Assembly: GCF_001695855.1 (NCBI RefSeq) | Contig: NZ_MBSS01000012.1 | Coordinates: forward strand, 186,001-250,000 | Source: Ensifer sp. LC163 | GTDB lineage: Bacteria; Pseudomonadota; Alphaproteobacteria; Rhizobiales; Rhizobiaceae | Direction: 5' to 3' | Length of the DNA: 64,000 nt | Shown here: positions 1 to 64,000 of the stretch, in pieces | How the letters are laid out: the number at the start of each line of letters is the position of its first letter | Position numbering within the stretch: position 1 is the first letter of the stretch | Program-made: the position numbers and the translations under genes | Notes under the pieces: generated by a model | What the model saw: only the letters and a program-made list of their open reading frames with translations | The model's database searches: none | What the model was told of the DNA's origin: nothing

Positions 1-1243
1 CTTCCTCCGTGCCATGGATGCATTGCACCAGAGATGGGTCGATGCGCTTGATGTCGTCGAGTGGATCGCCACCGTCGCCCTGCCCTGCCGCGCCGAGCCA
101 GCCAAGTACCGAGATCTTGTAGTCGACCTGATGCGACAGCGCCATCAGCGTGACCTGCCGCACATGGGCGCGCTCGCCGGGCGAGAGCAGATTGAAGGTG
201 CGCGGCAGGATATCGGCGCCAAAGGAATAGCCGATCAGCAGAACATTGCGCACGTTCCAGCGCTTGCGATAGTAGTCCATCACCTTGGCGAGATCGTCGG
301 CCGTCGCCTGCGGATCGCGCCCGGACCAGAAATAGCGCAGAGAATCGACGCCAACGATAGGAACCCCCTGTTGCTGCAAGACATCGCCGACCTGCTTGTC
401 GATATCACGCCAGCCGCCATCGCCCGAATAGATCACCGCCATGGTATCGCGTGTCGGCTTGGTGTCGAGCACGGTCAGGGGCAAGCCGAACGGATTGTCG
501 GCCGCGGCCTCGCTGTCGATCAGATCAGCGAGATGGCCGGTCAGCGCCGTGTAGGCTTCGTCGTCGCTCTCCTCCTGCGTGATATCAGGGTGTTTTTCGA
601 CGAGCGCGGCCAAATGGTTTCTGCCCTCGTCGGATGCCGTCGGCGTAAAGACGACGGAGATCGGATCCGGCAAAGCGCCATCCGTCAGGCCGTAGACCAT
701 GTGGTCGCCCTTCCGGGTTTTGTCCGCCGGCGTGCAGAGCTGCTTTGCCAGTGCAATGCCTTCCTCCGGGTCGACCGCGAGCGTCTGGCCGATGGTTGCG
801 GCGGGGGTCTGGGCCGCAATCGCCAGCGCCATGGCCCCGCCAGCCCCGACGCCGGCAACGATCGGCGGCAGATAGGCATCGCTCTTCAGTGATCGCTGGA
901 CCTGCTGGCTCAGCGATTCGATATCCGACACCGTGTAGATGCAGTCGCCATCGTCCTTGGCGAGAGCGGCCAGATAGGCATTGAGATCGATGCCGATGAC
1001 GACCGTCTTGTCGTCGACAAGCGTGCGGGCGACTGCGTCTTCCTTGTCGCTCCAGCCCTCCGCATCGGACAAAAGGACGACAAGGGCGGATGCCGTCTCG
1101 TTCGGAATGAGGATGTGCGGCGCCGGGATCATGCCCGTGTCGTAGGTTGCTGGCTTCTCCTTCGCCAAAGCCGGCGCAATCGCCGCCGTCGCCAGAAGGA
1201 CGGCTCCCGCCAGGGGCTTCCAGATGTTCGCGATCCGCATCAT
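1..1243 (-). CDS. acvB: AcvB/VirJ-family protein, lysyl-phosphatidylglycerol hydrolase (3' end outside window)
   Basis: The frame is open from an ATG at 1243 to the window edge, about 414 residues, so the C-terminus is missing. It starts with a signal peptide of roughly 26 residues (MMRIANIWKP, a hydrophobic core, then ALA), so the product is periplasmic. The family has two tandem alpha/beta-hydrolase-like halves. The first half carries GVGAGG with no serine and looks non-catalytic. The second has GYSFGAD near residue 337, a good nucleophile elbow. The start overlaps the lpiA stop (ATGA), so the two genes are cotranscribed. In Agrobacterium, AcvB cleaves lysyl-PG made by LpiA; the same role is inferred here from context and family. 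Confidence 0.9.
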   Translation of the reverse strand, partial: MMRIANIWKPLAGAVLLATAAIAPALAKEKPATYDTGMIPAPHILIPNETASALVVLLSDAEGWSDKEDAVARTLVDDKTVVIGIDLNAYLAALAKDDGDCIYTVSDIESLSQQVQRSLKSDAYLPPIVAGVGAGGAMALAIAAQTPAATIGQTLAVDPEEGIALAKQLCTPADKTRKGDHMVYGLTDGALPDPISVVFTPTASDEGRNHLAALVEKHPDITQEESDDEAYTALTGHLADLIDSEAAADNPFGLPLTVLDTKPTRDTMAVIYSGDGGWRDIDKQVGDVLQQQGVPIVGVDSLRYFWSGRDPQATADDLAKVMDYYRKRWNVRNVLLIGYSFGADILPRTFNLLSPGERAHVRQVTLMALSHQVDYKISVLGWLGAAGQGDGGDPLDDIKRIDPSLVQCIHGTEE

Positions 1244-3849
1244 TTCTTCATCACTCCCTTGAGGCCGCCGCCGATGAGGAATGTCGCATCCATCAAGGCA
1301 AGGATCGGATTGATGCCGCCGCTCGCCACGAGGTAGCGCGGCTGCCACTGCGGATGGAACTTCGACTTGAAGGCACGAAGACCCTTGAAGTTGTAGAAGC
1401 GCTCGCCGTGCTCGAAGAAAGTTCGTGCTGCCCGGTCCCAGACCGGCGCGATCTGGCGTGAAGACATGCCCGACAGCGGCGCCATGCCAAGATTGAAGGT
1501 GCGGTATCCCTCAGCCTTCAGATACTCCATCACCTGCGCGAAGAGGAAATCCATCGCTCCCTTGGGGGCGTCCGGCGAGAAGCGCATGAGATCGACGGTG
1601 CCTTCCTGTTTGGTTGCCGTCACCAGGATGTTGGCGAAAGCAACGATCCGCCCTTCGTACATGAGGATCGCGACCGGCTGCTCGGCAAGGTACTCGGGGT
1701 CGAAGGCGCCGAGGGAAAATCCTTTCTCCTTGGCATTGTGATGGGCAAGCCAGGAATCGGAAATCGCCGTCAACTCGCCCATGATCGCCGGAATGTCAGC
1801 CGGCGCCACCATCTTGAACGCCAGCCCGTCCCGCTGGGCGCGGCTGACCTGCTGGCGCAGATTGGCCCATTTGCCGCCCTTCATCTCGAAACGTGCGAGG
1901 TCGACATGGGCGAGTTCGCCGAGCCTGAAAGCGCGCAGCCCTGCATCGGCATAGTAGGCCAGCCCGAGCGGAGAAACCTGATAGAAGACCGCGCGGCAAC
2001 CGCTGGCGCGGGCCTTCTCGATGAACTGCCAGATGAGCTCCGGCCAGGCGTCCACCGGCCCCACCGGATCGAACAGCGCGATCCACGAGCGGGCGCGCTG
2101 GCCATACATGATGAAGGCGCGACCATCGGCGGAGAACAGCAGGCTCTTGTCGCCCATGCGCACCAGATTGGCATCGGACATGTCCTGCGCCTCGACGATC
2201 GCCAATGCCCGCTCCATCGCGTCGTCGCTCGCCGGCTCGGCACCCGAAGCTGCCGGGCGCATCAGGCTCCAGATCGCAAGCGCGCTGGCGCCGATCGTCA
2301 CACCCAGAAGCGCACGCAGGCCGCGGGGCGCCTCGGCGGAGAATTCGAACTGCCACCAGAGTTGGTGGCTGTATTCGACGTCGCGATAGACGAACAGCAG
2401 GACGACGAGACCGCCCAGGCAGATGACGCCGAGCGCCGTCAACCACGGGAGCGTCAGCGCCTGGCCGAAGAGGGAAGCCGGCCGCACGAACAGGCGGCGG
2501 CTGACGACGAGACCGACGAGGAAGAAGGCGAGCATGCCGGCCTCGACCAGCGCGATCGCCTTGATCAGCGAAAGCAGAAGTGCGGCAACGCCGATTGCGA
2601 TCGACGCCCACCAGGCGCCGTCGAGCCGCTGCGCGAGGCCTCGAGAGACGATGACCAGCGCAAGCCCGAGGAGGCTTGCCAGAAAATGCGCGCCCTCGAC
2701 GATCGGCAGCGGCAGCAGGCCCTCGAGGAAAGCTAGGTTTTCATCCGGTGTCGGCGTGACGCTCGACAGCACCAGCATGATCGCCAACACGATGCCGAGC
2801 GTCGCCAGCAGAAGCGGCGTAATGCGACCGCCGATACGGCGCACGCTGGAAGCGACGGGATGGCCGGAAAGCTGCCGAAGCTCGATACCGATGACCACCG
2901 CGATTGCAATCAGGAGCGGCAGGACGTGATAGATGACGCGGTAGAGAACCAGCGCGCCGAGGATGGTATCGACATCGGCACTGTGACCGAGCGTGGCGAT
3001 GATGATCGTTTCGAACACCCCGAGCCCGGCCGGCACATGGCTGAGCACGCCGATGCCAACGGCAAGCGAATAGATCGCCAGAAAGGCCGGCCAACCGATC
3101 GTTCCCGCCGGAAGCAGCACATAGAGCACCGTTGCCGATGCCGCCAGGTCCAGCGCCGTGACGAGGAACTGGCGCGAGGACGTGCGCGAATCCGGCAGGC
3201 GCAGCGTGAAGCGCCCGAGGCTGACCTCATGACCGTCGCGCGCCTTGACGAAGACAGCGAGCACGACGCCGAGAATGGCAACCGCGATCATGCGCAGCCA
3301 GAAAGGGTCTAGACCCGTCAAGGGCGCCACATATTCGCCGACGGCAAGCAGGCTCAGGCACGTGACCGTCAGGAGCCCAAGGCCGAAGGCGAGCGTCACG
3401 AAGGCGACGATCCGGGCGATGTTTTCCGGTTCGATGCCCAGGCGCGAATAGGACCGGTAGCGGATGGCGCCGCCGCTCAGGGCGCCAAAGCCTGCGGTAT
3501 TGCCGACGGCATAGGCACAGGCCGCCGTCAACGCAACGTCCGCATAGGGCAGCTTGCGCCTGACATAATCGAGCGCGCCGACATCATAGAAAGTGAGCGC
3601 AAAGAAGCTCAAGGTGGTGAAGAGGACGGCCGCGGCCACAGAGGTCCAGCTGGTATCGGCAAGCGCCTGGACCACATCGTCATACTGCACTTCGGAGGTC
3701 AGGTGGAAAATCGCCAGGCCGAAAAGGGCGATCACCAGCAATGTCGCAAGCGCCTGAAGGTAGCGCCGGTTACGACGCAGGAAGAGGCCCCACCCTGCCT
3801 CGACCTGCTGATCGTCGTTGGCTGCACGTTCCGTGAGGGAGGACGTCAT
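1240..3849 (-). CDS. lpiA: Phosphatidylglycerol lysyltransferase (MprF/LpiA family)
   Basis: This 869-residue membrane protein has the full MprF layout. A long hydrophobic N-terminal part of about 540 residues holds many transmembrane segments (flippase and synthase membrane domain). A soluble C-terminal DUF2156/GNAT-like domain starts near residue 545 and should transfer lysine from Lys-tRNA to phosphatidylglycerol. Lysyl-PG lowers the negative surface charge and is tied to acid and cationic-peptide tolerance; the orthologue in Sinorhizobium medicae is low-pH induced. The acvB gene follows with a 4-nt overlap, pairing synthesis with hydrolysis. The start at 3849 gives MTSSLTERAAN, a short cytosolic tail before the first membrane helix near residue 30. 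Confidence 0.93.
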   Translation of the reverse strand: MTSSLTERAANDDQQVEAGWGLFLRRNRRYLQALATLLVIALFGLAIFHLTSEVQYDDVVQALADTSWTSVAAAVLFTTLSFFALTFYDVGALDYVRRKLPYADVALTAACAYAVGNTAGFGALSGGAIRYRSYSRLGIEPENIARIVAFVTLAFGLGLLTVTCLSLLAVGEYVAPLTGLDPFWLRMIAVAILGVVLAVFVKARDGHEVSLGRFTLRLPDSRTSSRQFLVTALDLAASATVLYVLLPAGTIGWPAFLAIYSLAVGIGVLSHVPAGLGVFETIIIATLGHSADVDTILGALVLYRVIYHVLPLLIAIAVVIGIELRQLSGHPVASSVRRIGGRITPLLLATLGIVLAIMLVLSSVTPTPDENLAFLEGLLPLPIVEGAHFLASLLGLALVIVSRGLAQRLDGAWWASIAIGVAALLLSLIKAIALVEAGMLAFFLVGLVVSRRLFVRPASLFGQALTLPWLTALGVICLGGLVVLLFVYRDVEYSHQLWWQFEFSAEAPRGLRALLGVTIGASALAIWSLMRPAASGAEPASDDAMERALAIVEAQDMSDANLVRMGDKSLLFSADGRAFIMYGQRARSWIALFDPVGPVDAWPELIWQFIEKARASGCRAVFYQVSPLGLAYYADAGLRAFRLGELAHVDLARFEMKGGKWANLRQQVSRAQRDGLAFKMVAPADIPAIMGELTAISDSWLAHHNAKEKGFSLGAFDPEYLAEQPVAILMYEGRIVAFANILVTATKQEGTVDLMRFSPDAPKGAMDFLFAQVMEYLKAEGYRTFNLGMAPLSGMSSRQIAPVWDRAARTFFEHGERFYNFKGLRAFKSKFHPQWQPRYLVASGGINPILALMDATFLIGGGLKGVMKK

Positions 3850-3952
3850 GGGTTGCCCATGTCACTGATGAAGACATCAGCGCTGTAGCCTACCGAAGAA
3901 CGATCAAAAAGTGAAATATCCGTAATGTATTATTTGCTTACAAAACAAGATC

Positions 3953-4549
3953 TTACACCGTAAGCGAACTACGGTTCAGCTGAGCCCACTGCAGCAGCAT
4001 GATGGTTTTGGCATCGCATATCTCGCCCGTCGCAATCATGCCGAAGGCTTCATCGAAGGGAATTTCGAGAACCTCGATATCCTCGCCCTCATGCGCCAGG
4101 CCGCCGCCATCACCGGCCTTTTCGGTGACATCAATAAGCCCAACGAAAAAGCTGGTGCGCTCGGTGAGCGCGCCAGGGCTCATATAGGCATCGAAGAGGT
4201 GGGTGGCTCCATCGACGTGATATCCCGTTTCCTCCAGCGCTTCGCGGCAGATGGCAACCTCCGGGGTATCGTCGTCGAGCAGACCCGCCGGCGCTTCGAT
4301 CATATAGGCGGGATCGCCCTGTAGCAGCACGGGCACGCGCAGCTGGCGGACGAGCACGACGCTTTGCTGGCGAGGATCGAACAGCAGGATGGTCGCTGCG
4401 CTGCCATGGTCGTGCACTTCACGCTTCAGCGTCGCCGTGCCGCCGTCGGACATTTCCTGCTCAAGAGTGATTTCCTCCAGATGAATGAAACCATCCGAGA
4501 GCGTGCGTCGTTCGATGATCCTGACACGCTGATCGTGGTGTTTCGTCAT
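3953..4549 (-). CDS. nudK: NUDIX hydrolase, GDP-mannose/ADP-sugar pyrophosphatase (NudK-like)
   Basis: The 198-residue protein has a NUDIX box, GLLDDDTPEVAICREALEETGY, written here only to show REALEE, whose Glu residues bind Mg. The Gly-to-Arg-Glu spacing is one residue shorter than the textbook pattern, as also in E. coli NudK. Downstream YMSPGALTE and the EDIEVLEIPF stretch are typical of the NudK subfamily, which cleaves GDP-mannose or ADP-ribose to the nucleoside monophosphate and sugar phosphate. The gene lies 103 bp upstream of lpiA on the same strand. That gap is long enough for lpiA to have its own promoter. The exact nucleotide sugar substrate cannot be read from sequence. Confidence 0.85.
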   Translation of the reverse strand: MTKHHDQRVRIIERRTLSDGFIHLEEITLEQEMSDGGTATLKREVHDHGSAATILLFDPRQQSVVLVRQLRVPVLLQGDPAYMIEAPAGLLDDDTPEVAICREALEETGYHVDGATHLFDAYMSPGALTERTSFFVGLIDVTEKAGDGGGLAHEGEDIEVLEIPFDEAFGMIATGEICDAKTIMLLQWAQLNRSSLTV

Positions 4550-4597
4550 GGCAGGGTCCTTGGTCCGGAGGGGAAAGAATGCGGTCGCGGTCGACCG

Positions 4598-5491
4598 TCA
4601 ATGAATATGTTCCGAGGGCGCGCAGCTTTCGCGCTCCATCTGCAGCGTTGTGTGGTGCAGGTCGAACTCGTCGCGCAAGCGTTGTTCGATCGCACGGCGC
4701 ACGGTCTCGCCGTCGGCAAGCTCGGCCAGCACGACGTGGGCCGTCAGCGATGGCTGGCTCTGGGTGATCGCCCAGAGATGTAGATCATGCACCGAGGCGA
4801 CGTCGGGCACGGTGGTGATCGCCGCATGCACATCCGCCAGGCGCATGCCTGGAGGTACGCCTTCCAGCAGAATGTTGACGCAGTCCTTCAGCAGCACCCA
4901 GGTGCGGGGAAAAACCATGAAGCCGATACCGACGGCGAGCAGCGAATCGACCCATTGCCAGCCGGTGAACCAGATGATTGCCGCACCGGCGATCACCGCC
5001 ACCGAGCCGAGCATGTCCGACCAGACCTCGAGATAGGCACCCTTGACGTTGAGGCTTTCGTCCTTGTGACTGGTCAGAAGCCGCATCGATATCAGGTTGA
5101 CCACAAGGCCGACGACAGCGATCAGCAGCATGCCGCCGGACTGGATTTCCTGCGGCAGCGACAGGCGCTTCCACGCCTCGTAGAGGATGTAGAAGGCGAC
5201 GGCGAGCAGCAGCAGGGCGTTGAAGGCAGCGGCAAGAATCTCGAAGCGGGCATAGCCATAGGTACGCAGCAGATCCGACGGCCGGCGACCGACATGGATG
5301 GCAACCAGCGCAATCGCCAATGCCGCCGCGTCGGTCAGCATATGCATCGCATCCGAGATCAGCGCCAGGCTGCCGGTCAGAACGCCGCCGACGACCTCGG
5401 CCAACATGAACCCACCCGTCAGGCCAAGCGCACCCCAGAGACGCGACACCGGCCTGTTGCTGACATCTGCATGCTGATGGTCGCCGCTCAT
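4598..5491 (-). CDS. Cation diffusion facilitator (zinc/cobalt efflux, CzcD/ZitB type)
   Basis: At 297 residues this has the usual CDF length, with six transmembrane helices followed by a cytosolic domain. The N-terminus is His-containing (GDHQHAD). The second helix carries SDAMHMLTD, whose His and Asp form the intramembrane metal site of ZitB/CzcD-type exporters, and the fifth carries the WVDSLLAVGIG equivalent. The C-terminal domain contains HDLHLWAITQSQPSLTAHV, the conserved ferredoxin-like metal-sensing fold. It probably exports Zn(II) or Co(II) by proton antiport. The molybdopterin oxidoreductase gene ends only 15 bp upstream on the same strand, so the two may be cotranscribed. No metalloregulator gene is adjacent. 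Confidence 0.88.
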   Translation of the reverse strand: MSGDHQHADVSNRPVSRLWGALGLTGGFMLAEVVGGVLTGSLALISDAMHMLTDAAALAIALVAIHVGRRPSDLLRTYGYARFEILAAAFNALLLLAVAFYILYEAWKRLSLPQEIQSGGMLLIAVVGLVVNLISMRLLTSHKDESLNVKGAYLEVWSDMLGSVAVIAGAAIIWFTGWQWVDSLLAVGIGFMVFPRTWVLLKDCVNILLEGVPPGMRLADVHAAITTVPDVASVHDLHLWAITQSQPSLTAHVVLAELADGETVRRAIEQRLRDEFDLHHTTLQMERESCAPSEHIH

Positions 5492-5506
5492 GAAGGCATC
5501 CGTTGG

Positions 5507-7624
5507 CTAGGGAGCCGGTTTCACCCAGACCCTGTTGTCGTGGAAAGCCGCGCCGCCATAGGGCGCGACGGCATCGGCGCCAGTAAGCACATTGATGCCC
5601 TCCCCGTCGAGATGGGCGCCGTTCGGCCACAGGCCTTCGGCGATCACGACGCCGCGTCGCGCGCCGCCACCGACCGCGACGTGCAGGCGCACCTCGCCGC
5701 GCTGATTGCCAAGTTTGACGATGTCACCGTCGCCGACGCCGAGCGACGCGGCATCGTCCGCATGCATCATCACCATCGGGCGGACTTCCTTCTGAATCGA
5801 GGACGGAGTTTCGGCAAAGGTCGAGTTGAGAAAGGAACGGGCCGGAGACGTCGCAAGGCGGAAGGGATGTTCCGCGTCGGCGACTTCGATCAGGTCGACA
5901 TGGTCAGGGAACTCCGGCAGTGCCGCATGCGGCCCCTGCAGACCCATCGACTTCGGCGGGCGGTTTGGCGCAGGGGTGCCGGTCCAGTCCGCCTTGAAGC
6001 GGAATTTACCGTCGGGGTGGCCGAAGCCCTTGAGATAATGCGCGTCCTCGAATGCCGGCTGACAGTCGAGCCACTTCTCGCGCTTCATTTCGTCATAGCC
6101 GATGCCGTAGTTGGCGAGCAGCCGGTCTATATGTTGGCGCTCGGTCAACCCGAAGCCGGCATGATCGGCAACCCCGAGCCGCCTTGCCAGTTCCTCGATG
6201 ACGAAGAGATTGGTGCGCACCGTCGATGGCGGCTCCACCACCTTCGGCCCGATCAGGATGTGCTGATGGCCGCCGCCCCGATAAAGATCGTCGTGCTCCA
6301 GGAACATGGTTGCCGGCAGCACGATATCGGCAAGCTGCGCCGTGTCGGTCATGAACTGTTCATGCACCGCGACAAACAGGTCGTCCCGCAGGAAGCCGCG
6401 TTTCACCAGCCGTTGTTCCGGCGCGACATTCACCGGATTGGTGTTCTGGATCAGCATCGCCGTCACCGGGCCGCCATGGCGCAGCGCCTCGGCATCGCCT
6501 GTCAGAACCCGGCCGATCTGCGACTGGTCGAGCATGCGCACATCAGGATCGTGGAACGCCGTGCCGACGAGTTCGCGCTTGTCGAGCTTGAAGATGTCGT
6601 TGTTCGAATGAAACGCGCCGCCGCCTTCGTGCTTCCACGAGCCGAGCACCGTGGCGATCGAGGCGGCCGCATGGATCGCGACCGCGCCGTTGCGCTGGCG
6701 GGTAAAGCCGTAACCGAGGCGGAAATAACTTTTCGGCGTCGTGCCGACGAGTTTCGCGAACGCCTCGATCTCCTCGACGGAAAGGCCGGTGATCGCCGAC
6801 GCCCATTCCGGCGTGCGCGATTTCAGATGTGTCTCGAGCCCCGCCGGGTCATCGGCGAATTCGGCCATATAGGCGCGGTCGGCAAAACCGTCACGGAAGG
6901 CGACATGCATGACGGCGCAGGCAAGCGCCGCGTCCGTGCCCGGTTTCAGCACCAGGCCCATGTCGGCCTGCTTGACCGTGGGGTTGTCGTAAATGTCGAT
7001 GACGACGATCTTGGCGCCGCGATCCTTGCGGGCCTTCACTGCATGGGTCATGACGTTGACCTGCGTGGCGACCGCGTTGGTTCCCCAGATCACCACGCAG
7101 TCGGACTTCGCCATCTCGCGCGGGTCGGGGCCGCGCAGCGAGCCGGTCGCCATCGAAAAGCCGGTCCAGGCCATGTTGGTGCAGATCGAACCGAAGAAGC
7201 CGGAATAGCGCTTGGCGTGGCGCAGCCTGTCGATGGAATCGCGCTGCACCTGCCCCATGGTGCCGGCGTAGAAATAGGGCCAGACAGCCTCGGCACCGTA
7301 CTTCTGCTCGGCCTTGGCGAACTGGTTGGCAATTTCGTCGAGCGCCGCCTCCCAGGAAATCTCCTGCCAGTTGCCGCTGCCCTTTGGCCCGACCCGACGC
7401 TGTGGCACCATCAGTCGGCCGGGATGATAGATGCGCTCGGAATAGCGCGCGACCTTGGCGCAGATGACGCCGGCGGTATATGTGTTGGCGGCAGCGCCGC
7501 GCACGCGGCCGATCCGGCCTTCAGCGGTCAGATCCACTTCCAGTGCGCAGGCGGAGGGACAGTCGTGCGGACAGACGGAGTGGCCGATCGACTTTTCTGC
7601 TTTGATGGGGGTCGCAACGTTCAT
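5507..7624 (-). CDS. Molybdopterin oxidoreductase (DMSO reductase superfamily, 4Fe-4S, bis-MGD)
   Basis: The ATG at 7624 (705 residues, preceded by AGAAAAG) is preferred over the in-frame ATG at 7648. Near the N-terminus CPHDCPSAC plus a later Cys give C18-x3-C22-x3-C26-x28-C55, a 4Fe-4S site. GSICTNMA around residue 148 lies where NapA/formate-dehydrogenase relatives place the Mo-ligating Cys. QNTNPVN and the C-terminal molydopterin dinucleotide-binding domain follow. There is no twin-arginine signal, so it is cytosolic. No partner subunit, NarJ-like chaperone or cytochrome gene is adjacent, so the substrate and electron acceptor are unknown. moaD and moaE lie 8 kb away. Confidence 0.82.
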   Translation of the reverse strand: MNVATPIKAEKSIGHSVCPHDCPSACALEVDLTAEGRIGRVRGAAANTYTAGVICAKVARYSERIYHPGRLMVPQRRVGPKGSGNWQEISWEAALDEIANQFAKAEQKYGAEAVWPYFYAGTMGQVQRDSIDRLRHAKRYSGFFGSICTNMAWTGFSMATGSLRGPDPREMAKSDCVVIWGTNAVATQVNVMTHAVKARKDRGAKIVVIDIYDNPTVKQADMGLVLKPGTDAALACAVMHVAFRDGFADRAYMAEFADDPAGLETHLKSRTPEWASAITGLSVEEIEAFAKLVGTTPKSYFRLGYGFTRQRNGAVAIHAAASIATVLGSWKHEGGGAFHSNNDIFKLDKRELVGTAFHDPDVRMLDQSQIGRVLTGDAEALRHGGPVTAMLIQNTNPVNVAPEQRLVKRGFLRDDLFVAVHEQFMTDTAQLADIVLPATMFLEHDDLYRGGGHQHILIGPKVVEPPSTVRTNLFVIEELARRLGVADHAGFGLTERQHIDRLLANYGIGYDEMKREKWLDCQPAFEDAHYLKGFGHPDGKFRFKADWTGTPAPNRPPKSMGLQGPHAALPEFPDHVDLIEVADAEHPFRLATSPARSFLNSTFAETPSSIQKEVRPMVMMHADDAASLGVGDGDIVKLGNQRGEVRLHVAVGGGARRGVVIAEGLWPNGAHLDGEGINVLTGADAVAPYGGAAFHDNRVWVKPAP

Positions 7625-7711
7625 GGCTTTTCTATATGGCATCGACAATCGGGCTCAAAGAGCCAAACGTCCATCCATCGAAACAATTGATCACAGCCAT
7701 CGGCGGCCCTC

Positions 7712-8584
7712 ATGAACTATCGGCATATCTATCACGCGGGCAATTTCGCCGATGTTCTCAAGCACGCGGTGCTGGCGCGCCTCGTCACCTATCTCCAGCA
7801 GAAGGAGAAGGCGTTCCGGGTTCTCGACACCCACGCCGGCATCGGCCTCTACGATCTGTCAGGCGAAGAAGCCCAGAAGACCGGCGAATGGCGTGACGGC
7901 ATCGGCCGGTTGCTCGAAGGCGACCTGCCGGCGCCGGTCGCCGCCATCCTTGAGCCCTATCTTGCGACGGTTCGCGAGCTTAATCCCGGCCCCGAGTTGA
8001 CGCGCTATCCCGGCTCGCCGAAGCTGGTTCGCATGCTTTTTCGCCCGCAGGACCGTCTGTCGGCGATGGAGCTGCACCCGGATGATTACGAGACCCTGCA
8101 CCGGCTTTTCGATGGTGACTTCCAGAGCCGAATCACCGAGCTCGACGGCTGGCTGGCGCTTGGCGCCCACCTGCCGCCCAAGGAAAAGCGCGGCCTCATC
8201 CTGGTCGACCCGCCGTTCGAGATAGAAGGCGAGTACGAACGGCTCGCCGACGGCCTCGCCAAGGGCTATCGCCGTTTTGCCGGCGGCACCTTCTGCCTCT
8301 GGTACCCGCTGAAGAAGAATGCGCCGATCAAGGCCTTCCACGAAGCCCTCAAGGCGCTCGAAATCCCCAAGATGCTGTGCGCCGAGCTTTCGGTGCGCAG
8401 CGATCGCGAGACCACGGGACTTTCGGGCTCAGGCCTCATCATCGTCAACCCGCCGTTCACGCTCAAGGCCGAACTCGAGGTGCTGCTGCCTTTCCTTAAA
8501 ACCCGACTGGGGCAAGATCGTTTCGCTTCGGCACGCTGCTTCTGGCTGCGTGGTGAAGAAGCGACAACCCGGGGCCTTGACTGA
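7712..8584 (+). CDS. rlmJ: 23S rRNA (adenine(2030)-N6)-methyltransferase RlmJ
   Basis: The 290-residue protein begins MNYRHIYHAGNFADVLKH, the highly conserved RlmJ N-terminus. VLDTHAGIGLYDL follows, an S-adenosylmethionine-binding loop, and later LILVDPPFE, the DPPF motif that holds the target adenine in N6-adenine methyltransferases. RlmJ methylates A2030 of 23S rRNA before ribosome assembly is finished. The gene is divergent from the molybdopterin oxidoreductase gene across an 87-bp gap that must hold both promoters. The protein is near the family's usual length of about 280 residues, and nothing looks truncated. Confidence 0.93.
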   Translation: MNYRHIYHAGNFADVLKHAVLARLVTYLQQKEKAFRVLDTHAGIGLYDLSGEEAQKTGEWRDGIGRLLEGDLPAPVAAILEPYLATVRELNPGPELTRYPGSPKLVRMLFRPQDRLSAMELHPDDYETLHRLFDGDFQSRITELDGWLALGAHLPPKEKRGLILVDPPFEIEGEYERLADGLAKGYRRFAGGTFCLWYPLKKNAPIKAFHEALKALEIPKMLCAELSVRSDRETTGLSGSGLIIVNPPFTLKAELEVLLPFLKTRLGQDRFASARCFWLRGEEATTRGLD

Positions 8585-8631
8585 AAGGCTCAGAAAGCAG
8601 CAATCTTGCGGGACGATCCAGGGAGACGCCC

Positions 8632-9078
8632 ATGACTCGCAAGCTCGCCGCAACGCTTCTCGCTTCGCTTTCCCTTACCGCCATGGCGGCGCCTGCCGCC
8701 TCGGCTGCCGACTATCTCGGGACCTATCGCGACCAGCCGACATCCTATAGCGCGGGTGTCTGCGGCGATGCCTCGGTTCTCGGCTTCATCACCTCGCGGT
8801 TCGAATACAAGGCGGCGAACTATCTGCACGCCAATCTCTCGATCGCCGAGATCCGCAACATGGGCCAGAACCGGCTGGAACTGCGGGACTATACCCATCG
8901 GGTTGAGCGCGAGTATTGCCGCGCGACCGCCGTCATGACCGATGGCGATCAACGGCCGCTCTACTATCTCATCGAGCGCAACTGGGGCTTTGCCGGCATT
9001 GGCCGCAACATCGAGTTCTGCGTCGGTGGCCTCGACCCCTGGTATGTCTACGGCGCCTATTGCGCTTCGCTTCGCTGA
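8632..9078 (+). CDS. Small secreted protein of unknown function with four cysteines
   Basis: I do not recognise a named family. The 148-residue product has a clear signal peptide (MTRKLAATLLASLSL, ending in AASAAD), leaving about 124 residues in the periplasm. The mature part has four Cys, in GVCGD, REYCR, EFCVGG and AYCASLR, which could form two disulfides, and it is rich in Tyr and Arg. GGGAGACGCCC precedes the ATG as a ribosome-binding region. The next gene, an RNase T2 lipoprotein, starts 2 nt after the stop, so they are cotranscribed and both act outside the cytosol. Whether the two proteins work together is only a guess from that spacing. Confidence 0.72.
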   Translation: MTRKLAATLLASLSLTAMAAPAASAADYLGTYRDQPTSYSAGVCGDASVLGFITSRFEYKAANYLHANLSIAEIRNMGQNRLELRDYTHRVEREYCRATAVMTDGDQRPLYYLIERNWGFAGIGRNIEFCVGGLDPWYVYGAYCASLR

Positions 9079-9080
9079 CA

Positions 9081-9797
9081 ATGCCAGAGCATTACCCACA
9101 GCGCCGGCTGCTGCCGGCGCTTTTCTTTGCCCTGGCACTTGCCGGCTGCAGCGACGACGGCGCCGAGAAAAAGCCGCTGCCGCCAGCGTCGGACCGTGCA
9201 AAATCGGACGTCGTCCTACCCGTCGGCCAGGGCTTTGATTTCTACGTTCTCTCGCTCTCGTGGTCGCCGACCTGGTGCGACGACAACGATCCGTCCGGCA
9301 AGACCGGCCAGTGCAAGCTCGGCAGCAATCGCGGGCTGATCGTGCACGGCCTGTGGCCGCAGAATGACCGGGGCTATCCCGATTTCTGCCCGACGCGGCA
9401 ATCGGATCGCGTGCCGGAGGCGCTCGGCCGCCAATATCTCGATCTCATTCCGTCCATGGGGCTGATCGGCCATCAGTGGCGCAAGCATGGAACCTGCTCG
9501 GGCCTGAGCCAACAGGATTATTTCGCCGTCACCCGGGCGGCGCGCGAGCGCGTCGCGTTGCCGGCGGAACTCAGCGCATCACGTCGAGAAAACTCACTGT
9601 CCGTCAGCGCAATCGAGGCCGGGTTCGTGGCCAGAAATCCCGGCATGACGACAAACGCCGTCGCTGTTACCTGCGAGGGCAAGCGGCTGGAGGAAATCAG
9701 GATCTGCTTCGACAAGGCGCTGAATTTCCGCCCTTGCCCCGAGGTGGATCGCCAAGCCTGCCGAAGGGACACCGTGACGCTGCCACCGGCATCCTAG
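9081..9797 (+). CDS. RNase T2 family lipoprotein
   Basis: Starting at the ATG 2 nt after the previous stop gives 238 residues with a lipoprotein signal (hydrophobic core, then LAGC lipobox). Both catalytic segments of the T2 family are present: IVHGLWPQ (CAS I) and HQWRKHGTCSGL (CAS II), each with its catalytic His, plus the Lys of the second. Several Cys fit the family's disulfides. T2 enzymes cut single-stranded RNA through a 2',3'-cyclic phosphate. A lipid anchor would place this one in the inner or outer membrane facing the periplasm, like E. coli RNase I in location but tethered. The role could be nutrient scavenging of RNA. Confidence 0.88.
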   Translation: MPEHYPQRRLLPALFFALALAGCSDDGAEKKPLPPASDRAKSDVVLPVGQGFDFYVLSLSWSPTWCDDNDPSGKTGQCKLGSNRGLIVHGLWPQNDRGYPDFCPTRQSDRVPEALGRQYLDLIPSMGLIGHQWRKHGTCSGLSQQDYFAVTRAARERVALPAELSASRRENSLSVSAIEAGFVARNPGMTTNAVAVTCEGKRLEEIRICFDKALNFRPCPEVDRQACRRDTVTLPPAS

Positions 9798-9898
9798 ACC
9801 GATGCATGGGCCGACCGCATGTGGCTCGATATTATGAAACTGCGCCCGCTCTTCCGACATTCGCTTTGGAAGTCATGCGCGAAAGAGAAAGATGCTCG

Positions 9899-10489
9899 AT
9901 GAAAATACTTTACTCGCCATCGTCCCCCTACTCCAACAAGGTCCGCATGGCTGCGCACTATGCCGGGCTGTCGGCCGAAAGCGTCTTGACCGATACCAAC
10001 GCCAACTCGCCGGAACTCATCGGCAGCAATCCGCTCGGCAAGATCCCGACGCTGGTTACCGGCGACGGCAAGGCGATCTACGACAGCCGCACCATCATGC
10101 ATTTCATCGACCGGGAGACGAAGGGCAAGCTCTACCCGAAGAATGCCGGGAAGCGTTTGGATATCGAAATCTTCGAGGCGCTGTGCGACGGCATCTGCGA
10201 CAGCCTGCTGGCGATCGTCTACGAGAAGCGGTTCCATCCGCCGGAAAAGGTGCATCAGCCCTGGATCGACAGGCAGTGGGAAAAGGTCGAACGGAGCCTC
10301 GATCATCTGAATGAGAATCTGCCCAAGACGGGAGCCAAGCTGCATGCGGGGCATTTCGCGCTTGCAGCGCTGCTTCGCTACATCGAGCTGCGCTTCAGCG
10401 GCGAATGGCAACGCGGCCGTGCCAAGCTGAAGAACTGGCCGGCAAAATTCGAAAAGCACTTCCCGGATTATTCGAAATTCAAAGCATGA
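9899..10489 (+). CDS. Glutathione S-transferase family protein
   Basis: The ATG at 9899, preceded by GAAAGAGAAAG, gives 196 residues. MKILYSPSSPYSNKVR is a thioredoxin-fold N-terminus with Ser/Tyr in the place of the catalytic residue. NPLGKIPTLV follows with the cis-proline that binds glutathione, and IYDSRTIMHFID corresponds to the conserved D/E-S-x-x-I segment. The rest is the helical C-terminal domain, which shows the FALAALLRYIELRF pattern of bacterial GSTs. The gene stands alone between the RNase T2 gene (102 bp upstream) and a bidirectional terminator. Substrate unknown; bacterial GSTs of this type are usually involved in detoxification. Confidence 0.85.
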   Translation: MKILYSPSSPYSNKVRMAAHYAGLSAESVLTDTNANSPELIGSNPLGKIPTLVTGDGKAIYDSRTIMHFIDRETKGKLYPKNAGKRLDIEIFEALCDGICDSLLAIVYEKRFHPPEKVHQPWIDRQWEKVERSLDHLNENLPKTGAKLHAGHFALAALLRYIELRFSGEWQRGRAKLKNWPAKFEKHFPDYSKFKA

Positions 10490-10490
10490 A

Positions 10491-10516
10491 AAAAGGCCGG
10501 GTCTCCCCGGCCTTTT
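10491..10516. terminator. Bidirectional rho-independent terminator between the GST gene and ropB
   Basis: AAAAGGCCGGG (10491-10501) pairs perfectly with CCCGGCCTTTT (10506-10516) across a TCTC loop, an 11-bp stem with A-tract and T-tract flanks on both sides. It sits in the gap between two convergent genes, so it can end transcripts from both. Confidence 0.9.
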
Positions 10517-10538
10517 CCTTGATCAGGCAGGTTGCCGA

Positions 10539-11177
10539 TCAGAACTTTACGCCCATACCGACGCGGACGCTGTGCTCATCGTAACCGGAAGACACGTTGG
10601 TGCCACCAACGTTGAAGTCCTTCGAGCCGTAGTCCGTGTAACGGTATTCGACGCGTGCCGTGATGTTGTCGGTGACGAAGGTTTCCGCACCGGCACCAGC
10701 CGTCCAGCCGATCATGGTGTTCTTGTCGGAACCAGCCGGGGTCGATGCCTTGGCCTGACCAACGGCGAGACCAGCCGTACCGTAGAGCAGGACCGGGTTC
10801 AGATCGACACCGACGCGAGCGCGCAGCGAGCCGTTGACGCCCTGCTTCATGCGCAGGTCACCACGGGTGGAATCCTGGCCGGAGTAGCCGACGTCGGCTT
10901 CACCGCCGTAAACGATCTGGCCGCTCTGCATGTTGTAGCCGCCGTAAAGACCGCCACCGAAACCAGCCGAAGTGGCGTCGCCGGTCGCATCAGCCTGGCC
11001 ATGGTGCCAATCAGCGGTACCACCGACATAGGCGCCCGACCAGTTCTTGACTGCCGGTTCGGTGTACTCGGCTGCGGGAGCTGCCGGAACTTCGTCGATC
11101 GCGTCTGCAGCCTGGGCGGCCTGGAAGGCGATGAGGGATACGGCCGAAGCCATGAGGGTGGTGGTGAGCGTACGCAT
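10539..11177 (-). CDS. ropB: Outer-membrane beta-barrel porin-like protein (RopB/Omp25 family)
   Basis: The 212-residue protein has a 23-residue signal peptide (MRTLTTTLMASAVSL, ending AQAAD), a short Pro/Ala linker (EVPAAPAAEY), and a barrel with alternating strands. Key features are WSGAYVGG, GLYGGYNMQ, the tight turns between strands, ARVEYRYTDYG, and a C-terminal HSVRVGMGVKF ending in Phe, the BAM recognition signal. This fits the Omp25/Omp31 family of Rhizobiales, called RopB in rhizobia, abundant eight-stranded envelope proteins. GGAG 8 nt upstream of the ATG is a strong ribosome-binding site. The preceding DNA is unusually AT-rich. Several paralogues usually exist per genome, so the symbol is tentative. 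Confidence 0.85.
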   Translation of the reverse strand: MRTLTTTLMASAVSLIAFQAAQAADAIDEVPAAPAAEYTEPAVKNWSGAYVGGTADWHHGQADATGDATSAGFGGGLYGGYNMQSGQIVYGGEADVGYSGQDSTRGDLRMKQGVNGSLRARVGVDLNPVLLYGTAGLAVGQAKASTPAGSDKNTMIGWTAGAGAETFVTDNITARVEYRYTDYGSKDFNVGGTNVSSGYDEHSVRVGMGVKF

Positions 11178-11542
11178 AAATATTCTCCTTTACGAACCGA
11201 TGCCCCGAGGTTTGGGATCCCTCAATGAAACATCGGACAACTTTCAATTAACCCGCCCGGTTGAGCTGAAATTGGCCAGCAAATGAGGATTCACAAGAGC
11301 CAAAATGTGAAATTTTGGTGGCACAATCACGTCCAAAATTTGATGTTGCTTTCACGCCACAGGGATTTTATTAACCATCTTTCAAGATTAACGAAAGATA
11401 TACTATATAACTTCAAAATAATACAATTTACGCGAATTCCATTAATTTTTGCGAAATGAATCGTCAGGGAGAGTTTCAGGGCGGCGTTTCTTGCCTATAT
11501 CTTCGTCCGCGTGCGCGAAGATTCGAAAAGCGGGATGAAACG
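11178..11542. promoter_or_regulatory. AT-rich divergent regulatory region between ropB and the FolM-like gene
   Basis: This gap is strikingly AT-rich compared with the rest of the window, especially 11281-11455. It contains an inverted repeat CCAAAAT-gtgaa-ATTTTGG at 11300-11318 and a further CCAAAATT at 11333-11340. Two TTAAC half-sites, one TTAACCAT, lie in 11370-11395 and resemble CtrA half-sites. It must hold the ropB promoter on the minus strand and the promoter for the reductase-uvrC operon on the plus strand. The regulators are not identified. AT-rich promoters of this kind are typical targets of Ros/MucR proteins in rhizobia, which is an inference. Confidence 0.55.
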
Positions 11543-12307
11543 TTGAAGAAAGCACTGAAGGCGGCACTCGTAACCGGTGGCGCCAAACGGATCGGCAAGG
11601 CTATAGTTGAGGACCTCGCGGCCCATGGCTTCGCGGTCGCAATCCATGCCAATGGCTCGCTTGATGAGGCGAAGTCTATGGCGGCCTCATTGACGGAAAG
11701 AGGAGTCGGCGCCGTTGCAGTGAAGGCCGATCTGACCGACACGCAGGAAACCGCGGCACTGATGGCGCAGGTCAATGAGGCGCTCGGTCCGATCGACCTG
11801 ATCGTCAACAATGCCTCGCTGTTCAAGAAGGATAGCCTCGACGCTTTCGACGAAACCGTATGGGATCGCCATTTCGCGTTGCACGTGAAAGCCCCGTCCC
11901 TGCTCGCTCGCGATTTTGCCCGCCAATTGCCGCGCGGCGTCTCGGGCCTCGTCATCAATGTGATCGACCAGCGCGTCTGGTCTCCAAACCCGCGCTTTTA
12001 TTCCTATATGTTATCCAAGTCCGCGCTGTGGACGGCAACACAAACGATGGCTCAGGCACTTGCGCCGGATATTCGCGTCAACGGCATCGGCCCAGGGCCA
12101 ACATTGCCGAACGAGCGGCAGGATCCTCGCGATTTCCAGGCACAGGTCGATGCACTTATCCTCAGGCGCGGTCCGGCGCTCGCCGAATTCGGGCGGACGA
12201 TCCGCTTCCTTTTCGGCACACCGTCGATTACCGGACAGATGATCGCGCTGGACGGCGGCCAGCACCTCGCCTGGGAGACGCCCGACATCAGGGAGATAGT
12301 GGAATGA
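11543..12307 (+). CDS. SDR-family reductase, FolM/pteridine reductase-like
   Basis: The product has TGGAKRIG, the TGxxxRxG form of the Rossmann dinucleotide loop that marks pteridine reductases and FolM. NNASLF and a YMLSK catalytic Tyr/Lys pair follow, and the C-terminus has IALDGGQHL. Such enzymes reduce dihydromonapterin or dihydrofolate with NADPH. The start is uncertain. An in-frame ATG at 11456 adds 29 Arg-rich residues unlike the family and has no ribosome-binding site. I prefer the TTG at 11543 (254 residues), preceded by GGGA and leading straight into [12 protein letters not shown]. The stop overlaps the uvrC start (ATGA), so the two are cotranscribed. Confidence 0.8.
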
Positions 12308-14328
12308 ACGGACGCGTGCCGACCGACGGCGGCATCCTCTATGACGGCAATGATGCCGAAGACGACGACGACCTGATCGAGGCGCCCGAAAGTGCGCCCG
12401 CAGGCCCGGCTATCGAATGGGCCGAGAATCGCAATGAGGTCGAGGGGCTCAAAGGCGCCGAATTGATCCAGGCCTTCGTGAAACGGCTTCCGAACGGCCC
12501 CGGCGTCTATCGCATGTTCAACGACGCCGGCGACGTCCTTTATGTCGGCAAGGCGCGCAGCCTGAAGAAGCGCGTCGGCAACTACGCCCAGGGCCGCGGC
12601 CACTCCAACCGCATTTCGCGGATGATTCGCGAAACCGCGAACATGGAGTTCGTCACCACCCGCACCGAGATCGAGGCGCTTCTGCTCGAAGCCAACCTGA
12701 TCAAGCGCCTTCGGCCGCGCTTCAACGTGCTTCTGCGTGACGACAAATCCTTTCCCTATATTCTGGTCACCGGCGACAGCCGTGCACCCGCCCTTTACAA
12801 ACATCGCGGCGCGCGCAGCCGAAAGGGCGATTATTTCGGCCCCTTCGCCTCGGCCGGCGCCGTCGGGCGCACGATCAATTCGCTGCAGCGCGCATTCCTT
12901 TTAAGAACCTGCACCGACAGCGTCTTCGAGACGCGCACGCGTCCCTGTCTTCTGCATCAGATCAAGCGCTGTTCGGCGCCCTGCACGGGCGAAATCAGCA
13001 ATGACGGCTATGCCGAGCTGGTGCGCGAAGCCAAGGACTTCCTCTCCGGCAAGAGCCAGGCGGTGAAGGCGACGATCGCGGCGGCAATGGGCGAGGCCTC
13101 GGAAAACCTCGACTTCGAACGCGCGGCACTTTATCGCGACCGCCTTGCCGCGCTCAGCCACGTGCAGAGCCACCAGGGCATTAATCCGGCCGGCGTCGAA
13201 GAGGCCGACGTCTTTGCGATCCACCACGAAGGCGGCATCTCCTGCATCCAGGTGTTCTTCTTCCGCACCGGACAGAACTGGGGCAACCGCGCCTATTTCC
13301 CGAAGGCAGACCCGTCACTGCCGACCGCGGAAGTGCTTTCGGCGTTTCTCGCGCAGTTCTACGACGACAGGCCCTGTCCGCGGCAGATCTTGCTGTGCGA
13401 GGCGGTCGAGGAACAGGAACTGCTTGGCCAGGCGCTCAGCGAAAAGTCCGGTTACAAGGTGTCGATCCAGGTGCCGCAACGCGGCGAGAAGAAGGACCTT
13501 GTCGACCATGCGCTCGCCAACGCCCGCGAGGCGCACGGCCGCAAGCTGGCGGAAACCGCATCGCAGTCGCGACTGCTCGAAGGCTTTGCAGAAACGTTCA
13601 AGCTTGAGCGCGCACCACGCCGGATCGAGATCTACGACAACTCGCACATCATGGGCACCAATGCCGTCGGCGGCATGGTGGTCGCCGGCCCCGAAGGCTT
13701 CGTCAAAGGCCAGTACCGCAAGTTCAACATCAAATCGACCGACATCACGCCCGGCGACGACTTCGGCATGATGCGCGAGGTGATGACCCGTCGCTTCTCG
13801 CGCCTGCTCAAGGAAGAAGGCAAGCCGGACCGGACAGTCGAGATCGCCGACGACGCCGCCTTCCCGGCCTGGCCTGACGTTATCCTGATCGACGGCGGCC
13901 AGGGACAGATGACCGCCGTGCGCGCGATCCTTAGAGAACTTGATGTCGAGGATTGCGTGACGGCGATCGGTGTTGCCAAGGGCGTCGACCGCGATGCCGG
14001 GCGCGAGCGTTTCTTTGCGCTCGGGCGCGACAGCTTCACGCTGCCGCCGCGGGACCCGGTGCTCTATTTCATCCAGCGCCTGCGCGACGAAGCGCACCGT
14101 TTTGCCATCGGTTCGCACCGCGCCCGACGCAAGAAGGAGATGGTCAAGAACCCACTGGACGAGATCGCCGGCGTCGGGCCGACGCGTAAACGCGCTCTGC
14201 TCACCCATTTCGGTACCGCCAAGGCCGTTTCCCGCGCCGGGATGAACGACCTGATGGCGGTCAACGGCATTTCCGAGGCCGTCGCACGGCTGGTCTACGA
14301 GCATTTCCATGAGGACGCGGCAAAATGA
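12304..14328 (+). CDS. uvrC: Excinuclease ABC subunit C
   Basis: The ATG at 12304 overlaps the upstream stop and gives 674 residues. After an acidic N-terminal stretch ([13 protein letters not shown]) comes the GIY-YIG nuclease domain, recognisable in GPGVYRMF and [14 protein letters not shown], which makes the 3' incision. A central cysteine-containing region, a UVR motif ([15 protein letters not shown]) that contacts UvrB, an RNase H-like endonuclease domain ([20 protein letters not shown] and LIDGGQGQ), and a C-terminal helix-hairpin-helix pair ([17 protein letters not shown]) follow. This is the full nucleotide-excision repair nuclease. Length is within the family range. Confidence 0.97.
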
Positions 14329-14333
14329 CCCTT

Positions 14334-14437
14334 GCAGCGCCGCGCGTCGAAGATGACGCGCAAGGGACGCTGTAAAGGTTCAAACTTGCTGCATAATTTC
14401 GCCGTTAAATCGATGCCGATTTAAGGAATTACGCGAT
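14334..14437 (+). repeat. Rhizobial mosaic palindromic repeat, copy 1 (inverted orientation)
   Basis: GCGCCGCGCGTCGAAGATGA and the following GCGCAAGGGACGCTGTAAAG form one palindromic block (14334-14377). It is the reverse complement of blocks at 29522-29568 and 39667-39712. A second block, with TTAAATCGATGCCGATTTAA at 14405-14424 and flanking AATTTCG/GGAATTACG, matches the second palindrome seen at the other two loci. It lies right after the uvrC stop and may act as its transcript end. Confidence 0.75.
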
Positions 14438-14558
14438 GGCAATTCACCCGACGTTCAGGTGAGATGCGCCAATTATGACAACCTTCGCACAATGATTTGT
14501 TGACCTGAGGGCCGCAAAGTCATTCTGTACCTCCGAGGAAGACAGAGAACCCGAATCC

Positions 14559-15146
14559 ATGCCCAAGCCCGTCGCCTACAGCATCCCCAACCTGCTCACC
14601 TATTTCCGAATCCTGATCGTGCCGCTGATCGTGCTTTGCTTCTTCATCGAAGGCCGGCTGCACAGTTCGGATTTCGCACGCTGGACGGCGGTCATTCTCT
14701 TTGCCATCGCCTCGATCACCGACTTCTTTGACGGCTATCTCGCCCGCATCTGGAATCAGACCTCGAACATCGGCAAGATGCTCGACCCGATTGCCGACAA
14801 GCTCTTGGTCGCCTCGATCCTGCTGCTCGTCGCCGCTGACCAGACGATTGCCGGCTGGTCGATCTGGGCCGCGATCATCATCCTGTGCCGTGAAATCCTG
14901 GTATCGGGCCTGCGCGAGTATCTGGCGGCACTCAAGGTCAGCGTTCCCGTCACCCGTATCGCCAAGTGGAAGACGACGATCCAGATGGTGGCGATCGTCT
15001 TCCTGCTCGCCGGCCCCGCTGGCGACAAGATCCTGCCCTATACGACAGAGGCCGGTATCGTATTGCTATGGATCGCCGCGGCGATCACGCTCTACAGCGG
15101 CTATGACTATTTCCGCGCCGGCCTGAAGCACGTGGTCAACGAATGA
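14559..15146 (+). CDS. pgsA: CDP-diacylglycerol-glycerol-3-phosphate 3-phosphatidyltransferase
   Basis: The 195-residue integral membrane enzyme carries the CDP-alcohol phosphotransferase signature. It is seen as TDFFDGYLAR, then a Gly, then MLDPIADK, with the Asp residues that bind the metal and CDP moiety. It makes phosphatidylglycerol phosphate, the precursor of phosphatidylglycerol and cardiolipin, and so feeds substrate to LpiA. N-terminal SIPNLLTYFRILIVPL is the usual first helix of PgsA. The moaD ATG overlaps its stop by 4 nt, so pgsA, moaD and moaE form an operon. GAGGAAGACAG upstream of the ATG supplies the ribosome-binding site. Confidence 0.95.
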   Translation: MPKPVAYSIPNLLTYFRILIVPLIVLCFFIEGRLHSSDFARWTAVILFAIASITDFFDGYLARIWNQTSNIGKMLDPIADKLLVASILLLVAADQTIAGWSIWAAIIILCREILVSGLREYLAALKVSVPVTRIAKWKTTIQMVAIVFLLAGPAGDKILPYTTEAGIVLLWIAAAITLYSGYDYFRAGLKHVVNE

Positions 15147-15403
15147 GCACCGTCAATCTCGTCTATTTCTCCTGGGTGCGCGAACGCATCGGCAAGGGTG
15201 AGGAAACGCTGGAGGTTCCGGCGGCCGTCGTCACCATTGCCGACCTGCTTGCGCATCTGAAGACGCTGGGGGAGGAATACGAGACGGCGCTCGAGCACCA
15301 GAACGTCATCCGCGCGGCGATCAACCAGGAACATGTCGAGCATGGCGAACCGATCGCCGGTGCGCGCGAGATCGCCCTCTTCCCGCCGATGACCGGTGGC
15401 TGA
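15143..15403 (+). CDS. moaD: Molybdopterin synthase small subunit (MoaD)
   Basis: The 86-residue ubiquitin-fold protein ends FPPMTGG. The terminal Gly-Gly is thiocarboxylated by MoeB and donates sulfur to cyclic pyranopterin monophosphate. VYFSWVRERIGKGEETLEVP and the VRAAINQEHV-like segment fit the MoaD pattern. It overlaps the pgsA stop by 4 nt. moaE starts 4 nt after its stop, which fits translational coupling of the two synthase subunits. The product would serve molybdoenzymes such as the oxidoreductase at 5507-7624. Confidence 0.93.
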   Translation: MSTVNLVYFSWVRERIGKGEETLEVPAAVVTIADLLAHLKTLGEEYETALEHQNVIRAAINQEHVEHGEPIAGAREIALFPPMTGG

Positions 15404-15407
15404 CACC

Positions 15408-15872
15408 ATGGGCGCGCCCGTCACCGTGCGTGTGCAGCGCGAGGATTTCGACCTTTCGGCCGAGGTTTCCAAGCTTTCGTCCGACCGCCCCGACATTGGG
15501 GCGGTCGTGACGTTTTCGGGCCTCTGCCGCGACGAAGCGGGCATGCTTGCCGCTCTCGAACTAGAGCATTACCCCGGGATGGCCGAGGCCGAGATCGAAC
15601 GCATCTGCAACTTGGCGGTCGAACGCTTCGGGCTGCAGGCAGCAACGGCGATCCATCGCTACGGCAGGATCATTCCCGGCGAGAACATCGTGCTCGTGGT
15701 CACCGCTTCGCCCCATCGCCAGGCAGCCTTCGATGGCGCCAGCTTCATCATGGACTTCCTCAAGACATCTGCGCCCTTCTGGAAGAAGGAACACTTGACC
15801 GATGGCACGGCTGGCAGCTGGGTCAGCGCCAAGGATGCCGACGACACGGCGCGTGATCGCTGGAAGCGCTGA
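15408..15872 (+). CDS. moaE: Molybdopterin synthase large subunit (MoaE)
   Basis: I take the ATG at 15408 (154 residues). A GTG at 15396 in frame would overlap moaD. Family landmarks are GAVVTFSGLCRDE, LELEHYPGMAEAEIERI, HRYGRIIPGENIV, VVTASPHRQAAF and FWKKEHLTDG. The last contains the Lys residues that bind precursor Z and take part in sulfur transfer. MoaE forms the active site of molybdopterin synthase with the MoaD C-terminus inserted. Length matches family members. The gene is the last of the pgsA-moaD-moaE operon and faces the livH-like gene across 28 bp. Confidence 0.95.
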   Translation: MGAPVTVRVQREDFDLSAEVSKLSSDRPDIGAVVTFSGLCRDEAGMLAALELEHYPGMAEAEIERICNLAVERFGLQAATAIHRYGRIIPGENIVLVVTASPHRQAAFDGASFIMDFLKTSAPFWKKEHLTDGTAGSWVSAKDADDTARDRWKR

Positions 15873-15900
15873 CACGCGGGATCGATGCTCCACGCGCGGA

Positions 15901-16797
15901 TTACGGGATGACTTTTTCCTGTCGCGTGACCGCAAGCACGATGACGAGGAAGCCGAAGATCGCAAAATCCCGCCAGAGCATCGGGCCATAGGCCCCCCAG
16001 AGTGTTTCGAGAAGGCCGATGGCGGCTGCGCCGAGCGCGGCATAAAGCGGCGATGTCTGGCCGCCGATCGCGGCGATAAACAGCACTTTGACCCCGAACG
16101 TGAGCCCGGTGCCGAAATCCATGTTGCCATAGTAGGACGCAGCCAGGATACCGCAGCAGGCGGCGATCAGCGATGCGGCGCCATAGGCGACGATATAGAC
16201 ACGGGCCGCATCGATGCCGCAAAGGGCGGCCGCGCCACGATCCTCCGACACCGCCCGCCACGACCGTCCGGCGCCGCTATGCGTCAGAAACCAGTGACCG
16301 GCCGCCACCAGCGCCACCATCAACAGCGTGTTGAGCAACTGGATCACCGTCAGCGTCACCGGGAATTTGGGGTCGGGCCAGAAGACGATGTTGCCGTTCA
16401 GAAACGGCGGCAGCCACAGGCTCTTCGTTTCGGAGGCCAGCCGCGCCGTTTCCATCAGCACTAGCAGGGTCCCGAGCGACGCGACGACGACAGTGTTGGC
16501 TGACGAGAACGCGAGCGGGCGCATCACGTAACGCCCGGCGACAAGCCCTGCCCCAACACCAAGCGTCAGACCGGCGGCGGCGCCAAGGCCGAGCGCTGCC
16601 GGCAGCAGCAGCCACAGCCGGTTCCAGCCGAAATCCGCAAACAGCACGAACATCTGGCCGGAGAAGGCAAAGAGGGCGCCGTAGGTGAGATCGGCCCGGC
16701 GGGTCACGGCGAAGGCGATGGCATAGCCGAAGGCCAGCGCCGCATAGAGTGCGGCGATCGGGACGGCATTGGCGATCTGCTGCAGGAAATAGAGCAT
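15901..16797 (-). CDS. Branched-chain amino acid ABC transporter permease (LivH-type), orphan
   Basis: From the ATG at 16797 the product has 298 residues with about eight hydrophobic helices. Signatures are MLYFLQQIANAVPIAALYAAL, TRRADLTYGALFAFSGQM (the LivH N-terminal pattern) and the EAA-like segment IDAARVYIVAYGAASLIAAC. An earlier in-frame ATG at 16842 would add 15 residues. LivH works with LivM, two ATPases and a periplasmic binding protein, none of which is next to it, so it is an orphan here. The divergent CGNR gene lies 67 bp away and may control it, judging only by position. Confidence 0.82.
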   Translation of the reverse strand: MLYFLQQIANAVPIAALYAALAFGYAIAFAVTRRADLTYGALFAFSGQMFVLFADFGWNRLWLLLPAALGLGAAAGLTLGVGAGLVAGRYVMRPLAFSSANTVVVASLGTLLVLMETARLASETKSLWLPPFLNGNIVFWPDPKFPVTLTVIQLLNTLLMVALVAAGHWFLTHSGAGRSWRAVSEDRGAAALCGIDAARVYIVAYGAASLIAACCGILAASYYGNMDFGTGLTFGVKVLFIAAIGGQTSPLYAALGAAAIGLLETLWGAYGPMLWRDFAIFGFLVIVLAVTRQEKVIP

Positions 16798-16864
16798 GGC
16801 GCATCCGGAGCGTGACAACATCAATATAACTGGTAAAATCATTTTTGCCAGTTAGGAATAGCTC

Positions 16865-17425
16865 ATGACCTTCACCTGGACCGCACATCGATTTGCCGGC
16901 GGCGCGCTGGCGCTGGATGTCGCCAACTCCGTCATTCTGCGCTTTGATGCCGCAAGGCGTATTGATCGCTTCGCCGACGTTGCAGCACTCGACGCCTTTG
17001 CCGACGCCGCCAACCGGTTCGGCGCCGAAAGCACACGTTTTGGCACGCTTTCACCCGTTGCCGAGCAGAACCGGGCAGGACTTTTGAGGTTGCGCGAGGC
17101 GACGGATCGGCATTTTCGGGCACAGGCGGCTGCCGAGCATCGGGCGGACCTGATGGCCGATCTGCTGGAGGCAATCGCCGCAGTGCTGCGCAGCACCGGC
17201 AATGGCGGACGCGCCATCGCGCTCGACACGGCAACGGCGCATTCCGCACTCAGCCTCACCGCCAGTCCCGAACCCGATCGATTGAAGATCTGCCCGAATT
17301 GCGGCTGGCTGTTTCTGGACAAGAGCCGCAACCGCAGCCGGACCTGGTGCGACATGGCGGTCTGCGGCAACCGCAGCAAGGCCAAGCGCCACTATCATCG
17401 CAGCAAGGAGGAGGCCCAGTCATGA
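16865..17425 (+). CDS. CGNR zinc-finger / ABATE-domain protein, putative regulator
   Basis: The 186-residue protein has the ABATE layout. An N-terminal ligand-binding-like domain begins with FAGGALALDVANSV. The C-terminal CGNR zinc finger reads CPNCGWLF, then WCDMAVCGNRSKAKRHY, with two Cys pairs for one zinc and the CGNR motif itself. Such proteins are predicted stress-responsive transcription regulators. It is divergent from the livH-like permease and its stop overlaps the start of a lipoprotein gene (ATGA). One of these neighbours is the probable target. No ligand is known for the family. Confidence 0.85.
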   Translation: MTFTWTAHRFAGGALALDVANSVILRFDAARRIDRFADVAALDAFADAANRFGAESTRFGTLSPVAEQNRAGLLRLREATDRHFRAQAAAEHRADLMADLLEAIAAVLRSTGNGGRAIALDTATAHSALSLTASPEPDRLKICPNCGWLFLDKSRNRSRTWCDMAVCGNRSKAKRHYHRSKEEAQS

Positions 17426-17931
17426 CGAGGATGATTGCAACGCTTGCGGCGATGATGGCGGCGATGCTGATGGCGGGCTGCCAGCGGGAGACCGGCCCCG
17501 ATCCGCTGAAGTTGACCGGCAAGATGTTCGTCTTCAACTATCGGCTCGCCTACGCGGCCTACATAATCACGCTCAGCAAGCTCGAACCGGTACCCGAGGG
17601 AAGCATCGTTATTGCGACCTTCGAGAACCCCGCCGGGGGCGAGCCGCTGACCTTGACGCGCAAGCTCTTTCCAAAGCTCGACAGAGTGGTGCTGGAAAGT
17701 CCTGATTTGACCTGCGTGAAAAAGGAAAGGCCCTATGCGGTGACGATCGAGGTGAAGGGACCTGCCGGCGAAACGCTGCAGACACTGGAGACCACCGTCA
17801 CCTCCGATATCGACCAAGATATCCTGCCGGCCAAGCCACTTGTCGAAGGGCCCGCCTACCACAAGAATCCGGAGGTCTTCTGGGGAGGCAAGGCTCCGGA
17901 GCGTTTTGAAACCGCGCGCTGCGCGACATGA
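17422..17931 (+). CDS. Putative lipoprotein of unknown function
   Basis: The ATG at 17422 overlaps the CGNR stop and gives 169 residues. MTRMIATLAAMMAAML followed by MAGC is a lipoprotein signal with lipobox, so the product is membrane-anchored. The mature part has segments such as FNYRLAYAAYIITLSK and VIATFENPAGGEPL and predicted beta strands. Two Cys, LTCVKK and ARCAT, could form a disulfide. I do not recognise a family. Its translational coupling to a CGNR regulator suggests a shared response. The stop codon is 4 nt from the ndk terminator hairpin. Confidence 0.7.
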   Translation: MTRMIATLAAMMAAMLMAGCQRETGPDPLKLTGKMFVFNYRLAYAAYIITLSKLEPVPEGSIVIATFENPAGGEPLTLTRKLFPKLDRVVLESPDLTCVKKERPYAVTIEVKGPAGETLQTLETTVTSDIDQDILPAKPLVEGPAYHKNPEVFWGGKAPERFETARCAT

Positions 17932-17934
17932 AAA

Positions 17935-17958
17935 AGCCGGAGCGTTTCCGCTCCGGCT
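17935..17958 (-). terminator. Rho-independent terminator of ndk
   Basis: AGCCGGAGCG (17935-17944) pairs with CGCTCCGGCT (17949-17958) over a TTTC loop, a perfect 10-bp GC-rich stem. Read on the minus strand it is followed by five T, as needed to end the ndk transcript. On the plus strand there is no T-tract, so it is a weaker stop for the lipoprotein gene. Confidence 0.85.
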
Positions 17959-18005
17959 CAATCGAATCAATTCAAGCCGTTACGGCCCAAAACGCAGAAC
18001 TTGAA

Positions 18006-18428
18006 TCAGCCGACGATTTCGGTGCCGGAGAACCAGTATGCGATTTCTTCGGCAGCCGTTTCCGGAGCATCCGAACCGTGGACCGAGTTTTCGCCGATCG
18101 AAAGCGCGTGAACCTTGCGGATCGTGCCTTCGTCAGCGTTTGCCGGATTGGTGGCGCCCATGATTTCGCGGTTCTTGGCGATGGCGTTTTCGCCTTCGAG
18201 AACCTGAACGATGGTCGGGCCGGAGGACATGGACTCGACGAGTTCGCCGAAGAACGGACGTTCCTTGTGAACAGCGTAGAAGCCTTCAGCTTCGCGGCGG
18301 CTCATCCAGACGCGCCTGGAAGCGACGACGCGCAGGCCGGCGTCTTCGAGCATCTTGGTGATGGCGCCGGTCAGGTTACGGTTCGTTGCGTCCGGCTTGA
18401 TCATCGAAAAGGTACGTTCAATCGCCAT
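18006..18428 (-). CDS. ndk: Nucleoside diphosphate kinase
   Basis: The 140-residue protein starts [19 protein letters not shown], the standard NDK opening (TFSMIKPD). It carries [12 protein letters not shown] and the active-site segment [18 protein letters not shown], where the His before Gly is phosphorylated and passes phosphate between NTPs and NDPs. Length is typical of bacterial NDKs. It is monocistronic with its own terminator. The upstream gap to the GST gene is about 100 bp and should hold its promoter. Confidence 0.97.
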
Positions 18429-18531
18429 TGGCTCAATTCCCTTGTTTTCTTGAGAAGTGGCGGTTCATTAGCCGCCAATTCTGCGCAAAACAAGGGGGCT
18501 CGCTAACGATTCGCCGCGTCCGTTGCGGGTT

Positions 18532-19221
18532 TCACGCCGCTGTCACAGAGCGGCCTATGCCACCATGCAGGTCGAGGCAGCGCTCGAACCAGGCTGCGAC
18601 CGGATCGGCGGGAGAAAGCAGGCGTTGCGGCGACACGATCCGCGCCCATTGCAGCGCGCCGAAGACGATGTAGTCGGCAAAGAGTGGCCGTTCGCCGCCG
18701 AGATAGGGCTGAAACTTCAGCATATGGCGCAACGGCTCGAGCTTGTCGGAGAAGGTTGCAAGGGCGGCAGTGCCGGTTTCCGCGACCGCTTCGAGCGACG
18801 TGCCGAAACGCGCCTCCCGGCTTTCGCGAAAATACACCCGATCGACCGGATCGAGGCTGTCGTGAATATCCCTAATGATAATGCGGGCAATCGCCGGGTG
18901 CAGCGTCGTCTGCGACCAGCCCTCGACGAAGCGGGCCATGGCCATTCCACCCGGTCCGCCAAACAGCGACGGTCGGTCCGGGTAGTTCTCGTCGAGATAG
19001 ACGGCGATCTCGAAACTGTCCTGTACCAGCCGCTCGCCGTCGCGCAGAAGCGGCACGAGCTTGGTAGCACCCTCCTCCACCTTGGGGATCTCGGTAAAAC
19101 CGATCGGCACGACGTCGAAGTCGAGCCCCTTGTGCGCAAGCGACAGCTTGGTCTTCCAGACATGCGGCGAGAAAGGTCGGGCCCTGTCGGCACCGCAAAG
19201 CGAATAGAGTTTCCTGCTCAC
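18532..19221 (-). CDS. Glutathione S-transferase, beta-etherase (LigE/LigF)-like
   Basis: The 229-residue protein has a GST N-terminal domain: YSLCGADRARPFSPHVWKTK, then KVEEGATKLVPLLRDGERLV, and DSFEIAVYLDENYP with the Ser/Glu that binds glutathione. The helical second domain has PLFADYIVFGALQWAR, the usual Asp-containing N-cap box. FSPHVWKTKL is reminiscent of the bacterial beta-etherase class. Those enzymes cleave lignin-type aryl ethers in sphingomonads, but related proteins are widespread in rhizobia with unknown substrates. It is monocistronic, with ndk downstream on the same strand 103 bp away. Confidence 0.83.
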   Translation of the reverse strand: MSRKLYSLCGADRARPFSPHVWKTKLSLAHKGLDFDVVPIGFTEIPKVEEGATKLVPLLRDGERLVQDSFEIAVYLDENYPDRPSLFGGPGGMAMARFVEGWSQTTLHPAIARIIIRDIHDSLDPVDRVYFRESREARFGTSLEAVAETGTAALATFSDKLEPLRHMLKFQPYLGGERPLFADYIVFGALQWARIVSPQRLLSPADPVAAWFERCLDLHGGIGRSVTAA

Positions 19222-19362
19222 GTGATCTCCCGGCGAGAATTAGGTCGTCTCACGCCATTCGACGCCAGACTGGTCGAAGGATCAAATCATTAAATTTCAT
19301 AGGTGGCATTCGCCACAGGAATGCGGATCTGCGCTAACCTTGCGACCGCTTAGGAGAAACAG

Positions 19363-19875
19363 ATGCTCGATCATTTTCGCATGTTCGCCGATTACAACAA
19401 CTGGGCCAACCGCCGGCTCTATGCGGCAGCGGCAGAACTTACGGAAAGAGATCTGAGGCAGAGCAAGGGCGCCTTCTTCGGCTCGGTGCTTGCGACGCTC
19501 AATCATATCCTCGCCGCGGATCGCATCTGGATGAAGCGCTTTACCGGCGAAGGCGACGCGCCGACGGCACTGGATGCGACGCTCCACGACGATCTCGCCA
19601 GCCTTGCCATTGCACGCGAGCGGGAAGATGCGCGGATGATCGCCTGGATCGACGGCCTCGATGATGCGCGGCTTGCAGCCACCTTCACCTACACGCCCCT
19701 CAGTACGCCGGTGAGCATCACGCAAAAGCTCGGACCGACGCTGGCCCACGTCTTCAACCACCAGACCCACCATCGCGGCCAGGCGCATGCGACGCTGACG
19801 GCCCTTGGCCGCCCGTCAATTGTGCTGGATCTCGCGTTCTTTCTGTGGGCCGAGGGAGAGAAGTGGGCGAGCTAG
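19363..19875 (+). CDS. DinB-family four-helix protein
   Basis: The 170-residue protein fits the DinB/YfiT fold. The N-terminal helix is MLDHFRMFADYNNWANRRLY, a conserved His follows in LATLNHILAADRIWM, and a C-terminal pair is in FNHQTHHRGQAHATL. Together these are the usual three-His metal site of DinB proteins. Despite the name, most members are uncharacterised and some are thiol-dependent S-transferases. Its last 60 nt overlap the 3' end of the convergent adenylation-acyltransferase gene, an uncommon arrangement here. AGGAGAAACAG upstream of the ATG is a good ribosome-binding site. Confidence 0.87.
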   Translation: MLDHFRMFADYNNWANRRLYAAAAELTERDLRQSKGAFFGSVLATLNHILAADRIWMKRFTGEGDAPTALDATLHDDLASLAIAREREDARMIAWIDGLDDARLAATFTYTPLSTPVSITQKLGPTLAHVFNHQTHHRGQAHATLTALGRPSIVLDLAFFLWAEGEKWAS

Positions 19876-22482
19876 CGCCGCCCACCGAGCGATCGGCGGC
19901 AGATGATCGAGCGACAGCCCGGCTTTCTGCCTTCCGTTCGCAGCCATTTTGAGCAAGTGGCGTTGCGCCAGCCAGGCGGCAAGGCCAAGTCCGATGCCGC
20001 CCGCGATCGACACCGTGGAGAAGAGCACGGTTGGCAGATGCGCCTGCAGCGGCGCCATCAACAGTTCCGGGACAAAACGGTGCAGGATGTAGATATGGAA
20101 ACCGGCGGCCGATAGCGGCAGCACGACTTGTGCCGCCCAGCGTGGAACGCGGACGCGCGGCGCGTAGACGAGAGCGACGAGCACGGCGATCAACAGCAGA
20201 TACTTGATCTTCGTGCCGATCCAAACGCCCTCGTAAAGGCCGAAGAACAGGAACGCGCCGGTTCCGGCTGCCACCAGCAGCAATCGCTGCCCATGCGTTT
20301 CGGCGATCGCCGCGCACCACCCGATCACAGCGAGATAGAAGATCCACGGCAAAGTGAAGATCTGCCGATTGCCGATCGACCACAGCATCGGCAGCGCCAG
20401 CCGGGCGACCAGCGCCACGCCGAGCAGCAGCATACCCGTTGCAAAGGGGTGTCGAGCCGCAAACCGCCGGAAGCGCGGGATCGCAAACAGCGACACGAAG
20501 ACCAGCATCATCTGGCAATAGGCTTCGATGAACCAGTAGAGGTAGGGCACCATGCCGCGGGTCTCCGGATCGGCAAACCCGAAATTGCCGACGAGGAAGA
20601 CGGAGGCCCAGGGGACCTCGCCCCAAACCGCAGCATAGGCGCCGACGATGAGATAATAGGGCACGAGGATCTGGGTAAGCGGTCGCAGAATAGCAAAGCC
20701 ACCACCGGCCAGAAGCTGCCCCATCTGGAACCGGGCGAGGCTGAAACCGGCAAGGATGACCATGGCAGCCGACCCGCCCGGCAGCGGCCACAAGGTCTCA
20801 TGGTGAAGAACGACGAGCAGTATCGCCAAGGCACGGATGATGAGATCCATTCCGATCCGTGTCGTCGTCGCGTCCCGCCTTTCCAGCGCCGCAAGCGTTG
20901 CGATCGGCATGGCCTCCCACAGTTCCGGCGCTTGCCCGAGCGCCTTTTCGAGACCGATCGAGAGCTGCACGAAACGCAACGAATCACCGCCGAGCGAGAG
21001 GAAACTATCCTCGGGCTTCACCCGTGCGGGATAGAACACCTGTCGGAAAAGGCTTTCGATGCCTTCACGATCGCTGCCGCCGGCGGCGATCGCCTGCTTT
21101 GCGGCAAGGTTCAGCGCGCTGTAATCGACTTTGCCTGACGGCAATCTCGGGATTTCCGGCAGGCGCGTGGCCCTGATATGGGCGAGTGTCAGGCCGCTCG
21201 CAGCAACAAGCAGGCGGCGAACATCCTCGGGTCGGCCCTCCCCCTGAAAAAAGGCATGCAGCCCGTCGTCATCGCCGACGATCGCCGCCACCAGACCGCG
21301 TTGCTCCAAAGCCTGCTCAAGGGCATCGTGGCCGATGCGCAGGCCAGCGATCTTGGACATGCGCTTCATGCGCCCGACGACGCGGAAAAGACCATCGGCT
21401 TCGCGGACCGCCAGGTCGCCCGTACGCAGTTCGTCAAGGTCTGCCCCCCGGGCCAGGTCCTGTCGCGACGAGGCGTAGCCCATCATCACATTGGGGCCGC
21501 GATAGACGAGTTCGCCGACGATACCGGCACCGGCAACCGCTCGCCCCTGCTCGTCCTCGATCGACAACGCGCCTCCGGGAATGGCGATGCCGATCCGGTC
21601 TTCGTTGCCCTCGAGCCGAGCCGGCGGCACATAGGCGATGCGGGCCGTCGCTTCGGTCTGGCCGTACATGACGAAGAAGGCGGCGCCCCGGGCGCGAAGA
21701 TGCTCGTCATAGACACGAACGCGCTCCGGCGCCAGACGTCCGCCGGCAACCGTCATGAAACGTAAGTGCGGGAACGCGCGATTGCGAAACCCGACCTTTT
21801 CCAGGAGCTCATAGGAATAGGGCACACCGGAAAGATTGGTGCAGCCGCTGGCGGCGAGACCGTCAAGGAACCCGGGGTCAAGGATGGAGCCGTTGGGGAT
21901 AAAAAGGCTGGCGCCGACGCTCAGATGGGCATTCAGCACCGAAAGTCCGTAGGAGTAATGGAGCGGCAGGATCAGGCAGGCGCAATCGTCGGCGCCGAGC
22001 TCCAGATACGCGGCAATCGAGCGGGCGTTCGCCGAAATGTTGGTGGTAGAAAGCCGCACCGCCTTGCCGCAACCAGTGCTGCCGGAGGTCGACAGCAACA
22101 GGCCAAGGTCCGGATGCAGCGGTTTATCGCTGCACTCCAGATGTTCCGTTCGCCAGCGGCCGTCCATCCGGCGATAGGCACAGTCCGGCTCGAACATGTC
22201 GGTCCAGGCCACGGTACCGGCGCCGCGCGGCGCCTGCATGGCAACCACATGTCCGGCCCTCAGTGCCGCAAGATAGGCAATGATTGCATGTTCGGAAGGC
22301 TCGGGCTCGAGCGTTACCAGCGCGCGGGTGCGCGGAAAAAGTGTCGCCTGGCGATCGACCCTTTCATGCAATTCGCGATAGGTCACGAGACGCTGGCCGG
22401 GAAGAACCAGAGCGGGACGCTCGCCCCACGCCGCCAGATCCGCAATGAAGGAAGGGGGTATGGTCAAACCGTCGCACTGCAT
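19816..22482 (-). CDS. Adenylation domain - carrier protein - acyltransferase-3 membrane fusion
   Basis: The 888-residue polypeptide joins three domains. Residues 1-455 are an AMP-forming adenylation domain: STSGSTGCGK (131-140), YGQTEAT (273-279), RTGD (353-356), GRMKRMSKIAGLRIG (370-384), and SGKVD with catalytic Lys451. Residues 470-535 are a carrier domain with LGGDSL, Ser501 being the phosphopantetheine site. Residues 545-845 are an integral-membrane acyltransferase-3 domain with Arg550 and His560-His561 in the typical first-helix position. The predicted chemistry is activation of an acid, thioester loading, then transfer to an acceptor in or across the membrane. No condensation domain is present. 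Substrate and acceptor are unknown. It is monocistronic, and its 3' end overlaps the DinB-like gene. Confidence 0.85.
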   Translation of the reverse strand: MQCDGLTIPPSFIADLAAWGERPALVLPGQRLVTYRELHERVDRQATLFPRTRALVTLEPEPSEHAIIAYLAALRAGHVVAMQAPRGAGTVAWTDMFEPDCAYRRMDGRWRTEHLECSDKPLHPDLGLLLSTSGSTGCGKAVRLSTTNISANARSIAAYLELGADDCACLILPLHYSYGLSVLNAHLSVGASLFIPNGSILDPGFLDGLAASGCTNLSGVPYSYELLEKVGFRNRAFPHLRFMTVAGGRLAPERVRVYDEHLRARGAAFFVMYGQTEATARIAYVPPARLEGNEDRIGIAIPGGALSIEDEQGRAVAGAGIVGELVYRGPNVMMGYASSRQDLARGADLDELRTGDLAVREADGLFRVVGRMKRMSKIAGLRIGHDALEQALEQRGLVAAIVGDDDGLHAFFQGEGRPEDVRRLLVAASGLTLAHIRATRLPEIPRLPSGKVDYSALNLAAKQAIAAGGSDREGIESLFRQVFYPARVKPEDSFLSLGGDSLRFVQLSIGLEKALGQAPELWEAMPIATLAALERRDATTTRIGMDLIIRALAILLVVLHHETLWPLPGGSAAMVILAGFSLARFQMGQLLAGGGFAILRPLTQILVPYYLIVGAYAAVWGEVPWASVFLVGNFGFADPETRGMVPYLYWFIEAYCQMMLVFVSLFAIPRFRRFAARHPFATGMLLLGVALVARLALPMLWSIGNRQIFTLPWIFYLAVIGWCAAIAETHGQRLLLVAAGTGAFLFFGLYEGVWIGTKIKYLLLIAVLVALVYAPRVRVPRWAAQVVLPLSAAGFHIYILHRFVPELLMAPLQAHLPTVLFSTVSIAGGIGLGLAAWLAQRHLLKMAANGRQKAGLSLDHLPPIARWAALARPLLSLGPQKEREIQHN

Positions 22483-22731
22483 TCGAGCCTCCCTCCCAAT
22501 TTAGCAAGGCGGCATATAATTCCTGACAAGCTCCGTCAACTATAAACATGAATTAAAACAGCAGCTTTCAACGCTCCTGCTCCAACCGGTTGCACCGCCT
22601 TCCCCTCCGGTGGGATTTCGGCAACCATACCGGGCAGATCTTGTGTTGCGGCGGGTATCTTCAGACTCCCTTAAACGCCGCGCCGCCATAGTGTTTTCGG
22701 ATCCCATACAGGCATCGAGGACGACCACGGA

Positions 22732-23817
22732 ATGACCAGGCAAGTTCCCGCGAACACCGGCCGATCGCAGACGAAAAGCACGGCCATCATCTTGAAGGTG
22801 GCGCAATCCATGTCTCAGCTTGGCATCGCGGCACTGCCACGCAACTATGAGCTCGTCTATGAAGCCTTGTCCGGCCGGGTGCCGCAGCTCTCGCGCGACC
22901 TGGTGACGCTCGGCGCCACGCCGCAACAGGACGCCCTCGACGAGCTTGGTCTCAAACATCACCTGGTGGCTCACGGGGCGCTTGCAGCCGACAGAGCAAG
23001 GGCGGCGGCACAGGACGCGCTCAGCGATCTCGCTCTGCAACTGAAGCACAGCCTGGCGCAAAAACATGCCTTCAGAAGCCAACTTGACCGCTTCAAAGAC
23101 CGTCTGGCCGCCGACCCGGTTGCGGCAATCTCGGAGTTCGCCGATGACGCAGCAAGGCTGCGGGACGCGGCCGGCCTGCTGATGAATGAGGAACAGGTAT
23201 TTCAAACGGTCTTGCAGGCAAGCGCCGAGCGCTTCGCGGCGCTGGAAGGCGAGTTCGCCGAAAGTCGCAAACCGTTGACCAGAGACCCCGCCACCGGCCT
23301 GCCCAATCGCCTGGCTCTGACGGCACGTTTAAAAACACTGCTTGAAGCCGAGGGCAAGGCAGCGCCGGTCGCCCTGCTCGTTGTGTCGGTCGAGGGATTG
23401 CGCGGCATCGCCGAGCAGCACGGCGCCGCCACCGCGGAAAAGGCGCTCGGCAAGGTTTCGACGCTGTTTCGCAAGTCGATCAAGAAGAGCGACTTCGTCG
23501 CACGCGTCGGCGGCCAGGAATTCGCGTTCCTCTGCAGCGACGTCACTGAGGAGAACGTTGAAGCGATTGCGCAGCGCATTCGGCATTCGGTGGAAGCGTT
23601 GCGCGTCGCCCTACCCGGCCGTGCCTTCACAACAGAAACGTTTTCGCTCTCGGCCGGCATCGCGATAGCACAGCCGATGGCGACGCCCACCGATTTCATG
23701 CAGCAGGCCGAGCTGGCGCTTGCGGCCGCCAGAACGGGCCCACGGTCAGGCATACAGGCCTATTCGGCAGAGCTTGGCGGCAACCGGGCAAAGATCTATG
23801 CGCCGCACGCGGCTTAA
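22732..23817 (+). CDS. Degenerate GGDEF-domain protein
   Basis: The 361-residue cytosolic protein has an N-terminal helical region of about 175 residues. A GGDEF domain introduced by RDPATGLPNR follows. The signature reads GGQEF (260-264) instead of GGDEF. The upstream metal-binding segment reads VVSVEGLRGIAEQHG where active cyclases have Asp-x-Asp-x-Phe-Lys and Asn-Asp. With both metal ligands altered it is unlikely to make c-di-GMP. It may bind GTP, be an allosteric partner, or act as a structural protein. No EAL domain and no transmembrane segment are present. It is divergent from the A-T-acyltransferase gene across 249 bp. The stop lies inside a repeat. Confidence 0.85.
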   Translation: MTRQVPANTGRSQTKSTAIILKVAQSMSQLGIAALPRNYELVYEALSGRVPQLSRDLVTLGATPQQDALDELGLKHHLVAHGALAADRARAAAQDALSDLALQLKHSLAQKHAFRSQLDRFKDRLAADPVAAISEFADDAARLRDAAGLLMNEEQVFQTVLQASAERFAALEGEFAESRKPLTRDPATGLPNRLALTARLKTLLEAEGKAAPVALLVVSVEGLRGIAEQHGAATAEKALGKVSTLFRKSIKKSDFVARVGGQEFAFLCSDVTEENVEAIAQRIRHSVEALRVALPGRAFTTETFSLSAGIAIAQPMATPTDFMQQAELALAAARTGPRSGIQAYSAELGGNRAKIYAPHAA

Positions 23818-23910
23818 AGCGCGTCGCAGTCGCTAGGATTTGCTTGCTGCGCTTTAAGCGTTGTCTTTGCACAGGTCGTTATCACGCGACATGCGTAATC
23901 GCGTGCGGGT
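23814..23910. repeat. Intergenic palindromic repeat after the GGDEF gene
   Basis: TTAAAGCGC (23814-23822, containing the stop codon of the upstream gene) pairs with GCGCTTTAA (23849-23857). The following GTCGTTATC and CGACATGCG resemble the GATAACGACATGCG arm of the repeat at 39548-39594. It looks like a diverged, shorter member of the same mosaic family, and it could work as a transcript end between the convergent genes. Confidence 0.6.
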
Positions 23911-23914
23911 TTCC

Positions 23915-24385
23915 CTACGCGGCCTCCGACTGTCGCTCATGGATGGCCATCCGGCTCGCGTCGATTTCGCAAGCCTTCTCGCTGAGCCGACCGAGCAGAC
24001 GATAAAGATCCGTGCGCTCACCGTCATCAAGCGTCGAGAAAAGCTCCTCGATCATCTGGCGACGTGGCTGGAGAGCCGCTTCGAGGCCGGCCCGTCCAAG
24101 ATCGGTAATCGAGATGATCTTCGCCCGCCGGTCCTCGGGGTCCGGCTCGCGGATGACCATGCTGTCCCGTTCCAGCCCGTCAATCGCCTCGGTCACGGTT
24201 CGCGGGGCAAAGCTGAGTGCCGAAGCGATGTCGGCGCAACGACAGGGCCCGAGTTCGCTGAGATAGAACAGGAACTTGCTGCGCGCGAGCGAGACGCCTT
24301 CTTCACTCATGGACGCGTTCACCAGGCGATGGACGCAGTGATAGAGCTCAAAGAGCCTTTCTGCGACTTGGATTTTTTCTGTCAT
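23915..24385 (-). CDS. MarR-family transcriptional regulator
   Basis: The 156-residue protein has a winged helix: CADIASALSFAPRTVTEAIDGLERDSMVIR, of which ALSFAPRTVTEAIDGLE is the recognition helix region. The wing is PEDRRAKIISITDLGRAGLE, the standard MarR wing with Asp-Arg-Arg. N- and C-terminal helices form the dimer interface. A Cys pair in LGPCRCAD could make it redox-responsive, which is a guess. It lies downstream of the two small secreted-protein genes on the same strand, separated by a terminator-like hairpin. It may regulate them or itself; nothing else marks its target. Confidence 0.87.
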   Translation of the reverse strand: MTEKIQVAERLFELYHCVHRLVNASMSEEGVSLARSKFLFYLSELGPCRCADIASALSFAPRTVTEAIDGLERDSMVIREPDPEDRRAKIISITDLGRAGLEAALQPRRQMIEELFSTLDDGERTDLYRLLGRLSEKACEIDASRMAIHERQSEAA

Positions 24386-24419
24386 GGCAAATCACCTCAT
24401 TGGCAACGCCAAAACGAAA

Positions 24420-24452
24420 TAACCCGGCCCCGCTTGGCGGGACCGGGTTATC
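24420..24452 (-). terminator. Hairpin terminator after the small secreted-protein gene
   Basis: ATAACCCGG (24420-24428) pairs with CCGGGTTAT (24444-24452), with an inner CCCGC/GCGGG helix, giving a long GC-rich stem. On the minus strand it is followed by TTCGTTTTGG, a T-rich stretch that would end transcription from the gene at 24474-24752. Confidence 0.7.
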
Positions 24453-24473
24453 TGGTCGTCCGTTTGGCGTGGG

Positions 24474-24752
24474 TTACTGACTGTCCTGGCTGGTCTTGCC
24501 GAAGGCCTTCGCGTGGCCATTGGCAATCGCGCCTGTCGCCGTGGCATCGACCGACTTGTTCTCGATGCCGGCGTAGTAATCACCGCCATCGACCGTGCTT
24601 GCCGATGCGCCGGCACCGGCCGAAGCGGCCGCGCGACCGGTAAAGAGCGGCGTCGGGCTGACGCCTTCATAGTAGCTGCCGCCGGCAAATGCGGCCGATG
24701 TGCCGGCCAACGTCGCCGCTGCAACGAGAAGCGTTGCGATGGACTTGTTCAT
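24474..24752 (-). CDS. Small secreted protein A with GxYYxGI repeats (paralogue of 24822-25109)
   Basis: The 92-residue product has a signal peptide (MNKSIATLLVAAATLA, ending AAFAG). The mature part starts GGSYYEGVSPTPLFTGR, nearly identical to the start of the neighbouring protein, and has a second related motif, GGDYYAGIENK, 40 residues later. Between them is a low-complexity Ala/Gly/Ser stretch, and the tail is Ala/Lys-rich. There is no Cys. I do not recognise a named domain. The proteins look like abundant small periplasmic or surface proteins. The 69-bp gap to its paralogue contains a strong hairpin. Confidence 0.75.
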   Translation of the reverse strand: MNKSIATLLVAAATLAGTSAAFAGGSYYEGVSPTPLFTGRAAASAGAGASASTVDGGDYYAGIENKSVDATATGAIANGHAKAFGKTSQDSQ

Positions 24753-24780
24753 AGGTCTCTTCCTTGATCGGGATGAAATG

Positions 24781-24803
24781 TCATGGGGCCGGTGGCCCCA
24801 TGA
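24781..24803. terminator. Perfect hairpin between the two small secreted-protein genes
   Basis: TCATGGGGCC (24781-24790) pairs with GGCCCCATGA (24794-24803) across a 3-nt loop, a perfect 10-bp stem. It lies 18 nt after the stop of the upstream paralogue. The minus-strand tail ATTTCATCC is only mildly T-rich, so this may be a partial terminator or an mRNA-stabilising structure that sets the expression ratio of the two genes. Confidence 0.6.
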
Positions 24804-24821
24804 CCGGCGACGGAATGCGCC

Positions 24822-25109
24822 TTAGCGGGAGATGCCCTGGTAGTATTCGCCTTCGCCGCCCTGAGCAACCCGCGGCCGGGCGTCGTAATTGTAGACCGAG
24901 CCGGTGGAGGTGCGGTCAACATATCCGGCTTCCGAACCACGGATGTTCAGGGTGGAGCTACCGGCTGCCTTGGGAGCGCGTTCGGTAAAGAGCGGGGTCG
25001 GGCTGATGCCTTCGTAATAGCTGCCGCCGGCAAATGCCGCTGAGGCGCCGCCGAGAACGGCAGTTGCAACGAGAGCTGCGGCGAGTGCGGTGTGGATCGT
25101 GGATTTCAT
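24822..25109 (-). CDS. Small secreted protein B with GxYYxGI repeats (paralogue of 24474-24752)
   Basis: The ATG at 25109 has AGGAG 8 nt upstream, a strong ribosome-binding site, and gives 95 residues. A signal peptide (MKSTIHTALAAALVATAVLG, ending AAFAG) precedes GGSYYEGISPTPLFTER. A second motif, GEGEYYQGISR, closes the protein, so the GxYYxGI unit occurs at both ends. The middle part (NIRGSEAGYVDRTSTGSVYNY) is polar. The first 17 mature residues differ from protein A at only two positions, while the rest has diverged, pointing to a tandem duplication with a constrained N-terminal motif. Function unknown. Confidence 0.77.
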   Translation of the reverse strand: MKSTIHTALAAALVATAVLGGASAAFAGGSYYEGISPTPLFTERAPKAAGSSTLNIRGSEAGYVDRTSTGSVYNYDARPRVAQGGEGEYYQGISR

Positions 25110-25434
25110 CGTCTTTGCTCCTGGGAGGCTCGTTCGCTTGAACGAGGGTTTCATCAAAACTACGTCTGGCCGGATCGGTCTTTGCTGGAACGCGGTGGCC
25201 TTGCCGATGGCGTTCAGTCGATCGAGGCGGTCGGAAGAGCCTTTCGCTGCCCTTCGTTTAAACAGATGGTCCCTCACGATGAGGATGTGTAGTATCGATT
25301 GTCGGAACGCGTTGTTCATGAATTGATAACAATGGCCCCTTGAAAACCACGAACCAGACCTCCACGCGCCTGGCCGAAACAGCAGTCGCCACGCACCTCT
25401 TGCCTTCCGCCTCAAGTCCGGGCAAAAGGCCGCA
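25110..25434. promoter_or_regulatory. Divergent intergenic region, secreted-protein gene / ABC-F gene
   Basis: These 325 bp hold the ribosome-binding site of the small secreted-protein gene and the divergent promoters of that gene and of the ABC-F gene. Long frames cross it on the minus strand, but their codon use and sequence resemble no protein, so I read it as non-coding. I see no strong inverted repeat in it. Confidence 0.5.
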
Positions 25435-27324
25435 ATGATCCAGATTTCCGGCCTTTCCGCCCGCATCGCGGGCCGTCTCCTCATCGAAAACGCATCCATG
25501 ACGCTGCCGTCCGGCACGAAGGCCGGGCTTGTGGGACGAAACGGTGCCGGCAAATCGACGCTGTTCCGCATCATTACCGGTGAGTTCGCTTCGGAAGCCG
25601 GCACGATTTCGCTGCCCAAGAACGCGCGGATCGGCCAGGTTGCCCAGGAAGCGCCCGGCACCGAGGAGCCGCTGATCGAGATCGTGCTGAAGGCTGACAA
25701 GGAGCGCACGGCGCTGGTCGCCGAAGCGGAGACCGCGACCGATCCGCACCGCATAGCCGAAATCCAGACCCGGCTTGCCGATATCGGCGCCCACTCGGCG
25801 GAAGCGCGTGCCGCGAGCATTCTCGCCGGTCTCGGTTTCGATCACGAAGCTCAGCTGCGTCCGGCCTCCTCCTTCTCCGGCGGTTGGCGGATGCGGGTGG
25901 CGCTCGCAGGCGTGCTCTTTTCCGAGCCGGACCTGCTGCTGCTCGACGAGCCGACCAACTATCTCGACCTTGAAGGTACGCTCTGGCTCGAGGATTACAT
26001 TCGCCGCTATCCGCACACCGTCATCATCATCAGCCACGACCGCGACCTGCTGAACACGGCGGTCAACGCCATCGTGCATCTGGACCAGAAGAAGCTCACC
26101 TTCTATCGCGGGCCCTACGACCAGTTCGAGCGGCAGAAGGCGGAAGCCGACGAGCTGCAGATGAAGGCGAAGGCCAAGAACGACGCCGCACGCAAGCACC
26201 TTCAGAGCTTCATCGACCGCTTCAAGGCCAAGGCCACCAAGGCCCGCCAGGCGCAGAGCCGCGTGAAGGCGCTGGAGCGCATGGGCACGATCGCCGCGGT
26301 GATCGAGGATCATGTCCAGGGCTTCTCCTTCCCCGATCCGGAGAAGGAAGCCGCGTCACCGATCATCGCCGTCACCGGCGGCACCGTTGGATACGAGCCC
26401 GGCAAACCGATTCTCAAGCGCCTGAATCTGCGGATCGACACCGACGATCGCATCGCGCTGCTCGGATCGAACGGCAACGGCAAGTCGACTTTCGCCAAGT
26501 TCATTTCCGGACGGCTGGCGCCTGAATCCGGCGAACTGAAGATCGCGCCGAACCTCAAGGTCGGTTTCTTTGCGCAACACCAGCTGGACGATCTGATCCC
26601 GACGCAAAGCGCCGTCGAGCACGTGCGTCGCCGGATGCCGGAAGCGCCGGAAGCGAAGGTGCGCGCCCGCGTGGCGCAGATGGGCCTGGCGACCGAAAAG
26701 ATGGAAACGCCCGCCAAGGATCTCTCGGGCGGCGAGAAGGCGCGCCTGCTGATGGGGCTTGCCGCCTTTGACGCACCCAACCTCCTGATCCTCGACGAAC
26801 CGACCAACCATTTGGATATCGACAGCCGCAATGCGTTGATCACCGCGCTCAACGACTATTCCGGCGCCGTGATCCTGATTTCGCACGACCGCCACCTGAT
26901 CGAGGCGACTGCCGACCGGCTGTGGCTCGTGCGGGACGGAACGGTGACGAGCTACGACGGCGACCTGGAAGACTATCGAAGCCTGATCGTTGGCGGCCCG
27001 AAGGCGAAGGAAGACAAGCCGAAGGTTACCGGAGCGGACGATTCCCTGTCCAAGGCGGACCAGCGCAAGGCCAATGCGGACAAGCGCGCGTCGCTTGCCC
27101 CGTTGAGGAAAAAGATCAACGAAATCGAATCGCTGACAGGAAAACTGGAGAAAGTGATTCAGACGCTCGACACTGAACTCGCCGACCCCGCACTCTACGA
27201 AAAGTCGCCGGCGAAAGCCGCACATAAGGCCAAGGAACGCTCCGACGCGGTCGAAAAGCTTGCGCATGCCGAGGAACAATGGCTTGAGCTCTCGGCCGAA
27301 TACGAAGACGCGATGGCCAGTTGA
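25435..27324 (+). CDS. ABC-F family ATPase (ribosome-associated, YheS/Uup-like)
   Basis: The 629-residue protein contains two ABC cassettes and no membrane segment. First cassette: GRNGAGKST, signature SFSGGWRMR, Walker B LLLLDEPTNYLD. Second: GSNGNGKST, LSGGEKARL, LLILDEPTNHLD. Between them is the helical linker typical of ABC-F proteins (FERQKAEADELQMKAKAKND onward). After the second cassette comes a Lys-rich region and a C-terminal coiled coil (LRKKINEIESLTGKLEKVI). ABC-F proteins bind the ribosomal E site and act in translation control or rescue. The exact subgroup cannot be fixed by eye. GCAAAAGGCCGCA precedes the ATG. Confidence 0.92.
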   Translation: MIQISGLSARIAGRLLIENASMTLPSGTKAGLVGRNGAGKSTLFRIITGEFASEAGTISLPKNARIGQVAQEAPGTEEPLIEIVLKADKERTALVAEAETATDPHRIAEIQTRLADIGAHSAEARAASILAGLGFDHEAQLRPASSFSGGWRMRVALAGVLFSEPDLLLLDEPTNYLDLEGTLWLEDYIRRYPHTVIIISHDRDLLNTAVNAIVHLDQKKLTFYRGPYDQFERQKAEADELQMKAKAKNDAARKHLQSFIDRFKAKATKARQAQSRVKALERMGTIAAVIEDHVQGFSFPDPEKEAASPIIAVTGGTVGYEPGKPILKRLNLRIDTDDRIALLGSNGNGKSTFAKFISGRLAPESGELKIAPNLKVGFFAQHQLDDLIPTQSAVEHVRRRMPEAPEAKVRARVAQMGLATEKMETPAKDLSGGEKARLLMGLAAFDAPNLLILDEPTNHLDIDSRNALITALNDYSGAVILISHDRHLIEATADRLWLVRDGTVTSYDGDLEDYRSLIVGGPKAKEDKPKVTGADDSLSKADQRKANADKRASLAPLRKKINEIESLTGKLEKVIQTLDTELADPALYEKSPAKAAHKAKERSDAVEKLAHAEEQWLELSAEYEDAMAS

Positions 27325-27366
27325 TTCCACGCTTTCGAACTGGCCCTTCCGACAGGTGATCGCCGG

Positions 27367-28209
27367 TCAACCGAGTTCGAACGTGGTGATGCCGTAGATC
27401 CGGGCAAGCGGCAGATCGGGTGCGATGCCGCGATACATCCGCGCCGTTTCGAAAACCGGCTTCATGTTGTAGCGCTCGCACAGTGCCCGCGCCGAGACAT
27501 TCGGCTCGGGAATGTCGAGATAGACTTCCTCCCCCTTCACCGTCGCGGCCAGCTTGCGAAACACCAGGTCGGCGGTCGTCTCGCTCTCGGAAAAGAGCGG
27601 GCCGATCCTGTAGCCCTGCCGGCAGGCGCGCAGCGTGCCATAACCGGCAATCGCGCCGTCCCGAAGCAACACAATGCTTCGACGCGTCCGGCCCTGCCTC
27701 AGCCATTCGGTGAGAAAGGCATCGCGCCGGGCCGGCATGAAGCGGCGGTCGTAGTCGATCAGCATCGGCATGTGGACGGGCGCGACCTCCACCAGGTCCG
27801 TGCCCGGAGGCTCGACCACGTCGACGATGCCTCCATAGCGAATATTGGCGTGGGCGAGGACAAAGCCGGACCGGCGGTAGTTCTCCTGCTCGGCAACGAC
27901 ACCATCGAGACCGACGATGCGTTGTCCGGCCGCCGCCAGGGCCTGCTGCCACATCTGGCTGCCGATGCCCTGCCGGCGAAAATCCGGTGCCGTTATGTAG
28001 AAACCGAGAAAGGCATAGTTCTCATCATCGCGCACCAGCGAAATGGAGGCAGCCAGCTTGCCCTCGCGCTCCGTCACCCAGTATCCTTCCGGGTCCGCCG
28101 CCCAGAATGCCGCAGCATCGTCTAGCCCCGGGTTCCAGCCTTCGCGAGCCGCCCAATCGATGATGGCATCGAGCTCGTCGCGACTGGCATGACGGATTTG
28201 ATGGCGCAT
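27367..28209 (-). CDS. GNAT-family N-acetyltransferase (two-domain)
   Basis: I start at the ATG at 28209, which has GAGGAGAG just upstream, giving 280 residues. An in-frame start further upstream at 28344 lacks a good site. The first half is a GNAT domain with YAFLGFYITAPDFRRQGIGSQMWQ, whose RRQGIG binds acetyl-CoA. The second half (YDRRFMPARRDAFLTEWL to the end) is a second GNAT-like fold without a clear acetyl-CoA loop, as in the Acetyltransf_18 type. The substrate is unknown. The gene is convergent with the ABC-F gene, 42 bp apart, and divergent from the oxidoreductase gene. Confidence 0.85.
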   Translation of the reverse strand: MRHQIRHASRDELDAIIDWAAREGWNPGLDDAAAFWAADPEGYWVTEREGKLAASISLVRDDENYAFLGFYITAPDFRRQGIGSQMWQQALAAAGQRIVGLDGVVAEQENYRRSGFVLAHANIRYGGIVDVVEPPGTDLVEVAPVHMPMLIDYDRRFMPARRDAFLTEWLRQGRTRRSIVLLRDGAIAGYGTLRACRQGYRIGPLFSESETTADLVFRKLAATVKGEEVYLDIPEPNVSARALCERYNMKPVFETARMYRGIAPDLPLARIYGITTFELG

Positions 28210-28328
28210 AATCTCTCCTCGTTCTGCCGGCTTCCACGCGTGTCGCGTTTGCTGACCATGTGGATCGGCATCATGGATTGTAGAAGCTAGGGCGCAAGAG
28301 GCCGGAGAGAATGGGCCCGGTCCCGTTT

Positions 28329-28346
28329 GTTTGCCGTTCGGCAAAC
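28329..28346. promoter_or_regulatory. 18-bp inverted repeat upstream of the Gfo/Idh/MocA gene
   Basis: GTTTGCCG-tt-CGGCAAAC is a perfect palindrome of two 8-nt arms with a 2-nt centre, sited 90 bp before the ATG at 28437 and 120 bp before the divergent GNAT start. The compact centre is more like a dimeric repressor operator than a terminator. No regulator gene is adjacent. Confidence 0.5.
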
Positions 28347-28436
28347 CGGGCTCGCATCTCTTCGGCAGAGCTTGCCCGCGCCGCGCAATCTGCTACAAGA
28401 ACCGACAATAAATCATACTAATATGAGCGAAACACC

Positions 28437-29363
28437 ATGCCTCCAATTCAAATCGCGCTTGTCGGCGTCGGCAAGATCGTTCGTGACCAACACCTGCCAG
28501 CCATTGCCAAGAACGGCGACTACCGGCTGATTGCCGCTGCGAGCCGCCACGGCACCGTCGATGGCATCGATAATTTCAAGTCGATCGAGGCGATGCTGGA
28601 GGCGGTTCCCGCAATCGAGGCCGTGTCGCTGTGCATGCCGCCGCAATACCGATACGAGGCGGCGCGCACCGCCCTTGATGCCGGCAAGCACGTCTTCCTC
28701 GAAAAACCGCCCGGCGCCACGTTGAGCGAAGTCGCGGATCTGGAAGCCCTGGCTGCTTCCAAGGGGCTGTCGCTGTTTGCAAGCTGGCATTCGCGCTATG
28801 CCCCGGCCGTAGGGGCGGCGAAATCGTTTCTCGCGGCAACGACAATCCGCGATGTGAAAATCATCTGGAAGGAAGATGTGCGCCACTGGCACCCGAACCA
28901 AGAATGGATCTGGGCGGCGGGTGGCCTCGGCATCTTCGATCCTGGCATCAACGCGCTGTCGATCGTGACGCACATCTTGCCGCGGCCGCTGTTCATTACC
29001 GCAGCCACGCTGGAATTCCCGGAAAACCGCGACGCCCCGATCGCTGCCACGATCGCCTTCACCGATGCGAACAAGCTGGCCGTTTCTGCAGAGTTCGACT
29101 GGCGCCAGACCGGCAAACAGAGCTGGGACATCGTCGCTGAGACCGATGCCGGAGAAATGGTGCTTTCGGAAGGTGGTGCAAAGCTCTCGCTCGACGGCAA
29201 GATCGTGCACGAGGAGCCGGAGCAGGAATATCCGATGCTCTACAAGCGTTTCGCCGAAATCATCAGGGCCAAGACCTCGGACGTCGATCTGGCGCCGCTG
29301 CGCCACGTCGCCGATGCGTTCATGCTTGGCCGACGCAAGTTCGTCGAAGCCTTTCACGACTGA
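28437..29363 (+). CDS. Gfo/Idh/MocA oxidoreductase, galactose/arabinose 1-dehydrogenase-like
   Basis: The 308-residue protein has a Rossmann N-terminus (IALVGVGKIVRDQHLPAI) for NAD(P). EKPPGATLSEV contains the catalytic Lys of the Glu-Lys-Pro motif that marks the family. In the C-terminal substrate domain, GLGIFDPGINALSIVTHIL carries the usual Asp-x3-Asn/His pattern. This resembles the D-galactose/L-arabinose 1-dehydrogenases of Azospirillum and rhizobia, which oxidise the sugar to the lactone in a non-phosphorylating pathway. The sugar specificity is an inference, as no lactonase or dehydratase gene is next to it. An 18-bp palindrome upstream may be its operator. Confidence 0.82.
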   Translation: MPPIQIALVGVGKIVRDQHLPAIAKNGDYRLIAAASRHGTVDGIDNFKSIEAMLEAVPAIEAVSLCMPPQYRYEAARTALDAGKHVFLEKPPGATLSEVADLEALAASKGLSLFASWHSRYAPAVGAAKSFLAATTIRDVKIIWKEDVRHWHPNQEWIWAAGGLGIFDPGINALSIVTHILPRPLFITAATLEFPENRDAPIAATIAFTDANKLAVSAEFDWRQTGKQSWDIVAETDAGEMVLSEGGAKLSLDGKIVHEEPEQEYPMLYKRFAEIIRAKTSDVDLAPLRHVADAFMLGRRKFVEAFHD

Positions 29364-29376
29364 GCATTTCCGTCTT

Positions 29377-29568
29377 AAACAGAGTCATGAAAACGCTCGA
29401 TCTCTTTGATTTTACGCATTTCCTGACGGAAAACCGTTTCGCACTTTTCCTGGAAAGGCTCTATGGCATAATTCCTTAAATCGGATCCGATTTAAGGATA
29501 AAATTATGCCGGAAGTTTAAAGCGCTACAGCGTCCTTTGCGCGTCATGTTTGACGCGCGGCGCTGTAA
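29377..29568 (+). repeat. Cluster of rhizobial palindromic repeats, copy 2
   Basis: Three blocks follow each other. About 29415-29460 holds TTTCCTGACGGAAAACCGTT and CACTTTTCCTGGAAA, a motif I recognise from many rhizobial intergenic regions. GGCATAATT (29465-29473) pairs with AATTATGCC (29502-29510) around CCTTAAATCGGA/TCCGATTTAAGG, a nested palindrome. From about 29522, GCGCTACAGCGTCC and GCGCGTCATGTTTGACGCGC then CGCTGTAA form the block also seen at 14334 and 39667. The blocks appear in the same order as at 39607-39712. Confidence 0.8.
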
Positions 29569-29589
29569 GCTTCGACGCAGGACCGAGAG

Positions 29590-29620
29590 AAAAAGCCCGC
29601 GATCTTGCCGCGGGCTTTTT
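29590..29620. terminator. Bidirectional terminator between the oxidoreductase gene and holC
   Basis: AAAAAGCCCGCG (29590-29601) pairs with CGCGGGCTTTTT (29609-29620) across ATCTTGC. It is a 12-bp stem with A/T tracts on both sides in a convergent gap, so it can end the plus-strand transcript and that of holC. Confidence 0.9.
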
Positions 29621-29647
29621 CGTCATGAAGCAGTTCGGTTGCGTCGT

Positions 29648-30097
29648 TCAGGCTTTCTTTTCCCAGCGCCCGTCGCGGTTCTGTTGCCAATAGGTGAGGC
29701 TGTGGCCCTCGCCTTTCAGCCGTTTCCAGTGACCGCGGGCGGCTTCGAGCTGCTCCTGGTCGTAGCCGTCGAACATGAAGACAATCCGCTCGTAGGTCTC
29801 GACCGGTGGCGGATTGGCACCATCGATGACGAAGCGAACGGTTGCTGCGTTGTGGTTGCCGTCGTCGGCCACGAGCAGAACCGGTTGCTCGGCAGCCAGT
29901 TCACCGGCGTCGGTCCCATGCGGCAGGAAGCTTTCGTCCCGGTAAACCCAGAGATGCGTGTCGAGCGCATCGCGCCTCTCGGCATCGACCGTCTGCACCA
30001 CCACCCTCCAGCCGCGCTCGACGCTCTTGTCGAGCAGCGGCGGAAGCGCATCCTCGAGCTTCGATTCCGTCAGGTGATAGAAAAGGATCTCGGTCAT
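29648..30097 (-). CDS. holC: DNA polymerase III subunit chi
   Basis: The 149-residue protein starts MTEILFYHLTESKLEDALPPLLDKSVERGW, of which the FYHLT opening and LLDKSVERGWRVVV segment are typical of HolC. HLWVYRDESFLPHG and ERIVFMFDGYD are further conserved parts. Chi links the clamp-loader complex to single-strand binding protein. In the alphaproteobacteria holC commonly lies next to pepA, as here (41 bp apart, same strand). The protein has the family's usual length. Confidence 0.93.
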   Translation of the reverse strand: MTEILFYHLTESKLEDALPPLLDKSVERGWRVVVQTVDAERRDALDTHLWVYRDESFLPHGTDAGELAAEQPVLLVADDGNHNAATVRFVIDGANPPPVETYERIVFMFDGYDQEQLEAARGHWKRLKGEGHSLTYWQQNRDGRWEKKA

Positions 30098-30138
30098 ACC
30101 GATCTCTCCACGGCCTTCACTACGGCTCGCAATACCGC

Positions 30139-31629
30139 TCAGGACTCGTAGCTCGCGTGGACCAGCTCATCGAGAAGGCGAACGCCGAAGCCCGAGCCCC
30201 AGGACTGATTGACTTCGTCGGTCGGCGAGCCCATGGCGGTGCCGGCGACATCGAGATGCGCCCAGGGCGTATCCCCAACGAAGCGCTTCAGAAACTGCGC
30301 CGCCGTAATCGCGCCGCCATGACGTCCGCCGGTGTTTTTCATGTCGGCAAACTTGCTGTCGATCATCTTGTCGTATTCCTTGCCGAGCGGCATGCGCCAC
30401 AGACGCTCCTGCGTGGCAATGCCGGCGGCCAGCAACTGGCCGGCAAGACGGTCATCATTCGAAAACAGCCCGGCGTGATGGGTCGCAAGGGCGACCATGA
30501 TGGCGCCCGTCAGCGTCGCCAGGTCGATAATGGCCTGCGGCTTGAAGCGGTCGTTGCAATACCAGAGCGCATCGCATAGAACCAGACGTCCCTCGGCATC
30601 GGTGTTGATGACCTCGATCGTCTGTCCGGACATCGAAGTAACGATGTCGCCTGGGCGCTGCGCGCTGCCATCCGGCATGTTTTCCACGAGCCCGATGATG
30701 CCGACAACATTGACCTTGGCGTGGCGGGCAGCGAGCACGTGCATCAATCCGGTGACCGCGGCGGCGCCCCCCATGTCGCCCTTCATCTCTTCCATGCCGG
30801 CCGCGGGCTTGATCGAGATGCCGCCGCTGTCGAACACGACGCCCTTGCCGACGAAAGCAACCGGGCGACCCTTGGGCTTGCCGCCCTTCCACTGCATCAC
30901 GACCAGCCGTGGCGGACGCGTCGAGCCCTGGGCAACGCCGAGCAGCGCCCCCATTCCAAGCTTCCTCATTTCCTTTTCGGTGAGGATTTCCACCTCGACG
31001 CCGAGCTTTTCCAACTCCTTCGCCTTGGCGGCGAACTCCAGCGGACCGAGGACGTTTGCGGGTTCGTTGACCAGGTCGCGGGCGAGGAAGACGCCCTCGC
31101 CGACCGCCTGCGCTGTCGCAAAAGCCTTCTTCGCAGCAATCACCGTGCCGGTAACAATGGTAACCTTCACCGGCTTGCCCGCCGGTTTGGCATCGTCGTC
31201 CGCTTTCTTCGTCTTGTAGCCGTCGAAGCTGTAGGCGTTCATTTCCATACCGAGTGCGAAGTCGGCGGCCGCCTTGCCGGTGACGTCGAGATCGGGAACG
31301 TCGATGAAGATCGTGGCCTTGTCGGCTCCACGCAACTTCGCCGCTGTGGCACCGCCTGCCTTCAGCCAATCATGATCGGTCAAGGCATCAGCATCACCGA
31401 GGCCAAGAACAATGATCCGGTCAGCCGGCGAGCCATGCGGGGCAATGATATCGAGGGTGGAGAACGCCTTGCCGCTGAACTTCTTGACCTTCGTCGCCTT
31501 GGCCAGCACGCCTTCCGGATCGGCGACATCGGCGCCCGCTGCCTGGCCTGCGGCAGCTTTCAGGAGGACGGCGACACCACCCGCCGGGCGATGGGACTTG
31601 GCGAAGGTGAACTCAAATTTCATAGACAT
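30139..31629 (-). CDS. pepA: Leucyl aminopeptidase (M17)
   Basis: The ATG at 31629 has CCGGAG 8 nt upstream and gives 496 residues. The longer frame from 31668 has no site. The first domain is the macro-domain-like N-terminus of the M17 family. The catalytic domain carries [28 protein letters not shown], whose Lys and Asp residues bind two metals, and [10 protein letters not shown] (near residue 342), the signature of cytosol aminopeptidases. PepA removes N-terminal residues from peptides as a hexamer and, in E. coli, also binds DNA. The gene is followed by holC. It is divergent from lptF across 325 bp. Confidence 0.96.
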
Positions 31630-31954
31630 TACAAAACTCCGGGCATTTCTCGGTCTTACTCGACCCACCCTGTTACCGGGCGGTTACAGTGACAAACATT
31701 CGCTGCGTCTACCACCGTCAAAGCTGTGGTCCGCACCCTTCTCGGTTTTCAACGGCTTGGCAAGATGCCCGCAGATGTTTACATGCGGTTAACCGAGGTT
31801 CTTTGCCTTAGATTATCCCAGTTGCTTTACAATTCGAGCGACGCCGGACGTAAGACGGAAGCTCGGTTCCCGCCGATGGCGGCGGCAGAAACAGGCGTTT
31901 CGATGCAGCGGTGCGGCACAGAAACATGAGCAGGGATTTGGACCGGAAACGGAC
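31630..31954. promoter_or_regulatory. Divergent promoter region between pepA and the lpt operon
   Basis: The 325-bp gap must hold the pepA promoter (minus) and that of the lptF-lptG-lptD-surA-pdxA-rsmA operon (plus). CTGTTACC-gggc-GGTTACAG at 31670-31689, 40 bp before pepA, is an inverted repeat with one mismatch and a possible operator. No other strong structure or coding frame is seen. Confidence 0.5.
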
Positions 31955-33124
31955 ATGAAGCTGATCGAACGCTACATTTTCCGGCGTGCCATGACCATGT
32001 TCCTCGCGACACTTTTGCCGTTGCTCGGCATCGTGTGGACGACGCAGGCCCTTACCAACGTCAATCTGGTTACCGATAGCGGGCAATCCGTCTTTGCCTT
32101 CCTCAAGCTGGCAACGCTCATTCTGCCTTCGGTCGTACCGATCATTCTGCCTTTCGCCTTGGTGATCGGCGTGACCCAGACGCTGACGACGATGAATACC
32201 GATTCGGAGCTGACGGTGCTGAATGCCGCCGGAAGCTCGCGCACGACGATCATCCGGCCGATCATCTATCTCGCCGTCGGCCTTAGCGTCCTCTCCTTCG
32301 TGGTCGACAATTTCGTCGAGCCCTATTCGCGCGTCGCCGTGCGCAAGATGCTGGCAACGGCCAATGCAGACCTGCTTTCCTCGGTCGTCCAGGAGAACGC
32401 TTTCCGCAAGATCACCGACGGCCTCTATGTCCAGGTTGGCGGCCGGCGCGGCGGCGGCGTGCTTCAGGGGATCTTCGTTGCCGATTCGCGCAACCCGGCT
32501 TTCGAGCTCGTTTACTATGCGCGCGAAGGTGCGGTGGACGAGAAGAGCTCGGCGCTGGTGATGAAGGACGGCGAAGTCCAGCGCAAACTGCCGGACGGCG
32601 GCGTATCGATCATCAAGTTCGATTCCTATGCCTTCGATCTGACCGACATGACGAAGACGACGCGCGAAGCGACGATCCGCGCCAAGGATCGCGACCTTCC
32701 CAATCTTTTCAACCCGGACCCCAATGATCCGGTCTATCAGGGCAACCCACTTGCCTTCACCGCCGAACTGCACCGCCGCCTGACGGAATGGACGTTCCCG
32801 CTGCTGTTCGGCCTCATCGCGCTTGTCTTCTGCAGCGATGCACGCTCACACCGCGAGGCGCGCGTCCATCCGATGGTCAGTGCGCTCGGTTCTGCGCTGG
32901 TCATTCGGTGGATGACTTTCTATGCGGGCAACAGCGCCGAAGATTCAGTCTGGTTCGTTCCGCTGATGTATATCGTGCCCCTTGCGACCGGCGCACTGGC
33001 CATTCACCAGCTCGTCAGCAACCGGCGCCTCGACATTCCGATGACCTGGCAGGAGAAACTGTCCGAGCTGATGGTACGCCTTCGCCTCGTTCGCCCCGCA
33101 TCTGACGGGAGCAACGCATCGTGA
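31955..33124 (+). CDS. lptF: LPS export system permease LptF
   Basis: The 389-residue protein starts MKLIERYIFRRAMTMF, a typical LptF/LptG first helix, and has six transmembrane segments: three N-terminal and three C-terminal. A periplasmic jellyroll-type domain lies between them (residues about 120-270). With LptG and the ATPase LptB it forms the inner-membrane complex that extracts LPS and hands it to LptC/LptA. The lptG start overlaps its stop by 4 nt, so the stoichiometry is coupled. lptB and lptC are not in the window. Confidence 0.95.
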   Translation: MKLIERYIFRRAMTMFLATLLPLLGIVWTTQALTNVNLVTDSGQSVFAFLKLATLILPSVVPIILPFALVIGVTQTLTTMNTDSELTVLNAAGSSRTTIIRPIIYLAVGLSVLSFVVDNFVEPYSRVAVRKMLATANADLLSSVVQENAFRKITDGLYVQVGGRRGGGVLQGIFVADSRNPAFELVYYAREGAVDEKSSALVMKDGEVQRKLPDGGVSIIKFDSYAFDLTDMTKTTREATIRAKDRDLPNLFNPDPNDPVYQGNPLAFTAELHRRLTEWTFPLLFGLIALVFCSDARSHREARVHPMVSALGSALVIRWMTFYAGNSAEDSVWFVPLMYIVPLATGALAIHQLVSNRRLDIPMTWQEKLSELMVRLRLVRPASDGSNAS

Positions 33125-34203
33125 TCTTCACTACGCTCGGCCGCTACTTCCTGACCCGCTACGCCGTCACAACCTTCTGGTTTCTGGTCGGAATTTTTTC
33201 GCTCGTCTTCATCATCGACTTCAGCGAGCAGGCGAGCCGCCTGTCCAGCCTTCCGCGTTATTCGATCACCGGCGCGTTGCTGATCAGCGCGTTCCGGATC
33301 CCGACCATCCTGCAGCAGACGGTGCCCTTCGTCGCGCTCTTCTCGGCGATGGCGGCCCTGATCTCGCTCAACCGGCGCTACGAGTTGGTGGTCACCCGGG
33401 CCGCGGGCATTTCGGTGTGGCAATTCCTGCGCCCGTTCGTCCTCGGCGCCTTCCTGTTCGGTGTACTCGCCGTACTCGCGCTCAACCCGCTCGCAGCCTG
33501 GGGTGCGAAGAAGGAAGAGGCCCTGCTTGCTGCCCTGGGTTCATCGCGCACCTCGGATGCCGGCTCGATCCCGTGGCTGCGACAGATCTATCAGGGCACC
33601 GATACGATCATCGGCGCGCGCTCGGTTCAGGACGGCGGCACCACGCTTCTGAACGTCACCGTCATCCACTTCGATCCACAGGGTTCGATCATTCTGAGAC
33701 AGGATGCGGCCTCGGCGAAACTCGAAGATGGTTACTGGCTTCTTAACGACGTCACGGAAACGAGCAGTGGACAGCTGCCTCGCCGTCTGCAAACGGCACA
33801 ACTGCGCACCAATCTGAAGCCTGAGTTTGTTCAGGAAAGGCTTGCAAAGGCTGATTCCATTCAGTTTTTTGACCTCCCGCGGAAGATCGAAGTGGCGCGC
33901 TCCTTTGGCTTTTCCACCAACGGCATGGAAACCCAATTCCACTCACTGTTGTCACTACCGCTGCTACTTGTCGCCATGACGCTGATCGCCGCGTGCGTGT
34001 CGCTGAAATTTAGCCGGTTCAACCAATCGCGCTCGGTAATTCTCGGTGGAATCCTATCGGGCTTCGTGCTTTATGTCGTCACCGTGCTTGTCAAAGCATT
34101 CGGGAGCAGCGGTATTGTGCCTCCTTTCGTTGCAGCCTGGTTGCCAGTTGTTGTAGCGATGGCGCTGGGCTCGACGATTCTTTTAAATCAGGAGGATGGC
34201 TAG
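33121..34203 (+). CDS. lptG: LPS export system permease LptG
   Basis: The 360-residue product starts at a GTG (GTGATCTTC) overlapping the lptF stop. It has LptG layout: RYFLTRYAVTTFWFLVGIFSL first helix, TVPFVALFSAMAALISLNRRYELVVTRAAGIS coupling region with the Arg/Glu loop contacting LptB, a periplasmic domain, and three C-terminal helices ending LPVVVAMALGSTILL. It partners LptF in LPS extraction from the inner membrane. The lptD GTG overlaps its stop by 1 nt, so lptF, lptG and lptD are translationally linked. Confidence 0.95.
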   Translation: MIFTTLGRYFLTRYAVTTFWFLVGIFSLVFIIDFSEQASRLSSLPRYSITGALLISAFRIPTILQQTVPFVALFSAMAALISLNRRYELVVTRAAGISVWQFLRPFVLGAFLFGVLAVLALNPLAAWGAKKEEALLAALGSSRTSDAGSIPWLRQIYQGTDTIIGARSVQDGGTTLLNVTVIHFDPQGSIILRQDAASAKLEDGYWLLNDVTETSSGQLPRRLQTAQLRTNLKPEFVQERLAKADSIQFFDLPRKIEVARSFGFSTNGMETQFHSLLSLPLLLVAMTLIAACVSLKFSRFNQSRSVILGGILSGFVLYVVTVLVKAFGSSGIVPPFVAAWLPVVVAMALGSTILLNQEDG

Positions 34204-36551
34204 TGGCGGTAGGCAACCGCAAACGTACAAAGCTGATCAACGCTGCCCTGTTCGCAGGCGTGGCGCTGCAGACACTTGCCATGGGAATGAGTGCGCCCGC
34301 GCTCGCACAGCAGACTTCGGAGCGCCTTGATTCGCTGCGCCCGAACATGCCGGAAGATGCCAAGCTGCTTCTGTCCGCCAATGAGCTTGTCTACAACAAG
34401 GACGCCGAGAAGGTGATCGTGCGCGGCAACGTGCAGATCGACTACGGCGGCTACAAGATGGTGGCCCGGCAGGTCGAATACGACCAGAAGTCGGGCCGCA
34501 TTCATGCCACCGGTGAAATCCAGTTGATCGAGCCGGGCGGCAATATCGTCTACGCCGAAAAGATGGACGTCACCGATGACTTCGGCAACGGCTTCGTCGA
34601 TGCCATGCGCATCGAGACGACCGATCTGACACGGCTTGCCGCAACCAGCGGCGAGCGGCGGAACGGCGAAGAGTTCATCCTCAACGAGGCTGTCTACACC
34701 GCGTGCACGCCTTGCACGACGAAGCCCGAACACCGCTCGCTGTGGCACATCAAGGCCCAACGCGTTATCCAGAATGGACGGACGCGGACGATACGGCTGG
34801 AAAACGCCCGCTTCGAGCTCTTCGGAAAGCCGATCGCCTATATTCCGGTGATGGAGCTGCCGGACCACACGGTCAAGCGCAAGAGCGGCTTCCTGTTCCC
34901 GAAGTTTCAGTACACGCAGAAGCTCGGCGCAGGCGTGGGCGTCCCCTATTATTGGGCGATCTCGCCCTATATGGACGCGACCGCCACCGTGACGGGCCTG
35001 AGCCGCCAGGGTTTTCTGCTCGAAGGCGAATTCCGCCAGAGCTTCCATAACGGCCTTCACACCTTGAGTTTCGCCGGCATCAGCCAGCTGGACAAGGGCC
35101 GCTTTACGCCCGGCACGGTCGATGCGCTCGAAACGAACCGCGGCATGGTCGCCTCCAAGGGCAAATTCGACATCAACCCGCGCTGGACCTTCGGCTGGGA
35201 CGTGCTCGTCCAATCCGACAACAATTTCGCCAAGACCTACGAACTGTCGACATTCGACGGGACGACCTACGTCAACCAGGCCTATCTCACCGGGCTTGGC
35301 AAGCGGAATTACTTCGACCTGCGCGCCTTCTATTTCGATATCCAGGACGCAGACGCCAACAGCATCGCTGAAAACCAGCAGCCTGCCGCACAGGTTCTGG
35401 ACTATTCCTACGTGGCTCCGGGACCGGTATTGGGTGGCGAGCTTTCGGCGACGGTGAACCTAACCAACATCAAGCGCAACCGGCTTGATCTTGATACGAG
35501 TAACGGCACCGACAGGTTCCGGGGCCTCGAGGGCACGTCGCACCGCCTGACGGCCGAGCTCGAATGGAAGCGGACCTACATCGCTCCGGGCGGGATCGTC
35601 CTGACGCCGTTGCTCGCCGCGCGCGGGGATGCGCTCGGCCTGAACATGACGCCTCCGGGTGCCGGCTATACCGGGGACTACGACAACAGTGATGCCGCGA
35701 CGCGGCGCATGCTGACGGCAGGTCTCGAGGCGCGTTATCCGATCCTGTTCGTCGGCGACGGCAGCAGCCACGTTCTCGAGCCGATCGCCCAGGTCTACGC
35801 CCGTCCCGACGAACAACTTGCTGGCGGCCTGCCCAACGAAGATGCGCAGAGCTTTGTCTTCGACGCGACGAACCTGTTCGATCGCGACAAATTCTCCGGC
35901 TTCGACCGCATCGAAGGCGGCACACGCGCCAACGTCGGTCTTCGCTATACCGGAACGTTTGACCGCGGCTACGGCTTGCGTGGCATCGTCGGCCAGTCCT
36001 ACCAACTAGGCGGCTTGAACTCGTTCGCAACGGACGACCTGGTCAAGGCAGGTGCGAATTCCGGTCTGGAAACGACGCGCTCGGACTACGTCGCCATGTT
36101 CGGTGTCGATGCGCCATCTGGCCTGATGGCCAGCCTTTCCGGTCGTCTCGATGAAGAGGATCTGGCGCTGCGTCGCGCCGATGCCACCGTGGGTTATCTC
36201 GGCCTTACCTGGCAGGCGGCAATGACCTATACGCGCATCGAGGCGCAGCCGCTTTACGGCTCGCTCAGCGACCAGGACGAAATCCAGACCGCGGCAGCCT
36301 ACAAGTTCCACGATTACTGGTCCGTCTTCGGCGCGATAACCTATGACATCAACAATGATGTCATCTCGCGCAACGGCTTCGGCATCACCTATGACGATCA
36401 GGACACGCTGTTCTCGCTCGTCTACAAGCAGGAACGCGATACCGACAGCACGATTGCGAACGACTGGTCGATCGGTGCGCGGATCAGCTTCCGCACCCTC
36501 GGCGACGTCAATGTCGGCGATACGAAGTTCGAAGAACTGGACTATTATTGA
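34203..36551 (+). CDS. lptD: LPS assembly outer-membrane protein LptD
   Basis: The 782-residue protein begins at a GTG overlapping the lptG stop, with a signal peptide ending PALAQQ. The OstA/LptA-like beta-jellyroll (LLSANELVYNKDAEKVIVRG) occupies residues about 55-170. The 26-strand barrel follows and ends FEELDYY with an aromatic last residue. The Cys pair in YTACTPCTTKP is the only obvious disulfide candidate, unlike the four Cys of E. coli LptD, and is typical of alphaproteobacteria. LptD inserts LPS into the outer leaflet with the lipoprotein LptE, which is not here. Confidence 0.95.
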   Translation: MAVGNRKRTKLINAALFAGVALQTLAMGMSAPALAQQTSERLDSLRPNMPEDAKLLLSANELVYNKDAEKVIVRGNVQIDYGGYKMVARQVEYDQKSGRIHATGEIQLIEPGGNIVYAEKMDVTDDFGNGFVDAMRIETTDLTRLAATSGERRNGEEFILNEAVYTACTPCTTKPEHRSLWHIKAQRVIQNGRTRTIRLENARFELFGKPIAYIPVMELPDHTVKRKSGFLFPKFQYTQKLGAGVGVPYYWAISPYMDATATVTGLSRQGFLLEGEFRQSFHNGLHTLSFAGISQLDKGRFTPGTVDALETNRGMVASKGKFDINPRWTFGWDVLVQSDNNFAKTYELSTFDGTTYVNQAYLTGLGKRNYFDLRAFYFDIQDADANSIAENQQPAAQVLDYSYVAPGPVLGGELSATVNLTNIKRNRLDLDTSNGTDRFRGLEGTSHRLTAELEWKRTYIAPGGIVLTPLLAARGDALGLNMTPPGAGYTGDYDNSDAATRRMLTAGLEARYPILFVGDGSSHVLEPIAQVYARPDEQLAGGLPNEDAQSFVFDATNLFDRDKFSGFDRIEGGTRANVGLRYTGTFDRGYGLRGIVGQSYQLGGLNSFATDDLVKAGANSGLETTRSDYVAMFGVDAPSGLMASLSGRLDEEDLALRRADATVGYLGLTWQAAMTYTRIEAQPLYGSLSDQDEIQTAAAYKFHDYWSVFGAITYDINNDVISRNGFGITYDDQDTLFSLVYKQERDTDSTIANDWSIGARISFRTLGDVNVGDTKFEELDYY

Positions 36552-36564
36552 TACATTTCGATCG

Positions 36565-36593
36565 GAGGGGCATTCGCCAGTTGTTTGCCCCTC
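36565..36593 (+). other. Hairpin after lptD
   Basis: GAGGGGCA (36565-36572) pairs with TGCCCCTC (36586-36593), an 8-bp stem with a 13-nt loop. There is no T-tract, so it may only attenuate transcription between lptD and surA. The 183-bp gap holds no other clear feature. Confidence 0.5.
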
Positions 36594-36734
36594 TGCCGCT
36601 ATCGGGCCGGCCAAACGGTCTTGTCATCGTTTGGCCGCATGTATTATGCATTCCCTCCGACAAGATAAAACAACGGCGTGAGCCGGGATGCGGATCGAAG
36701 CACCGGGCTTTGGCCGCGCCAAGGACAGGAAAAG

Positions 36735-37676
36735 ATGATGGGCGGGAAAATGTCGATCTTGAGGACGCTTTCGGCGCTGGCTTTGGCCGGCAGCCTGAGC
36801 ATTGCGGTTTGCGCGAGTGCGCAAGCTGCAAGTCAGGTGAAGGTAACGGTCAACAATACCGTGATCACCTCCGGCGACATTGCCAAGCGTGCCGCTTTCC
36901 TCCGCCTGCAACGTCAGGGCGGTGGTGCAGAGGAAGCCAAGAAGCAGCTCGTCGACGAGGTGCTGAAGCGTGCCGAGATCGCGCGGATCGGCCAGTCGGT
37001 CAGCACGCAGGACGTGGACGCGGCCTATGCGCGGTTTGCAGCCGGCAACAAGCTTTCGCCGGAGCAGCTCGGCAAGATTCTCGATCAGGCCGGCGTTGGT
37101 TCGGACCACTTCAAGCAGTTCATCGCGGTGCAGATGAGCTGGCCGCGCGCCGTCAACTTCCGTTTCGGCAGCGCAAATCGCCTGCAAGGCGCCGATCTCG
37201 TCAAGCGGATGATGGAAGGCGGCGGCACCAAGCCCGTCACCACGGAATACTATCTCAAGCAGGTCATCTTCGTCATTCCGGAGAAGAAGCGCGGCGCCAT
37301 TACCGGCAAGCGTCAAGCGGAAGCCAACGCAGCGCGTGGACAGTTCCCCGGATGCGATACCGCCAAGGTCTTCGCGGCAAACTACCGTGACGTTTCTATC
37401 CGTGATCTCGGCCGCATGCTGGCCCAGCAGTTGCCGGACGAATGGAAGCCGCTCGTCGAGAAGGCCGGCGACGGCAACACGACGGGAACGCGCGTAACCG
37501 AAAAGGGCGTCGAATTCCTGGCGATTTGCAAGAAGCGCCAGGTCAATGACGACACCGCAGCAGAAGTCGTCTTCCGCGCCGAGGACCTCGGCAAGAAGAA
37601 GGCTGGCGGCGAAGATCCGAACAGCGAAAAGTACCTCGAGGAGCTGCGCAAGAAGGCGCAGATCGTCAACAAGTAA
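36735..37676 (+). CDS. surA: SurA-like periplasmic chaperone with degenerate parvulin domain
   Basis: I start at the ATG at 36735, with AGGA 8 nt upstream (313 residues); a start at 36678 would put extra residues ahead of the signal peptide. The signal peptide ends CASAQAAS. VKVTVNNTVITSGDIAKRAAFLRLQ is the SurA N-domain pattern that binds outer-membrane proteins. The C-terminal part keeps GRMLAQQLPDEW and TRVTEKGVEFLAICKKRQ, remnants of one parvulin domain. The GGDLG and substrate-His motifs of active isomerases are missing. So it is probably a chaperone rather than an isomerase. It follows lptD, as in many proteobacteria. Confidence 0.87.
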   Translation: MMGGKMSILRTLSALALAGSLSIAVCASAQAASQVKVTVNNTVITSGDIAKRAAFLRLQRQGGGAEEAKKQLVDEVLKRAEIARIGQSVSTQDVDAAYARFAAGNKLSPEQLGKILDQAGVGSDHFKQFIAVQMSWPRAVNFRFGSANRLQGADLVKRMMEGGGTKPVTTEYYLKQVIFVIPEKKRGAITGKRQAEANAARGQFPGCDTAKVFAANYRDVSIRDLGRMLAQQLPDEWKPLVEKAGDGNTTGTRVTEKGVEFLAICKKRQVNDDTAAEVVFRAEDLGKKKAGGEDPNSEKYLEELRKKAQIVNK

Positions 37677-37691
37677 GATCAGCGGGCAAAA

Positions 37692-38720
37692 ATGCGTGAC
37701 ACAACCGGCGGGCCCCTCGCCCTGACCATGGGCGATCCAGCCGGGATCGGACTGGACCTTAGTCTGACCACCTGGCTTGGTCGCCGCGAACGCTCGACGC
37801 CGCCGTTCATTTTCATCGGCGACCCTACAGTTCTTGCGGCGCGGGCAGCATTGCTCGGCCATACGGTTGCCATCCGCGAGACCGACTGCGCAGCTGCCGT
37901 CTCCACGTTTACCGACGCCTTGCCCATTCTGCCGGTGCGCTGCCCTTCTCCCGTCATCGCCGGCGAGCCGGATTCCGCCAATGCTCCGGCTGTAACGGGC
38001 TCGATCGACACAGGCGTAAAGCTGGTCATGGATGGCGAAGCTTCGGCTCTCGTCACCAACCCGATCGCCAAGGCCGTGCTCTACGAAGCCGGCTTCCGGT
38101 TCCCGGGCCATACCGAATACCTTGCGGATCTCGCGGAGAAGGCTACCGGCGAGACCCTGTTGCCGGTCATGATGCTGGCCGGCCCCAAGCTTCGCGCCGT
38201 GCCGGTGACCATCCACATCCCGCTGAAAGACGTGCCCGCCCAATTGACGGCGGATCTGATCTATCGGACCTGTATCATCACCGCGGCGGATCTTCGCACA
38301 CGCTTCGGCCTATCGAGGCCGAAGCTGGCAATCGCCGGGCTCAATCCCCATGCAGGCGAAGGTGGGGCACTCGGTGCCGAAGATGATGCCGTCATCCGTC
38401 CGGTTGTCGAACGGCTGCACTCGGAAGGCATAGACGCGACCGGGCCACTGCCCGCTGACACCATGTTTCACGACCGCGCCCGCACGACCTATGACGTGGC
38501 GATCTGCATGTACCACGATCAAGCACTGATCCCTGCCAAGGCACTCGGCTTCGACGACAGCGTCAATGTCACGCTCGGCCTTCCTTTCATCCGCACGTCG
38601 CCCGACCATGGTACCGCCTTCAGCCTTGCGGGTAAGGGCATCGCCCGGGACGAGAGCCTGTTTGCAGCTCTGGAGCTCGCAGCTCAGCTTTCTAGGAATA
38701 CCGCAGGAGTTATCGTCTGA
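37692..38720 (+). CDS. pdxA: 4-hydroxythreonine-4-phosphate dehydrogenase
   Basis: The 342-residue protein has [12 protein letters not shown] at the N-terminus, [11 protein letters not shown] with a metal-binding His, [16 protein letters not shown] and [13 protein letters not shown], all conserved in PdxA. The last two hold the other metal His residues and the NAD site. It oxidises 4-phosphohydroxy-threonine in the DXP-dependent route to pyridoxal phosphate. It lies between surA and rsmA, the same order as in E. coli (surA-pdxA-ksgA), and its stop overlaps the rsmA ATG by 1 nt. PLP made this way is the cofactor of Alr encoded at 58653. Confidence 0.96.
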
Positions 38721-39547
38721 TGGCCGCTCTCGATGGGCTCCCGCCGCTGCGGGATGTAATCCAGCGCCATGGCCTCGACGCCAAGAAGGCGCTTGGGCAG
38801 AACTTCCTGCTCGACCTCAACCTCACTCAGAAGATCGCCCGGACGGCAGGTCCGCTCGAGGATATGACCGTCATCGAAGTCGGCCCGGGCCCCGGCGGCC
38901 TGACGCGGGCGATCCTGGCGCTTGGCGCTAAGAAGGTCGTGGCGATCGAGCGGGATGCCCGCTGCCTGCCGGCGCTTGCCGAAATCTCCGATCACTATCC
39001 GAACCGGCTCGACGTGATCGAAGGCGATGCGCTCAAGATCGATTTCGAGGAGATCGGCGGTGACGGCCCCGTCAAGATCATCGCCAACCTACCCTATAAT
39101 GTCGGCACGCAGCTTCTGGTCAATTGGCTCCTGCCAAAGACTTGGCCACCCTTCTGGCAGTCGCTGACACTGATGTTCCAGCGCGAGGTGGGCTTGAGGA
39201 TCGTCGCGGACGCCGACGACGATCACTATGGACGCCTGGGGGTCCTCTGCGGCTGGCGAACGAACGCCCGCATGGCCTTCGACGTGCCGCCGCAGGCCTT
39301 CACGCCTCCGCCCAAGGTGACCTCCTCAGTGGTGCACCTGGAGCCGGTGGCCAATCCTATCCCGTGCGCGGTGTCGTCGCTGGAGAAAGTGACGCATGCG
39401 GCCTTCGGTCAGCGCCGCAAGATGCTCCGCCAGAGCTTGAAGCCGCTCGGTGGCGAAGCGCTGCTGGCAAAAGCCGATATCGATCCGCAGCGGCGCGCTG
39501 AAACACTTTCCGTTGAAGAATTCTGCCGGCTGGCAAACTGCCTCTAA
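38720..39547 (+). CDS. rsmA: 16S rRNA dimethyladenosine transferase RsmA/KsgA
   Basis: The 275-residue enzyme has [19 protein letters not shown], the SAM-binding [16 protein letters not shown], and [15 protein letters not shown], the catalytic Asn-Leu-Pro-Tyr motif that positions the adenine. The C-terminal helical domain ends with the usual [14 protein letters not shown]. RsmA dimethylates A1518 and A1519 of 16S rRNA, a checkpoint in 30S assembly. It is the last gene of the lpt operon, with a 1-nt overlap with pdxA, and is followed directly by a repeat element. Confidence 0.97.
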
Positions 39548-39760
39548 CGCATGTCGCGCAAAAGTGCGCAGCGGTCTTGCGATAACGACATGCGAAAACA
39601 CAAGAGCTTACTGAATAATTCCTTAAATCGGAATCGATCTAAGGAATTATTCAGTAAGTTTAAAGTGTTACAGCGTCCTTAGCGCGTCATGTTTGACGCG
39701 CGGCGCTGTAAAGCGTCGTAAGCGAATCTGAAGGATCGCGACGCGGTTTAAGACATGTCG
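39548..39760 (+). repeat. Cluster of rhizobial palindromic repeats, copy 3
   Basis: Starting 1 nt after the rsmA stop, CGCATGTCG (39548-39556) pairs with CGACATGCG (39586-39594) around GCGCAAAAGTGCGC. Next is a long near-perfect palindrome at 39607-39658, CTTACTGAATAATTCC to GGAATTATTCAGTAAG, around CTTAAATCG. Then TTACAGCG (39667) pairs with CGCTGTAA, with inner GCGCGTCA-tgtt-TGACGCGC. Last, GCGTCG/CGACGC at 39713-39745. The rest of the gap to gmk (39761-39852) holds no clear gene or structure. Confidence 0.82.
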
Positions 39761-39852
39761 CCCGAAGGGGCGCTACGGCTTCGCGGGCGCGACAAGCGTA
39801 CCGGCAATACCGCTTATCGGCCGTGGCCAGCATTGCCGGCCACGCCTTCTCG

Positions 39853-40512
39853 TCAGAACGGGTTTTCCGTCAGAAGTCCATTGACGAATTCGAACAGGCC
39901 CGGGCGGCGGTCTCGACGCAGGCGCTCGGCCTCGACGATCGCGCGCACCGCCGAGAAGGCACGATCGAGATCGTCGTTGAGAACGATATAGTCGTATTCG
40001 CGCCAATGTTCGATTTCAGCGCGCGAATTGGCCAGGCGGGTGGCGATGACTTCCTCGCTGTCTTCGGCCCGACGATGCAGCCGCGATTGCAGCTCGGCCA
40101 TCGACGGCGGCAGGATGAAGATCGAGACGACATCGCCGGCCATCTTCTCCTGAAGCTGCTGCGCGCCCTGCCAGTCGATATCAAAGAGCATGTCGCGGCC
40201 TGCGGCCATCGCAGCTTCGACGGCGTCGCGCGGGGTGCCATAGAAGTTGCCGTGAACCTCGGCCCACTCCAGCAGCGAGTCGGTCGCCCGCATCGCTTCG
40301 AACTCGCGAATCGATTTGAAGTGATAGTGCCGTCCATCGATTTCGCTCGGACGGCGCTGACGCGTGGTCACGCTCACCGAGATGCTCATCTCGGGATCGG
40401 CTTCGAGCAGGTTGCGCGCGATCGTCGACTTTCCCGCACCCGAGGGTGAGGAGATGACGAGCATCAGCCCGCGGCGGGCGATCTTGATGGGCGAAGGGGT
40501 CGCCGATTTCAT
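39853..40512 (-). CDS. gmk: Guanylate kinase
   Basis: The 219-residue protein has the P-loop [15 protein letters not shown] near residue 20, [21 protein letters not shown] for GMP binding, and [10 protein letters not shown]. It phosphorylates GMP to GDP and is essential for GTP and c-di-GMP precursor supply. Only 3 bp separate it from yicC, the usual gmk partner. The cluster continues upstream with mltG and the fab genes on the same strand. A rare feature is the extra N-terminal stretch [14 protein letters not shown] before the P-loop, common in rhizobial Gmk. Confidence 0.97.
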
Positions 40513-40515
40513 GCG

Positions 40516-41403
40516 TTACTCCAGATTCTGAACCTGTTCGCGGAACTGATCGATCACAACCTTCAACTCGATGCCGGCTGCGGATACCGCAGCGGCGTTC
40601 GACTTGGAACAGATCGTATTCGATTCGCGGTTAAATTCCTGTGCCAGGAAATCGAGCTTTCGGCCAACCGGCCCGCCCTTTGACAACAGATCGCGGGCAG
40701 CGACGACATGGGAACCGAGCCTGTCCAACTCTTCCCTCAGGTCTGCCTTGGTGGCAAGCAGTGCCACTTCGGCATGCAGCCGGTCTCGGTCGAGCGAAGA
40801 GCCGTTACCCATCACCAGTGCCACCTGCTGCGCCAGCCTTTCAGCAATTGCCGCAGCGCTGCGCGAGGGATCGGCCTCGACCGTTCCCGTCAGCTTTTCG
40901 ATGGTGTCGACCTGCGCCAACAGGATTTGACAGAGTGCCCCTCCCTCCTCCTCGCGCATCTCGCGCAGATCGGTCAGAGCGAGCTTGAGGCCCGTCAGAA
41001 TATCGTCGTCGAGCGCGGCGCGTTGCGCTTCGCTTTCCTCGGGCTCGCGGAAGTCGACAATGCCGCGGATCGCCAGCAGCGTATCGAACTTGAGCGGCGC
41101 GGGATCCACGAGGTCGCCGAGCTGCTCGCGCAGGTTCAAGACAGCCGTCAAAGCAGCCTGGTTCACCACCGCTTCGACCGCGCTCTCCACCCCGCTGACG
41201 GACAGGCTGATCTGCAGATTTCCACGAGAGAAAAATTCCGCAGCGAGCCGGCGCACGTCCGGCTCGAACCGTTCAACGCCTTGCGGCAGGCGAAGCCTGA
41301 CATCGAGGCCCTTGCCGTTGACGGAGCGCAGTTCCCAGGCCCAGCGATGGCGGCCGCTGCTGCCTTCTCTCCGGGCAAAGCCGGTCATTGATTGGAGCGG
41401 CAT
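40516..41403 (-). CDS. yicC: YicC/YloC family endoribonuclease
   Basis: The ATG at 41403 is preceded by GGAGGTGAGG and gives 295 residues beginning MPLQSMTGFARREGS, the conserved YicC N-terminus (MTGFAR). RLPQGVERFEPDVRRLA and the C-terminal GRKLDFLAQEFNRESNTICSKS, rich in conserved Arg/Glu, are the other hallmarks. E. coli YicC is an RNA-cleaving enzyme acting on small RNAs; the fold is a hexameric channel. It is coupled with gmk 3 bp downstream. Upstream, 104 bp separate it from mltG. Confidence 0.93.
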   Translation of the reverse strand: MPLQSMTGFARREGSSGRHRWAWELRSVNGKGLDVRLRLPQGVERFEPDVRRLAAEFFSRGNLQISLSVSGVESAVEAVVNQAALTAVLNLREQLGDLVDPAPLKFDTLLAIRGIVDFREPEESEAQRAALDDDILTGLKLALTDLREMREEEGGALCQILLAQVDTIEKLTGTVEADPSRSAAAIAERLAQQVALVMGNGSSLDRDRLHAEVALLATKADLREELDRLGSHVVAARDLLSKGGPVGRKLDFLAQEFNRESNTICSKSNAAAVSAAGIELKVVIDQFREQVQNLE

Positions 41404-41507
41404 CCTCACCTCCGTTACGCTTTCTGGAAAAAGCAATAAGGCGACGGCGCGGCATCCCGCAAGGGATATCCGCGCCGTGATTCGTCCGTCCACAGTGCAG
41501 GCGGCTG

Positions 41508-42695
41508 TTACTGAGGCTGCGCCGTCGTTGCCGCGTCCTGGGCGGCCTTCGCCGCTTCGGCTGCCTTCTCGGCTTCCACCTTGCGCCAGCGGCGAACATT
41601 GGCGTTGTGTTCATCCAATGTCGCGGCAAAGACGTGGCCACCCGTGCCATCGGCAACGAAGTAGAGCTCTGGCGTGCGCGACGGATTGGCAACGGCTTCC
41701 AGTGCGGCGCGCCCCGGGTTGGCGATCGGCGTCGGCGGCAGGCCCTTGATGATGTAGGTGTTGTAGGGCGTATCCTTGTCCAGGTCCGACTTCAGGATCG
41801 GCCGGTCCGCCGGCTTCCCGTCACCGCCGAAAATGCCGTAGATGATCGTCGGATCCGACTGCAGGCGCATGCCTTTATCGAGGCGGTTGATGAAGACAGA
41901 GGCAACACGCGGGCGCTCGTCGGCGCGCCCGGTTTCCTTCTCCACGATCGACGCAAGGGTCACGAACTCCTCGACGGTCGAGACGGGGAGGTTCGGATCG
42001 CGCTTTTCCCAGATCTGCTCGACCAGCGCCTTCTGTGCAGCCGCCATCTGCTGGACGATTTCGACGCGCTTGGTGCCGCGCGTAAATTTATAGGTGTCCG
42101 GCTTCAACGAACCTTCGGCAGGCGGTTCTTGCGGCAGGTCGCCGACGAGAACCTCGTCATCGGCAAGGCGATGGAACATCTGCTTGACCGTCAGACCTTC
42201 CGGCAGCGACACGGAATAGAGAATGGACTTGCCGGATTTCAACAGCTGCATGATCTCCTGCATCGAAGAGCCAGCCTTGATCTCGTACTCGCCGGCCTTC
42301 AGCGTGTCGTTGTCAAGGTAAGCCTCGGAGACGAACCTGAAGACGCGGCCATCGGTGATGATGTTGCCGCGCTCGAGGCCGCTGGCGATCTCGCTGATAC
42401 CGGCGCCGCTTCTGACGATGAAGTTCTTGTTGGCTTCCAGCGGGCCTGGTTTTTCGTACTGGTGCATCGCATAATAGACCGCACCTGCCGCTGCGAGCGC
42501 GACGAAAACGATCACGGTCATGACGAAATTCAGGAAGATCACGACCTGGCTGCGCGCCTTGCGCGAACGCTTCGGCGGCTGCGGCGCCTTCTCCGGCCGC
42601 AAGGCTTCGCTGGCCGATTTCGGAATGATCGGCCCGTTGTTCCCGGTGTCACTGCGGCCGAATTGCGCCGCGCCGTTCTCGTTTGAGTCGCTCAC
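41508..42695 (-). CDS. mltG: Endolytic murein transglycosylase MltG
   Basis: The 395-residue protein has a cytosolic N-terminal stretch with Pro/Lys/Arg residues, one transmembrane helix near residues 50-72 (VVIFLNFVMTVIVFVALAAA), a LysM-like domain, and the YceG domain. FVTLASIVEKETGRADERPRVASVFINRL contains the catalytic Glu, and LQSDPTIIYGIF and TPYNTYIIKGLPPTPI are conserved. The enzyme cleaves nascent glycan strands near the membrane and sets glycan length. The C-terminal tail is Ala/Gln-rich. It lies between fabF and yicC on the same strand, as in many alphaproteobacteria. Confidence 0.94.
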   Translation of the reverse strand: MSDSNENGAAQFGRSDTGNNGPIIPKSASEALRPEKAPQPPKRSRKARSQVVIFLNFVMTVIVFVALAAAGAVYYAMHQYEKPGPLEANKNFIVRSGAGISEIASGLERGNIITDGRVFRFVSEAYLDNDTLKAGEYEIKAGSSMQEIMQLLKSGKSILYSVSLPEGLTVKQMFHRLADDEVLVGDLPQEPPAEGSLKPDTYKFTRGTKRVEIVQQMAAAQKALVEQIWEKRDPNLPVSTVEEFVTLASIVEKETGRADERPRVASVFINRLDKGMRLQSDPTIIYGIFGGDGKPADRPILKSDLDKDTPYNTYIIKGLPPTPIANPGRAALEAVANPSRTPELYFVADGTGGHVFAATLDEHNANVRRWRKVEAEKAAEAAKAAQDAATTAQPQ

Positions 42696-43061
42696 GATTG
42701 TCCCGAACCCGAAATTCGCATCCTCATTCTAGCTGCCGCGGTGCGAATTTCGGCCTGGACCGTGGCAGGTATAAATCAAAACGTTTGAGCCGCAGCCATC
42801 CCTTGGGGTTGGCAGTGGAATAAATGGTCTCGGCGCACCCGCCGGTCAACGGCGTTTCGCTCGAAGACAGCCAACATGCGCCCGGCAATAGCAATACAAC
42901 AAACTGTCAGATGTGCCTTGCGCGAACATAGCCGTCAGGCAGCGCCAATCCCTGTGAAAGGCGGCACGTCCTCCTGCTACATGCTTGTAGCGAGCAATGC
43001 GGCAAAAAGCAGGATCAACGGGGCGGTGACGCGCATCGCCCCGTTGATAACCTCGGCAATA
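42696..43061 (-). promoter_or_regulatory. Intergenic region fabF-mltG with a terminator-like hairpin
   Basis: ATCAACGGGGCG pairs with CGCCCCGTTGAT in 43014-43050, a 12-bp stem 12 nt after the fabF stop. On the minus strand it is followed by CCTGCTTTTTGCC, so it likely ends fabF transcripts. The remaining 300 bp toward mltG should hold the mltG promoter. I see no gene there. Confidence 0.6.
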
Positions 43062-44327
43062 TCAAACGCCGGTGTAGCGGCGCAGAACCAGCGAAGCGTT
43101 TGTGCCGCCGAAGCCGAAGGAATTCGACAGCGCGATGTTGATCTCGCGCTTGCGCGCAACATGCGGCACCAGATCGATCTTGGTCTCGACGGAGGGGTTG
43201 TCGAGGTTCAGCGTTGGCGGTGCGATGTTGTCGCGGATCGCCAGTACCGAGAAAATCGCTTCCACCGCGCCGGCAGCACCCAGCAGGTGACCGATCGCCG
43301 ATTTGGTCGACGACATCGAGATCTTCGAGGCATGCTCGCCGACGAGCCGTTCGACGGCGCCGAGCTCGATCGTATCGGCCATGGTCGAGGTGCCGTGGGC
43401 GTTGATATAGTCGACATCAGCCGCCGTCAGGCCGGCGCGCTTCAGCGCCATCTGCATGCAGCGGTAGGCACCGTCGCCATCCTCGGACGGCGCTGTGATG
43501 TGGAAAGCATCGCCGGAAAGGCCGTAGCCGACGACTTCGGCATAGATCTTCGCGCCGCGCGCCTTGGCGTGCTCCAGCTCTTCCAGGATCACGATGCCGG
43601 CGCCCTCGCCCATGACGAAACCGTCGCGGTCGACATCATAGGGACGCGATGCCCTTTGCGGATCATCGTTGTGCTGCGTCGAGAGCGCCTTGCAGGCGGC
43701 AAAACCCGCCAGCGAGATACGGCAGATCGGCGATTCGGCGCCGCCGGCCACCATGACGTCGGCATCGCCGAGCGCGATCAGGCGGCTTGCATCGCCGATG
43801 GCGTGTGCGCCGGTCGAGCAGGCGGTGACAACCGAGTGATTGGGGCCGCGAAGCTTGTGGCGGATCGAAACCTGACCCGAGGCAAGGTTGATCAGACGGC
43901 CGGGGATGAAGAACGGCGAAATGCGCCGAGGACCCTTGTCGCGCAGCGTGTAGCCGCCTTCGACAATGCCTTCGAGACCGCCGATGCCCGAGCCGATCAG
44001 GACGCCGGTTGCAATCTGGTCTTCGTCGTTTTCGGGCTTCCAGCCGGCGTCGGCCAGCGCCATGTCGGCAGCCGCCATCGCGTAGACGATGAAAGGATCA
44101 ACCTTGCGCTGTTCCTTCGGCTCCATCCAGTCGTCGGCATTGAACGTGTTGTTCGAGCCGTCGCCGAACGGAAGGCGGCACGCGACCTTCGCGGGCAGAT
44201 CTTCGACTTCGAATTCCGTGACCTTGCGCGCAGCATTGTCGCCTGCGATCAGGCGCGCCCAAGTTGCCTCGGTTCCGCAACCCAAAGGAGATACCATGCC
44301 GGTACCGGTGATAACGACACGTCTCAT
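43062..44327 (-). CDS. fabF: Beta-ketoacyl-ACP synthase II
   Basis: The ATG at 44327 gives 421 residues, the usual FabF length, beginning MRRVVITGTGMVSPLG. A TTG at 44354 would add nine residues without reason. The catalytic triad is clear: Cys in VVTACSTGAHAIGDA, His in YINAHGTSTMADTIE, and His in STKSAIGHLLGAAGAVE. GFGGTNASLVL closes the active site. FabF condenses malonyl-ACP with acyl-ACP and is needed for cis-vaccenate. It follows acpP on the same strand, 221 bp apart, with a hairpin in the gap. Confidence 0.97.
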   Translation of the reverse strand: MRRVVITGTGMVSPLGCGTEATWARLIAGDNAARKVTEFEVEDLPAKVACRLPFGDGSNNTFNADDWMEPKEQRKVDPFIVYAMAAADMALADAGWKPENDEDQIATGVLIGSGIGGLEGIVEGGYTLRDKGPRRISPFFIPGRLINLASGQVSIRHKLRGPNHSVVTACSTGAHAIGDASRLIALGDADVMVAGGAESPICRISLAGFAACKALSTQHNDDPQRASRPYDVDRDGFVMGEGAGIVILEELEHAKARGAKIYAEVVGYGLSGDAFHITAPSEDGDGAYRCMQMALKRAGLTAADVDYINAHGTSTMADTIELGAVERLVGEHASKISMSSTKSAIGHLLGAAGAVEAIFSVLAIRDNIAPPTLNLDNPSVETKIDLVPHVARKREINIALSNSFGFGGTNASLVLRRYTGV

Positions 44328-44504
44328 AGTCCGCGACCCACCCTGACTGTTCAATTTCAGAGCCGGATCGGACCACGCGTGACGAACCCGATCCGTGCAT
44401 CCATTTTAAGTTCTTATTGCAACGATCAGAGGGAAATGCGGTCCCGCATTGCTGATCGAGAACCCCGCGCTCAGCGCGAGACAGCCCACTTCCCCTGGGC
44501 TGGT

Positions 44505-44527
44505 ACGGGCCGCTGAACGCGGCCCGT
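44505..44527 (-). terminator. Hairpin in the acpP-fabF gap
   Basis: ACGGGCCGC (44505-44513) pairs with GCGGCCCGT (44519-44527) around TGAAC, a perfect 9-bp stem 22 nt after the acpP stop. A second hairpin, CGCGCT/AGCGCG, follows at 44467-44478. Neither has a T-tract on the minus strand. They may reduce read-through or protect the acpP mRNA end, so that ACP is made in excess over FabF. Confidence 0.6.
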
Positions 44528-44548
44528 CTACGGCTTGGCCGTAAAGGA

Positions 44549-44785
44549 TCAGGCCTGAGCCTTTTCGATGAACTTGACGGCGTCGCCGACAGTCAGGATC
44601 GAATCCGCGGCATCATCCGGGATTTCGACGCCGAATTCTTCTTCGAATGCCATGACCAGTTCGACGGTGTCGAGCGAGTCCGCGCCGAGGTCATCGATAA
44701 AGCTTGCGCCTTCGCTGACCTTTTCGGCGTCGACGCCAAGATGATCAATAACAATTTTCTTTACGCGTTCTGCGATATCGCTCAT
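44549..44785 (-). CDS. acpP: Acyl carrier protein
   Basis: The ATG at 44785, with GAGGA 11 nt upstream, gives 78 residues beginning [19 protein letters not shown]. The Ser of [15 protein letters not shown] carries the 4'-phosphopantetheine arm. The protein is very acidic, as ACPs are. The longer frame extending upstream has a Pro/Arg-rich sequence unlike ACP and is rejected. It serves fatty acid synthesis with FabD, FabG and FabF from the same cluster. The carrier domain in the fusion at 19816-22482 is a separate, non-identical carrier. Confidence 0.97.
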
Positions 44786-45121
44786 GTCGGAGTTCCTCGA
44801 CCTTCGTTTCTCTGGGCGCCTTTCTGGCACCGGTACTCTCAATAAGCCTGATAGACCAAGACGGTCCAACGGGCAATCCATCCAACCAGAACCGCGGCAA
44901 ACCCAGGGCAGCCAAGGCTGCCGGACACCTGGCGGGGCCGGTCGACTGCTAACAGTCATGGCCCGATTAACACGGTTTAAGTCTGCCGCAAAGTGCGAAA
45001 ATGCCTGACAATCGCTTGCTCAACATTGAATTTCAGGCATTTGGCAGGTGGTATGCCGGAGCATTGAAGGCCACGATCACGCCGGTTTCGCGTGCATGGC
45101 CTGCGGGCCCCGGACACCCCG
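44786..45121 (-). promoter_or_regulatory. Long fabG-acpP gap with hairpin
   Basis: These 336 bp contain AAAATGCCTGA (44999-45009) and TCAGGCATTT (near 45033-45042), an inverted repeat with a loop of about 23 nt. On the minus strand it sits 80 nt after the fabG stop and is followed by TTTTCG, so it may end fabG transcription. The remaining DNA is where an acpP-specific promoter would lie. No coding frame is convincing. Confidence 0.55.
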
Positions 45122-45859
45122 TCAGATCATCGCCATGCCGCCGTTGACATGAATGGTCTGACCCGTCACGTAGCCCGCCTCGTTCGAAGCGAGATAGACG
45201 ACGGCCGACGCAATCTCGGCACCGGTGCCCATGCGCTTCATCGGAATCGCTCCCATGATGCCTTCCTTCTGCTTGTCGTTCAGCTTGCCGGTCATGGCGC
45301 TCTCGATGAAGCCGGGCGCGACGCAGTTGACCGTGACGTTGCGGGTCGCGATTTCCTGGGCGAGCGATTTCGAAAGGCCGATCATGCCGGCCTTCGAGGC
45401 GCAATAGTTGGCCTGGCCGGGGTTGCCGGTGACGCCGACGATCGACGTGATGTTGACGATGCGGCCGAAGCGGCGGCGCATCATCGGATGGGTCAGCTCG
45501 CGGGTCAGGCGGAACACGGCGGTCAGGTTGACCTCCAGAACATTGTCCCAGTCCTCGTCGCTCATACGAACGAAAAGGCCGTCCTTGGTGATGCCGGCAT
45601 TGTTGACGAGGATGTCGACGCCGCCCAGTTCAGCTTCTGCCTTTTCGCCGAGCGCCTTGACTTCGGCGCGGTCGGACAGGTTGGCCGGGAACAGCTGGAC
45701 GCGCTCGCCGAGCTCGTTGGCAAGCGCCTCGAGCTTTTCGACGCGCGTGCCGTGAAGGCCGACGATTGCGCCCTGAGCGTGCAGCATGCGGGCGATTTCC
45801 TCGCCGATACCACCGGATGCACCGGTTACAAGAGCCTTACGGCCGGAAAGATCGAACAT
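45122..45859 (-). CDS. fabG: 3-oxoacyl-ACP reductase
   Basis: The 245-residue SDR enzyme has TGASGGIGEEIARML for NADPH binding, NNAGITKDGLFVRM, the catalytic Ser in NITSIVGVTGNPGQ and the YCASKAGMIG Tyr/Lys pair. The C-terminus is YVTGQTIHVNGGMAMI, the FabG ending. It reduces beta-ketoacyl-ACP in the first reductive step of each fatty acid cycle. fabD ends 27 bp upstream on the same strand, and the two are probably cotranscribed. Length is standard. Confidence 0.97.
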   Translation of the reverse strand: MFDLSGRKALVTGASGGIGEEIARMLHAQGAIVGLHGTRVEKLEALANELGERVQLFPANLSDRAEVKALGEKAEAELGGVDILVNNAGITKDGLFVRMSDEDWDNVLEVNLTAVFRLTRELTHPMMRRRFGRIVNITSIVGVTGNPGQANYCASKAGMIGLSKSLAQEIATRNVTVNCVAPGFIESAMTGKLNDKQKEGIMGAIPMKRMGTGAEIASAVVYLASNEAGYVTGQTIHVNGGMAMI

Positions 45860-45886
45860 CGGATTGATTCCTTATAACTGGAGCAC

Positions 45887-46831
45887 TCAGGCCAGAAGCG
45901 CCGAGAGCGCGGTGTCGATATCGGCAGGCGTGTTGACGGTAATGCCGGTGACTGACTTGTCGATCCGGCGGGCAAGCCCGGTGAGAACCTTGCCGGAGCC
46001 CACTTCATAAAGTGTCGCGACGTTGTTGGCGGCGAACCATTCCACCGTCTCGCGCCAGCGAACCTGGCCGGTGACCTGCTCGACGAGAAGACGCGCGATC
46101 TCGGTCGCGTCGCTGACCGGAGCGGCCAGGACGTTGGCGATGACAGGCACGGACGGATTGTGCTTCTCGACCTTGGCGAGCGCCTCGCGCATCGCCTCGG
46201 CCGCCGGCGCCATCAGGCTCGAATGGAAGGGAGCGGAAACCGGCAGCATCAGGGCGCGCTTGGCGCCTTTTTCCGAGGCTAATGCGGCGGCCTTTTCGAC
46301 AGCTGCCTTCTCGCCGGAGATCACCAGCTGGCCGCCACCATTGTCGTTGGCAATCTGGCAAGAGCCGAGCGCCGAGGCTTCGCGACAGATGGCATCGACA
46401 TCCGCATGCTCAAGACCGATGATGGCCGCCATCGCGCCCTTGCCGACGGGTACGGCCGCCTGCATCGCGTTGCCACGGATGCGCAGCAGGCGCGCGGTGT
46501 CGGCAATCGAGAAGGTTCCGGCGGCACAGAGCGCCGAGTATTCGCCGAGCGAATGACCGGCCACGAACGAGACCTTGCTCTTGAGGTCGAGACCCTTGGC
46601 TTCAAGCACCCGGATCACCGCCATCGATACGGCCATCAGCGCCGGCTGGGCGTTGGCCGTCAGTGTCAGCCTTTCCTCGGGGCCGTTCCACATGGTTTCG
46701 GAGAGTTTCTCGCCGAGCGCCTCGTCGACTTCGGCAAACACTGCCGCTGCTTCCGGAAACGCGTCCGCCAGATCCTTGCCCATGCCGACAGCCTGGCTGC
46801 CCTGGCCCGGGAACGTGAATGCAATACTCAT
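45887..46831 (-). CDS. fabD: Malonyl-CoA:ACP transacylase
   Basis: The 314-residue enzyme starts IAFTFPGQGSQAVGMGKDL. The nucleophile Ser is in VAGHSLGEYSALCAAG, the Arg in RLLRIRGNAMQAAVPVGKGAMAA, and the catalytic His in LPVSAPFHSSLMAPA. It loads malonate on ACP. It opens the fabD-fabG-acpP-fabF series on the minus strand. Its promoter should lie in the 249-bp gap to the divergent aldo/keto reductase gene. Confidence 0.97.
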   Translation of the reverse strand: MSIAFTFPGQGSQAVGMGKDLADAFPEAAAVFAEVDEALGEKLSETMWNGPEERLTLTANAQPALMAVSMAVIRVLEAKGLDLKSKVSFVAGHSLGEYSALCAAGTFSIADTARLLRIRGNAMQAAVPVGKGAMAAIIGLEHADVDAICREASALGSCQIANDNGGGQLVISGEKAAVEKAAALASEKGAKRALMLPVSAPFHSSLMAPAAEAMREALAKVEKHNPSVPVIANVLAAPVSDATEIARLLVEQVTGQVRWRETVEWFAANNVATLYEVGSGKVLTGLARRIDKSVTGITVNTPADIDTALSALLA

Positions 46832-47080
46832 GGGATTGTCCCTTCCCTAGTTTTCCTCTCCATTCACATTCCTGAACGGCGAGTCAAGCGCGCAGGCCCG
46901 GCTTTGCGGGCTTCGCACGGCCTTTTGCCCTTGATCTTCGCCAATCAAGGCGTAAGTTTGCCGCGCATCGCCGCCCTGCCCGATCGACCGTCCCCTGGGC
47001 TTGCGGCCTTCACCCAATTCTGCCGCGGGCACCCCTTTCCTCCCGGGTCGAGGCTCGCTTTTCACAAGGACCATCACTGC

Positions 47081-48124
47081 ATGCGTTACAACACGCTTGG
47101 CCGAACCGGCATCAAGGTTTCCGAAATCTGCCTCGGCACAATGACCTGGGGCTCCCAGAACTCCGAGACCGAGGCGCACGAACAACTCGACTATGCGTTC
47201 GACAAGGGCGTGAACTTCATCGACACCGCCGAACTCTACCCGACGACCCCGCTTTCCGCCGAAACCTACGGCAATACCGAGCGCATCATCGGCGAGTGGC
47301 TGTCGAAGCGTGGCCGTCGCGACGACGTCGTTGTCGCCACCAAGGTCGCCGGCTCCGGCCGTCCCTACATCCGCAACGGCGGCCCGATCACCCCGGAAGG
47401 CATCGGCGAGGCGGTCGACGCCAGCCTCAAGCGGCTGAAGACGGATTACATCGACCTCTACCAGATTCATTGGCCGAACCGCGGCCATTATCATTTCCGC
47501 AATGCCTGGTCCTATGAGCCCGCCAAGCAGGACAAGGCCCATGTCGCCGCCGACCTGAAGGCTATGCTCGAAAAACTCGGCGAAGTGGTGAAGGCGGGCA
47601 AGGTCCGCGCGATCGGCCTTTCGAACGACACCGCCTGGGGCACGATGAAGATGATCGACATGGCGGAACGGCACGACCTGCCGCGTGTCGCCTCGATCCA
47701 GAACGAATACAATCTTCTCTACCGAGCCTACGACCTCGACCTTGCCGAACTCTCGCATCACGAAGACGTCGGGCTCCTCGCCTATTCGCCGCTTGCCGCC
47801 GGTCTGTTGACCGGCAAGTATCTTGACGGCGCCAGGCCGGCGGGGTCGCGCCTTGCGATCAACGGCGATCTCGGCGGCCGCTTCACGCCACACCAGGAAC
47901 CGGCCGTCGCCGGTTACGTGGCACTTGCCCGCGAACACCGGATCGACCCGTCACAGCTGGCGATCGCCTTCTGCCTCGCCCGCCCGTTCATGGCCTCCGT
48001 CATCATCGGCGCAACCTCGATGGAGCAGTTGAAGACGGATCTTGGCGCCGTGGGAATGACGCTGCCTCAGGACGTCATGAACGGCATTCGCCGCCTGCAC
48101 CGGCTCTACCCCATGCCGATCTGA
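47081..48124 (+). CDS. Aldo/keto reductase (Tas-like)
   Basis: The ATG at 47081, with AAGGA 10 nt upstream, gives 347 residues. The longer upstream frame is rejected because MRYNTLGRTGIKVSEICLGTM is the normal AKR opening. The catalytic tetrad is visible: Asp and Tyr in FIDTAELYPT, Lys in VVVATKVAG, and His in LYQIHWPNRG. The C-terminal NADP-binding segment is VIIGATSMEQLKTDLG. It resembles E. coli Tas and is probably NADPH-dependent with a broad carbonyl substrate range. The physiological substrate is unknown. It is divergent from fabD. Confidence 0.9.
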   Translation: MRYNTLGRTGIKVSEICLGTMTWGSQNSETEAHEQLDYAFDKGVNFIDTAELYPTTPLSAETYGNTERIIGEWLSKRGRRDDVVVATKVAGSGRPYIRNGGPITPEGIGEAVDASLKRLKTDYIDLYQIHWPNRGHYHFRNAWSYEPAKQDKAHVAADLKAMLEKLGEVVKAGKVRAIGLSNDTAWGTMKMIDMAERHDLPRVASIQNEYNLLYRAYDLDLAELSHHEDVGLLAYSPLAAGLLTGKYLDGARPAGSRLAINGDLGGRFTPHQEPAVAGYVALAREHRIDPSQLAIAFCLARPFMASVIIGATSMEQLKTDLGAVGMTLPQDVMNGIRRLHRLYPMPI

Positions 48125-48138
48125 GCGCGATACAGCAA

Positions 48139-48651
48139 ATGGCCGTGCCCCGGACGAAAGCGGAATTGCTCAGCGCCACCGAGACGGAGTTCGCCAAGCT
48201 CGAACGCGAACTCGATGGCATTCCGCCGGAGCGATTCGCCGAGGCATCGCTCGATGGACACGCCAAGGGCACGATGATGAGCGTCGGCGACCTCGTCGCC
48301 TACCTCACCGGCTGGGGCGAACTGGTGATCAAATGGATCGAACGGGACGAACAAGGTCTGCCGGTCGACTTTCCGGAGACGGGATACAAGTGGAACGAAC
48401 TCGGCCGGCTCGCGCAGAAATTCTATAGCGACTGCCGAGCGCTGCCGCCTGCGGAACGCCTGTCGCGCCTCGCCGCCAGCAAGGCGGCATTGATCACCAT
48501 GATCGAGGCGCGTGACGACCAGACCCTCTACGGGCAGGCGTGGTACGGCAAATGGCCGCTTGGCCGGATGATCCAGTTCAACACCGCCTCTCCCTATGCC
48601 AATGCCCACGGACGCTTGCGCAAGTGGAAGAAGGGCAAAGGAGGCACCTAG
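48139..48651 (+). CDS. ClbS/DfsB-family four-helix protein
   Basis: The 170-residue protein starts 14 nt after the aldo/keto reductase stop and is likely cotranscribed. AVPRTKAELLSATETEFAKLERELD, KGTMMSVGDLVAYLTGWGELVIKW, FPETGYKWNELGRLAQKFY and the C-terminal GRMIQFNTASPYANAHGRLRKWKK match the ClbS/DfsB (DUF1706) family. ClbS opens the cyclopropane of colibactin for self-protection, but most members occur in genomes without colibactin genes, as here. The real substrate is unknown. It belongs to the same broad four-helix superfamily as the DinB-like protein at 19363. Confidence 0.88.
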   Translation: MAVPRTKAELLSATETEFAKLERELDGIPPERFAEASLDGHAKGTMMSVGDLVAYLTGWGELVIKWIERDEQGLPVDFPETGYKWNELGRLAQKFYSDCRALPPAERLSRLAASKAALITMIEARDDQTLYGQAWYGKWPLGRMIQFNTASPYANAHGRLRKWKKGKGGT

Positions 48652-48683
48652 AAGGCAAAGCGGGGCAAAAACACCGTGCAAGC

Positions 48684-48712
48684 CTTGCCTTCCGCTGAAA
48701 AATGCGTATAAG
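48684..48712 (+). promoter_or_regulatory. Putative sigma-70 promoter of the rpsF operon
   Basis: CTTGCC (48684-48689) and TATAAG (48707-48712) are spaced 17 nt apart, close to the CTTGAC-N17-CTATAT pattern of alphaproteobacterial promoters. It precedes rpsF by about 220 nt, which leaves a long leader. A GC-rich GCGCGC follows the -10, as at stringently controlled promoters. Confidence 0.55.
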
Positions 48713-48935
48713 CGCGCTGTTCGAAATGCCCGGTCTTCTGGCTGGTGGCTGAACGGAGGGCCGGCTTCCTCGAGGGGAGCCGTTAGGATTGCAAGTCTTT
48801 CCGGCCTCCCGTGTCTCCGCTCTCGACCGTCTCGATACAACACTTTCTTGCCGGCTGCCTGTCAGCCACTAAGAACAGTCGTTGAGGCTTAGCCGCCGAT
48901 GTCCGGGCTGATTAACGCAAGAAAGGTAAGCCACA
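48713..48935 (+). promoter_or_regulatory. Structured 5' leader of rpsF
   Basis: GGAGGGCCGG (48755-48764) can pair with CCGGCCTCCC (48801-48810) with one mismatch and one G-T pair, around a 36-nt loop. Several ribosomal protein operons that encode S6 and S18 have leaders bound by the S6:S18 complex. Whether this is one cannot be decided by eye. The rpsF ribosome-binding site AGAAAGG lies just before the ATG at 48936. Confidence 0.4.
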
Positions 48936-49382
48936 ATGGCTCTTTATGAACACGTATTCCTGGCCCGCCAGGACATCACGCCGCAGCAGGTCGACGGTCT
49001 CGTCGAGCAGTACAAGGGCGTACTCGAAGCAAACGGCGGCAAGGTCGGTCGCGTCGAGAACTGGGGCCTCAAGTCCCTCACCTACCGCATCAAGAAGAAC
49101 CGCAAGGCTCACTACGTTCTCATGGACATCGATGCTCCGGCAGCTGCTGTCCACGAAATCGAGCGCCAGATGCGCATCAACGAAGACGTCCTGCGCTACA
49201 TGACGATCGCCGTCGAGAAGCACGAAGAAGGCCCGTCTGCCATGATGCAGAAGCGCGACCGCGACGACCGTCCGCGCCGCGATGGCGACCGTCCGGAGCG
49301 TGGCTTCGGCGACCGTGGTCCGCGTCCGGACCGTGGCGACCGCGAAGACCGCCCGCGTCGTCCGCGCGAAGACCGCGCGTAA
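48936..49382 (+). CDS. rpsF: 30S ribosomal protein S6, with charged C-terminal tail
   Basis: The 148-residue protein starts [20 protein letters not shown] and has the S6 ferredoxin-like fold ([38 protein letters not shown]). After about residue 105 comes a 40-residue tail of Arg and Asp repeats ([20 protein letters not shown]). It is absent from E. coli S6, which instead carries a Glu-rich tail. Similar tails are common in Rhizobiales. S6 pairs with S18, encoded 27 bp downstream. The operon continues with a DUF2232 gene and rplI. Confidence 0.97.
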
Positions 49383-49409
49383 TCAAGAAGCTTTAGGAGA
49401 TTAAAGACA

Positions 49410-49658
49410 ATGGCTGAAGTTTCTTCCGCTCCGGTTCGTCGCCCGTTCCACCGTCGCCGCAAGACCTGCCCCTTCTCGGGCGCAAACGCTCCGCGGATCG
49501 ACTACAAGGACATCCGTCTTCTGCAGCGCTACATTTCCGAGCGCGGCAAGATCGTTCCTTCCCGCATCACGGCCGTTTCCCAGAAGAAGCAGCGCGAACT
49601 CGCCCAGGCGATCAAGCGCGCCCGCTTCCTCGGCCTGCTGCCCTACGTCGTTTCGTAA
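49410..49658 (+). CDS. rpsR: 30S ribosomal protein S18
   Basis: The 82-residue basic protein contains [38 protein letters not shown], and [20 protein letters not shown], all standard for S18. It binds S6 on the 30S platform. TTTAGGAGATT gives a strong ribosome-binding site. The next gene begins 193 bp downstream, where a weak hairpin region may lower expression of the membrane gene between rpsR and rplI. Confidence 0.97.
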
Positions 49659-49851
49659 CAACGGCTGACCTTCCGTTGGTCGCCTGACTCAACGGAAACC
49701 GACTCTGGGGCAAGGCGCGCTCTTTACGTGATCGCCTTGCCCTCTCCCTTCCGCGTTGGGCGCGGATCGGAACTGGCGTGGAAACACGCAGAAATCCCAT
49801 GTTGGGGCTGGCCCTAGCCATCCCCTAACTGCACGAAGCAGGACAGCGAAC

Positions 49852-50805
49852 GTGAAGAACTTGAACAAGACATCGCTGCTGACCGGCGTTCTCGCCGGCT
49901 TTACCGCTGCCCTCCTATCGATGGGCGCGAATACGCAGTCGTCGCTTGCGATCGTTCTCTATGCCGCTTCGGCGCTCCCCATTCTCATTGCCGGCCTCGG
50001 CTGGGGCAATGCGGCCGCAATTACCGCTATCGCCAGCGCAGGCATCACTGCTGCCGGTCTGGTCTCGCCCTATTTCGCGCTGCTGATCCTCGTCGTGACG
50101 CTGATCCCCGCCGGCTGGCTCAGCCATCTCGCCAATCTGGCACGCCCGGCCACCGAACTCGGCGGCCCGGACGGGGCGCTTGCCTGGTACCCGCTTTCCG
50201 ACATTCTCAGCCACCTCGCCGGTCTGGTGACCGCGGGCATGATCATCGTCGGCTTCATCGTCGGATATGATTCTGATGTGTCCGACCGCATGGTCGACAT
50301 CGTCATCCAGGCGGTGAAGGCACAGGAGCCACTCTACAACCCGGACGCCGCAGCAATTGCCCAGATCAAGTCGATCTTCACGCTCGCACTTCCCCTCGTC
50401 CAGGGTGCCGTCTGGGTGGTGATGCTGTTTTCCGCCTATTATGTCGCCACCCGCATCGTGCAGATGTCGGGCCGGTCGCTGCGTCCGCGCGAGGACATTC
50501 CCTCGACGCTGCGCATGCACCGCAACGCGATCTTCATCTTTCTCGGCGGCCTGGTCCTGACCTTTGTGGGCGGCGCCCCGGCCACCATCGGCGCGCTGGT
50601 CTGTGGAACCTTCGGTGCAGGCTTCCTGCTCGCCGGCTTCGCATCTTTCCATTTCCGCACGCGCGGCAAGTCCTGGCGGCTTCCCGTTCTGTGGATCGCA
50701 TACCTGTCGGTGCTCGTGTTCACGATCCCGGCAATCTTCTTCCTTCTCACGGGCCTGACAGATACGCGACGCACCATCGCGGTCACGCCGGTGGAAAAAA
50801 ACTGA
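49852..50805 (+). CDS. DUF2232 integral membrane protein
   Basis: The GTG at 49852, with AGGA 9 nt upstream, gives 317 residues. An upstream in-frame start would add an unlikely sequence. The protein has about eight hydrophobic helices, opening LLTGVLAGFTAALLSMG. The region with DSDVSDRMVDIVIQAVKAQE is a loop, followed by LALPLVQGAVWVVMLFSAYYVATRI. This is the DUF2232/YybS family, which sits between rpsR and rplI in many alphaproteobacteria. The function is unknown. The constant position with S6, S18 and L9 genes hints at a link to translation or membrane biogenesis. Confidence 0.87.
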   Translation: MKNLNKTSLLTGVLAGFTAALLSMGANTQSSLAIVLYAASALPILIAGLGWGNAAAITAIASAGITAAGLVSPYFALLILVVTLIPAGWLSHLANLARPATELGGPDGALAWYPLSDILSHLAGLVTAGMIIVGFIVGYDSDVSDRMVDIVIQAVKAQEPLYNPDAAAIAQIKSIFTLALPLVQGAVWVVMLFSAYYVATRIVQMSGRSLRPREDIPSTLRMHRNAIFIFLGGLVLTFVGGAPATIGALVCGTFGAGFLLAGFASFHFRTRGKSWRLPVLWIAYLSVLVFTIPAIFFLLTGLTDTRRTIAVTPVEKN

Positions 50806-50838
50806 CCAACGAAACCTGAACTCTGAAAGGAAACGAAC

Positions 50839-51414
50839 ATGCAAGTCATTCTTCTCGAACGCATCGCAAAGCTCGGCCAGATGGGCGAAACCGTAAAGGT
50901 TCGCGACGGCTTCGCACGCAACTACCTGCTGCCGCTCGGCAAGGCACTGCGCGCCAACGCTGCCAACAAGGCCCGTTTCGAAGCTGAGCGCTCGACGCTC
51001 GAAGCCCGTAACCTCGAGCGCAAGTCGGAAGCCCAGAAGGTTGCCGAGAAGCTCGACGGCAAGTCCTTCATCATCGTGCGTTCGGCTGGCGAAACCGGCC
51101 AGCTCTACGGTTCGGTTGCCGCTCGCGACATCATCGACGTCCTGGCTGCCGAAGGCTTCAACATTGGCCGCAACCAGGTCGACCTGAACCACCCGATCAA
51201 GTCGATCGGCCTGCACAACGTCACGCTGCACCTGCATTCGGAAGTCGAAATCGCAGTTGAAGTCAACGTTGCCCGTTCGGCTGAAGAAGCTGAGCGCCAG
51301 TCGAAGGGCGAGAGCCTGACCTCGGCCGACGCCATCTACGGCGTTGACGAAGACGCCCTGAAGCCGGAAGACTTCTTCAACCCGGAAGCCGAATTCGAAG
51401 GCGAAGAAGAATAA
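50839..51414 (+). CDS. rplI: 50S ribosomal protein L9
   Basis: The 191-residue protein starts [32 protein letters not shown], the L9 N-domain that binds 23S rRNA. A long connecting helix follows ([26 protein letters not shown]), then the C-terminal domain ([40 protein letters not shown]). The acidic tail ([21 protein letters not shown]) is longer than in E. coli, which accounts for the 191 against 149 residues. GAAAGGAAACGAAC precedes the ATG. Confidence 0.97.
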
Positions 51415-51438
51415 GCCTTACTGACCATTCTGAATGCG

Positions 51439-51466
51439 AAAGCCCGGATCACGCGATCCGGGCTTT
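51439..51466 (+). terminator. Terminator of the rpsF-rpsR-DUF2232-rplI operon
   Basis: AAAGCCCGGATC (51439-51450) pairs with GATCCGGGCTTT (51455-51466) around ACGC, a perfect 12-bp stem followed by TTCTTT. The A-tract on the other side allows it to work for the convergent emrA gene as well. Confidence 0.92.
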
Positions 51467-51487
51467 TTCTTTGCCATCGCTTTGGCT

Positions 51488-52561
51488 TCAGCTGTGGGCA
51501 AGCTCTGCCACCGGCGCGGCATCCTTATCCACACGCACGACGACCGACAGACCGGGCGACAACAGATCTGCAAGCGGCTGGCCGGGATCGACGGCGATCC
51601 GGACGCCGACGCGCTGGGCGACCTTGGTGAAATTGCCGGTGGCGTTATCAGGGCGGATGATGCTGAACTCGGAGCCGGCGGCCGGCGAGAGGCGCTCGAT
51701 GTGCCCGGTCAACATGCCCTTTTGCAGTGCGTCAACCGAAATGGTCACCGGCTGCCCGGCCTTCATGCCGTCGAGCTGCGTTTCCTTGAAGTTCGCCAGC
51801 ACCCAAACTTCATGCGGCACGACGAAGAGCAATTGCGAGCCGGCAGTGACGTATTGGCCGAGGCGCGCCCCGATCTCGCCGAGCTTGCCATCGCGGGGAG
51901 CGACGATACGGGTGTTCTCCAGATCGATCCGCGCCAGTTCGACGGCAGCCTCGGCGCCGGCAACGGCTGCCTGCAGACCGGCGCGCGCGCCAAGCGTGGT
52001 GGCCAGTGCCTGGCGCGAAACCTCCAACCCCGCCTCGGCCTGGCTGACGGCGGCTTCTGCCTGCTCGAATGCTGCGCGCGACTGATCGGCGTCGCTGCGC
52101 GTCGCGATGCCCTTTTCCGCCAGCGGCCGGATCCTGTCCCAGGAAGCACTGGCCCTGTTGAACGCCGCCTTTGCACTGTCCAGCTGCGCTTCACTGGCAG
52201 CAATGCCCGCCTTGGCGGACAATTCCTGCCGACGCGAATTGGCGAGCGACGCCTTCTGGGCGGCAAGTGTGGCCTCCGCCTGGGCCAGCTTCTGGGCGTA
52301 GATGCGGTCGTCGATCCTGACGAGCAACTGCCCGGCCTTGACCTCCTCGTAGTCGTGCACCGGAACCTCGGCGACATAACCGGAGAGCTGCGGGCTCATG
52401 ATCGTCAGGTAACCCCTGACATAGGCGTTTTCCGTGATCTCCACGGAACTGTGGAACGGCGGCAGTCGCCAGGCATAGAGAACCAGGGTCAGGCCCAAGA
52501 GGCCGGCGAGCAACACGATGATCGTGGTCGGTGAGCGCAAGAATTTCAGCATGGTCATCAA
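51488..52561 (-). CDS. emrA: HlyD/EmrA-type membrane fusion protein
   Basis: The 357-residue protein has one N-terminal transmembrane helix (TTIIVLLAGLLGLTLVLYAW). A lipoyl half-motif follows in GYVAEVPVHDYEEVKAGQLL and a long periplasmic coiled coil spans residues about 95-200 (AEATLAAQKASLANSRRQ). The second lipoyl half is IVAPRDGKLGEIGARLGQYVTAG, with a beta-barrel after it. It bridges the MFS pump to an outer-membrane channel, which is not encoded here. It is the last gene of emrR-emrB-emrA, 9 bp after emrB. In S. meliloti the EmrAB pump is induced by plant flavonoids. Confidence 0.92.
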   Translation of the reverse strand: MMTMLKFLRSPTTIIVLLAGLLGLTLVLYAWRLPPFHSSVEITENAYVRGYLTIMSPQLSGYVAEVPVHDYEEVKAGQLLVRIDDRIYAQKLAQAEATLAAQKASLANSRRQELSAKAGIAASEAQLDSAKAAFNRASASWDRIRPLAEKGIATRSDADQSRAAFEQAEAAVSQAEAGLEVSRQALATTLGARAGLQAAVAGAEAAVELARIDLENTRIVAPRDGKLGEIGARLGQYVTAGSQLLFVVPHEVWVLANFKETQLDGMKAGQPVTISVDALQKGMLTGHIERLSPAAGSEFSIIRPDNATGNFTKVAQRVGVRIAVDPGQPLADLLSPGLSVVVRVDKDAAPVAELAHS

Positions 52562-52570
52562 CTCTGTTCG

Positions 52571-54271
52571 TCAAGAGGACAAGGCGGTTGCGGGAGGCGC
52601 CATGCGCGCCGCAATCCGCTTGTAAAGGATATGCGCCAGCAGGCCGGCGAGCGCGCAAAGCGCGATGACTGACGCCAGCAGAAAGGCATCGTTGTAGGCG
52701 AGAATGTTCGCCTCGCGGATCACCTGCTGCCCCAGCAGCGCGACGCCCTCGCCGTTCAGCAAGGCCCTGTCGCCGATCACCCGGCCATAGCTTGCCGCCA
52801 GTTGGCTGATGCGCTGGGCGATGAGCGGGTTGGACATCACGATCTGCTCGGACAGAACATTGGAGTGAAACTTCTCACGCAGGGTGACGAAGCTGCCGAA
52901 GGCCGCGGTGCCGATCAGGCCACCGATGCTCTGGGTAAAGAGAAAGATGACGATGAAGTTGAGAATGTAGCTCGGCCCCTTCATCAGCGCCGCCTTGAAG
53001 CCGCTGGCCATGGCCGGCGGCAGGAACAGGGCGGTTCCCGCGGCGATCATGGCCTGGCTGATATACATCTGCTCGGGTCGCGTCAGATTGGTCGCCTGGC
53101 TGTCGATATAGGCACCGCCAGCCAGGAGGCTGAGCGCCAGAACGTGCACGAACTCGGCGTGATCCGGCCTCATCAGCGCGGCGCACAGGCTGCCGCCGGC
53201 GATCGATGCGCCAAGAATGATCCAATAAAGCGTCCCGACCTGCTCGAACTGAAGTCCAAGCAACTGATAGAAGTTTGCCGCGATCGCCGACTGTTCGGAG
53301 GCGACCAGGCGAAAGACCAGCAGCACCGCGGTAAAGTGCAGAATTTCCTTCGAGGCAAGCCAGCGAACGTCGATCAGCGGCAGTTCGCGATTAAGCTCGA
53401 TCAGCACCACGCTGGTCAAGGCCACTATCGCGACGGCCAGAAGCACGCCCAGCCACGGCGCCTCGAACCACCAGTGGAGCCGGCCCATGGTCAGCACGAT
53501 GGCGATGCAGCCAAAGCCGACAGCCACCAGCAGGTAGCTCAGGATATCGGTGCGCTGGATCACCTTGGCGTGCGGCACCGGCGTCAGCGGCAGCAGGTAG
53601 ATGATCGGCAGCGCCATCAGCGCCAGAGCCATCTCGAGCGTATAGAGCCCATGCCATTGGCCGTATTCGATCAGCTTCGGCGAAATCAGCCGGGTGATCG
53701 GCGCCGAGATGGTCGTGCATGTCAGCGCCAGGGCAAGCCCGACCGTCAGCTTGCGCGCCGGCGGGAAGGCCTCCAGCATATAGAGAAAACCGAGCGTCGA
53801 CATCGGAGCCGCCGCGATGCCGCTGATGAAGCGAACGACGATCGCCGACTGCAGATCGGAAACGAAGAGGTTCATCAACGAAACGATCACGAAGCCGACG
53901 ATACCGATTTCGGCAAACCGGCGCAGTCCGTATTGCGCGCGGATTTTGACGAGCGCGATCGAGAGCGAGACATTCGGCGCCATATAGGCGGCCGAGAGCC
54001 AGGCTGCCTCCGTAGAGGTCGCAGAAAGCGAGCCCTGAAGCTGCGTGAGATTGGCCAGCGCCAGGTTCATGCCGAGCCCCTGGGTCAGGAACAGCAACGC
54101 CGAGCAGACCACGTAGGTCGCCGACCTGGCAGCGCTCATCGACTGCGGCGCGGGCGCCGTCGCCGCCTGGCGTTGTGCGGGCTCGTCTGCGGGCACCTCG
54201 GCCTCGTCTTCGACAAGGGCGGTCCTGTTGTCGTTTGCTGCAGCGCTTGCGGCGGCACTCATCGACATCAT
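52571..54271 (-). CDS. emrB: MFS multidrug efflux pump, EmrB/DHA2 type
   Basis: The 566-residue transporter has a 50-residue polar N-terminus (Glu, Ala and Pro-rich) followed by about 14 transmembrane helices, typical of DHA2. Landmarks are TEAAWLSAAYMAPN, the R-F-x-S-G-x-x-A-A-P segment (VRFISGIAAAPMSTLG) and a DHA2-like central loop. It is expected to expel toxic compounds by proton antiport through EmrA to the outside. The ATG overlaps the emrR stop by 4 nt, and emrA follows 9 bp later, so all three are one operon. Substrates are not readable. Confidence 0.92.
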   Translation of the reverse strand: MMSMSAAASAAANDNRTALVEDEAEVPADEPAQRQAATAPAPQSMSAARSATYVVCSALLFLTQGLGMNLALANLTQLQGSLSATSTEAAWLSAAYMAPNVSLSIALVKIRAQYGLRRFAEIGIVGFVIVSLMNLFVSDLQSAIVVRFISGIAAAPMSTLGFLYMLEAFPPARKLTVGLALALTCTTISAPITRLISPKLIEYGQWHGLYTLEMALALMALPIIYLLPLTPVPHAKVIQRTDILSYLLVAVGFGCIAIVLTMGRLHWWFEAPWLGVLLAVAIVALTSVVLIELNRELPLIDVRWLASKEILHFTAVLLVFRLVASEQSAIAANFYQLLGLQFEQVGTLYWIILGASIAGGSLCAALMRPDHAEFVHVLALSLLAGGAYIDSQATNLTRPEQMYISQAMIAAGTALFLPPAMASGFKAALMKGPSYILNFIVIFLFTQSIGGLIGTAAFGSFVTLREKFHSNVLSEQIVMSNPLIAQRISQLAASYGRVIGDRALLNGEGVALLGQQVIREANILAYNDAFLLASVIALCALAGLLAHILYKRIAARMAPPATALSS

Positions 54272-54711
54272 TCCTTCGCGAGCGATTGGACGTTGTCGGC
54301 GATGGTGCGAACGACCTTCAGGGCGGCCGCGACTTCCTCGGCGTCGACGCCCTGCAGCACTTCTGCCCGGATCTCATCGGCAAGCTTCAGGATCTCGTCG
54401 GCAATGGTTCGTCCAAGCTCGGTCATGTGGATCTGTTTGGCCCTGCGGTCCGACACCTCGACCCGACGCTCGATGAAACCCTGCTTTTCCATGCCATCCA
54501 GCAGCCGGACGATCGTCGGCGTTTCGATGTCGAGTTCGTCGGCCAGTTCGCGCTGGTTCAAGCCGTCCTTCTTGGTCAGGGCAAACAGCGCCCTCGCCCG
54601 CGCCAAGGTCAGGCCGCGCTCCTTTGCGCGGGCATCGAAGACAGCCCGCAGCTTGCGATTGACCATCGACAGGGCGTCGAACAATTCGCGATTGACGATG
54701 GGCTGATACAT
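54268..54711 (-). CDS. emrR: MarR-family repressor of the emr operon
   Basis: The 147-residue protein has a winged-helix DNA-binding domain: LNQRELADELDIETPTIVRLLDGMEKQGFIERR, with recognition helix TPTIVRLLDGMEKQG, and wing VEVSDRRAKQIHMTELGR. It is the first gene of the emr operon and overlaps emrB by 4 nt. A palindrome 15-31 bp before its ATG is a likely operator, so autorepression is expected, relieved by pump substrates. The known S. meliloti EmrR behaves this way with luteolin. Orthology is inferred from order and family. Confidence 0.9.
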   Translation of the reverse strand: MYQPIVNRELFDALSMVNRKLRAVFDARAKERGLTLARARALFALTKKDGLNQRELADELDIETPTIVRLLDGMEKQGFIERRVEVSDRRAKQIHMTELGRTIADEILKLADEIRAEVLQGVDAEEVAAALKVVRTIADNVQSLAKE

Positions 54712-54725
54712 AGTACCTTTTCCAT

Positions 54726-54742
54726 ATTAGTAGCATGCTAAT
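54726..54742 (-). promoter_or_regulatory. Putative EmrR operator
   Basis: ATTAGTAGCATGCTAAT contains arms ATTAG/CTAAT and a perfect core TAGCATGCTA (54731-54740). It is 15 bp upstream of the emrR ATG, where a bound MarR dimer would block transcription of emrRBA. The surrounding DNA is AT-rich. Confidence 0.6.
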
Positions 54743-55041
54743 TATTTTGTTCCTACCTAATCTATCCGGTGGAAATTTTCAAGACGCAGTTTTGAGCGGG
54801 GCGGCAAACGGCGCTAGAATTGCCGCAACCGCGGGTCGCAGCGATTCGCAGCGTCAATGTCGTTTTGCATGCGGACGTTATTTTTCGCGCTTTCGCGGCG
54901 TCAGCCTGTGGATCAGTCGAACAACGGGCAAAGGCAATGGGCCGTGCCACATGGCCAGCGACTGTGGCACTGCTGCACTTGACCCGCAAAGACGCAGACA
55001 TCAAACCGGGTGCACACCAGAAAAGGCAGAGACCAACGACC
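54743..55041 (+). promoter_or_regulatory. Upstream region of dnaB
   Basis: Together with the emrR operator this forms a 330-bp gap between divergent genes. A plus-strand frame continuous with dnaB reaches up to 54820, but the sequence before 55042 does not resemble DnaB and includes many Arg and His codons. I take it as untranslated leader and promoter DNA. No strong hairpin is visible. Confidence 0.5.
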
Positions 55042-56544
55042 ATGAACGACGCAGCGCGAAAGCTCGCCCCTATCGGCAAGGACCAGTCGGACCAGCACTA
55101 TCGCGAGGCGCCGAACAACCTTGAAGCCGAACAGGCGCTGCTTGGCGCTATCCTCGTCAACAACGACGCTTTCTATCGAGTCTCGGACTTCCTGAAGCCG
55201 GTCCACCTGTTTGAACCCCTGCATCGCCGCATCTACGAGGTTGCCGGCGACATCATCCGCATGGGCAAGACCGCCAACCCGGTGACGATCAAGACCTTTC
55301 TGAAAGCCGATGAAAAGGTCGGCGACCTGACGGTCGCACAATATCTCGCGCGCCTTGCCGCCGGCGCCGTCTCGATCATCAACGCGGAAGACTACGGCCG
55401 CGCAATCTACGACCTGGCGCTGCGCCGTTCGCTGATCACAATCGGCGAGGACATGGTCAACATCGCCTTTGACGCACCGCTCGACATGCCGCCGCAGGGC
55501 CAGATCGAGGATGCAGAACGGCGCCTGTTCGAACTCGCCGAAACCGGCCGCTACGACGGCGGCTTCCAGTCCTTCAACGACGCGGTAGCGCTTGCCATCG
55601 ACATGGCTGGCGCTGCGTTCGAACGCGACGGCAGCCTGTCGGGTATTTCAACCGGCATCCTGTCGCTTGACGCCCGCATGGGCGGCCTGCAGCGCTCGGA
55701 CTTGATCGTGCTTGCGGGACGCCCCGGCATGGGCAAAACCTCGCTTGCCACCAACATCGCCTACAACATCGCGGCCGCCTACGACCCGGAGGTTCAGGCG
55801 GATGGTTCGTTCAAGGCCAAGAATGGCGGCGTCGTCGGCTTCTACTCGCTCGAAATGTCGTCCGAGCAGCTCGCCACGCGTATCATTTCCGAGCAGACCG
55901 AAGTCTCCTCCTCGAAGATCCGCCGCGGCGACATCTCCGAAGCCGACTTCGAAAAGCTGGTCGCCTGCTCACAGATGATGCAGAAAGTGCCGCTGTTCAT
56001 CGACCAGACCGGTGGCATCTCGATTGCCCAGCTTTCAGCCCGTGCGCGCCGCCTCAAGCGCCAGCGCGGCCTCGATTGCCTGGTCGTCGACTATATTCAG
56101 CTGATGACCGGCTCGGGCAAGTCGAGCGACAACCGCGTGCAGGAAATCACCCAGATTACCACCGGCCTGAAGGCGCTCGGCAAGGAACTGAACGTGCCGA
56201 TCATCGCGCTGTCGCAGCTCTCCCGTCAGGTGGAAAGCCGCGAAGACAAGCGCCCTCAGCTTTCCGACCTTCGTGAATCGGGCTCGATCGAGCAGGACGC
56301 CGACGTCGTGCTCTTCGTGTTCCGTGAGGAATACTATGTGAAGAACCTCGAGCCCCGCGACGAGTTCGATCCGAAGTATGACGAGTGGAAGATGAAGATG
56401 GAGCAGGTAAAGGGCACGGCCGATGTGATCATCGCCAAGCAGCGTCACGGACCGACCGGCACCGTCAAGCTCGCCTTCCAGTCGGAATTCACCCGCTTTA
56501 CCGATCTGGCCGACCCGTCGTTCACCCAATACGAAGAACACTGA
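55042..56544 (+). CDS. dnaB: Replicative DNA helicase
   Basis: The ATG at 55042 gives 500 residues, the usual DnaB length. The N-terminal DnaG-binding domain begins REAPNNLEAEQALLGAILVNNDAFYRVSDFL. The RecA-like domain has Walker A AGRPGMGKTSLATNIA, the GFYSLEMSSEQLATR segment, Walker B CLVVDYIQLMTG, and the C-terminal DLRESGSIEQDADVVLFVFREEYY with arginine finger and switch residues. It unwinds DNA at the fork as a hexamer. No intein is present, which is worth noting as DnaB is a common intein site. Monocistronic. Confidence 0.97.
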   Translation: MNDAARKLAPIGKDQSDQHYREAPNNLEAEQALLGAILVNNDAFYRVSDFLKPVHLFEPLHRRIYEVAGDIIRMGKTANPVTIKTFLKADEKVGDLTVAQYLARLAAGAVSIINAEDYGRAIYDLALRRSLITIGEDMVNIAFDAPLDMPPQGQIEDAERRLFELAETGRYDGGFQSFNDAVALAIDMAGAAFERDGSLSGISTGILSLDARMGGLQRSDLIVLAGRPGMGKTSLATNIAYNIAAAYDPEVQADGSFKAKNGGVVGFYSLEMSSEQLATRIISEQTEVSSSKIRRGDISEADFEKLVACSQMMQKVPLFIDQTGGISIAQLSARARRLKRQRGLDCLVVDYIQLMTGSGKSSDNRVQEITQITTGLKALGKELNVPIIALSQLSRQVESREDKRPQLSDLRESGSIEQDADVVLFVFREEYYVKNLEPRDEFDPKYDEWKMKMEQVKGTADVIIAKQRHGPTGTVKLAFQSEFTRFTDLADPSFTQYEEH

Positions 56545-56561
56545 GAAAGTCCGGGGGCGTT

Positions 56562-56867
56562 TTATGCCCCCAGCGCCATTCTGAGGATGGCCACGGTGAC
56601 AACGCCGGCAGCCACCGCGGCGAGCAATGGCAACCGCATGGCGACGAGCGCTGTTATCACCGCGGCAATCGTTTCCGCCGGCCCGGTGACCAAAGCCGTC
56701 GGCGCGATCACCGCCATCAACACGGCCGGCGGGATCGCCTCCAGGGCTCGCCGCTGCGTCTCTCCGATCGTCACGAACCGAATGAGCACCAGCCCACCCA
56801 TGCGGGTGGCGATGGTCGCGATTGCCATCGCGGCGATGGCGAGAAGCGTGTTTGGATCGACCGTCAT
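56562..56867 (-). CDS. azlD: AzlD-family branched-chain amino acid transport protein
   Basis: The 101-residue membrane protein has three hydrophobic helices: NTLLAIAAMAIATIATRMGGLVL, with the AzlD motif TRMGG, then ALEAIPPAVLMAVIAPTALV and LPLLAAVAAGVVTVAIL. AzlD is the small partner of AzlC and the two export branched-chain amino acids or analogues. The ATG overlaps the azlC stop by 4 nt. The stop codon lies inside a GGGGGC/GCCCCC hairpin (56553-56571) that may end both this transcript and dnaB's. Confidence 0.9.
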   Translation of the reverse strand: MTVDPNTLLAIAAMAIATIATRMGGLVLIRFVTIGETQRRALEAIPPAVLMAVIAPTALVTGPAETIAAVITALVAMRLPLLAAVAAGVVTVAILRMALGA

Positions 56868-57565
56868 GCGTGCGCCTCCTGGCTGCGGCCGGCAAGAAGC
56901 GCAACGACAACCCCAGCGGCAGCGCCTGCAGCGATGTACCAGACACCCGGCAGAAGCTGATGCGTCAGCACGGCGGCCGCGGCACTTGCGGCCAGCACCG
57001 CTCCCGTCCCGCGGCCCTTCCAGAAGCCCATCACCAGAACGATGAAAACCGCCGGAAAGGCGAAGTCGAGCCCCGTCACCTTCGGATCACCAAGGAAGGC
57101 GCCCAGCAAGGCGCCGGCAAGGCTTGTCGTCACCCAGACGAGATAGAAGGGCACCGCGATGCCTGCGAACCAGGCCGGCGTCAGCTTGCCCTCTTTCGCG
57201 CGCATCTCCGCCATCGCCCATATCTCATCGGCAAGCAGCAGCATCGAGGCGTATTTCGCCGGTCCGGAGAACCCTTGAAGCTTGGCTCCGAGCGACGCAC
57301 TCATCAGCACATGCCTGACATTGACGAGCAAGGCGGAGAAGGCGAGCGCCGCCCAGGAAGCCGGATGCGTCCAGATGTCCATGGCGACGAATTGCGAGCC
57401 GCCTGCGAAAACCAGCGCACTCATCAACGTCACCTCCGCGCCCGAAAGCCCCTTGCCGGCGGCAACGGCGCCGAAGACGAGCCCGATCGGCATGACCGCC
57501 ACGATCAGAGGCGCCATCGCCATGGCCCCAGCTCGAAAATCCCGGATCAATTCCGTGTCGCTCAA
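56864..57565 (-). CDS. azlC: AzlC-family branched-chain amino acid exporter
   Basis: The 233-residue membrane protein has DFRAGAMAMAPLIVAVMPIGLVFGAVAAGKGLS, which includes the AzlC P-x-G-x-x-F-G pattern, and FAGGSQFVAMDIW. LVNVRHVLMSASLGAKL and LADEIWAMAE are also conserved. AzlCD acts as an amino acid exporter. The gene lies 75 bp after the araC gene on the same strand, so the AraC protein is the likely activator. S. meliloti and relatives have such pairs for amino-acid balance. Confidence 0.92.
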   Translation of the reverse strand: MSDTELIRDFRAGAMAMAPLIVAVMPIGLVFGAVAAGKGLSGAEVTLMSALVFAGGSQFVAMDIWTHPASWAALAFSALLVNVRHVLMSASLGAKLQGFSGPAKYASMLLLADEIWAMAEMRAKEGKLTPAWFAGIAVPFYLVWVTTSLAGALLGAFLGDPKVTGLDFAFPAVFIVLVMGFWKGRGTGAVLAASAAAAVLTHQLLPGVWYIAAGAAAGVVVALLAGRSQEAHA

Positions 57566-57640
57566 TGTTCCTGCCTCCCGGTCGATAACGAACGGCCCAC
57601 ATCTAAGCCCAGCTGGGCACGGCGTATTGAACGAAAGTGA

Positions 57641-58498
57641 TCAACCGGCGCGGAAGGCGCCGGGCGTGACGCCGGTTCTGGCCTTGAAGTGCCGGCTGAA
57701 ATGCGCCTGATCGGCAAAACCGCATTGATAGGCCGTATCGACGGCCGACCAGCCGTGCCGCAGCAGCGTCTTTGCCGCCCGCACGCGCTTGTCGGTCAGG
57801 AAGGCATGCGGCGTGATGTGAAATTGCCGCCGGAAGGCCCGGATCAGATGAGCCCGGCTGAGGCCCGCAACCCTCGCCAGTTCCTCCAGGCCGATGTCCT
57901 GCGCGTAGTTCTCTGTCAGATAATCGCGCGCCCGCTGCACCGCCGAGTGTTCCTTCGTTTCGACCGGCACGATGATCGTGCTGCCGTGCCGCTCGAACAT
58001 GGTGGCCAGCACACCGAACATGCGTTCCTCGGCTTCGAGCGCGCCGGTCGCATGCTCCAGCGCCTTGTGCGCGTGATAGAAGGACTGGGCCAGATCCGGA
58101 TCACGCAGCATGCGCCTGGAAAAGGACGGCGTCCCCTTGAACGGTCGCCCGGTGACATCCTCAAGGATGTTCACCAGCAGTTCGGTGCTGGGATAGACCA
58201 TGCGATAGCGGTAGCCGCTGCCGCCGGGGTGACCATCGTGGATCTCGTCGGGATTGATGAGGTAGAAGTCGCCGGGGCCTGCTTGCGACCGTTCGCCCCT
58301 GATCTTGCTGATCTGCGAGCCGGCCTCGATCGCGCCGATGCTGAAAGTGTCGTGCGCGTGCGGCGCAAACTCGTGCGTGATGAAGGTGGCTGTCAGGCAT
58401 TCCATGCCATCGAACCGGGGATCCCGCCAGAATCGGGTCCGCTCCGCGCCTTCCAGCGGCATGGCATCGATGGCCTGTTCCTGCGAAATCGTGTGCAT
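57641..58498 (-). CDS. AraC-family transcriptional regulator
   Basis: The 285-residue protein has an N-terminal cupin-like effector domain (THEFAPHAHDTFSIGAIEAG, then GPGDFYLINPDEIHDGHPG). A C-terminal double HTH starts at about residue 180: IGLEELARVAGLSRAHLIRAFRR and VDTAYQCGFADQAHFSRHFKARTGVTPGAFR, the AraC signature. The cupin His residues could bind a metal or a small acid. It is placed upstream of azlCD and codirectional, so it probably controls them in response to an amino acid. Full-length with no truncation. Confidence 0.92.
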   Translation of the reverse strand: MHTISQEQAIDAMPLEGAERTRFWRDPRFDGMECLTATFITHEFAPHAHDTFSIGAIEAGSQISKIRGERSQAGPGDFYLINPDEIHDGHPGGSGYRYRMVYPSTELLVNILEDVTGRPFKGTPSFSRRMLRDPDLAQSFYHAHKALEHATGALEAEERMFGVLATMFERHGSTIIVPVETKEHSAVQRARDYLTENYAQDIGLEELARVAGLSRAHLIRAFRRQFHITPHAFLTDKRVRAAKTLLRHGWSAVDTAYQCGFADQAHFSRHFKARTGVTPGAFRAG

Positions 58499-58652
58499 GC
58501 GTCGATCCTAGCGTCAGCAACGACAAGCGTCTTGCACAAAAGTGCTCTTCGCCCGTCCGGTCCAACCGAATGCCGCGATGCGGCAGCTGGGCATTTGCGG
58601 GCAGGTGCAGTTGCCTGTATTGCTCTTTGATCGTCCACGCAGAGTGCCAGGC

Positions 58653-59792
58653 ATGCTCAGTCCAGAATTCCTCTCCGCCTCCAACCGGCTCACGATCGAC
58701 CTCAACGCATTGGCAGACAATTGGCGCTCGATGAATGCCCGCTCGGGCAAGGCCCGCGCCGCTGCGGTGCTGAAGGCCGATGCCTACGGCCTCGGCATCG
58801 ACGAGGCAGCACCAGCACTTTATGCCGCCGGCGCCCGCGACTTCTTCGTCGCCAACGCAGAGGAAGGTGCCGATCTGCGGCCGCTGGTGCCCGAAGGCCG
58901 GATCTACATTCTGGCCGGCATGTGGCCCGGCAATGAGGCGCTGTTCTTCGACAACGATCTGGTGCCGGTGATCAACTCGGAGGAGCAGCTCGCCGTTTTC
59001 ATGGCGGCGCTGTCCGAGCGCGGCGACCATCCTTGCGTGCTGCATGTCGATACCGGCATGAACCGCCTGGGGCTTTCGGTCGAGGAAGCCGTCGCTCTTG
59101 CCAATGATCCGGCGCGCCCTGCGAGCTTTTCGCCCGTCCTGATCATGAGCCACCTCGCCTGCGCCGACGACCCGGGCAACCCGCTCAATGGTTATCAGCT
59201 CCGGCGCTTTCGCGAAGCCACCGCCGCATTCGAAGGCGTTGATGCCAGCCTGGCAAACTCCGGCGGCGTGTTCCTGGGCAACGACTACCATTTCAACCTG
59301 ACGCGTCCCGGTATCGCCGTTTATGGCGGCGAAGCGGTCAATGACGTCGCCAATCCGATGAAGCCGGTGGTGACGGCCGAAGCCCGCATCATTCAGGTGC
59401 GCAACGTCGCGTCCGGCGGTCATGCAAGCTACGGAGCGTCGGCCCGCTTCAACCGCGACAGCCGCATTGCCACGGTCGCCGTCGGTTATGCCGACGGTTA
59501 TCACCGGTCCGTCTCGGGCGGTGGCGTGACCCTGCGGCAGGCAACGCCTTCGGGCGCATTCGGCTTTCTGCATGGCCAGAAGGTGCCGCATGTCGGCCGG
59601 GTGACGATGGACCTCAGCCTCTTCGACGTCACCGACCTTCCGGAAAATGCCGTGCGCCCCGGCGACTATATCGAGCTTTTCGGTCGGCATATCGCCGTGG
59701 ACGACGTGGCGCGTGCCGGCGGCACGATCGGCTATGAGATGCTGACGAGCCTCGGCCACCGCTACGAACGCCATTATGTCGGCGCCGTCTGA
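58653..59792 (+). CDS. alr: Alanine racemase
   Basis: The ATG at 58653 gives 379 residues. A longer frame from 58542 adds a sequence without family likeness. The PLP Lys is Lys41 in AVLKADAYGLG. HVDTGMNRLGLS, MSHLACADDPGNPLN and RPGIAVYGGE shape the active site. The catalytic Tyr of the opposing subunit is in GHASYGASARFNRDS. The AVGYADGYHRS segment matches the family. It makes D-alanine for peptidoglycan. In rhizobia one copy may be catabolic (dadX); which type this is cannot be told. Confidence 0.95.
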   Translation: MLSPEFLSASNRLTIDLNALADNWRSMNARSGKARAAAVLKADAYGLGIDEAAPALYAAGARDFFVANAEEGADLRPLVPEGRIYILAGMWPGNEALFFDNDLVPVINSEEQLAVFMAALSERGDHPCVLHVDTGMNRLGLSVEEAVALANDPARPASFSPVLIMSHLACADDPGNPLNGYQLRRFREATAAFEGVDASLANSGGVFLGNDYHFNLTRPGIAVYGGEAVNDVANPMKPVVTAEARIIQVRNVASGGHASYGASARFNRDSRIATVAVGYADGYHRSVSGGGVTLRQATPSGAFGFLHGQKVPHVGRVTMDLSLFDVTDLPENAVRPGDYIELFGRHIAVDDVARAGGTIGYEMLTSLGHRYERHYVGAV

Positions 59793-59831
59793 GGCGGCTA
59801 TCGAAGCGATACTTTACAGTCCGTTGCCGAA

Positions 59832-59882
59832 AATCACCTTTTGTTCCGCGTTTCGCGGCATTATGTGAAGGCAAAAGTGATT
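59832..59882 (+). other. Nested hairpin upstream of radA
   Basis: AATCACCTTTTG (59832-59843) pairs with CAAAAGTGATT (59872-59882) with one bulged C, enclosing CCGCG-ttt-CGCGG (59846-59858). It lies in the 157-bp alr-radA gap, 40 nt after the alr stop. It is no simple terminator as it lacks a T-tract, and I do not recognise it. Confidence 0.55.
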
Positions 59883-59949
59883 CTCCGATCACCAGCCGTG
59901 TCGCCTGATGCGACCCGCTGAAGTCCCGGCACTGTGAAAGTCGTATCCG

Positions 59950-61353
59950 ATGGCGAAAGCCCGCACACAATTCGTCTGCCAGAACTGCGGCACGATTCAT
60001 ACCCGCTGGGCCGGCAAGTGCGAGGGCTGCGGCGAGTGGAACACGATCATCGAGGACGACCCGACCGCCGGCATCGGCGGCGGTCCCTCCCGCGCGCCGA
60101 AGAAGGGGCGCCCGGTTGCCCTGACCACGCTTTCCGGTGAAATCGAGGACGCTCCGCGCATTCAGACCGGGATATCCGAGCTCGACCGCGCCACCGGAGG
60201 CGGTTTTGTTCGTGGCTCCGCCTTGCTCATCGGCGGCGACCCCGGCATCGGCAAATCGACGGTGCTGATGCAGGCGGCAGCGGCACTTGCCCGGCAGAAG
60301 CACCGCGTCATCTACGTCTCGGGCGAAGAGGCGGTGGCCCAGGTGCGACTGCGCGCCCAGCGGCTCGGTGCTGCCGACAGCGACGTGCTGCTCGCAGCCG
60401 AAACCAATGTCGAGGATATCCTGGCAACGCTTGCCGAGGGCAAGCGCCCCGACCTCGTCATCATCGACTCGATCCAGACGCTTTGGAGCGACATCGTCGA
60501 TTCGGCGCCTGGCACGGTCACGCAGGTGCGGACCGGCGTGCAGGCGATGATCCGCTTCGCCAAGCAGACGGGAACCGCCGTCGTGCTCGTCGGCCACGTC
60601 ACCAAGGAAGGCCAGATCGCCGGCCCCCGTGTCGTCGAGCACATGGTCGATGCCGTGCTCTACTTCGAAGGCGACCGCGGCCACCACTACCGCATCTTGC
60701 GAACGGTGAAGAACCGCTTCGGGCCGACGGACGAGATCGGCGTTTTCGAGATGTCGGACAGGGGGCTGCGCGAGGTCGCCAACCCATCGGAGCTGTTCCT
60801 CGGCGAGCGCAACGAGAAATCGCCCGGTGCCGCGGTCTTTGCCGGCATGGAGGGAACGCGACCGATCCTGGTCGAGGTGCAGGCGCTGGTGGCGCCAACC
60901 TCGCTCGGTACGCCGCGCCGCGCCATCGTCGGCTGGGACAGTGCCCGCCTCTCCATGATCCTGGCGGTGCTTGAAGCCCATTGCGGCGTGCGCCTCGGAC
61001 AGCACGACGTCTACCTCAACATCGCCGGCGGCTACCGGATTTCGGAGCCTGCCGCCGACTTGGCTGTGGCTTCCGCACTGGTTTCGTCGCTTGCCGGGCT
61101 TGCCCTTCCGGCTGATTGCGTCTATTTCGGCGAAGTCAGCTTGTCGGGCGCCATCCGGCCGGTTGCGCATACCGCTCAACGCCTCAAGGAAGCCGAGAAA
61201 CTCGGTTTCTCACAGGCTGTTCTGCCATCCGCCTCGACCGAATTGCCGAAGAGCGGCAATGGCCGGTGGAGCGAGTTGGAAAGCTTGCCGGATCTGGTGG
61301 CGCGCATCGCGGGATCGCGAAACGCCCTGAGGCCGGCAGAGGACGCAGATTGA
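59950..61353 (+). CDS. radA: DNA repair protein RadA
   Basis: The 467-residue protein begins AKARTQFVCQNCGTIHTRWAGKCEGCGEW, a four-Cys zinc finger. The RecA-like core has Walker A GGDPGIGKST and the RadA-specific KNRFGPTDE motif. The C-terminal Lon-protease-like domain (VYLNIAGGYRISEPAADLAVA) lacks the catalytic Ser, as in all RadA. RadA is a branch-migration helicase that processes recombination intermediates. It starts 157 bp after alr. The next gene, cvpA, starts 134 bp downstream. Confidence 0.97.
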   Translation: MAKARTQFVCQNCGTIHTRWAGKCEGCGEWNTIIEDDPTAGIGGGPSRAPKKGRPVALTTLSGEIEDAPRIQTGISELDRATGGGFVRGSALLIGGDPGIGKSTVLMQAAAALARQKHRVIYVSGEEAVAQVRLRAQRLGAADSDVLLAAETNVEDILATLAEGKRPDLVIIDSIQTLWSDIVDSAPGTVTQVRTGVQAMIRFAKQTGTAVVLVGHVTKEGQIAGPRVVEHMVDAVLYFEGDRGHHYRILRTVKNRFGPTDEIGVFEMSDRGLREVANPSELFLGERNEKSPGAAVFAGMEGTRPILVEVQALVAPTSLGTPRRAIVGWDSARLSMILAVLEAHCGVRLGQHDVYLNIAGGYRISEPAADLAVASALVSSLAGLALPADCVYFGEVSLSGAIRPVAHTAQRLKEAEKLGFSQAVLPSASTELPKSGNGRWSELESLPDLVARIAGSRNALRPAEDAD

Positions 61354-61487
61354 AGATGCGGGTGCTGCAAGCGGCTCCACGAGACGCCTTGTGAGCAGGC
61401 TCATGACAATGCCCTGAACATCAGGCAGGGCCGATGACGGATAGGCTTGAGGAGACCCGGACGAACCGGGTTCGGAGTAAGGACAAA

Positions 61488-62111
61488 ATGCCCATTACAA
61501 TTCTCGACGGTATCGTTCTCGGCGTCGCACTGTTTTCAGCAATCCTGGCAATGGTCCGAGGCTTCTCACGCGAGGTTCTGTCGGTTGCCAGCTGGATCGG
61601 CGCAGCGGCAGCGGCCTACTTCCTCTATCCGCACCTCCTGCCCTATGCCAAGCAGTACACCAGCAGCGACACGGTCGCGCTGATCGGCTCGGCCGCAGTG
61701 GTCTTCCTGGTCGCGCTGATCATCATTTCCTTCATCACCATGCGCATCGCCGATTTCATCATCGACAGCCGCATCGGCGCGCTTGACCGCACGCTCGGCT
61801 TTCTCTTCGGTGCCGCACGCGGCATCCTGCTCGTGGTCGTCGCCATGCTGTTCTTCAACTGGCTGGTCGCTCCGCAGCAGCAGCCGGGCTGGGTGACGCA
61901 GGCGAAGTCCAAGCCGCTTCTCGACAATCTTGGCAACAAGCTGATCGCGCTTTTGCCCGAGGAAGCCGACGCCACCATCCTCGACCGCCTGCGCGGCAAG
62001 GATACGACCGGCGAAGGCGAAGGCGAGACCCCGGCCGGCACGCCGGGCCAGGCACCGTCGGGTTCGCCCGACCAGGCGCCGGTTGACGACGCTCCGGCCA
62101 CCAGCGGTTGA
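61488..62111 (+). CDS. cvpA: CvpA family membrane protein
   Basis: The ATG at 61488, with AAGGA 5 nt upstream, gives 207 residues. The in-frame start at 61434 adds an Arg-rich segment without family likeness. Four transmembrane helices carry the CvpA pattern ILDGIVLGVALFSAILAMVRGFSREVLS and the DRTLGFLFGAARGILLVV motif. The C-terminal tail is rich in Gly, Pro, Thr and Glu and is probably disordered in the cytosol. CvpA is required for colicin V production in E. coli and envelope stress. Its location directly upstream of purF is conserved widely. Confidence 0.93.
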   Translation: MPITILDGIVLGVALFSAILAMVRGFSREVLSVASWIGAAAAAYFLYPHLLPYAKQYTSSDTVALIGSAAVVFLVALIIISFITMRIADFIIDSRIGALDRTLGFLFGAARGILLVVVAMLFFNWLVAPQQQPGWVTQAKSKPLLDNLGNKLIALLPEEADATILDRLRGKDTTGEGEGETPAGTPGQAPSGSPDQAPVDDAPATSG

Positions 62112-62128
62112 GACATGGAAAAACTGCC

Positions 62129-62160
62129 GACAAAGCCCGCTGCGCGGGCTTTGTCCTTTT
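62129..62160 (+). terminator. Terminator after cvpA
   Basis: GACAAAGCCCGC (62129-62140) pairs with GCGGGCTTTGTC (62144-62155) over a TGC loop, then CTTTT. It lies 18 nt after the cvpA stop. It separates cvpA from purF, so in this genome the two are not simply one transcript. Confidence 0.88.
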
Positions 62161-62255
62161 GGGAATAACGCTTGAGTCCGTTTTCAGCTAAGATCGCTTG
62201 AAGACGGCGAGCCTGATCACGATATGCGCACCGGCACGGAGCAAAGGCGACTGTG

Positions 62256-63746
62256 ATGACCGATCTGAGATCCACGGAAATCCATGACGAACTCGATGGC
62301 GATACCCTGCACGAAGAGTGCGGCGTCTTCGGCATCCTGGGGCACCCGGATGCGGCGGCGCTGACGGCGCTCGGCCTGCATGCGCTCCAGCATCGTGGCC
62401 AGGAGGCCGCCGGTATCGTCACCTTCGATGGCAAGCAGTTCTGCACCGAAAAGCGCATGGGCCTCGTCGGCGACCACTACACCGACCCCGCGACGCTGGC
62501 GAAGCTCCCGGGCTTCATGTCGATCGGCCACACGCGCTACTCGACGACAGGCGAAGTAGCGCTGCGCAACGTCCAGCCGCTGTTTGCCGAGTTGCATGAA
62601 GGCGGCATCGCGATCGCCCATAACGGCAACTTCACCAACGGCCTGACGCTGCGCCGCCAGATCATCACCGATGGTGCCATCTGTCAGTCGACCTCCGATA
62701 CCGAAGTCGTCCTTCACCTCATCGCCCGCTCGAAGCATGCCTCGACCACCGACCGCTTCGCCGACGCGATCGCGCAGGTCGAAGGCGGCTATTCCATGCT
62801 GGCGCTGACCCGCACCAAGCTGATCGCCGCCCGTGACCCGCACGGCATCCGTCCGCTCGTCATGGGCGAACTCGACGGCAAGCCGATCTTCTGCTCGGAA
62901 ACCTGCGCACTCGACATCATCGGCGCCAAGTTCGTGCGCGACGTCGAGAATGGCGAAATCATCATCTGCGAGATCCAGTCCGACGGCTCGATCTCGATCG
63001 ACGCCCGCAAGCCGCTCGCCCCGCAGCCGGAGCGGCTCTGCCTGTTCGAATACGTCTATTTCGCCCGTCCGGATTCGGTCGTCGGCGGTCGCAGCATTTA
63101 TGTCTCGCGCAAGAACATGGGCATCAATCTCGCCAAGGAGTCGCCCGTCGAGGCGGACGTGGTGGTTCCGGTGCCGGACGGCGGTACGCCGGCCGCGCTC
63201 GGCTATGCGCAGCAGAGCGGCATTCCCTTCGAATACGGCATCATCCGCAACCACTATGTCGGCCGCACCTTCATCGAGCCGACGCAGCAGATCCGCGCCT
63301 TCGGCGTCAAGCTCAAGCACTCCGCCAACCGTGCGATGATCGAAGGCAAGCGGGTCGTGCTCGTCGACGATTCGATCGTGCGCGGCACCACGTCGGTGAA
63401 GATCGTGCAGATGATGCGGGACGCGGGCGCGCGCGAAGTGCATGTGCGCGTCGCCAGCCCGATGATCTTCCACCCGGACTTCTACGGCATCGACACGCCG
63501 GACCGTGACAAGCTGCTGGCCAACCAGCATGCCGACCTCGCCTCCATGTGCCGCTTCATCGGCGCGGACTCGCTCGAGTTCCTGTCGATCGACGGCCTCT
63601 ACGAGGCTGTGGGCGGCGTCAAGCGCGATCCCAAGGCGCCGCAGTTCACCGATCACTATTTCACCGGGGACTATCCGACACGCCTTCTCGACCAGGAAGG
63701 CGCCAGCAACGTCCGCAAACTCTCGGTTCTCGCCAGCAACGGATAA
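62256..63746 (+). CDS. purF: Amidophosphoribosyltransferase
   Basis: The ATG at 62256 gives 496 residues, with a GTG 3 nt earlier as alternative. After a 21-residue propeptide, Cys22 in EECGVFGILGH becomes the N-terminal nucleophile of the glutaminase domain. MSIGHTRYSTTG and IAHNGNFTNG belong to that domain. The phosphoribosyltransferase domain has VVLVDDSIVRGTTSVKI, the PRPP-binding loop. VMGELDGKPIFCSETCALDIIGA and later Cys residues may hold an Fe-S cluster, as in B. subtilis. It makes phosphoribosylamine, the first step of purine synthesis. Confidence 0.97.
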   Translation: MTDLRSTEIHDELDGDTLHEECGVFGILGHPDAAALTALGLHALQHRGQEAAGIVTFDGKQFCTEKRMGLVGDHYTDPATLAKLPGFMSIGHTRYSTTGEVALRNVQPLFAELHEGGIAIAHNGNFTNGLTLRRQIITDGAICQSTSDTEVVLHLIARSKHASTTDRFADAIAQVEGGYSMLALTRTKLIAARDPHGIRPLVMGELDGKPIFCSETCALDIIGAKFVRDVENGEIIICEIQSDGSISIDARKPLAPQPERLCLFEYVYFARPDSVVGGRSIYVSRKNMGINLAKESPVEADVVVPVPDGGTPAALGYAQQSGIPFEYGIIRNHYVGRTFIEPTQQIRAFGVKLKHSANRAMIEGKRVVLVDDSIVRGTTSVKIVQMMRDAGAREVHVRVASPMIFHPDFYGIDTPDRDKLLANQHADLASMCRFIGADSLEFLSIDGLYEAVGGVKRDPKAPQFTDHYFTGDYPTRLLDQEGASNVRKLSVLASNG

Positions 63747-63758
63747 TCAGACAATAAA

Positions 63759-64000
63759 ATGACGATCAATTTGAAAGACCGGGTCGCCGTCGTCACCGGC
63801 GCATCGCGCGGTATCGGCTATTTCACGGCCCTCGAACTCGCCAAGGCTGGCGCCCACGTCGTCGCCTGCGCCCGCACCGTCGGCGGCCTCGAAGAATTGG
63901 ATGACGCCATCAAGGCGGTCGGCGGCTCGGCAACGCTCGTTCCCTTCGATCTCGCCGACATGGCTGCGATCGACAAGCTTGGCGGCGCGATCAACGAACG
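63759..64000 (+). CDS. SDR-family oxidoreductase (3' end outside window)
   Basis: The frame starts at the ATG at 63759, 12 bp after the purF stop, and is open to the window edge (about 80 residues). VAVVTGASRGIGYFTALELAKAGAHVVACAR is a short-chain dehydrogenase NAD(P) site with the TGxxxGIG pattern. The spacing suggests cotranscription with purF. The catalytic Tyr/Lys lies outside, so the substrate cannot be guessed. Confidence 0.9.
   Translation, partial: MTINLKDRVAVVTGASRGIGYFTALELAKAGAHVVACARTVGGLEELDDAIKAVGGSATLVPFDLADMAAIDKLGGAINE

What the first reader, a model, noticed from the sequence alone, without database searches (positions are those of the whole stretch)
19816..22482. One-polypeptide activation-carrier-acyltransferase enzyme, a possible Dlt-like envelope modifier
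A full adenylation domain (all core motifs and Lys451), a carrier domain with the Ser501 phosphopantetheine site and a membrane acyltransferase-3 domain with Arg550/His560 are fused in that order. There is no condensation or thioesterase domain. This is the logic of DltA-DltC-DltB (activate, carry, transfer across the membrane), with a different acyltransferase family and in one chain. I know no characterised rhizobial system of this architecture. It may attach an amino acid or other acid to LPS, a glycan or a lipid. The gene stands alone, without a dedicated phosphopantetheinyl transferase or export genes nearby.
Basis: partly seen in the sequence, partly recalled or inferred. Interest (0 to 1): 0.72.

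Follow-up and report, generated by a model that had tools for sequence, protein, structure and literature searches.

The report
Iron-regulated three-part membrane acyl-transfer enzyme
A single bacterial protein that seems to activate an acid, hold it, and pass it on at the cell membrane carries iron-shortage control sites and in some lineages sits beside genes for iron uptake, in two distant groups of bacteria, which points to an unrecognised step in how soil bacteria collect iron.

Summary
The protein is real: 888 aa, minus strand (19816-22482), adenylation (A) domain, carrier (PCP), membrane acyltransferase-3 (AT3) in one chain. The named AT3 histidine is off by one: His561, not His560, is invariant.

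Relatives tell more. The fusions form one family in Alphaproteobacteria, a gammaproteobacterium and Actinomycetota. The window promoter and 61 of 63 named Hyphomicrobiales loci carry the RirA operator pattern (TGA-N9-TCA); a DtxR/IdeR-like box lies upstream in 11 of 11 actinobacterial records read. A ferric ABC transporter (FbpABC) adjoins the fusion in 9 of 9 Mycobacteriales records read and in 7 of 73 named loci, in several gene orders and with two FbpA subfamilies. The S. meliloti copy (SMc00592 by position) rises with iron-uptake genes in a published array.

Best reading: an iron-starvation enzyme that loads an acid, probably not an ordinary alpha-amino acid, onto its own carrier and transfers it at the membrane, serving FbpABC uptake. 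Regulation and linkage are supported by sequence; acid, acceptor and product are unknown. RirA ChIP in S. fredii did not name this gene; 6 of 12 further homologues lack the pattern; most rhizobial copies do not adjoin fbpABC.

The parts
19816..22482 (-). A-PCP-AT3 fusion gene, 888 aa
21085..22482 (-). adenylation (A) domain, residues 1-466; Lys451, Ser177 in the place of the NRPS FDxS Asp
20863..21084 (-). carrier (PCP) domain, about residues 467-540; Ser501 in GGDSL
19930..20862 (-). membrane acyltransferase-3 domain, about residues 541-851; Arg550 and His561
22524..22538 (-). RirA operator-like site TGACGGAGCTTGTCA (TGA-N9-TCA), first base 56 bases upstream of the ATG, overlapping a TTGAC promoter-like element

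Best explanation
It is an iron-starvation-induced membrane enzyme that works with FbpABC-type ferric uptake. When iron is short, RirA (in rhizobia) or a DtxR/IdeR-type repressor (in actinobacteria) lets go of the promoter. The A domain then activates a carboxylic acid that is probably not an ordinary alpha-amino acid, loads it on the fused PCP, and the AT3 domain passes the acyl group from the PCP thioester to an acceptor at or beyond the inner membrane. The product, a membrane- or surface-bound acyl conjugate or a small exported one, would help bring Fe(III) to FbpA. By sequence evidence: the domains and invariant catalytic residues, the operator patterns, the transporter linkage in some lineages, and one published expression profile assigned by gene position. 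Inferred: direct repression, acyl transfer from PCP to acceptor, the non-amino acid, and the iron-delivery role of the product.
For: Operator pattern at -28 to -58 in 61 of 63 named Hyphomicrobiales loci and in the window; shuffles of 18 promoters give 0.25 expected against 18 observed; 6 of 12 further non-duplicate homologues carry it. The window genome's hemP upstream region has the same kind of site. DtxR-like box, 13-15 of 19, in 11 of 11 actinobacterial records read, 0-7 of 500 shuffles as good. fbpCAB beside the fusion in 7 of 73 named loci, in Pararhizobium A13 and in 9 of 9 Mycobacteriales records read, with 4-bp overlaps in two. The neighbour binding proteins are ferric-binding proteins of two different subfamilies. 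SMc00592, the orthologue by gene order, rises with hmu, fhu and exb genes. The fused members group together on an A-domain tree (92/82).
Against: RirA ChIP-seq in S. fredii CCBAU45436 found ten peaks and this gene is not among those named in the text. The pattern is absent in 6 of 12 further homologues, in L042 and L080, and in Balneatrix, Dongia and L036. The pattern is not rare: TTGAC-N8-TCA occurs 270 times in the window's genome, against 67 for the same pattern read backwards, and the TTGAC half may be kept as a promoter element. In most rhizobial copies, the window included, fbpABC is not adjacent: 66 of 73 named loci lack it, 15 of 15 non-duplicate new loci, 7 of 8 alphaproteobacterial plasmid regions viewed, and 2 of 2 Micrococcaceae. 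No substrate, acceptor or product is known, and no structure could be computed.
Confidence: 0.53

Rival explanations
1. It makes a small diffusible siderophore-like compound: the acyl group is joined to a soluble or exported acceptor, and the ferric complex is brought in through FbpABC.
For: Iron-box patterns and FbpABC linkage; A-PCP logic as in siderophore NRPS; PDB matches include NRPS A-PCP chains.
Against: No TonB receptor, siderophore synthase or labelled siderophore exporter beside the fused gene in the annotated plasmid regions read. S. fredii HH103 and its rirA mutant showed no CAS activity (PMC6386902, passages); the gene is in S. fredii USDA 205 (L051), HH103 itself was not checked. 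Ten membrane segments suit transfer at a membrane.
Confidence: 0.22
2. A Dlt/Alm-like envelope modifier: it puts an acyl or aminoacyl group on LPS, a glycan or a lipid for general envelope reasons, and iron control is a side matter.
For: Same three activities as DltA-DltC-DltB; AT3 proteins usually acylate glycans (general knowledge); three stand-alone relatives of the A domain sit in polysaccharide clusters with a carrier protein, two of them also with LuxE/LuxC-like genes (third).
Against: The FDxS-type Asp is absent in 47 of 47. Iron boxes of two unrelated kinds and repeated linkage to ferric transporters would be unexplained. No polysaccharide gene cluster beside the fused form in the annotated plasmid regions read.
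Confidence: 0.16
3. A surface-behaviour lipid or surfactant enzyme: low iron switches on an acylated lipid that aids swarming or biofilm, without any direct role in iron capture.
For: SMc00592 is in the 36-gene set that changes on swarming agar.
Against: In that set up to 17 of 36 genes are iron genes, so iron may explain its presence; FbpABC linkage unexplained.
Confidence: 0.09

Closest known systems
Dlt system (DltA, DltC, DltB)
   Same: ATP-dependent activation, carrier thioester, membrane acyl transfer.
   Different: Dlt is separate proteins and uses D-Ala with an alpha-amino Asp (review passages); DltB is MBOAT (recalled). Here one chain, AT3, no such Asp, iron setting.
AlmEFG of Vibrio cholerae
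   Same: Adenylation enzyme, carrier, acyltransferase acting on an envelope acceptor.
   Different: Separate proteins, glycine, LPLAT-type transferase (PMC3783018 passages); I know of no iron linkage.
NRPS siderophore synthetases
   Same: A-PCP unit under iron control.
   Different: No condensation or thioesterase domain found; membrane AT3 instead.
TIGR03098 acyl-CoA ligase of exosortase A systems
   Same: Best NCBIfam match of the A domain (143.9 bits).
   Different: Far below its cut-off of 592; the match covers only the A domain.
RirA targets such as hmuP and exbBD
   Same: Same operator pattern type; similar expression pattern in S. meliloti.
   Different: Those are uptake parts; this is a biosynthetic or modifying enzyme, and RirA binding is not shown for it.

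Membership tests
Acyltransferase-3 (PF01757) | Pfam model above cut-off | tested here: inconclusive
   15.7 of 31 bits in the window protein; 35.1 and 39.3 bits in relatives L184 and L185, but 29.6, 25.7, 16.2 and no listed match in L183, L188, L180 and L182; unfused AT3 gene of L172 47.3 bits, hhalign 97.8% to the family.
Acyltransferase-3 (PF01757) | Arg-X10-His pair and about ten membrane segments (recalled) | tested here: met
   R550 in 46 of 47, H561 in 47 of 47, ten hydrophobic segments.
NRPS-type A-PCP unit | A domain, catalytic Lys, PCP with Ser | tested here: met
   17 of 17 members at E up to 1; 47 of 47.
Dlt D-alanylation system | Asp that binds the alpha-amino group | tested here: not met
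   Ser 34, Cys 11, Ala 2 of 47 at that column; column placed by alignment to an NRPS A domain and VinN, not to DltA itself.
Dlt D-alanylation system | MBOAT-type DltB (recalled) | tested here: not met
   No MBOAT match; AT3 instead.
Dlt D-alanylation system | DltD partner | not tested
   No search for DltD was made.
RirA regulon | IRO box TGA-N9-TCA near the promoter | tested here: met
   Window site 22524-22538; 61 of 63 named Hyphomicrobiales loci, 6 of 12 further.
RirA regulon | Binding by RirA and derepression in a rirA mutant | not testable with these tools
   Not among named ChIP peaks of S. fredii CCBAU45436; expression of SMc00592 follows iron genes.
FbpABC-linked genes | Adjacent ferric-binding ABC transporter | tested here: inconclusive
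   Not adjacent in the window; 7 of 73 named loci, 9 of 9 Mycobacteriales, 0 of 2 Micrococcaceae.
Siderophore NRPS | Condensation or release domain and a siderophore product | tested here: not met
   No such domain; product not testable.

The most novel reading that the evidence does not exclude
A one-protein route to an envelope-bound iron trap: under iron starvation the enzyme hangs a metal-binding acyl group on a lipid or glycan outside the inner membrane, and FbpABC draws Fe(III) from it. This would be a form of iron capture that is neither a secreted siderophore nor theft of a foreign one, shared by Proteobacteria and Actinomycetota.
Probability: 0.25. Interest if true: 0.88.

Novelty: new variant of a known kind. 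Interest (0 to 1): 0.73.

Why it matters
FbpABC transporters handle Fe(III) in the periplasm, but how Fe(III) reaches them in bacteria that make no detectable siderophore is often unclear; the authors of the S. fredii HH103 study themselves suggest as yet unknown high-affinity uptake systems (PMC6386902, passages). An enzyme family annotated in most records listed only as 'AMP-binding protein', with iron-box patterns in two phyla and FbpABC linkage in some lineages of both, is a concrete, testable candidate. A model strain, S. meliloti, carries it, by position as SMc00592.

Tried and rejected
3-hydroxybutanoyl transfer to exopolysaccharide: considered because R. leguminosarum EPS carries this group (search listing only); nothing seen in the gene's surroundings supports it. 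Exosortase-type ligase: best NCBIfam match but far below cut-off. A general rhizobial gene: an AT3 match was found in 29 of 297 sampled genomes of the family, three of them weak, in 5 of 385 of the class and in 9 of 398 of the phylum, so it is patchy, though 16 of 16 genomes of the window's genus group have a full-length copy. Dicarboxylate ligase: the best PDB matches are VinN, oxalyl- and malonyl-CoA synthetases, but no shared second-carboxylate contact was shown, so no substrate is claimed. Structure prediction could not be run, so no fold search either.

Literature: searches made were architecture terms, no paper; three papers, titles and abstract starts seen only; SMc00592, one paper; its neighbours' tags. 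Only openly licensed papers are held, so this does not show absence from print. The SMc00592 tag was first recalled, then supported by ndk = SMc00595 and by the gene order fusion, DinB, GST, ndk.

Rows dropped before counts: L170, L171 and L172 from the 15 non-duplicate new loci (start uncertain, weak AT3, split genes), leaving 12; eight of the 23 fetched were duplicates of named loci. Ten of 73 named loci are not Hyphomicrobiales and were left out of the 63. Actinobacterial plasmid records that matched only weakly or in part, such as R. jostii RHA1 and P. phenanthrenivorans, were not looked at; the 11 read are the actinobacterial ones (E up to 1e-80). In one search FbpC matches under 45% and FbpB matches under 30% identity were left out.

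Full report
What is there. The frame 22482 to 19816 (minus strand) codes 888 aa. Pfam finds AMP-binding, PP-binding and a sub-threshold Acyl_transf_3. Of 17 aligned members, 17 match A and PCP and 16 match AT3 at E up to 1. In two of six further relatives AT3 passes its cut-off (35.1 and 39.3 bits), and where the genes are split (L172) the AT3 gene scores 47.3 bits and matches the family by profile (97.8%). So AT3 is a fair assignment although the window protein alone would not earn it.

Key residues. Ten hydrophobic segments lie in 541-836. Ser177 aligns with the Asp of the FDxS motif of an NRPS A domain of the window's own genome and of a second genome of the genus group, and with an Asp of VinN; the column is Ser, Cys or Ala in all 47. 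A review gives the role of that Asp and notes an exception in McyG (PMC11253843, passages). An ordinary amino acid is thus unlikely but not excluded.

The organism and the spread. The window lies in an Ensifer/Sinorhizobium genome; the nearest named match is Ensifer adhaerens SD006. The 15 other genomes of the genus group that were searched each have a full-length copy, as has one genome of another family, G046. A scan of named genomes gave 73 loci, in Sinorhizobium/Ensifer, Rhizobium, Mesorhizobium, Devosia, Leisingera, Balneatrix, Dongia and a few unplaced isolates. In 66 of the 73 the three parts lie nearly whole in one frame; Dongia L109 misses the rule by three residues though its frame is long, and in L080, L093, L104, L105, L106 and L107 the frame is interrupted or shortened. 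Plasmid records add Rhodococcus, Mycolicibacterium, Pseudarthrobacter, Arthrobacter, Paracoccus and others, in most listed rows annotated 'AMP-binding protein'. On a tree of A domains (53 rows) the 47 fused members form one group (92/82, moderate), the split form L172 is next (97/95), the actinobacterial members form one branch (100/99), and another A-PCP-AT3 protein, L117, lies on a very long branch outside.

Iron operator. The sequence 56 bases upstream of the ATG reads TGACGGAGCTTGTCA, which fits the RirA operator TGA-N9-TCA (definition: PMC6386902 and PMC8822346, passages). Of 74 loci searched, 62 had such a match in -250 to +120. Ten of the 73 named loci are not Hyphomicrobiales (eight Leisingera-type, Balneatrix, Dongia); of the other 63, 61 have it at -28 to -58, and L042 and L080 lack it. 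The background in the same loci is 602 sites in 1,479,883 bases, about 0.9% per 21-base stretch. For 18 promoters, shuffling gives 0.25 expected and 18 are seen. TTGAC looks like a -35 element, so part of the conservation may be promoter rather than operator; and the longer pattern TTGAC-N8-TCA is found 270 times in the genome against 67 for its backward control, so the pattern alone does not mark a target. This is the main weakness. The hemP locus of the window's own genome has TTGACTTCATTACTCA upstream of hemP; the hmuP region is a RirA ChIP target in S. fredii. Six of eight Leisingera-type loci share AATTGACAAAATTAGTAAATT instead.

A second, unrelated iron box. In 11 actinobacterial records the best match to the DtxR/IdeR box in the stretch from 300 bases upstream to 30 bases past the first start lies at -30 to -67 with 13-15 of 19 bases; 0 to 7 of 500 shuffles do as well per promoter. 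These records are related, so they are not 11 independent cases.

Ferric transporter linkage. fbpCAB is beside the fusion in 7 of 73 named loci: divergent in L064, L067, L070 and L071, upstream in the same direction in L065 and L078, and downstream in Devosia L104 with six bases between, where the fusion frame itself is interrupted near its start. Pararhizobium A13 (L180) shows the divergent order with the record's own label 'Fe(3+) ABC transporter'. Among the 11 actinobacterial records, 9 of 9 Mycobacteriales have binding protein, permease and ATPase beside the fusion, before it in Mycolicibacterium and after it in Rhodococcus, with 4-bp gene overlaps in M. crocinum and R. fascians; 2 of 2 Micrococcaceae do not. 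The rhizobial binding protein (L065) is nearest to PDB 1y9u (E 5e-139), the actinobacterial one (L182) to SfuA 1xvy (E 7.6e-136): two different ferric-binding subfamilies. The window's genome has an fbpA homologue (58% identity) far away on the same contig.

Expression. In S. meliloti the order fusion, DinB, GST, ndk is unbroken and ndk is SMc00595 (PMC2912261, passage), which makes the fusion SMc00592. In the fadD swarming study (PMC2848241, section 14 read) SMc00592, 'hypothetical, transmembrane protein', has M values -0.44, 1.47, 1.30, -0.23, close to hmuV, hmuT and exbB. The main text names it once, in that table.

Against. RirA ChIP-seq in S. fredii CCBAU45436 found ten peaks and the text names no such gene (PMC8822346, section 9 read); 5 of those 10 peaks had the palindrome. 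Most rhizobial copies, the window's included, do not adjoin fbpABC. No product is known.

Carrier activation. No phosphopantetheinyl transferase gene was noticed beside the gene, but the genome has two matches of the ACPS family, so a dedicated one is not needed.

Verdict. I rate the iron link likely, the activate-carry-transfer chemistry likely from the domains, and the nature of the product open.

Noticed in passing
L037 3505-14914: A stand-alone relative of the A domain sits in a sugar-modification cluster with LuxE, LuxC, a carrier-like protein, FabA-like and TPP-enzyme genes; Deinococcus L186 (with LuxE/LuxC-type genes) and Parabacteroides L189 (without) also have it beside carrier proteins in polysaccharide clusters.
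   Followed up: partly
L117 8951-18074: A distant, separate A-PCP-AT3 protein near MBOAT, FkbH-like and FMN dehydrogenase genes.
   Followed up: no
L172 3650-6350: A-PCP and AT3 as two overlapping genes, an unfused form of the system.
   Followed up: partly
L165, L167, L201, L067 3498-4352: A MauE-type redox membrane gene, with glutaredoxin in L165 and L167, recurs near the fusion; the L067 frame looks alike by eye only.
   Followed up: no
L187: R. leguminosarum pRLb2 carries a stand-alone A-domain relative (36%) near a TonB-dependent siderophore receptor.
   Followed up: no
L203 718-2667 (G000:C2): The window's genome holds an NRPS-type A-PCP protein of 649 aa, and an ACPS-family match lies about 13 kb away on that contig, perhaps a separate NRPS locus.
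   Followed up: no
   Followed up: partly
CP090106.1 (L181): A 3.7-Mb record labelled pSymB of S. meliloti Ak57 carries uvrC, pgsA and ndk; it looks like the chromosome.
   Followed up: no
window 19816-19875: The 3' end of the fusion overlaps the convergent DinB gene by 60 bases; a convergent overlap of varying length is seen in the five Ensifer/Sinorhizobium loci compared.
   Followed up: no
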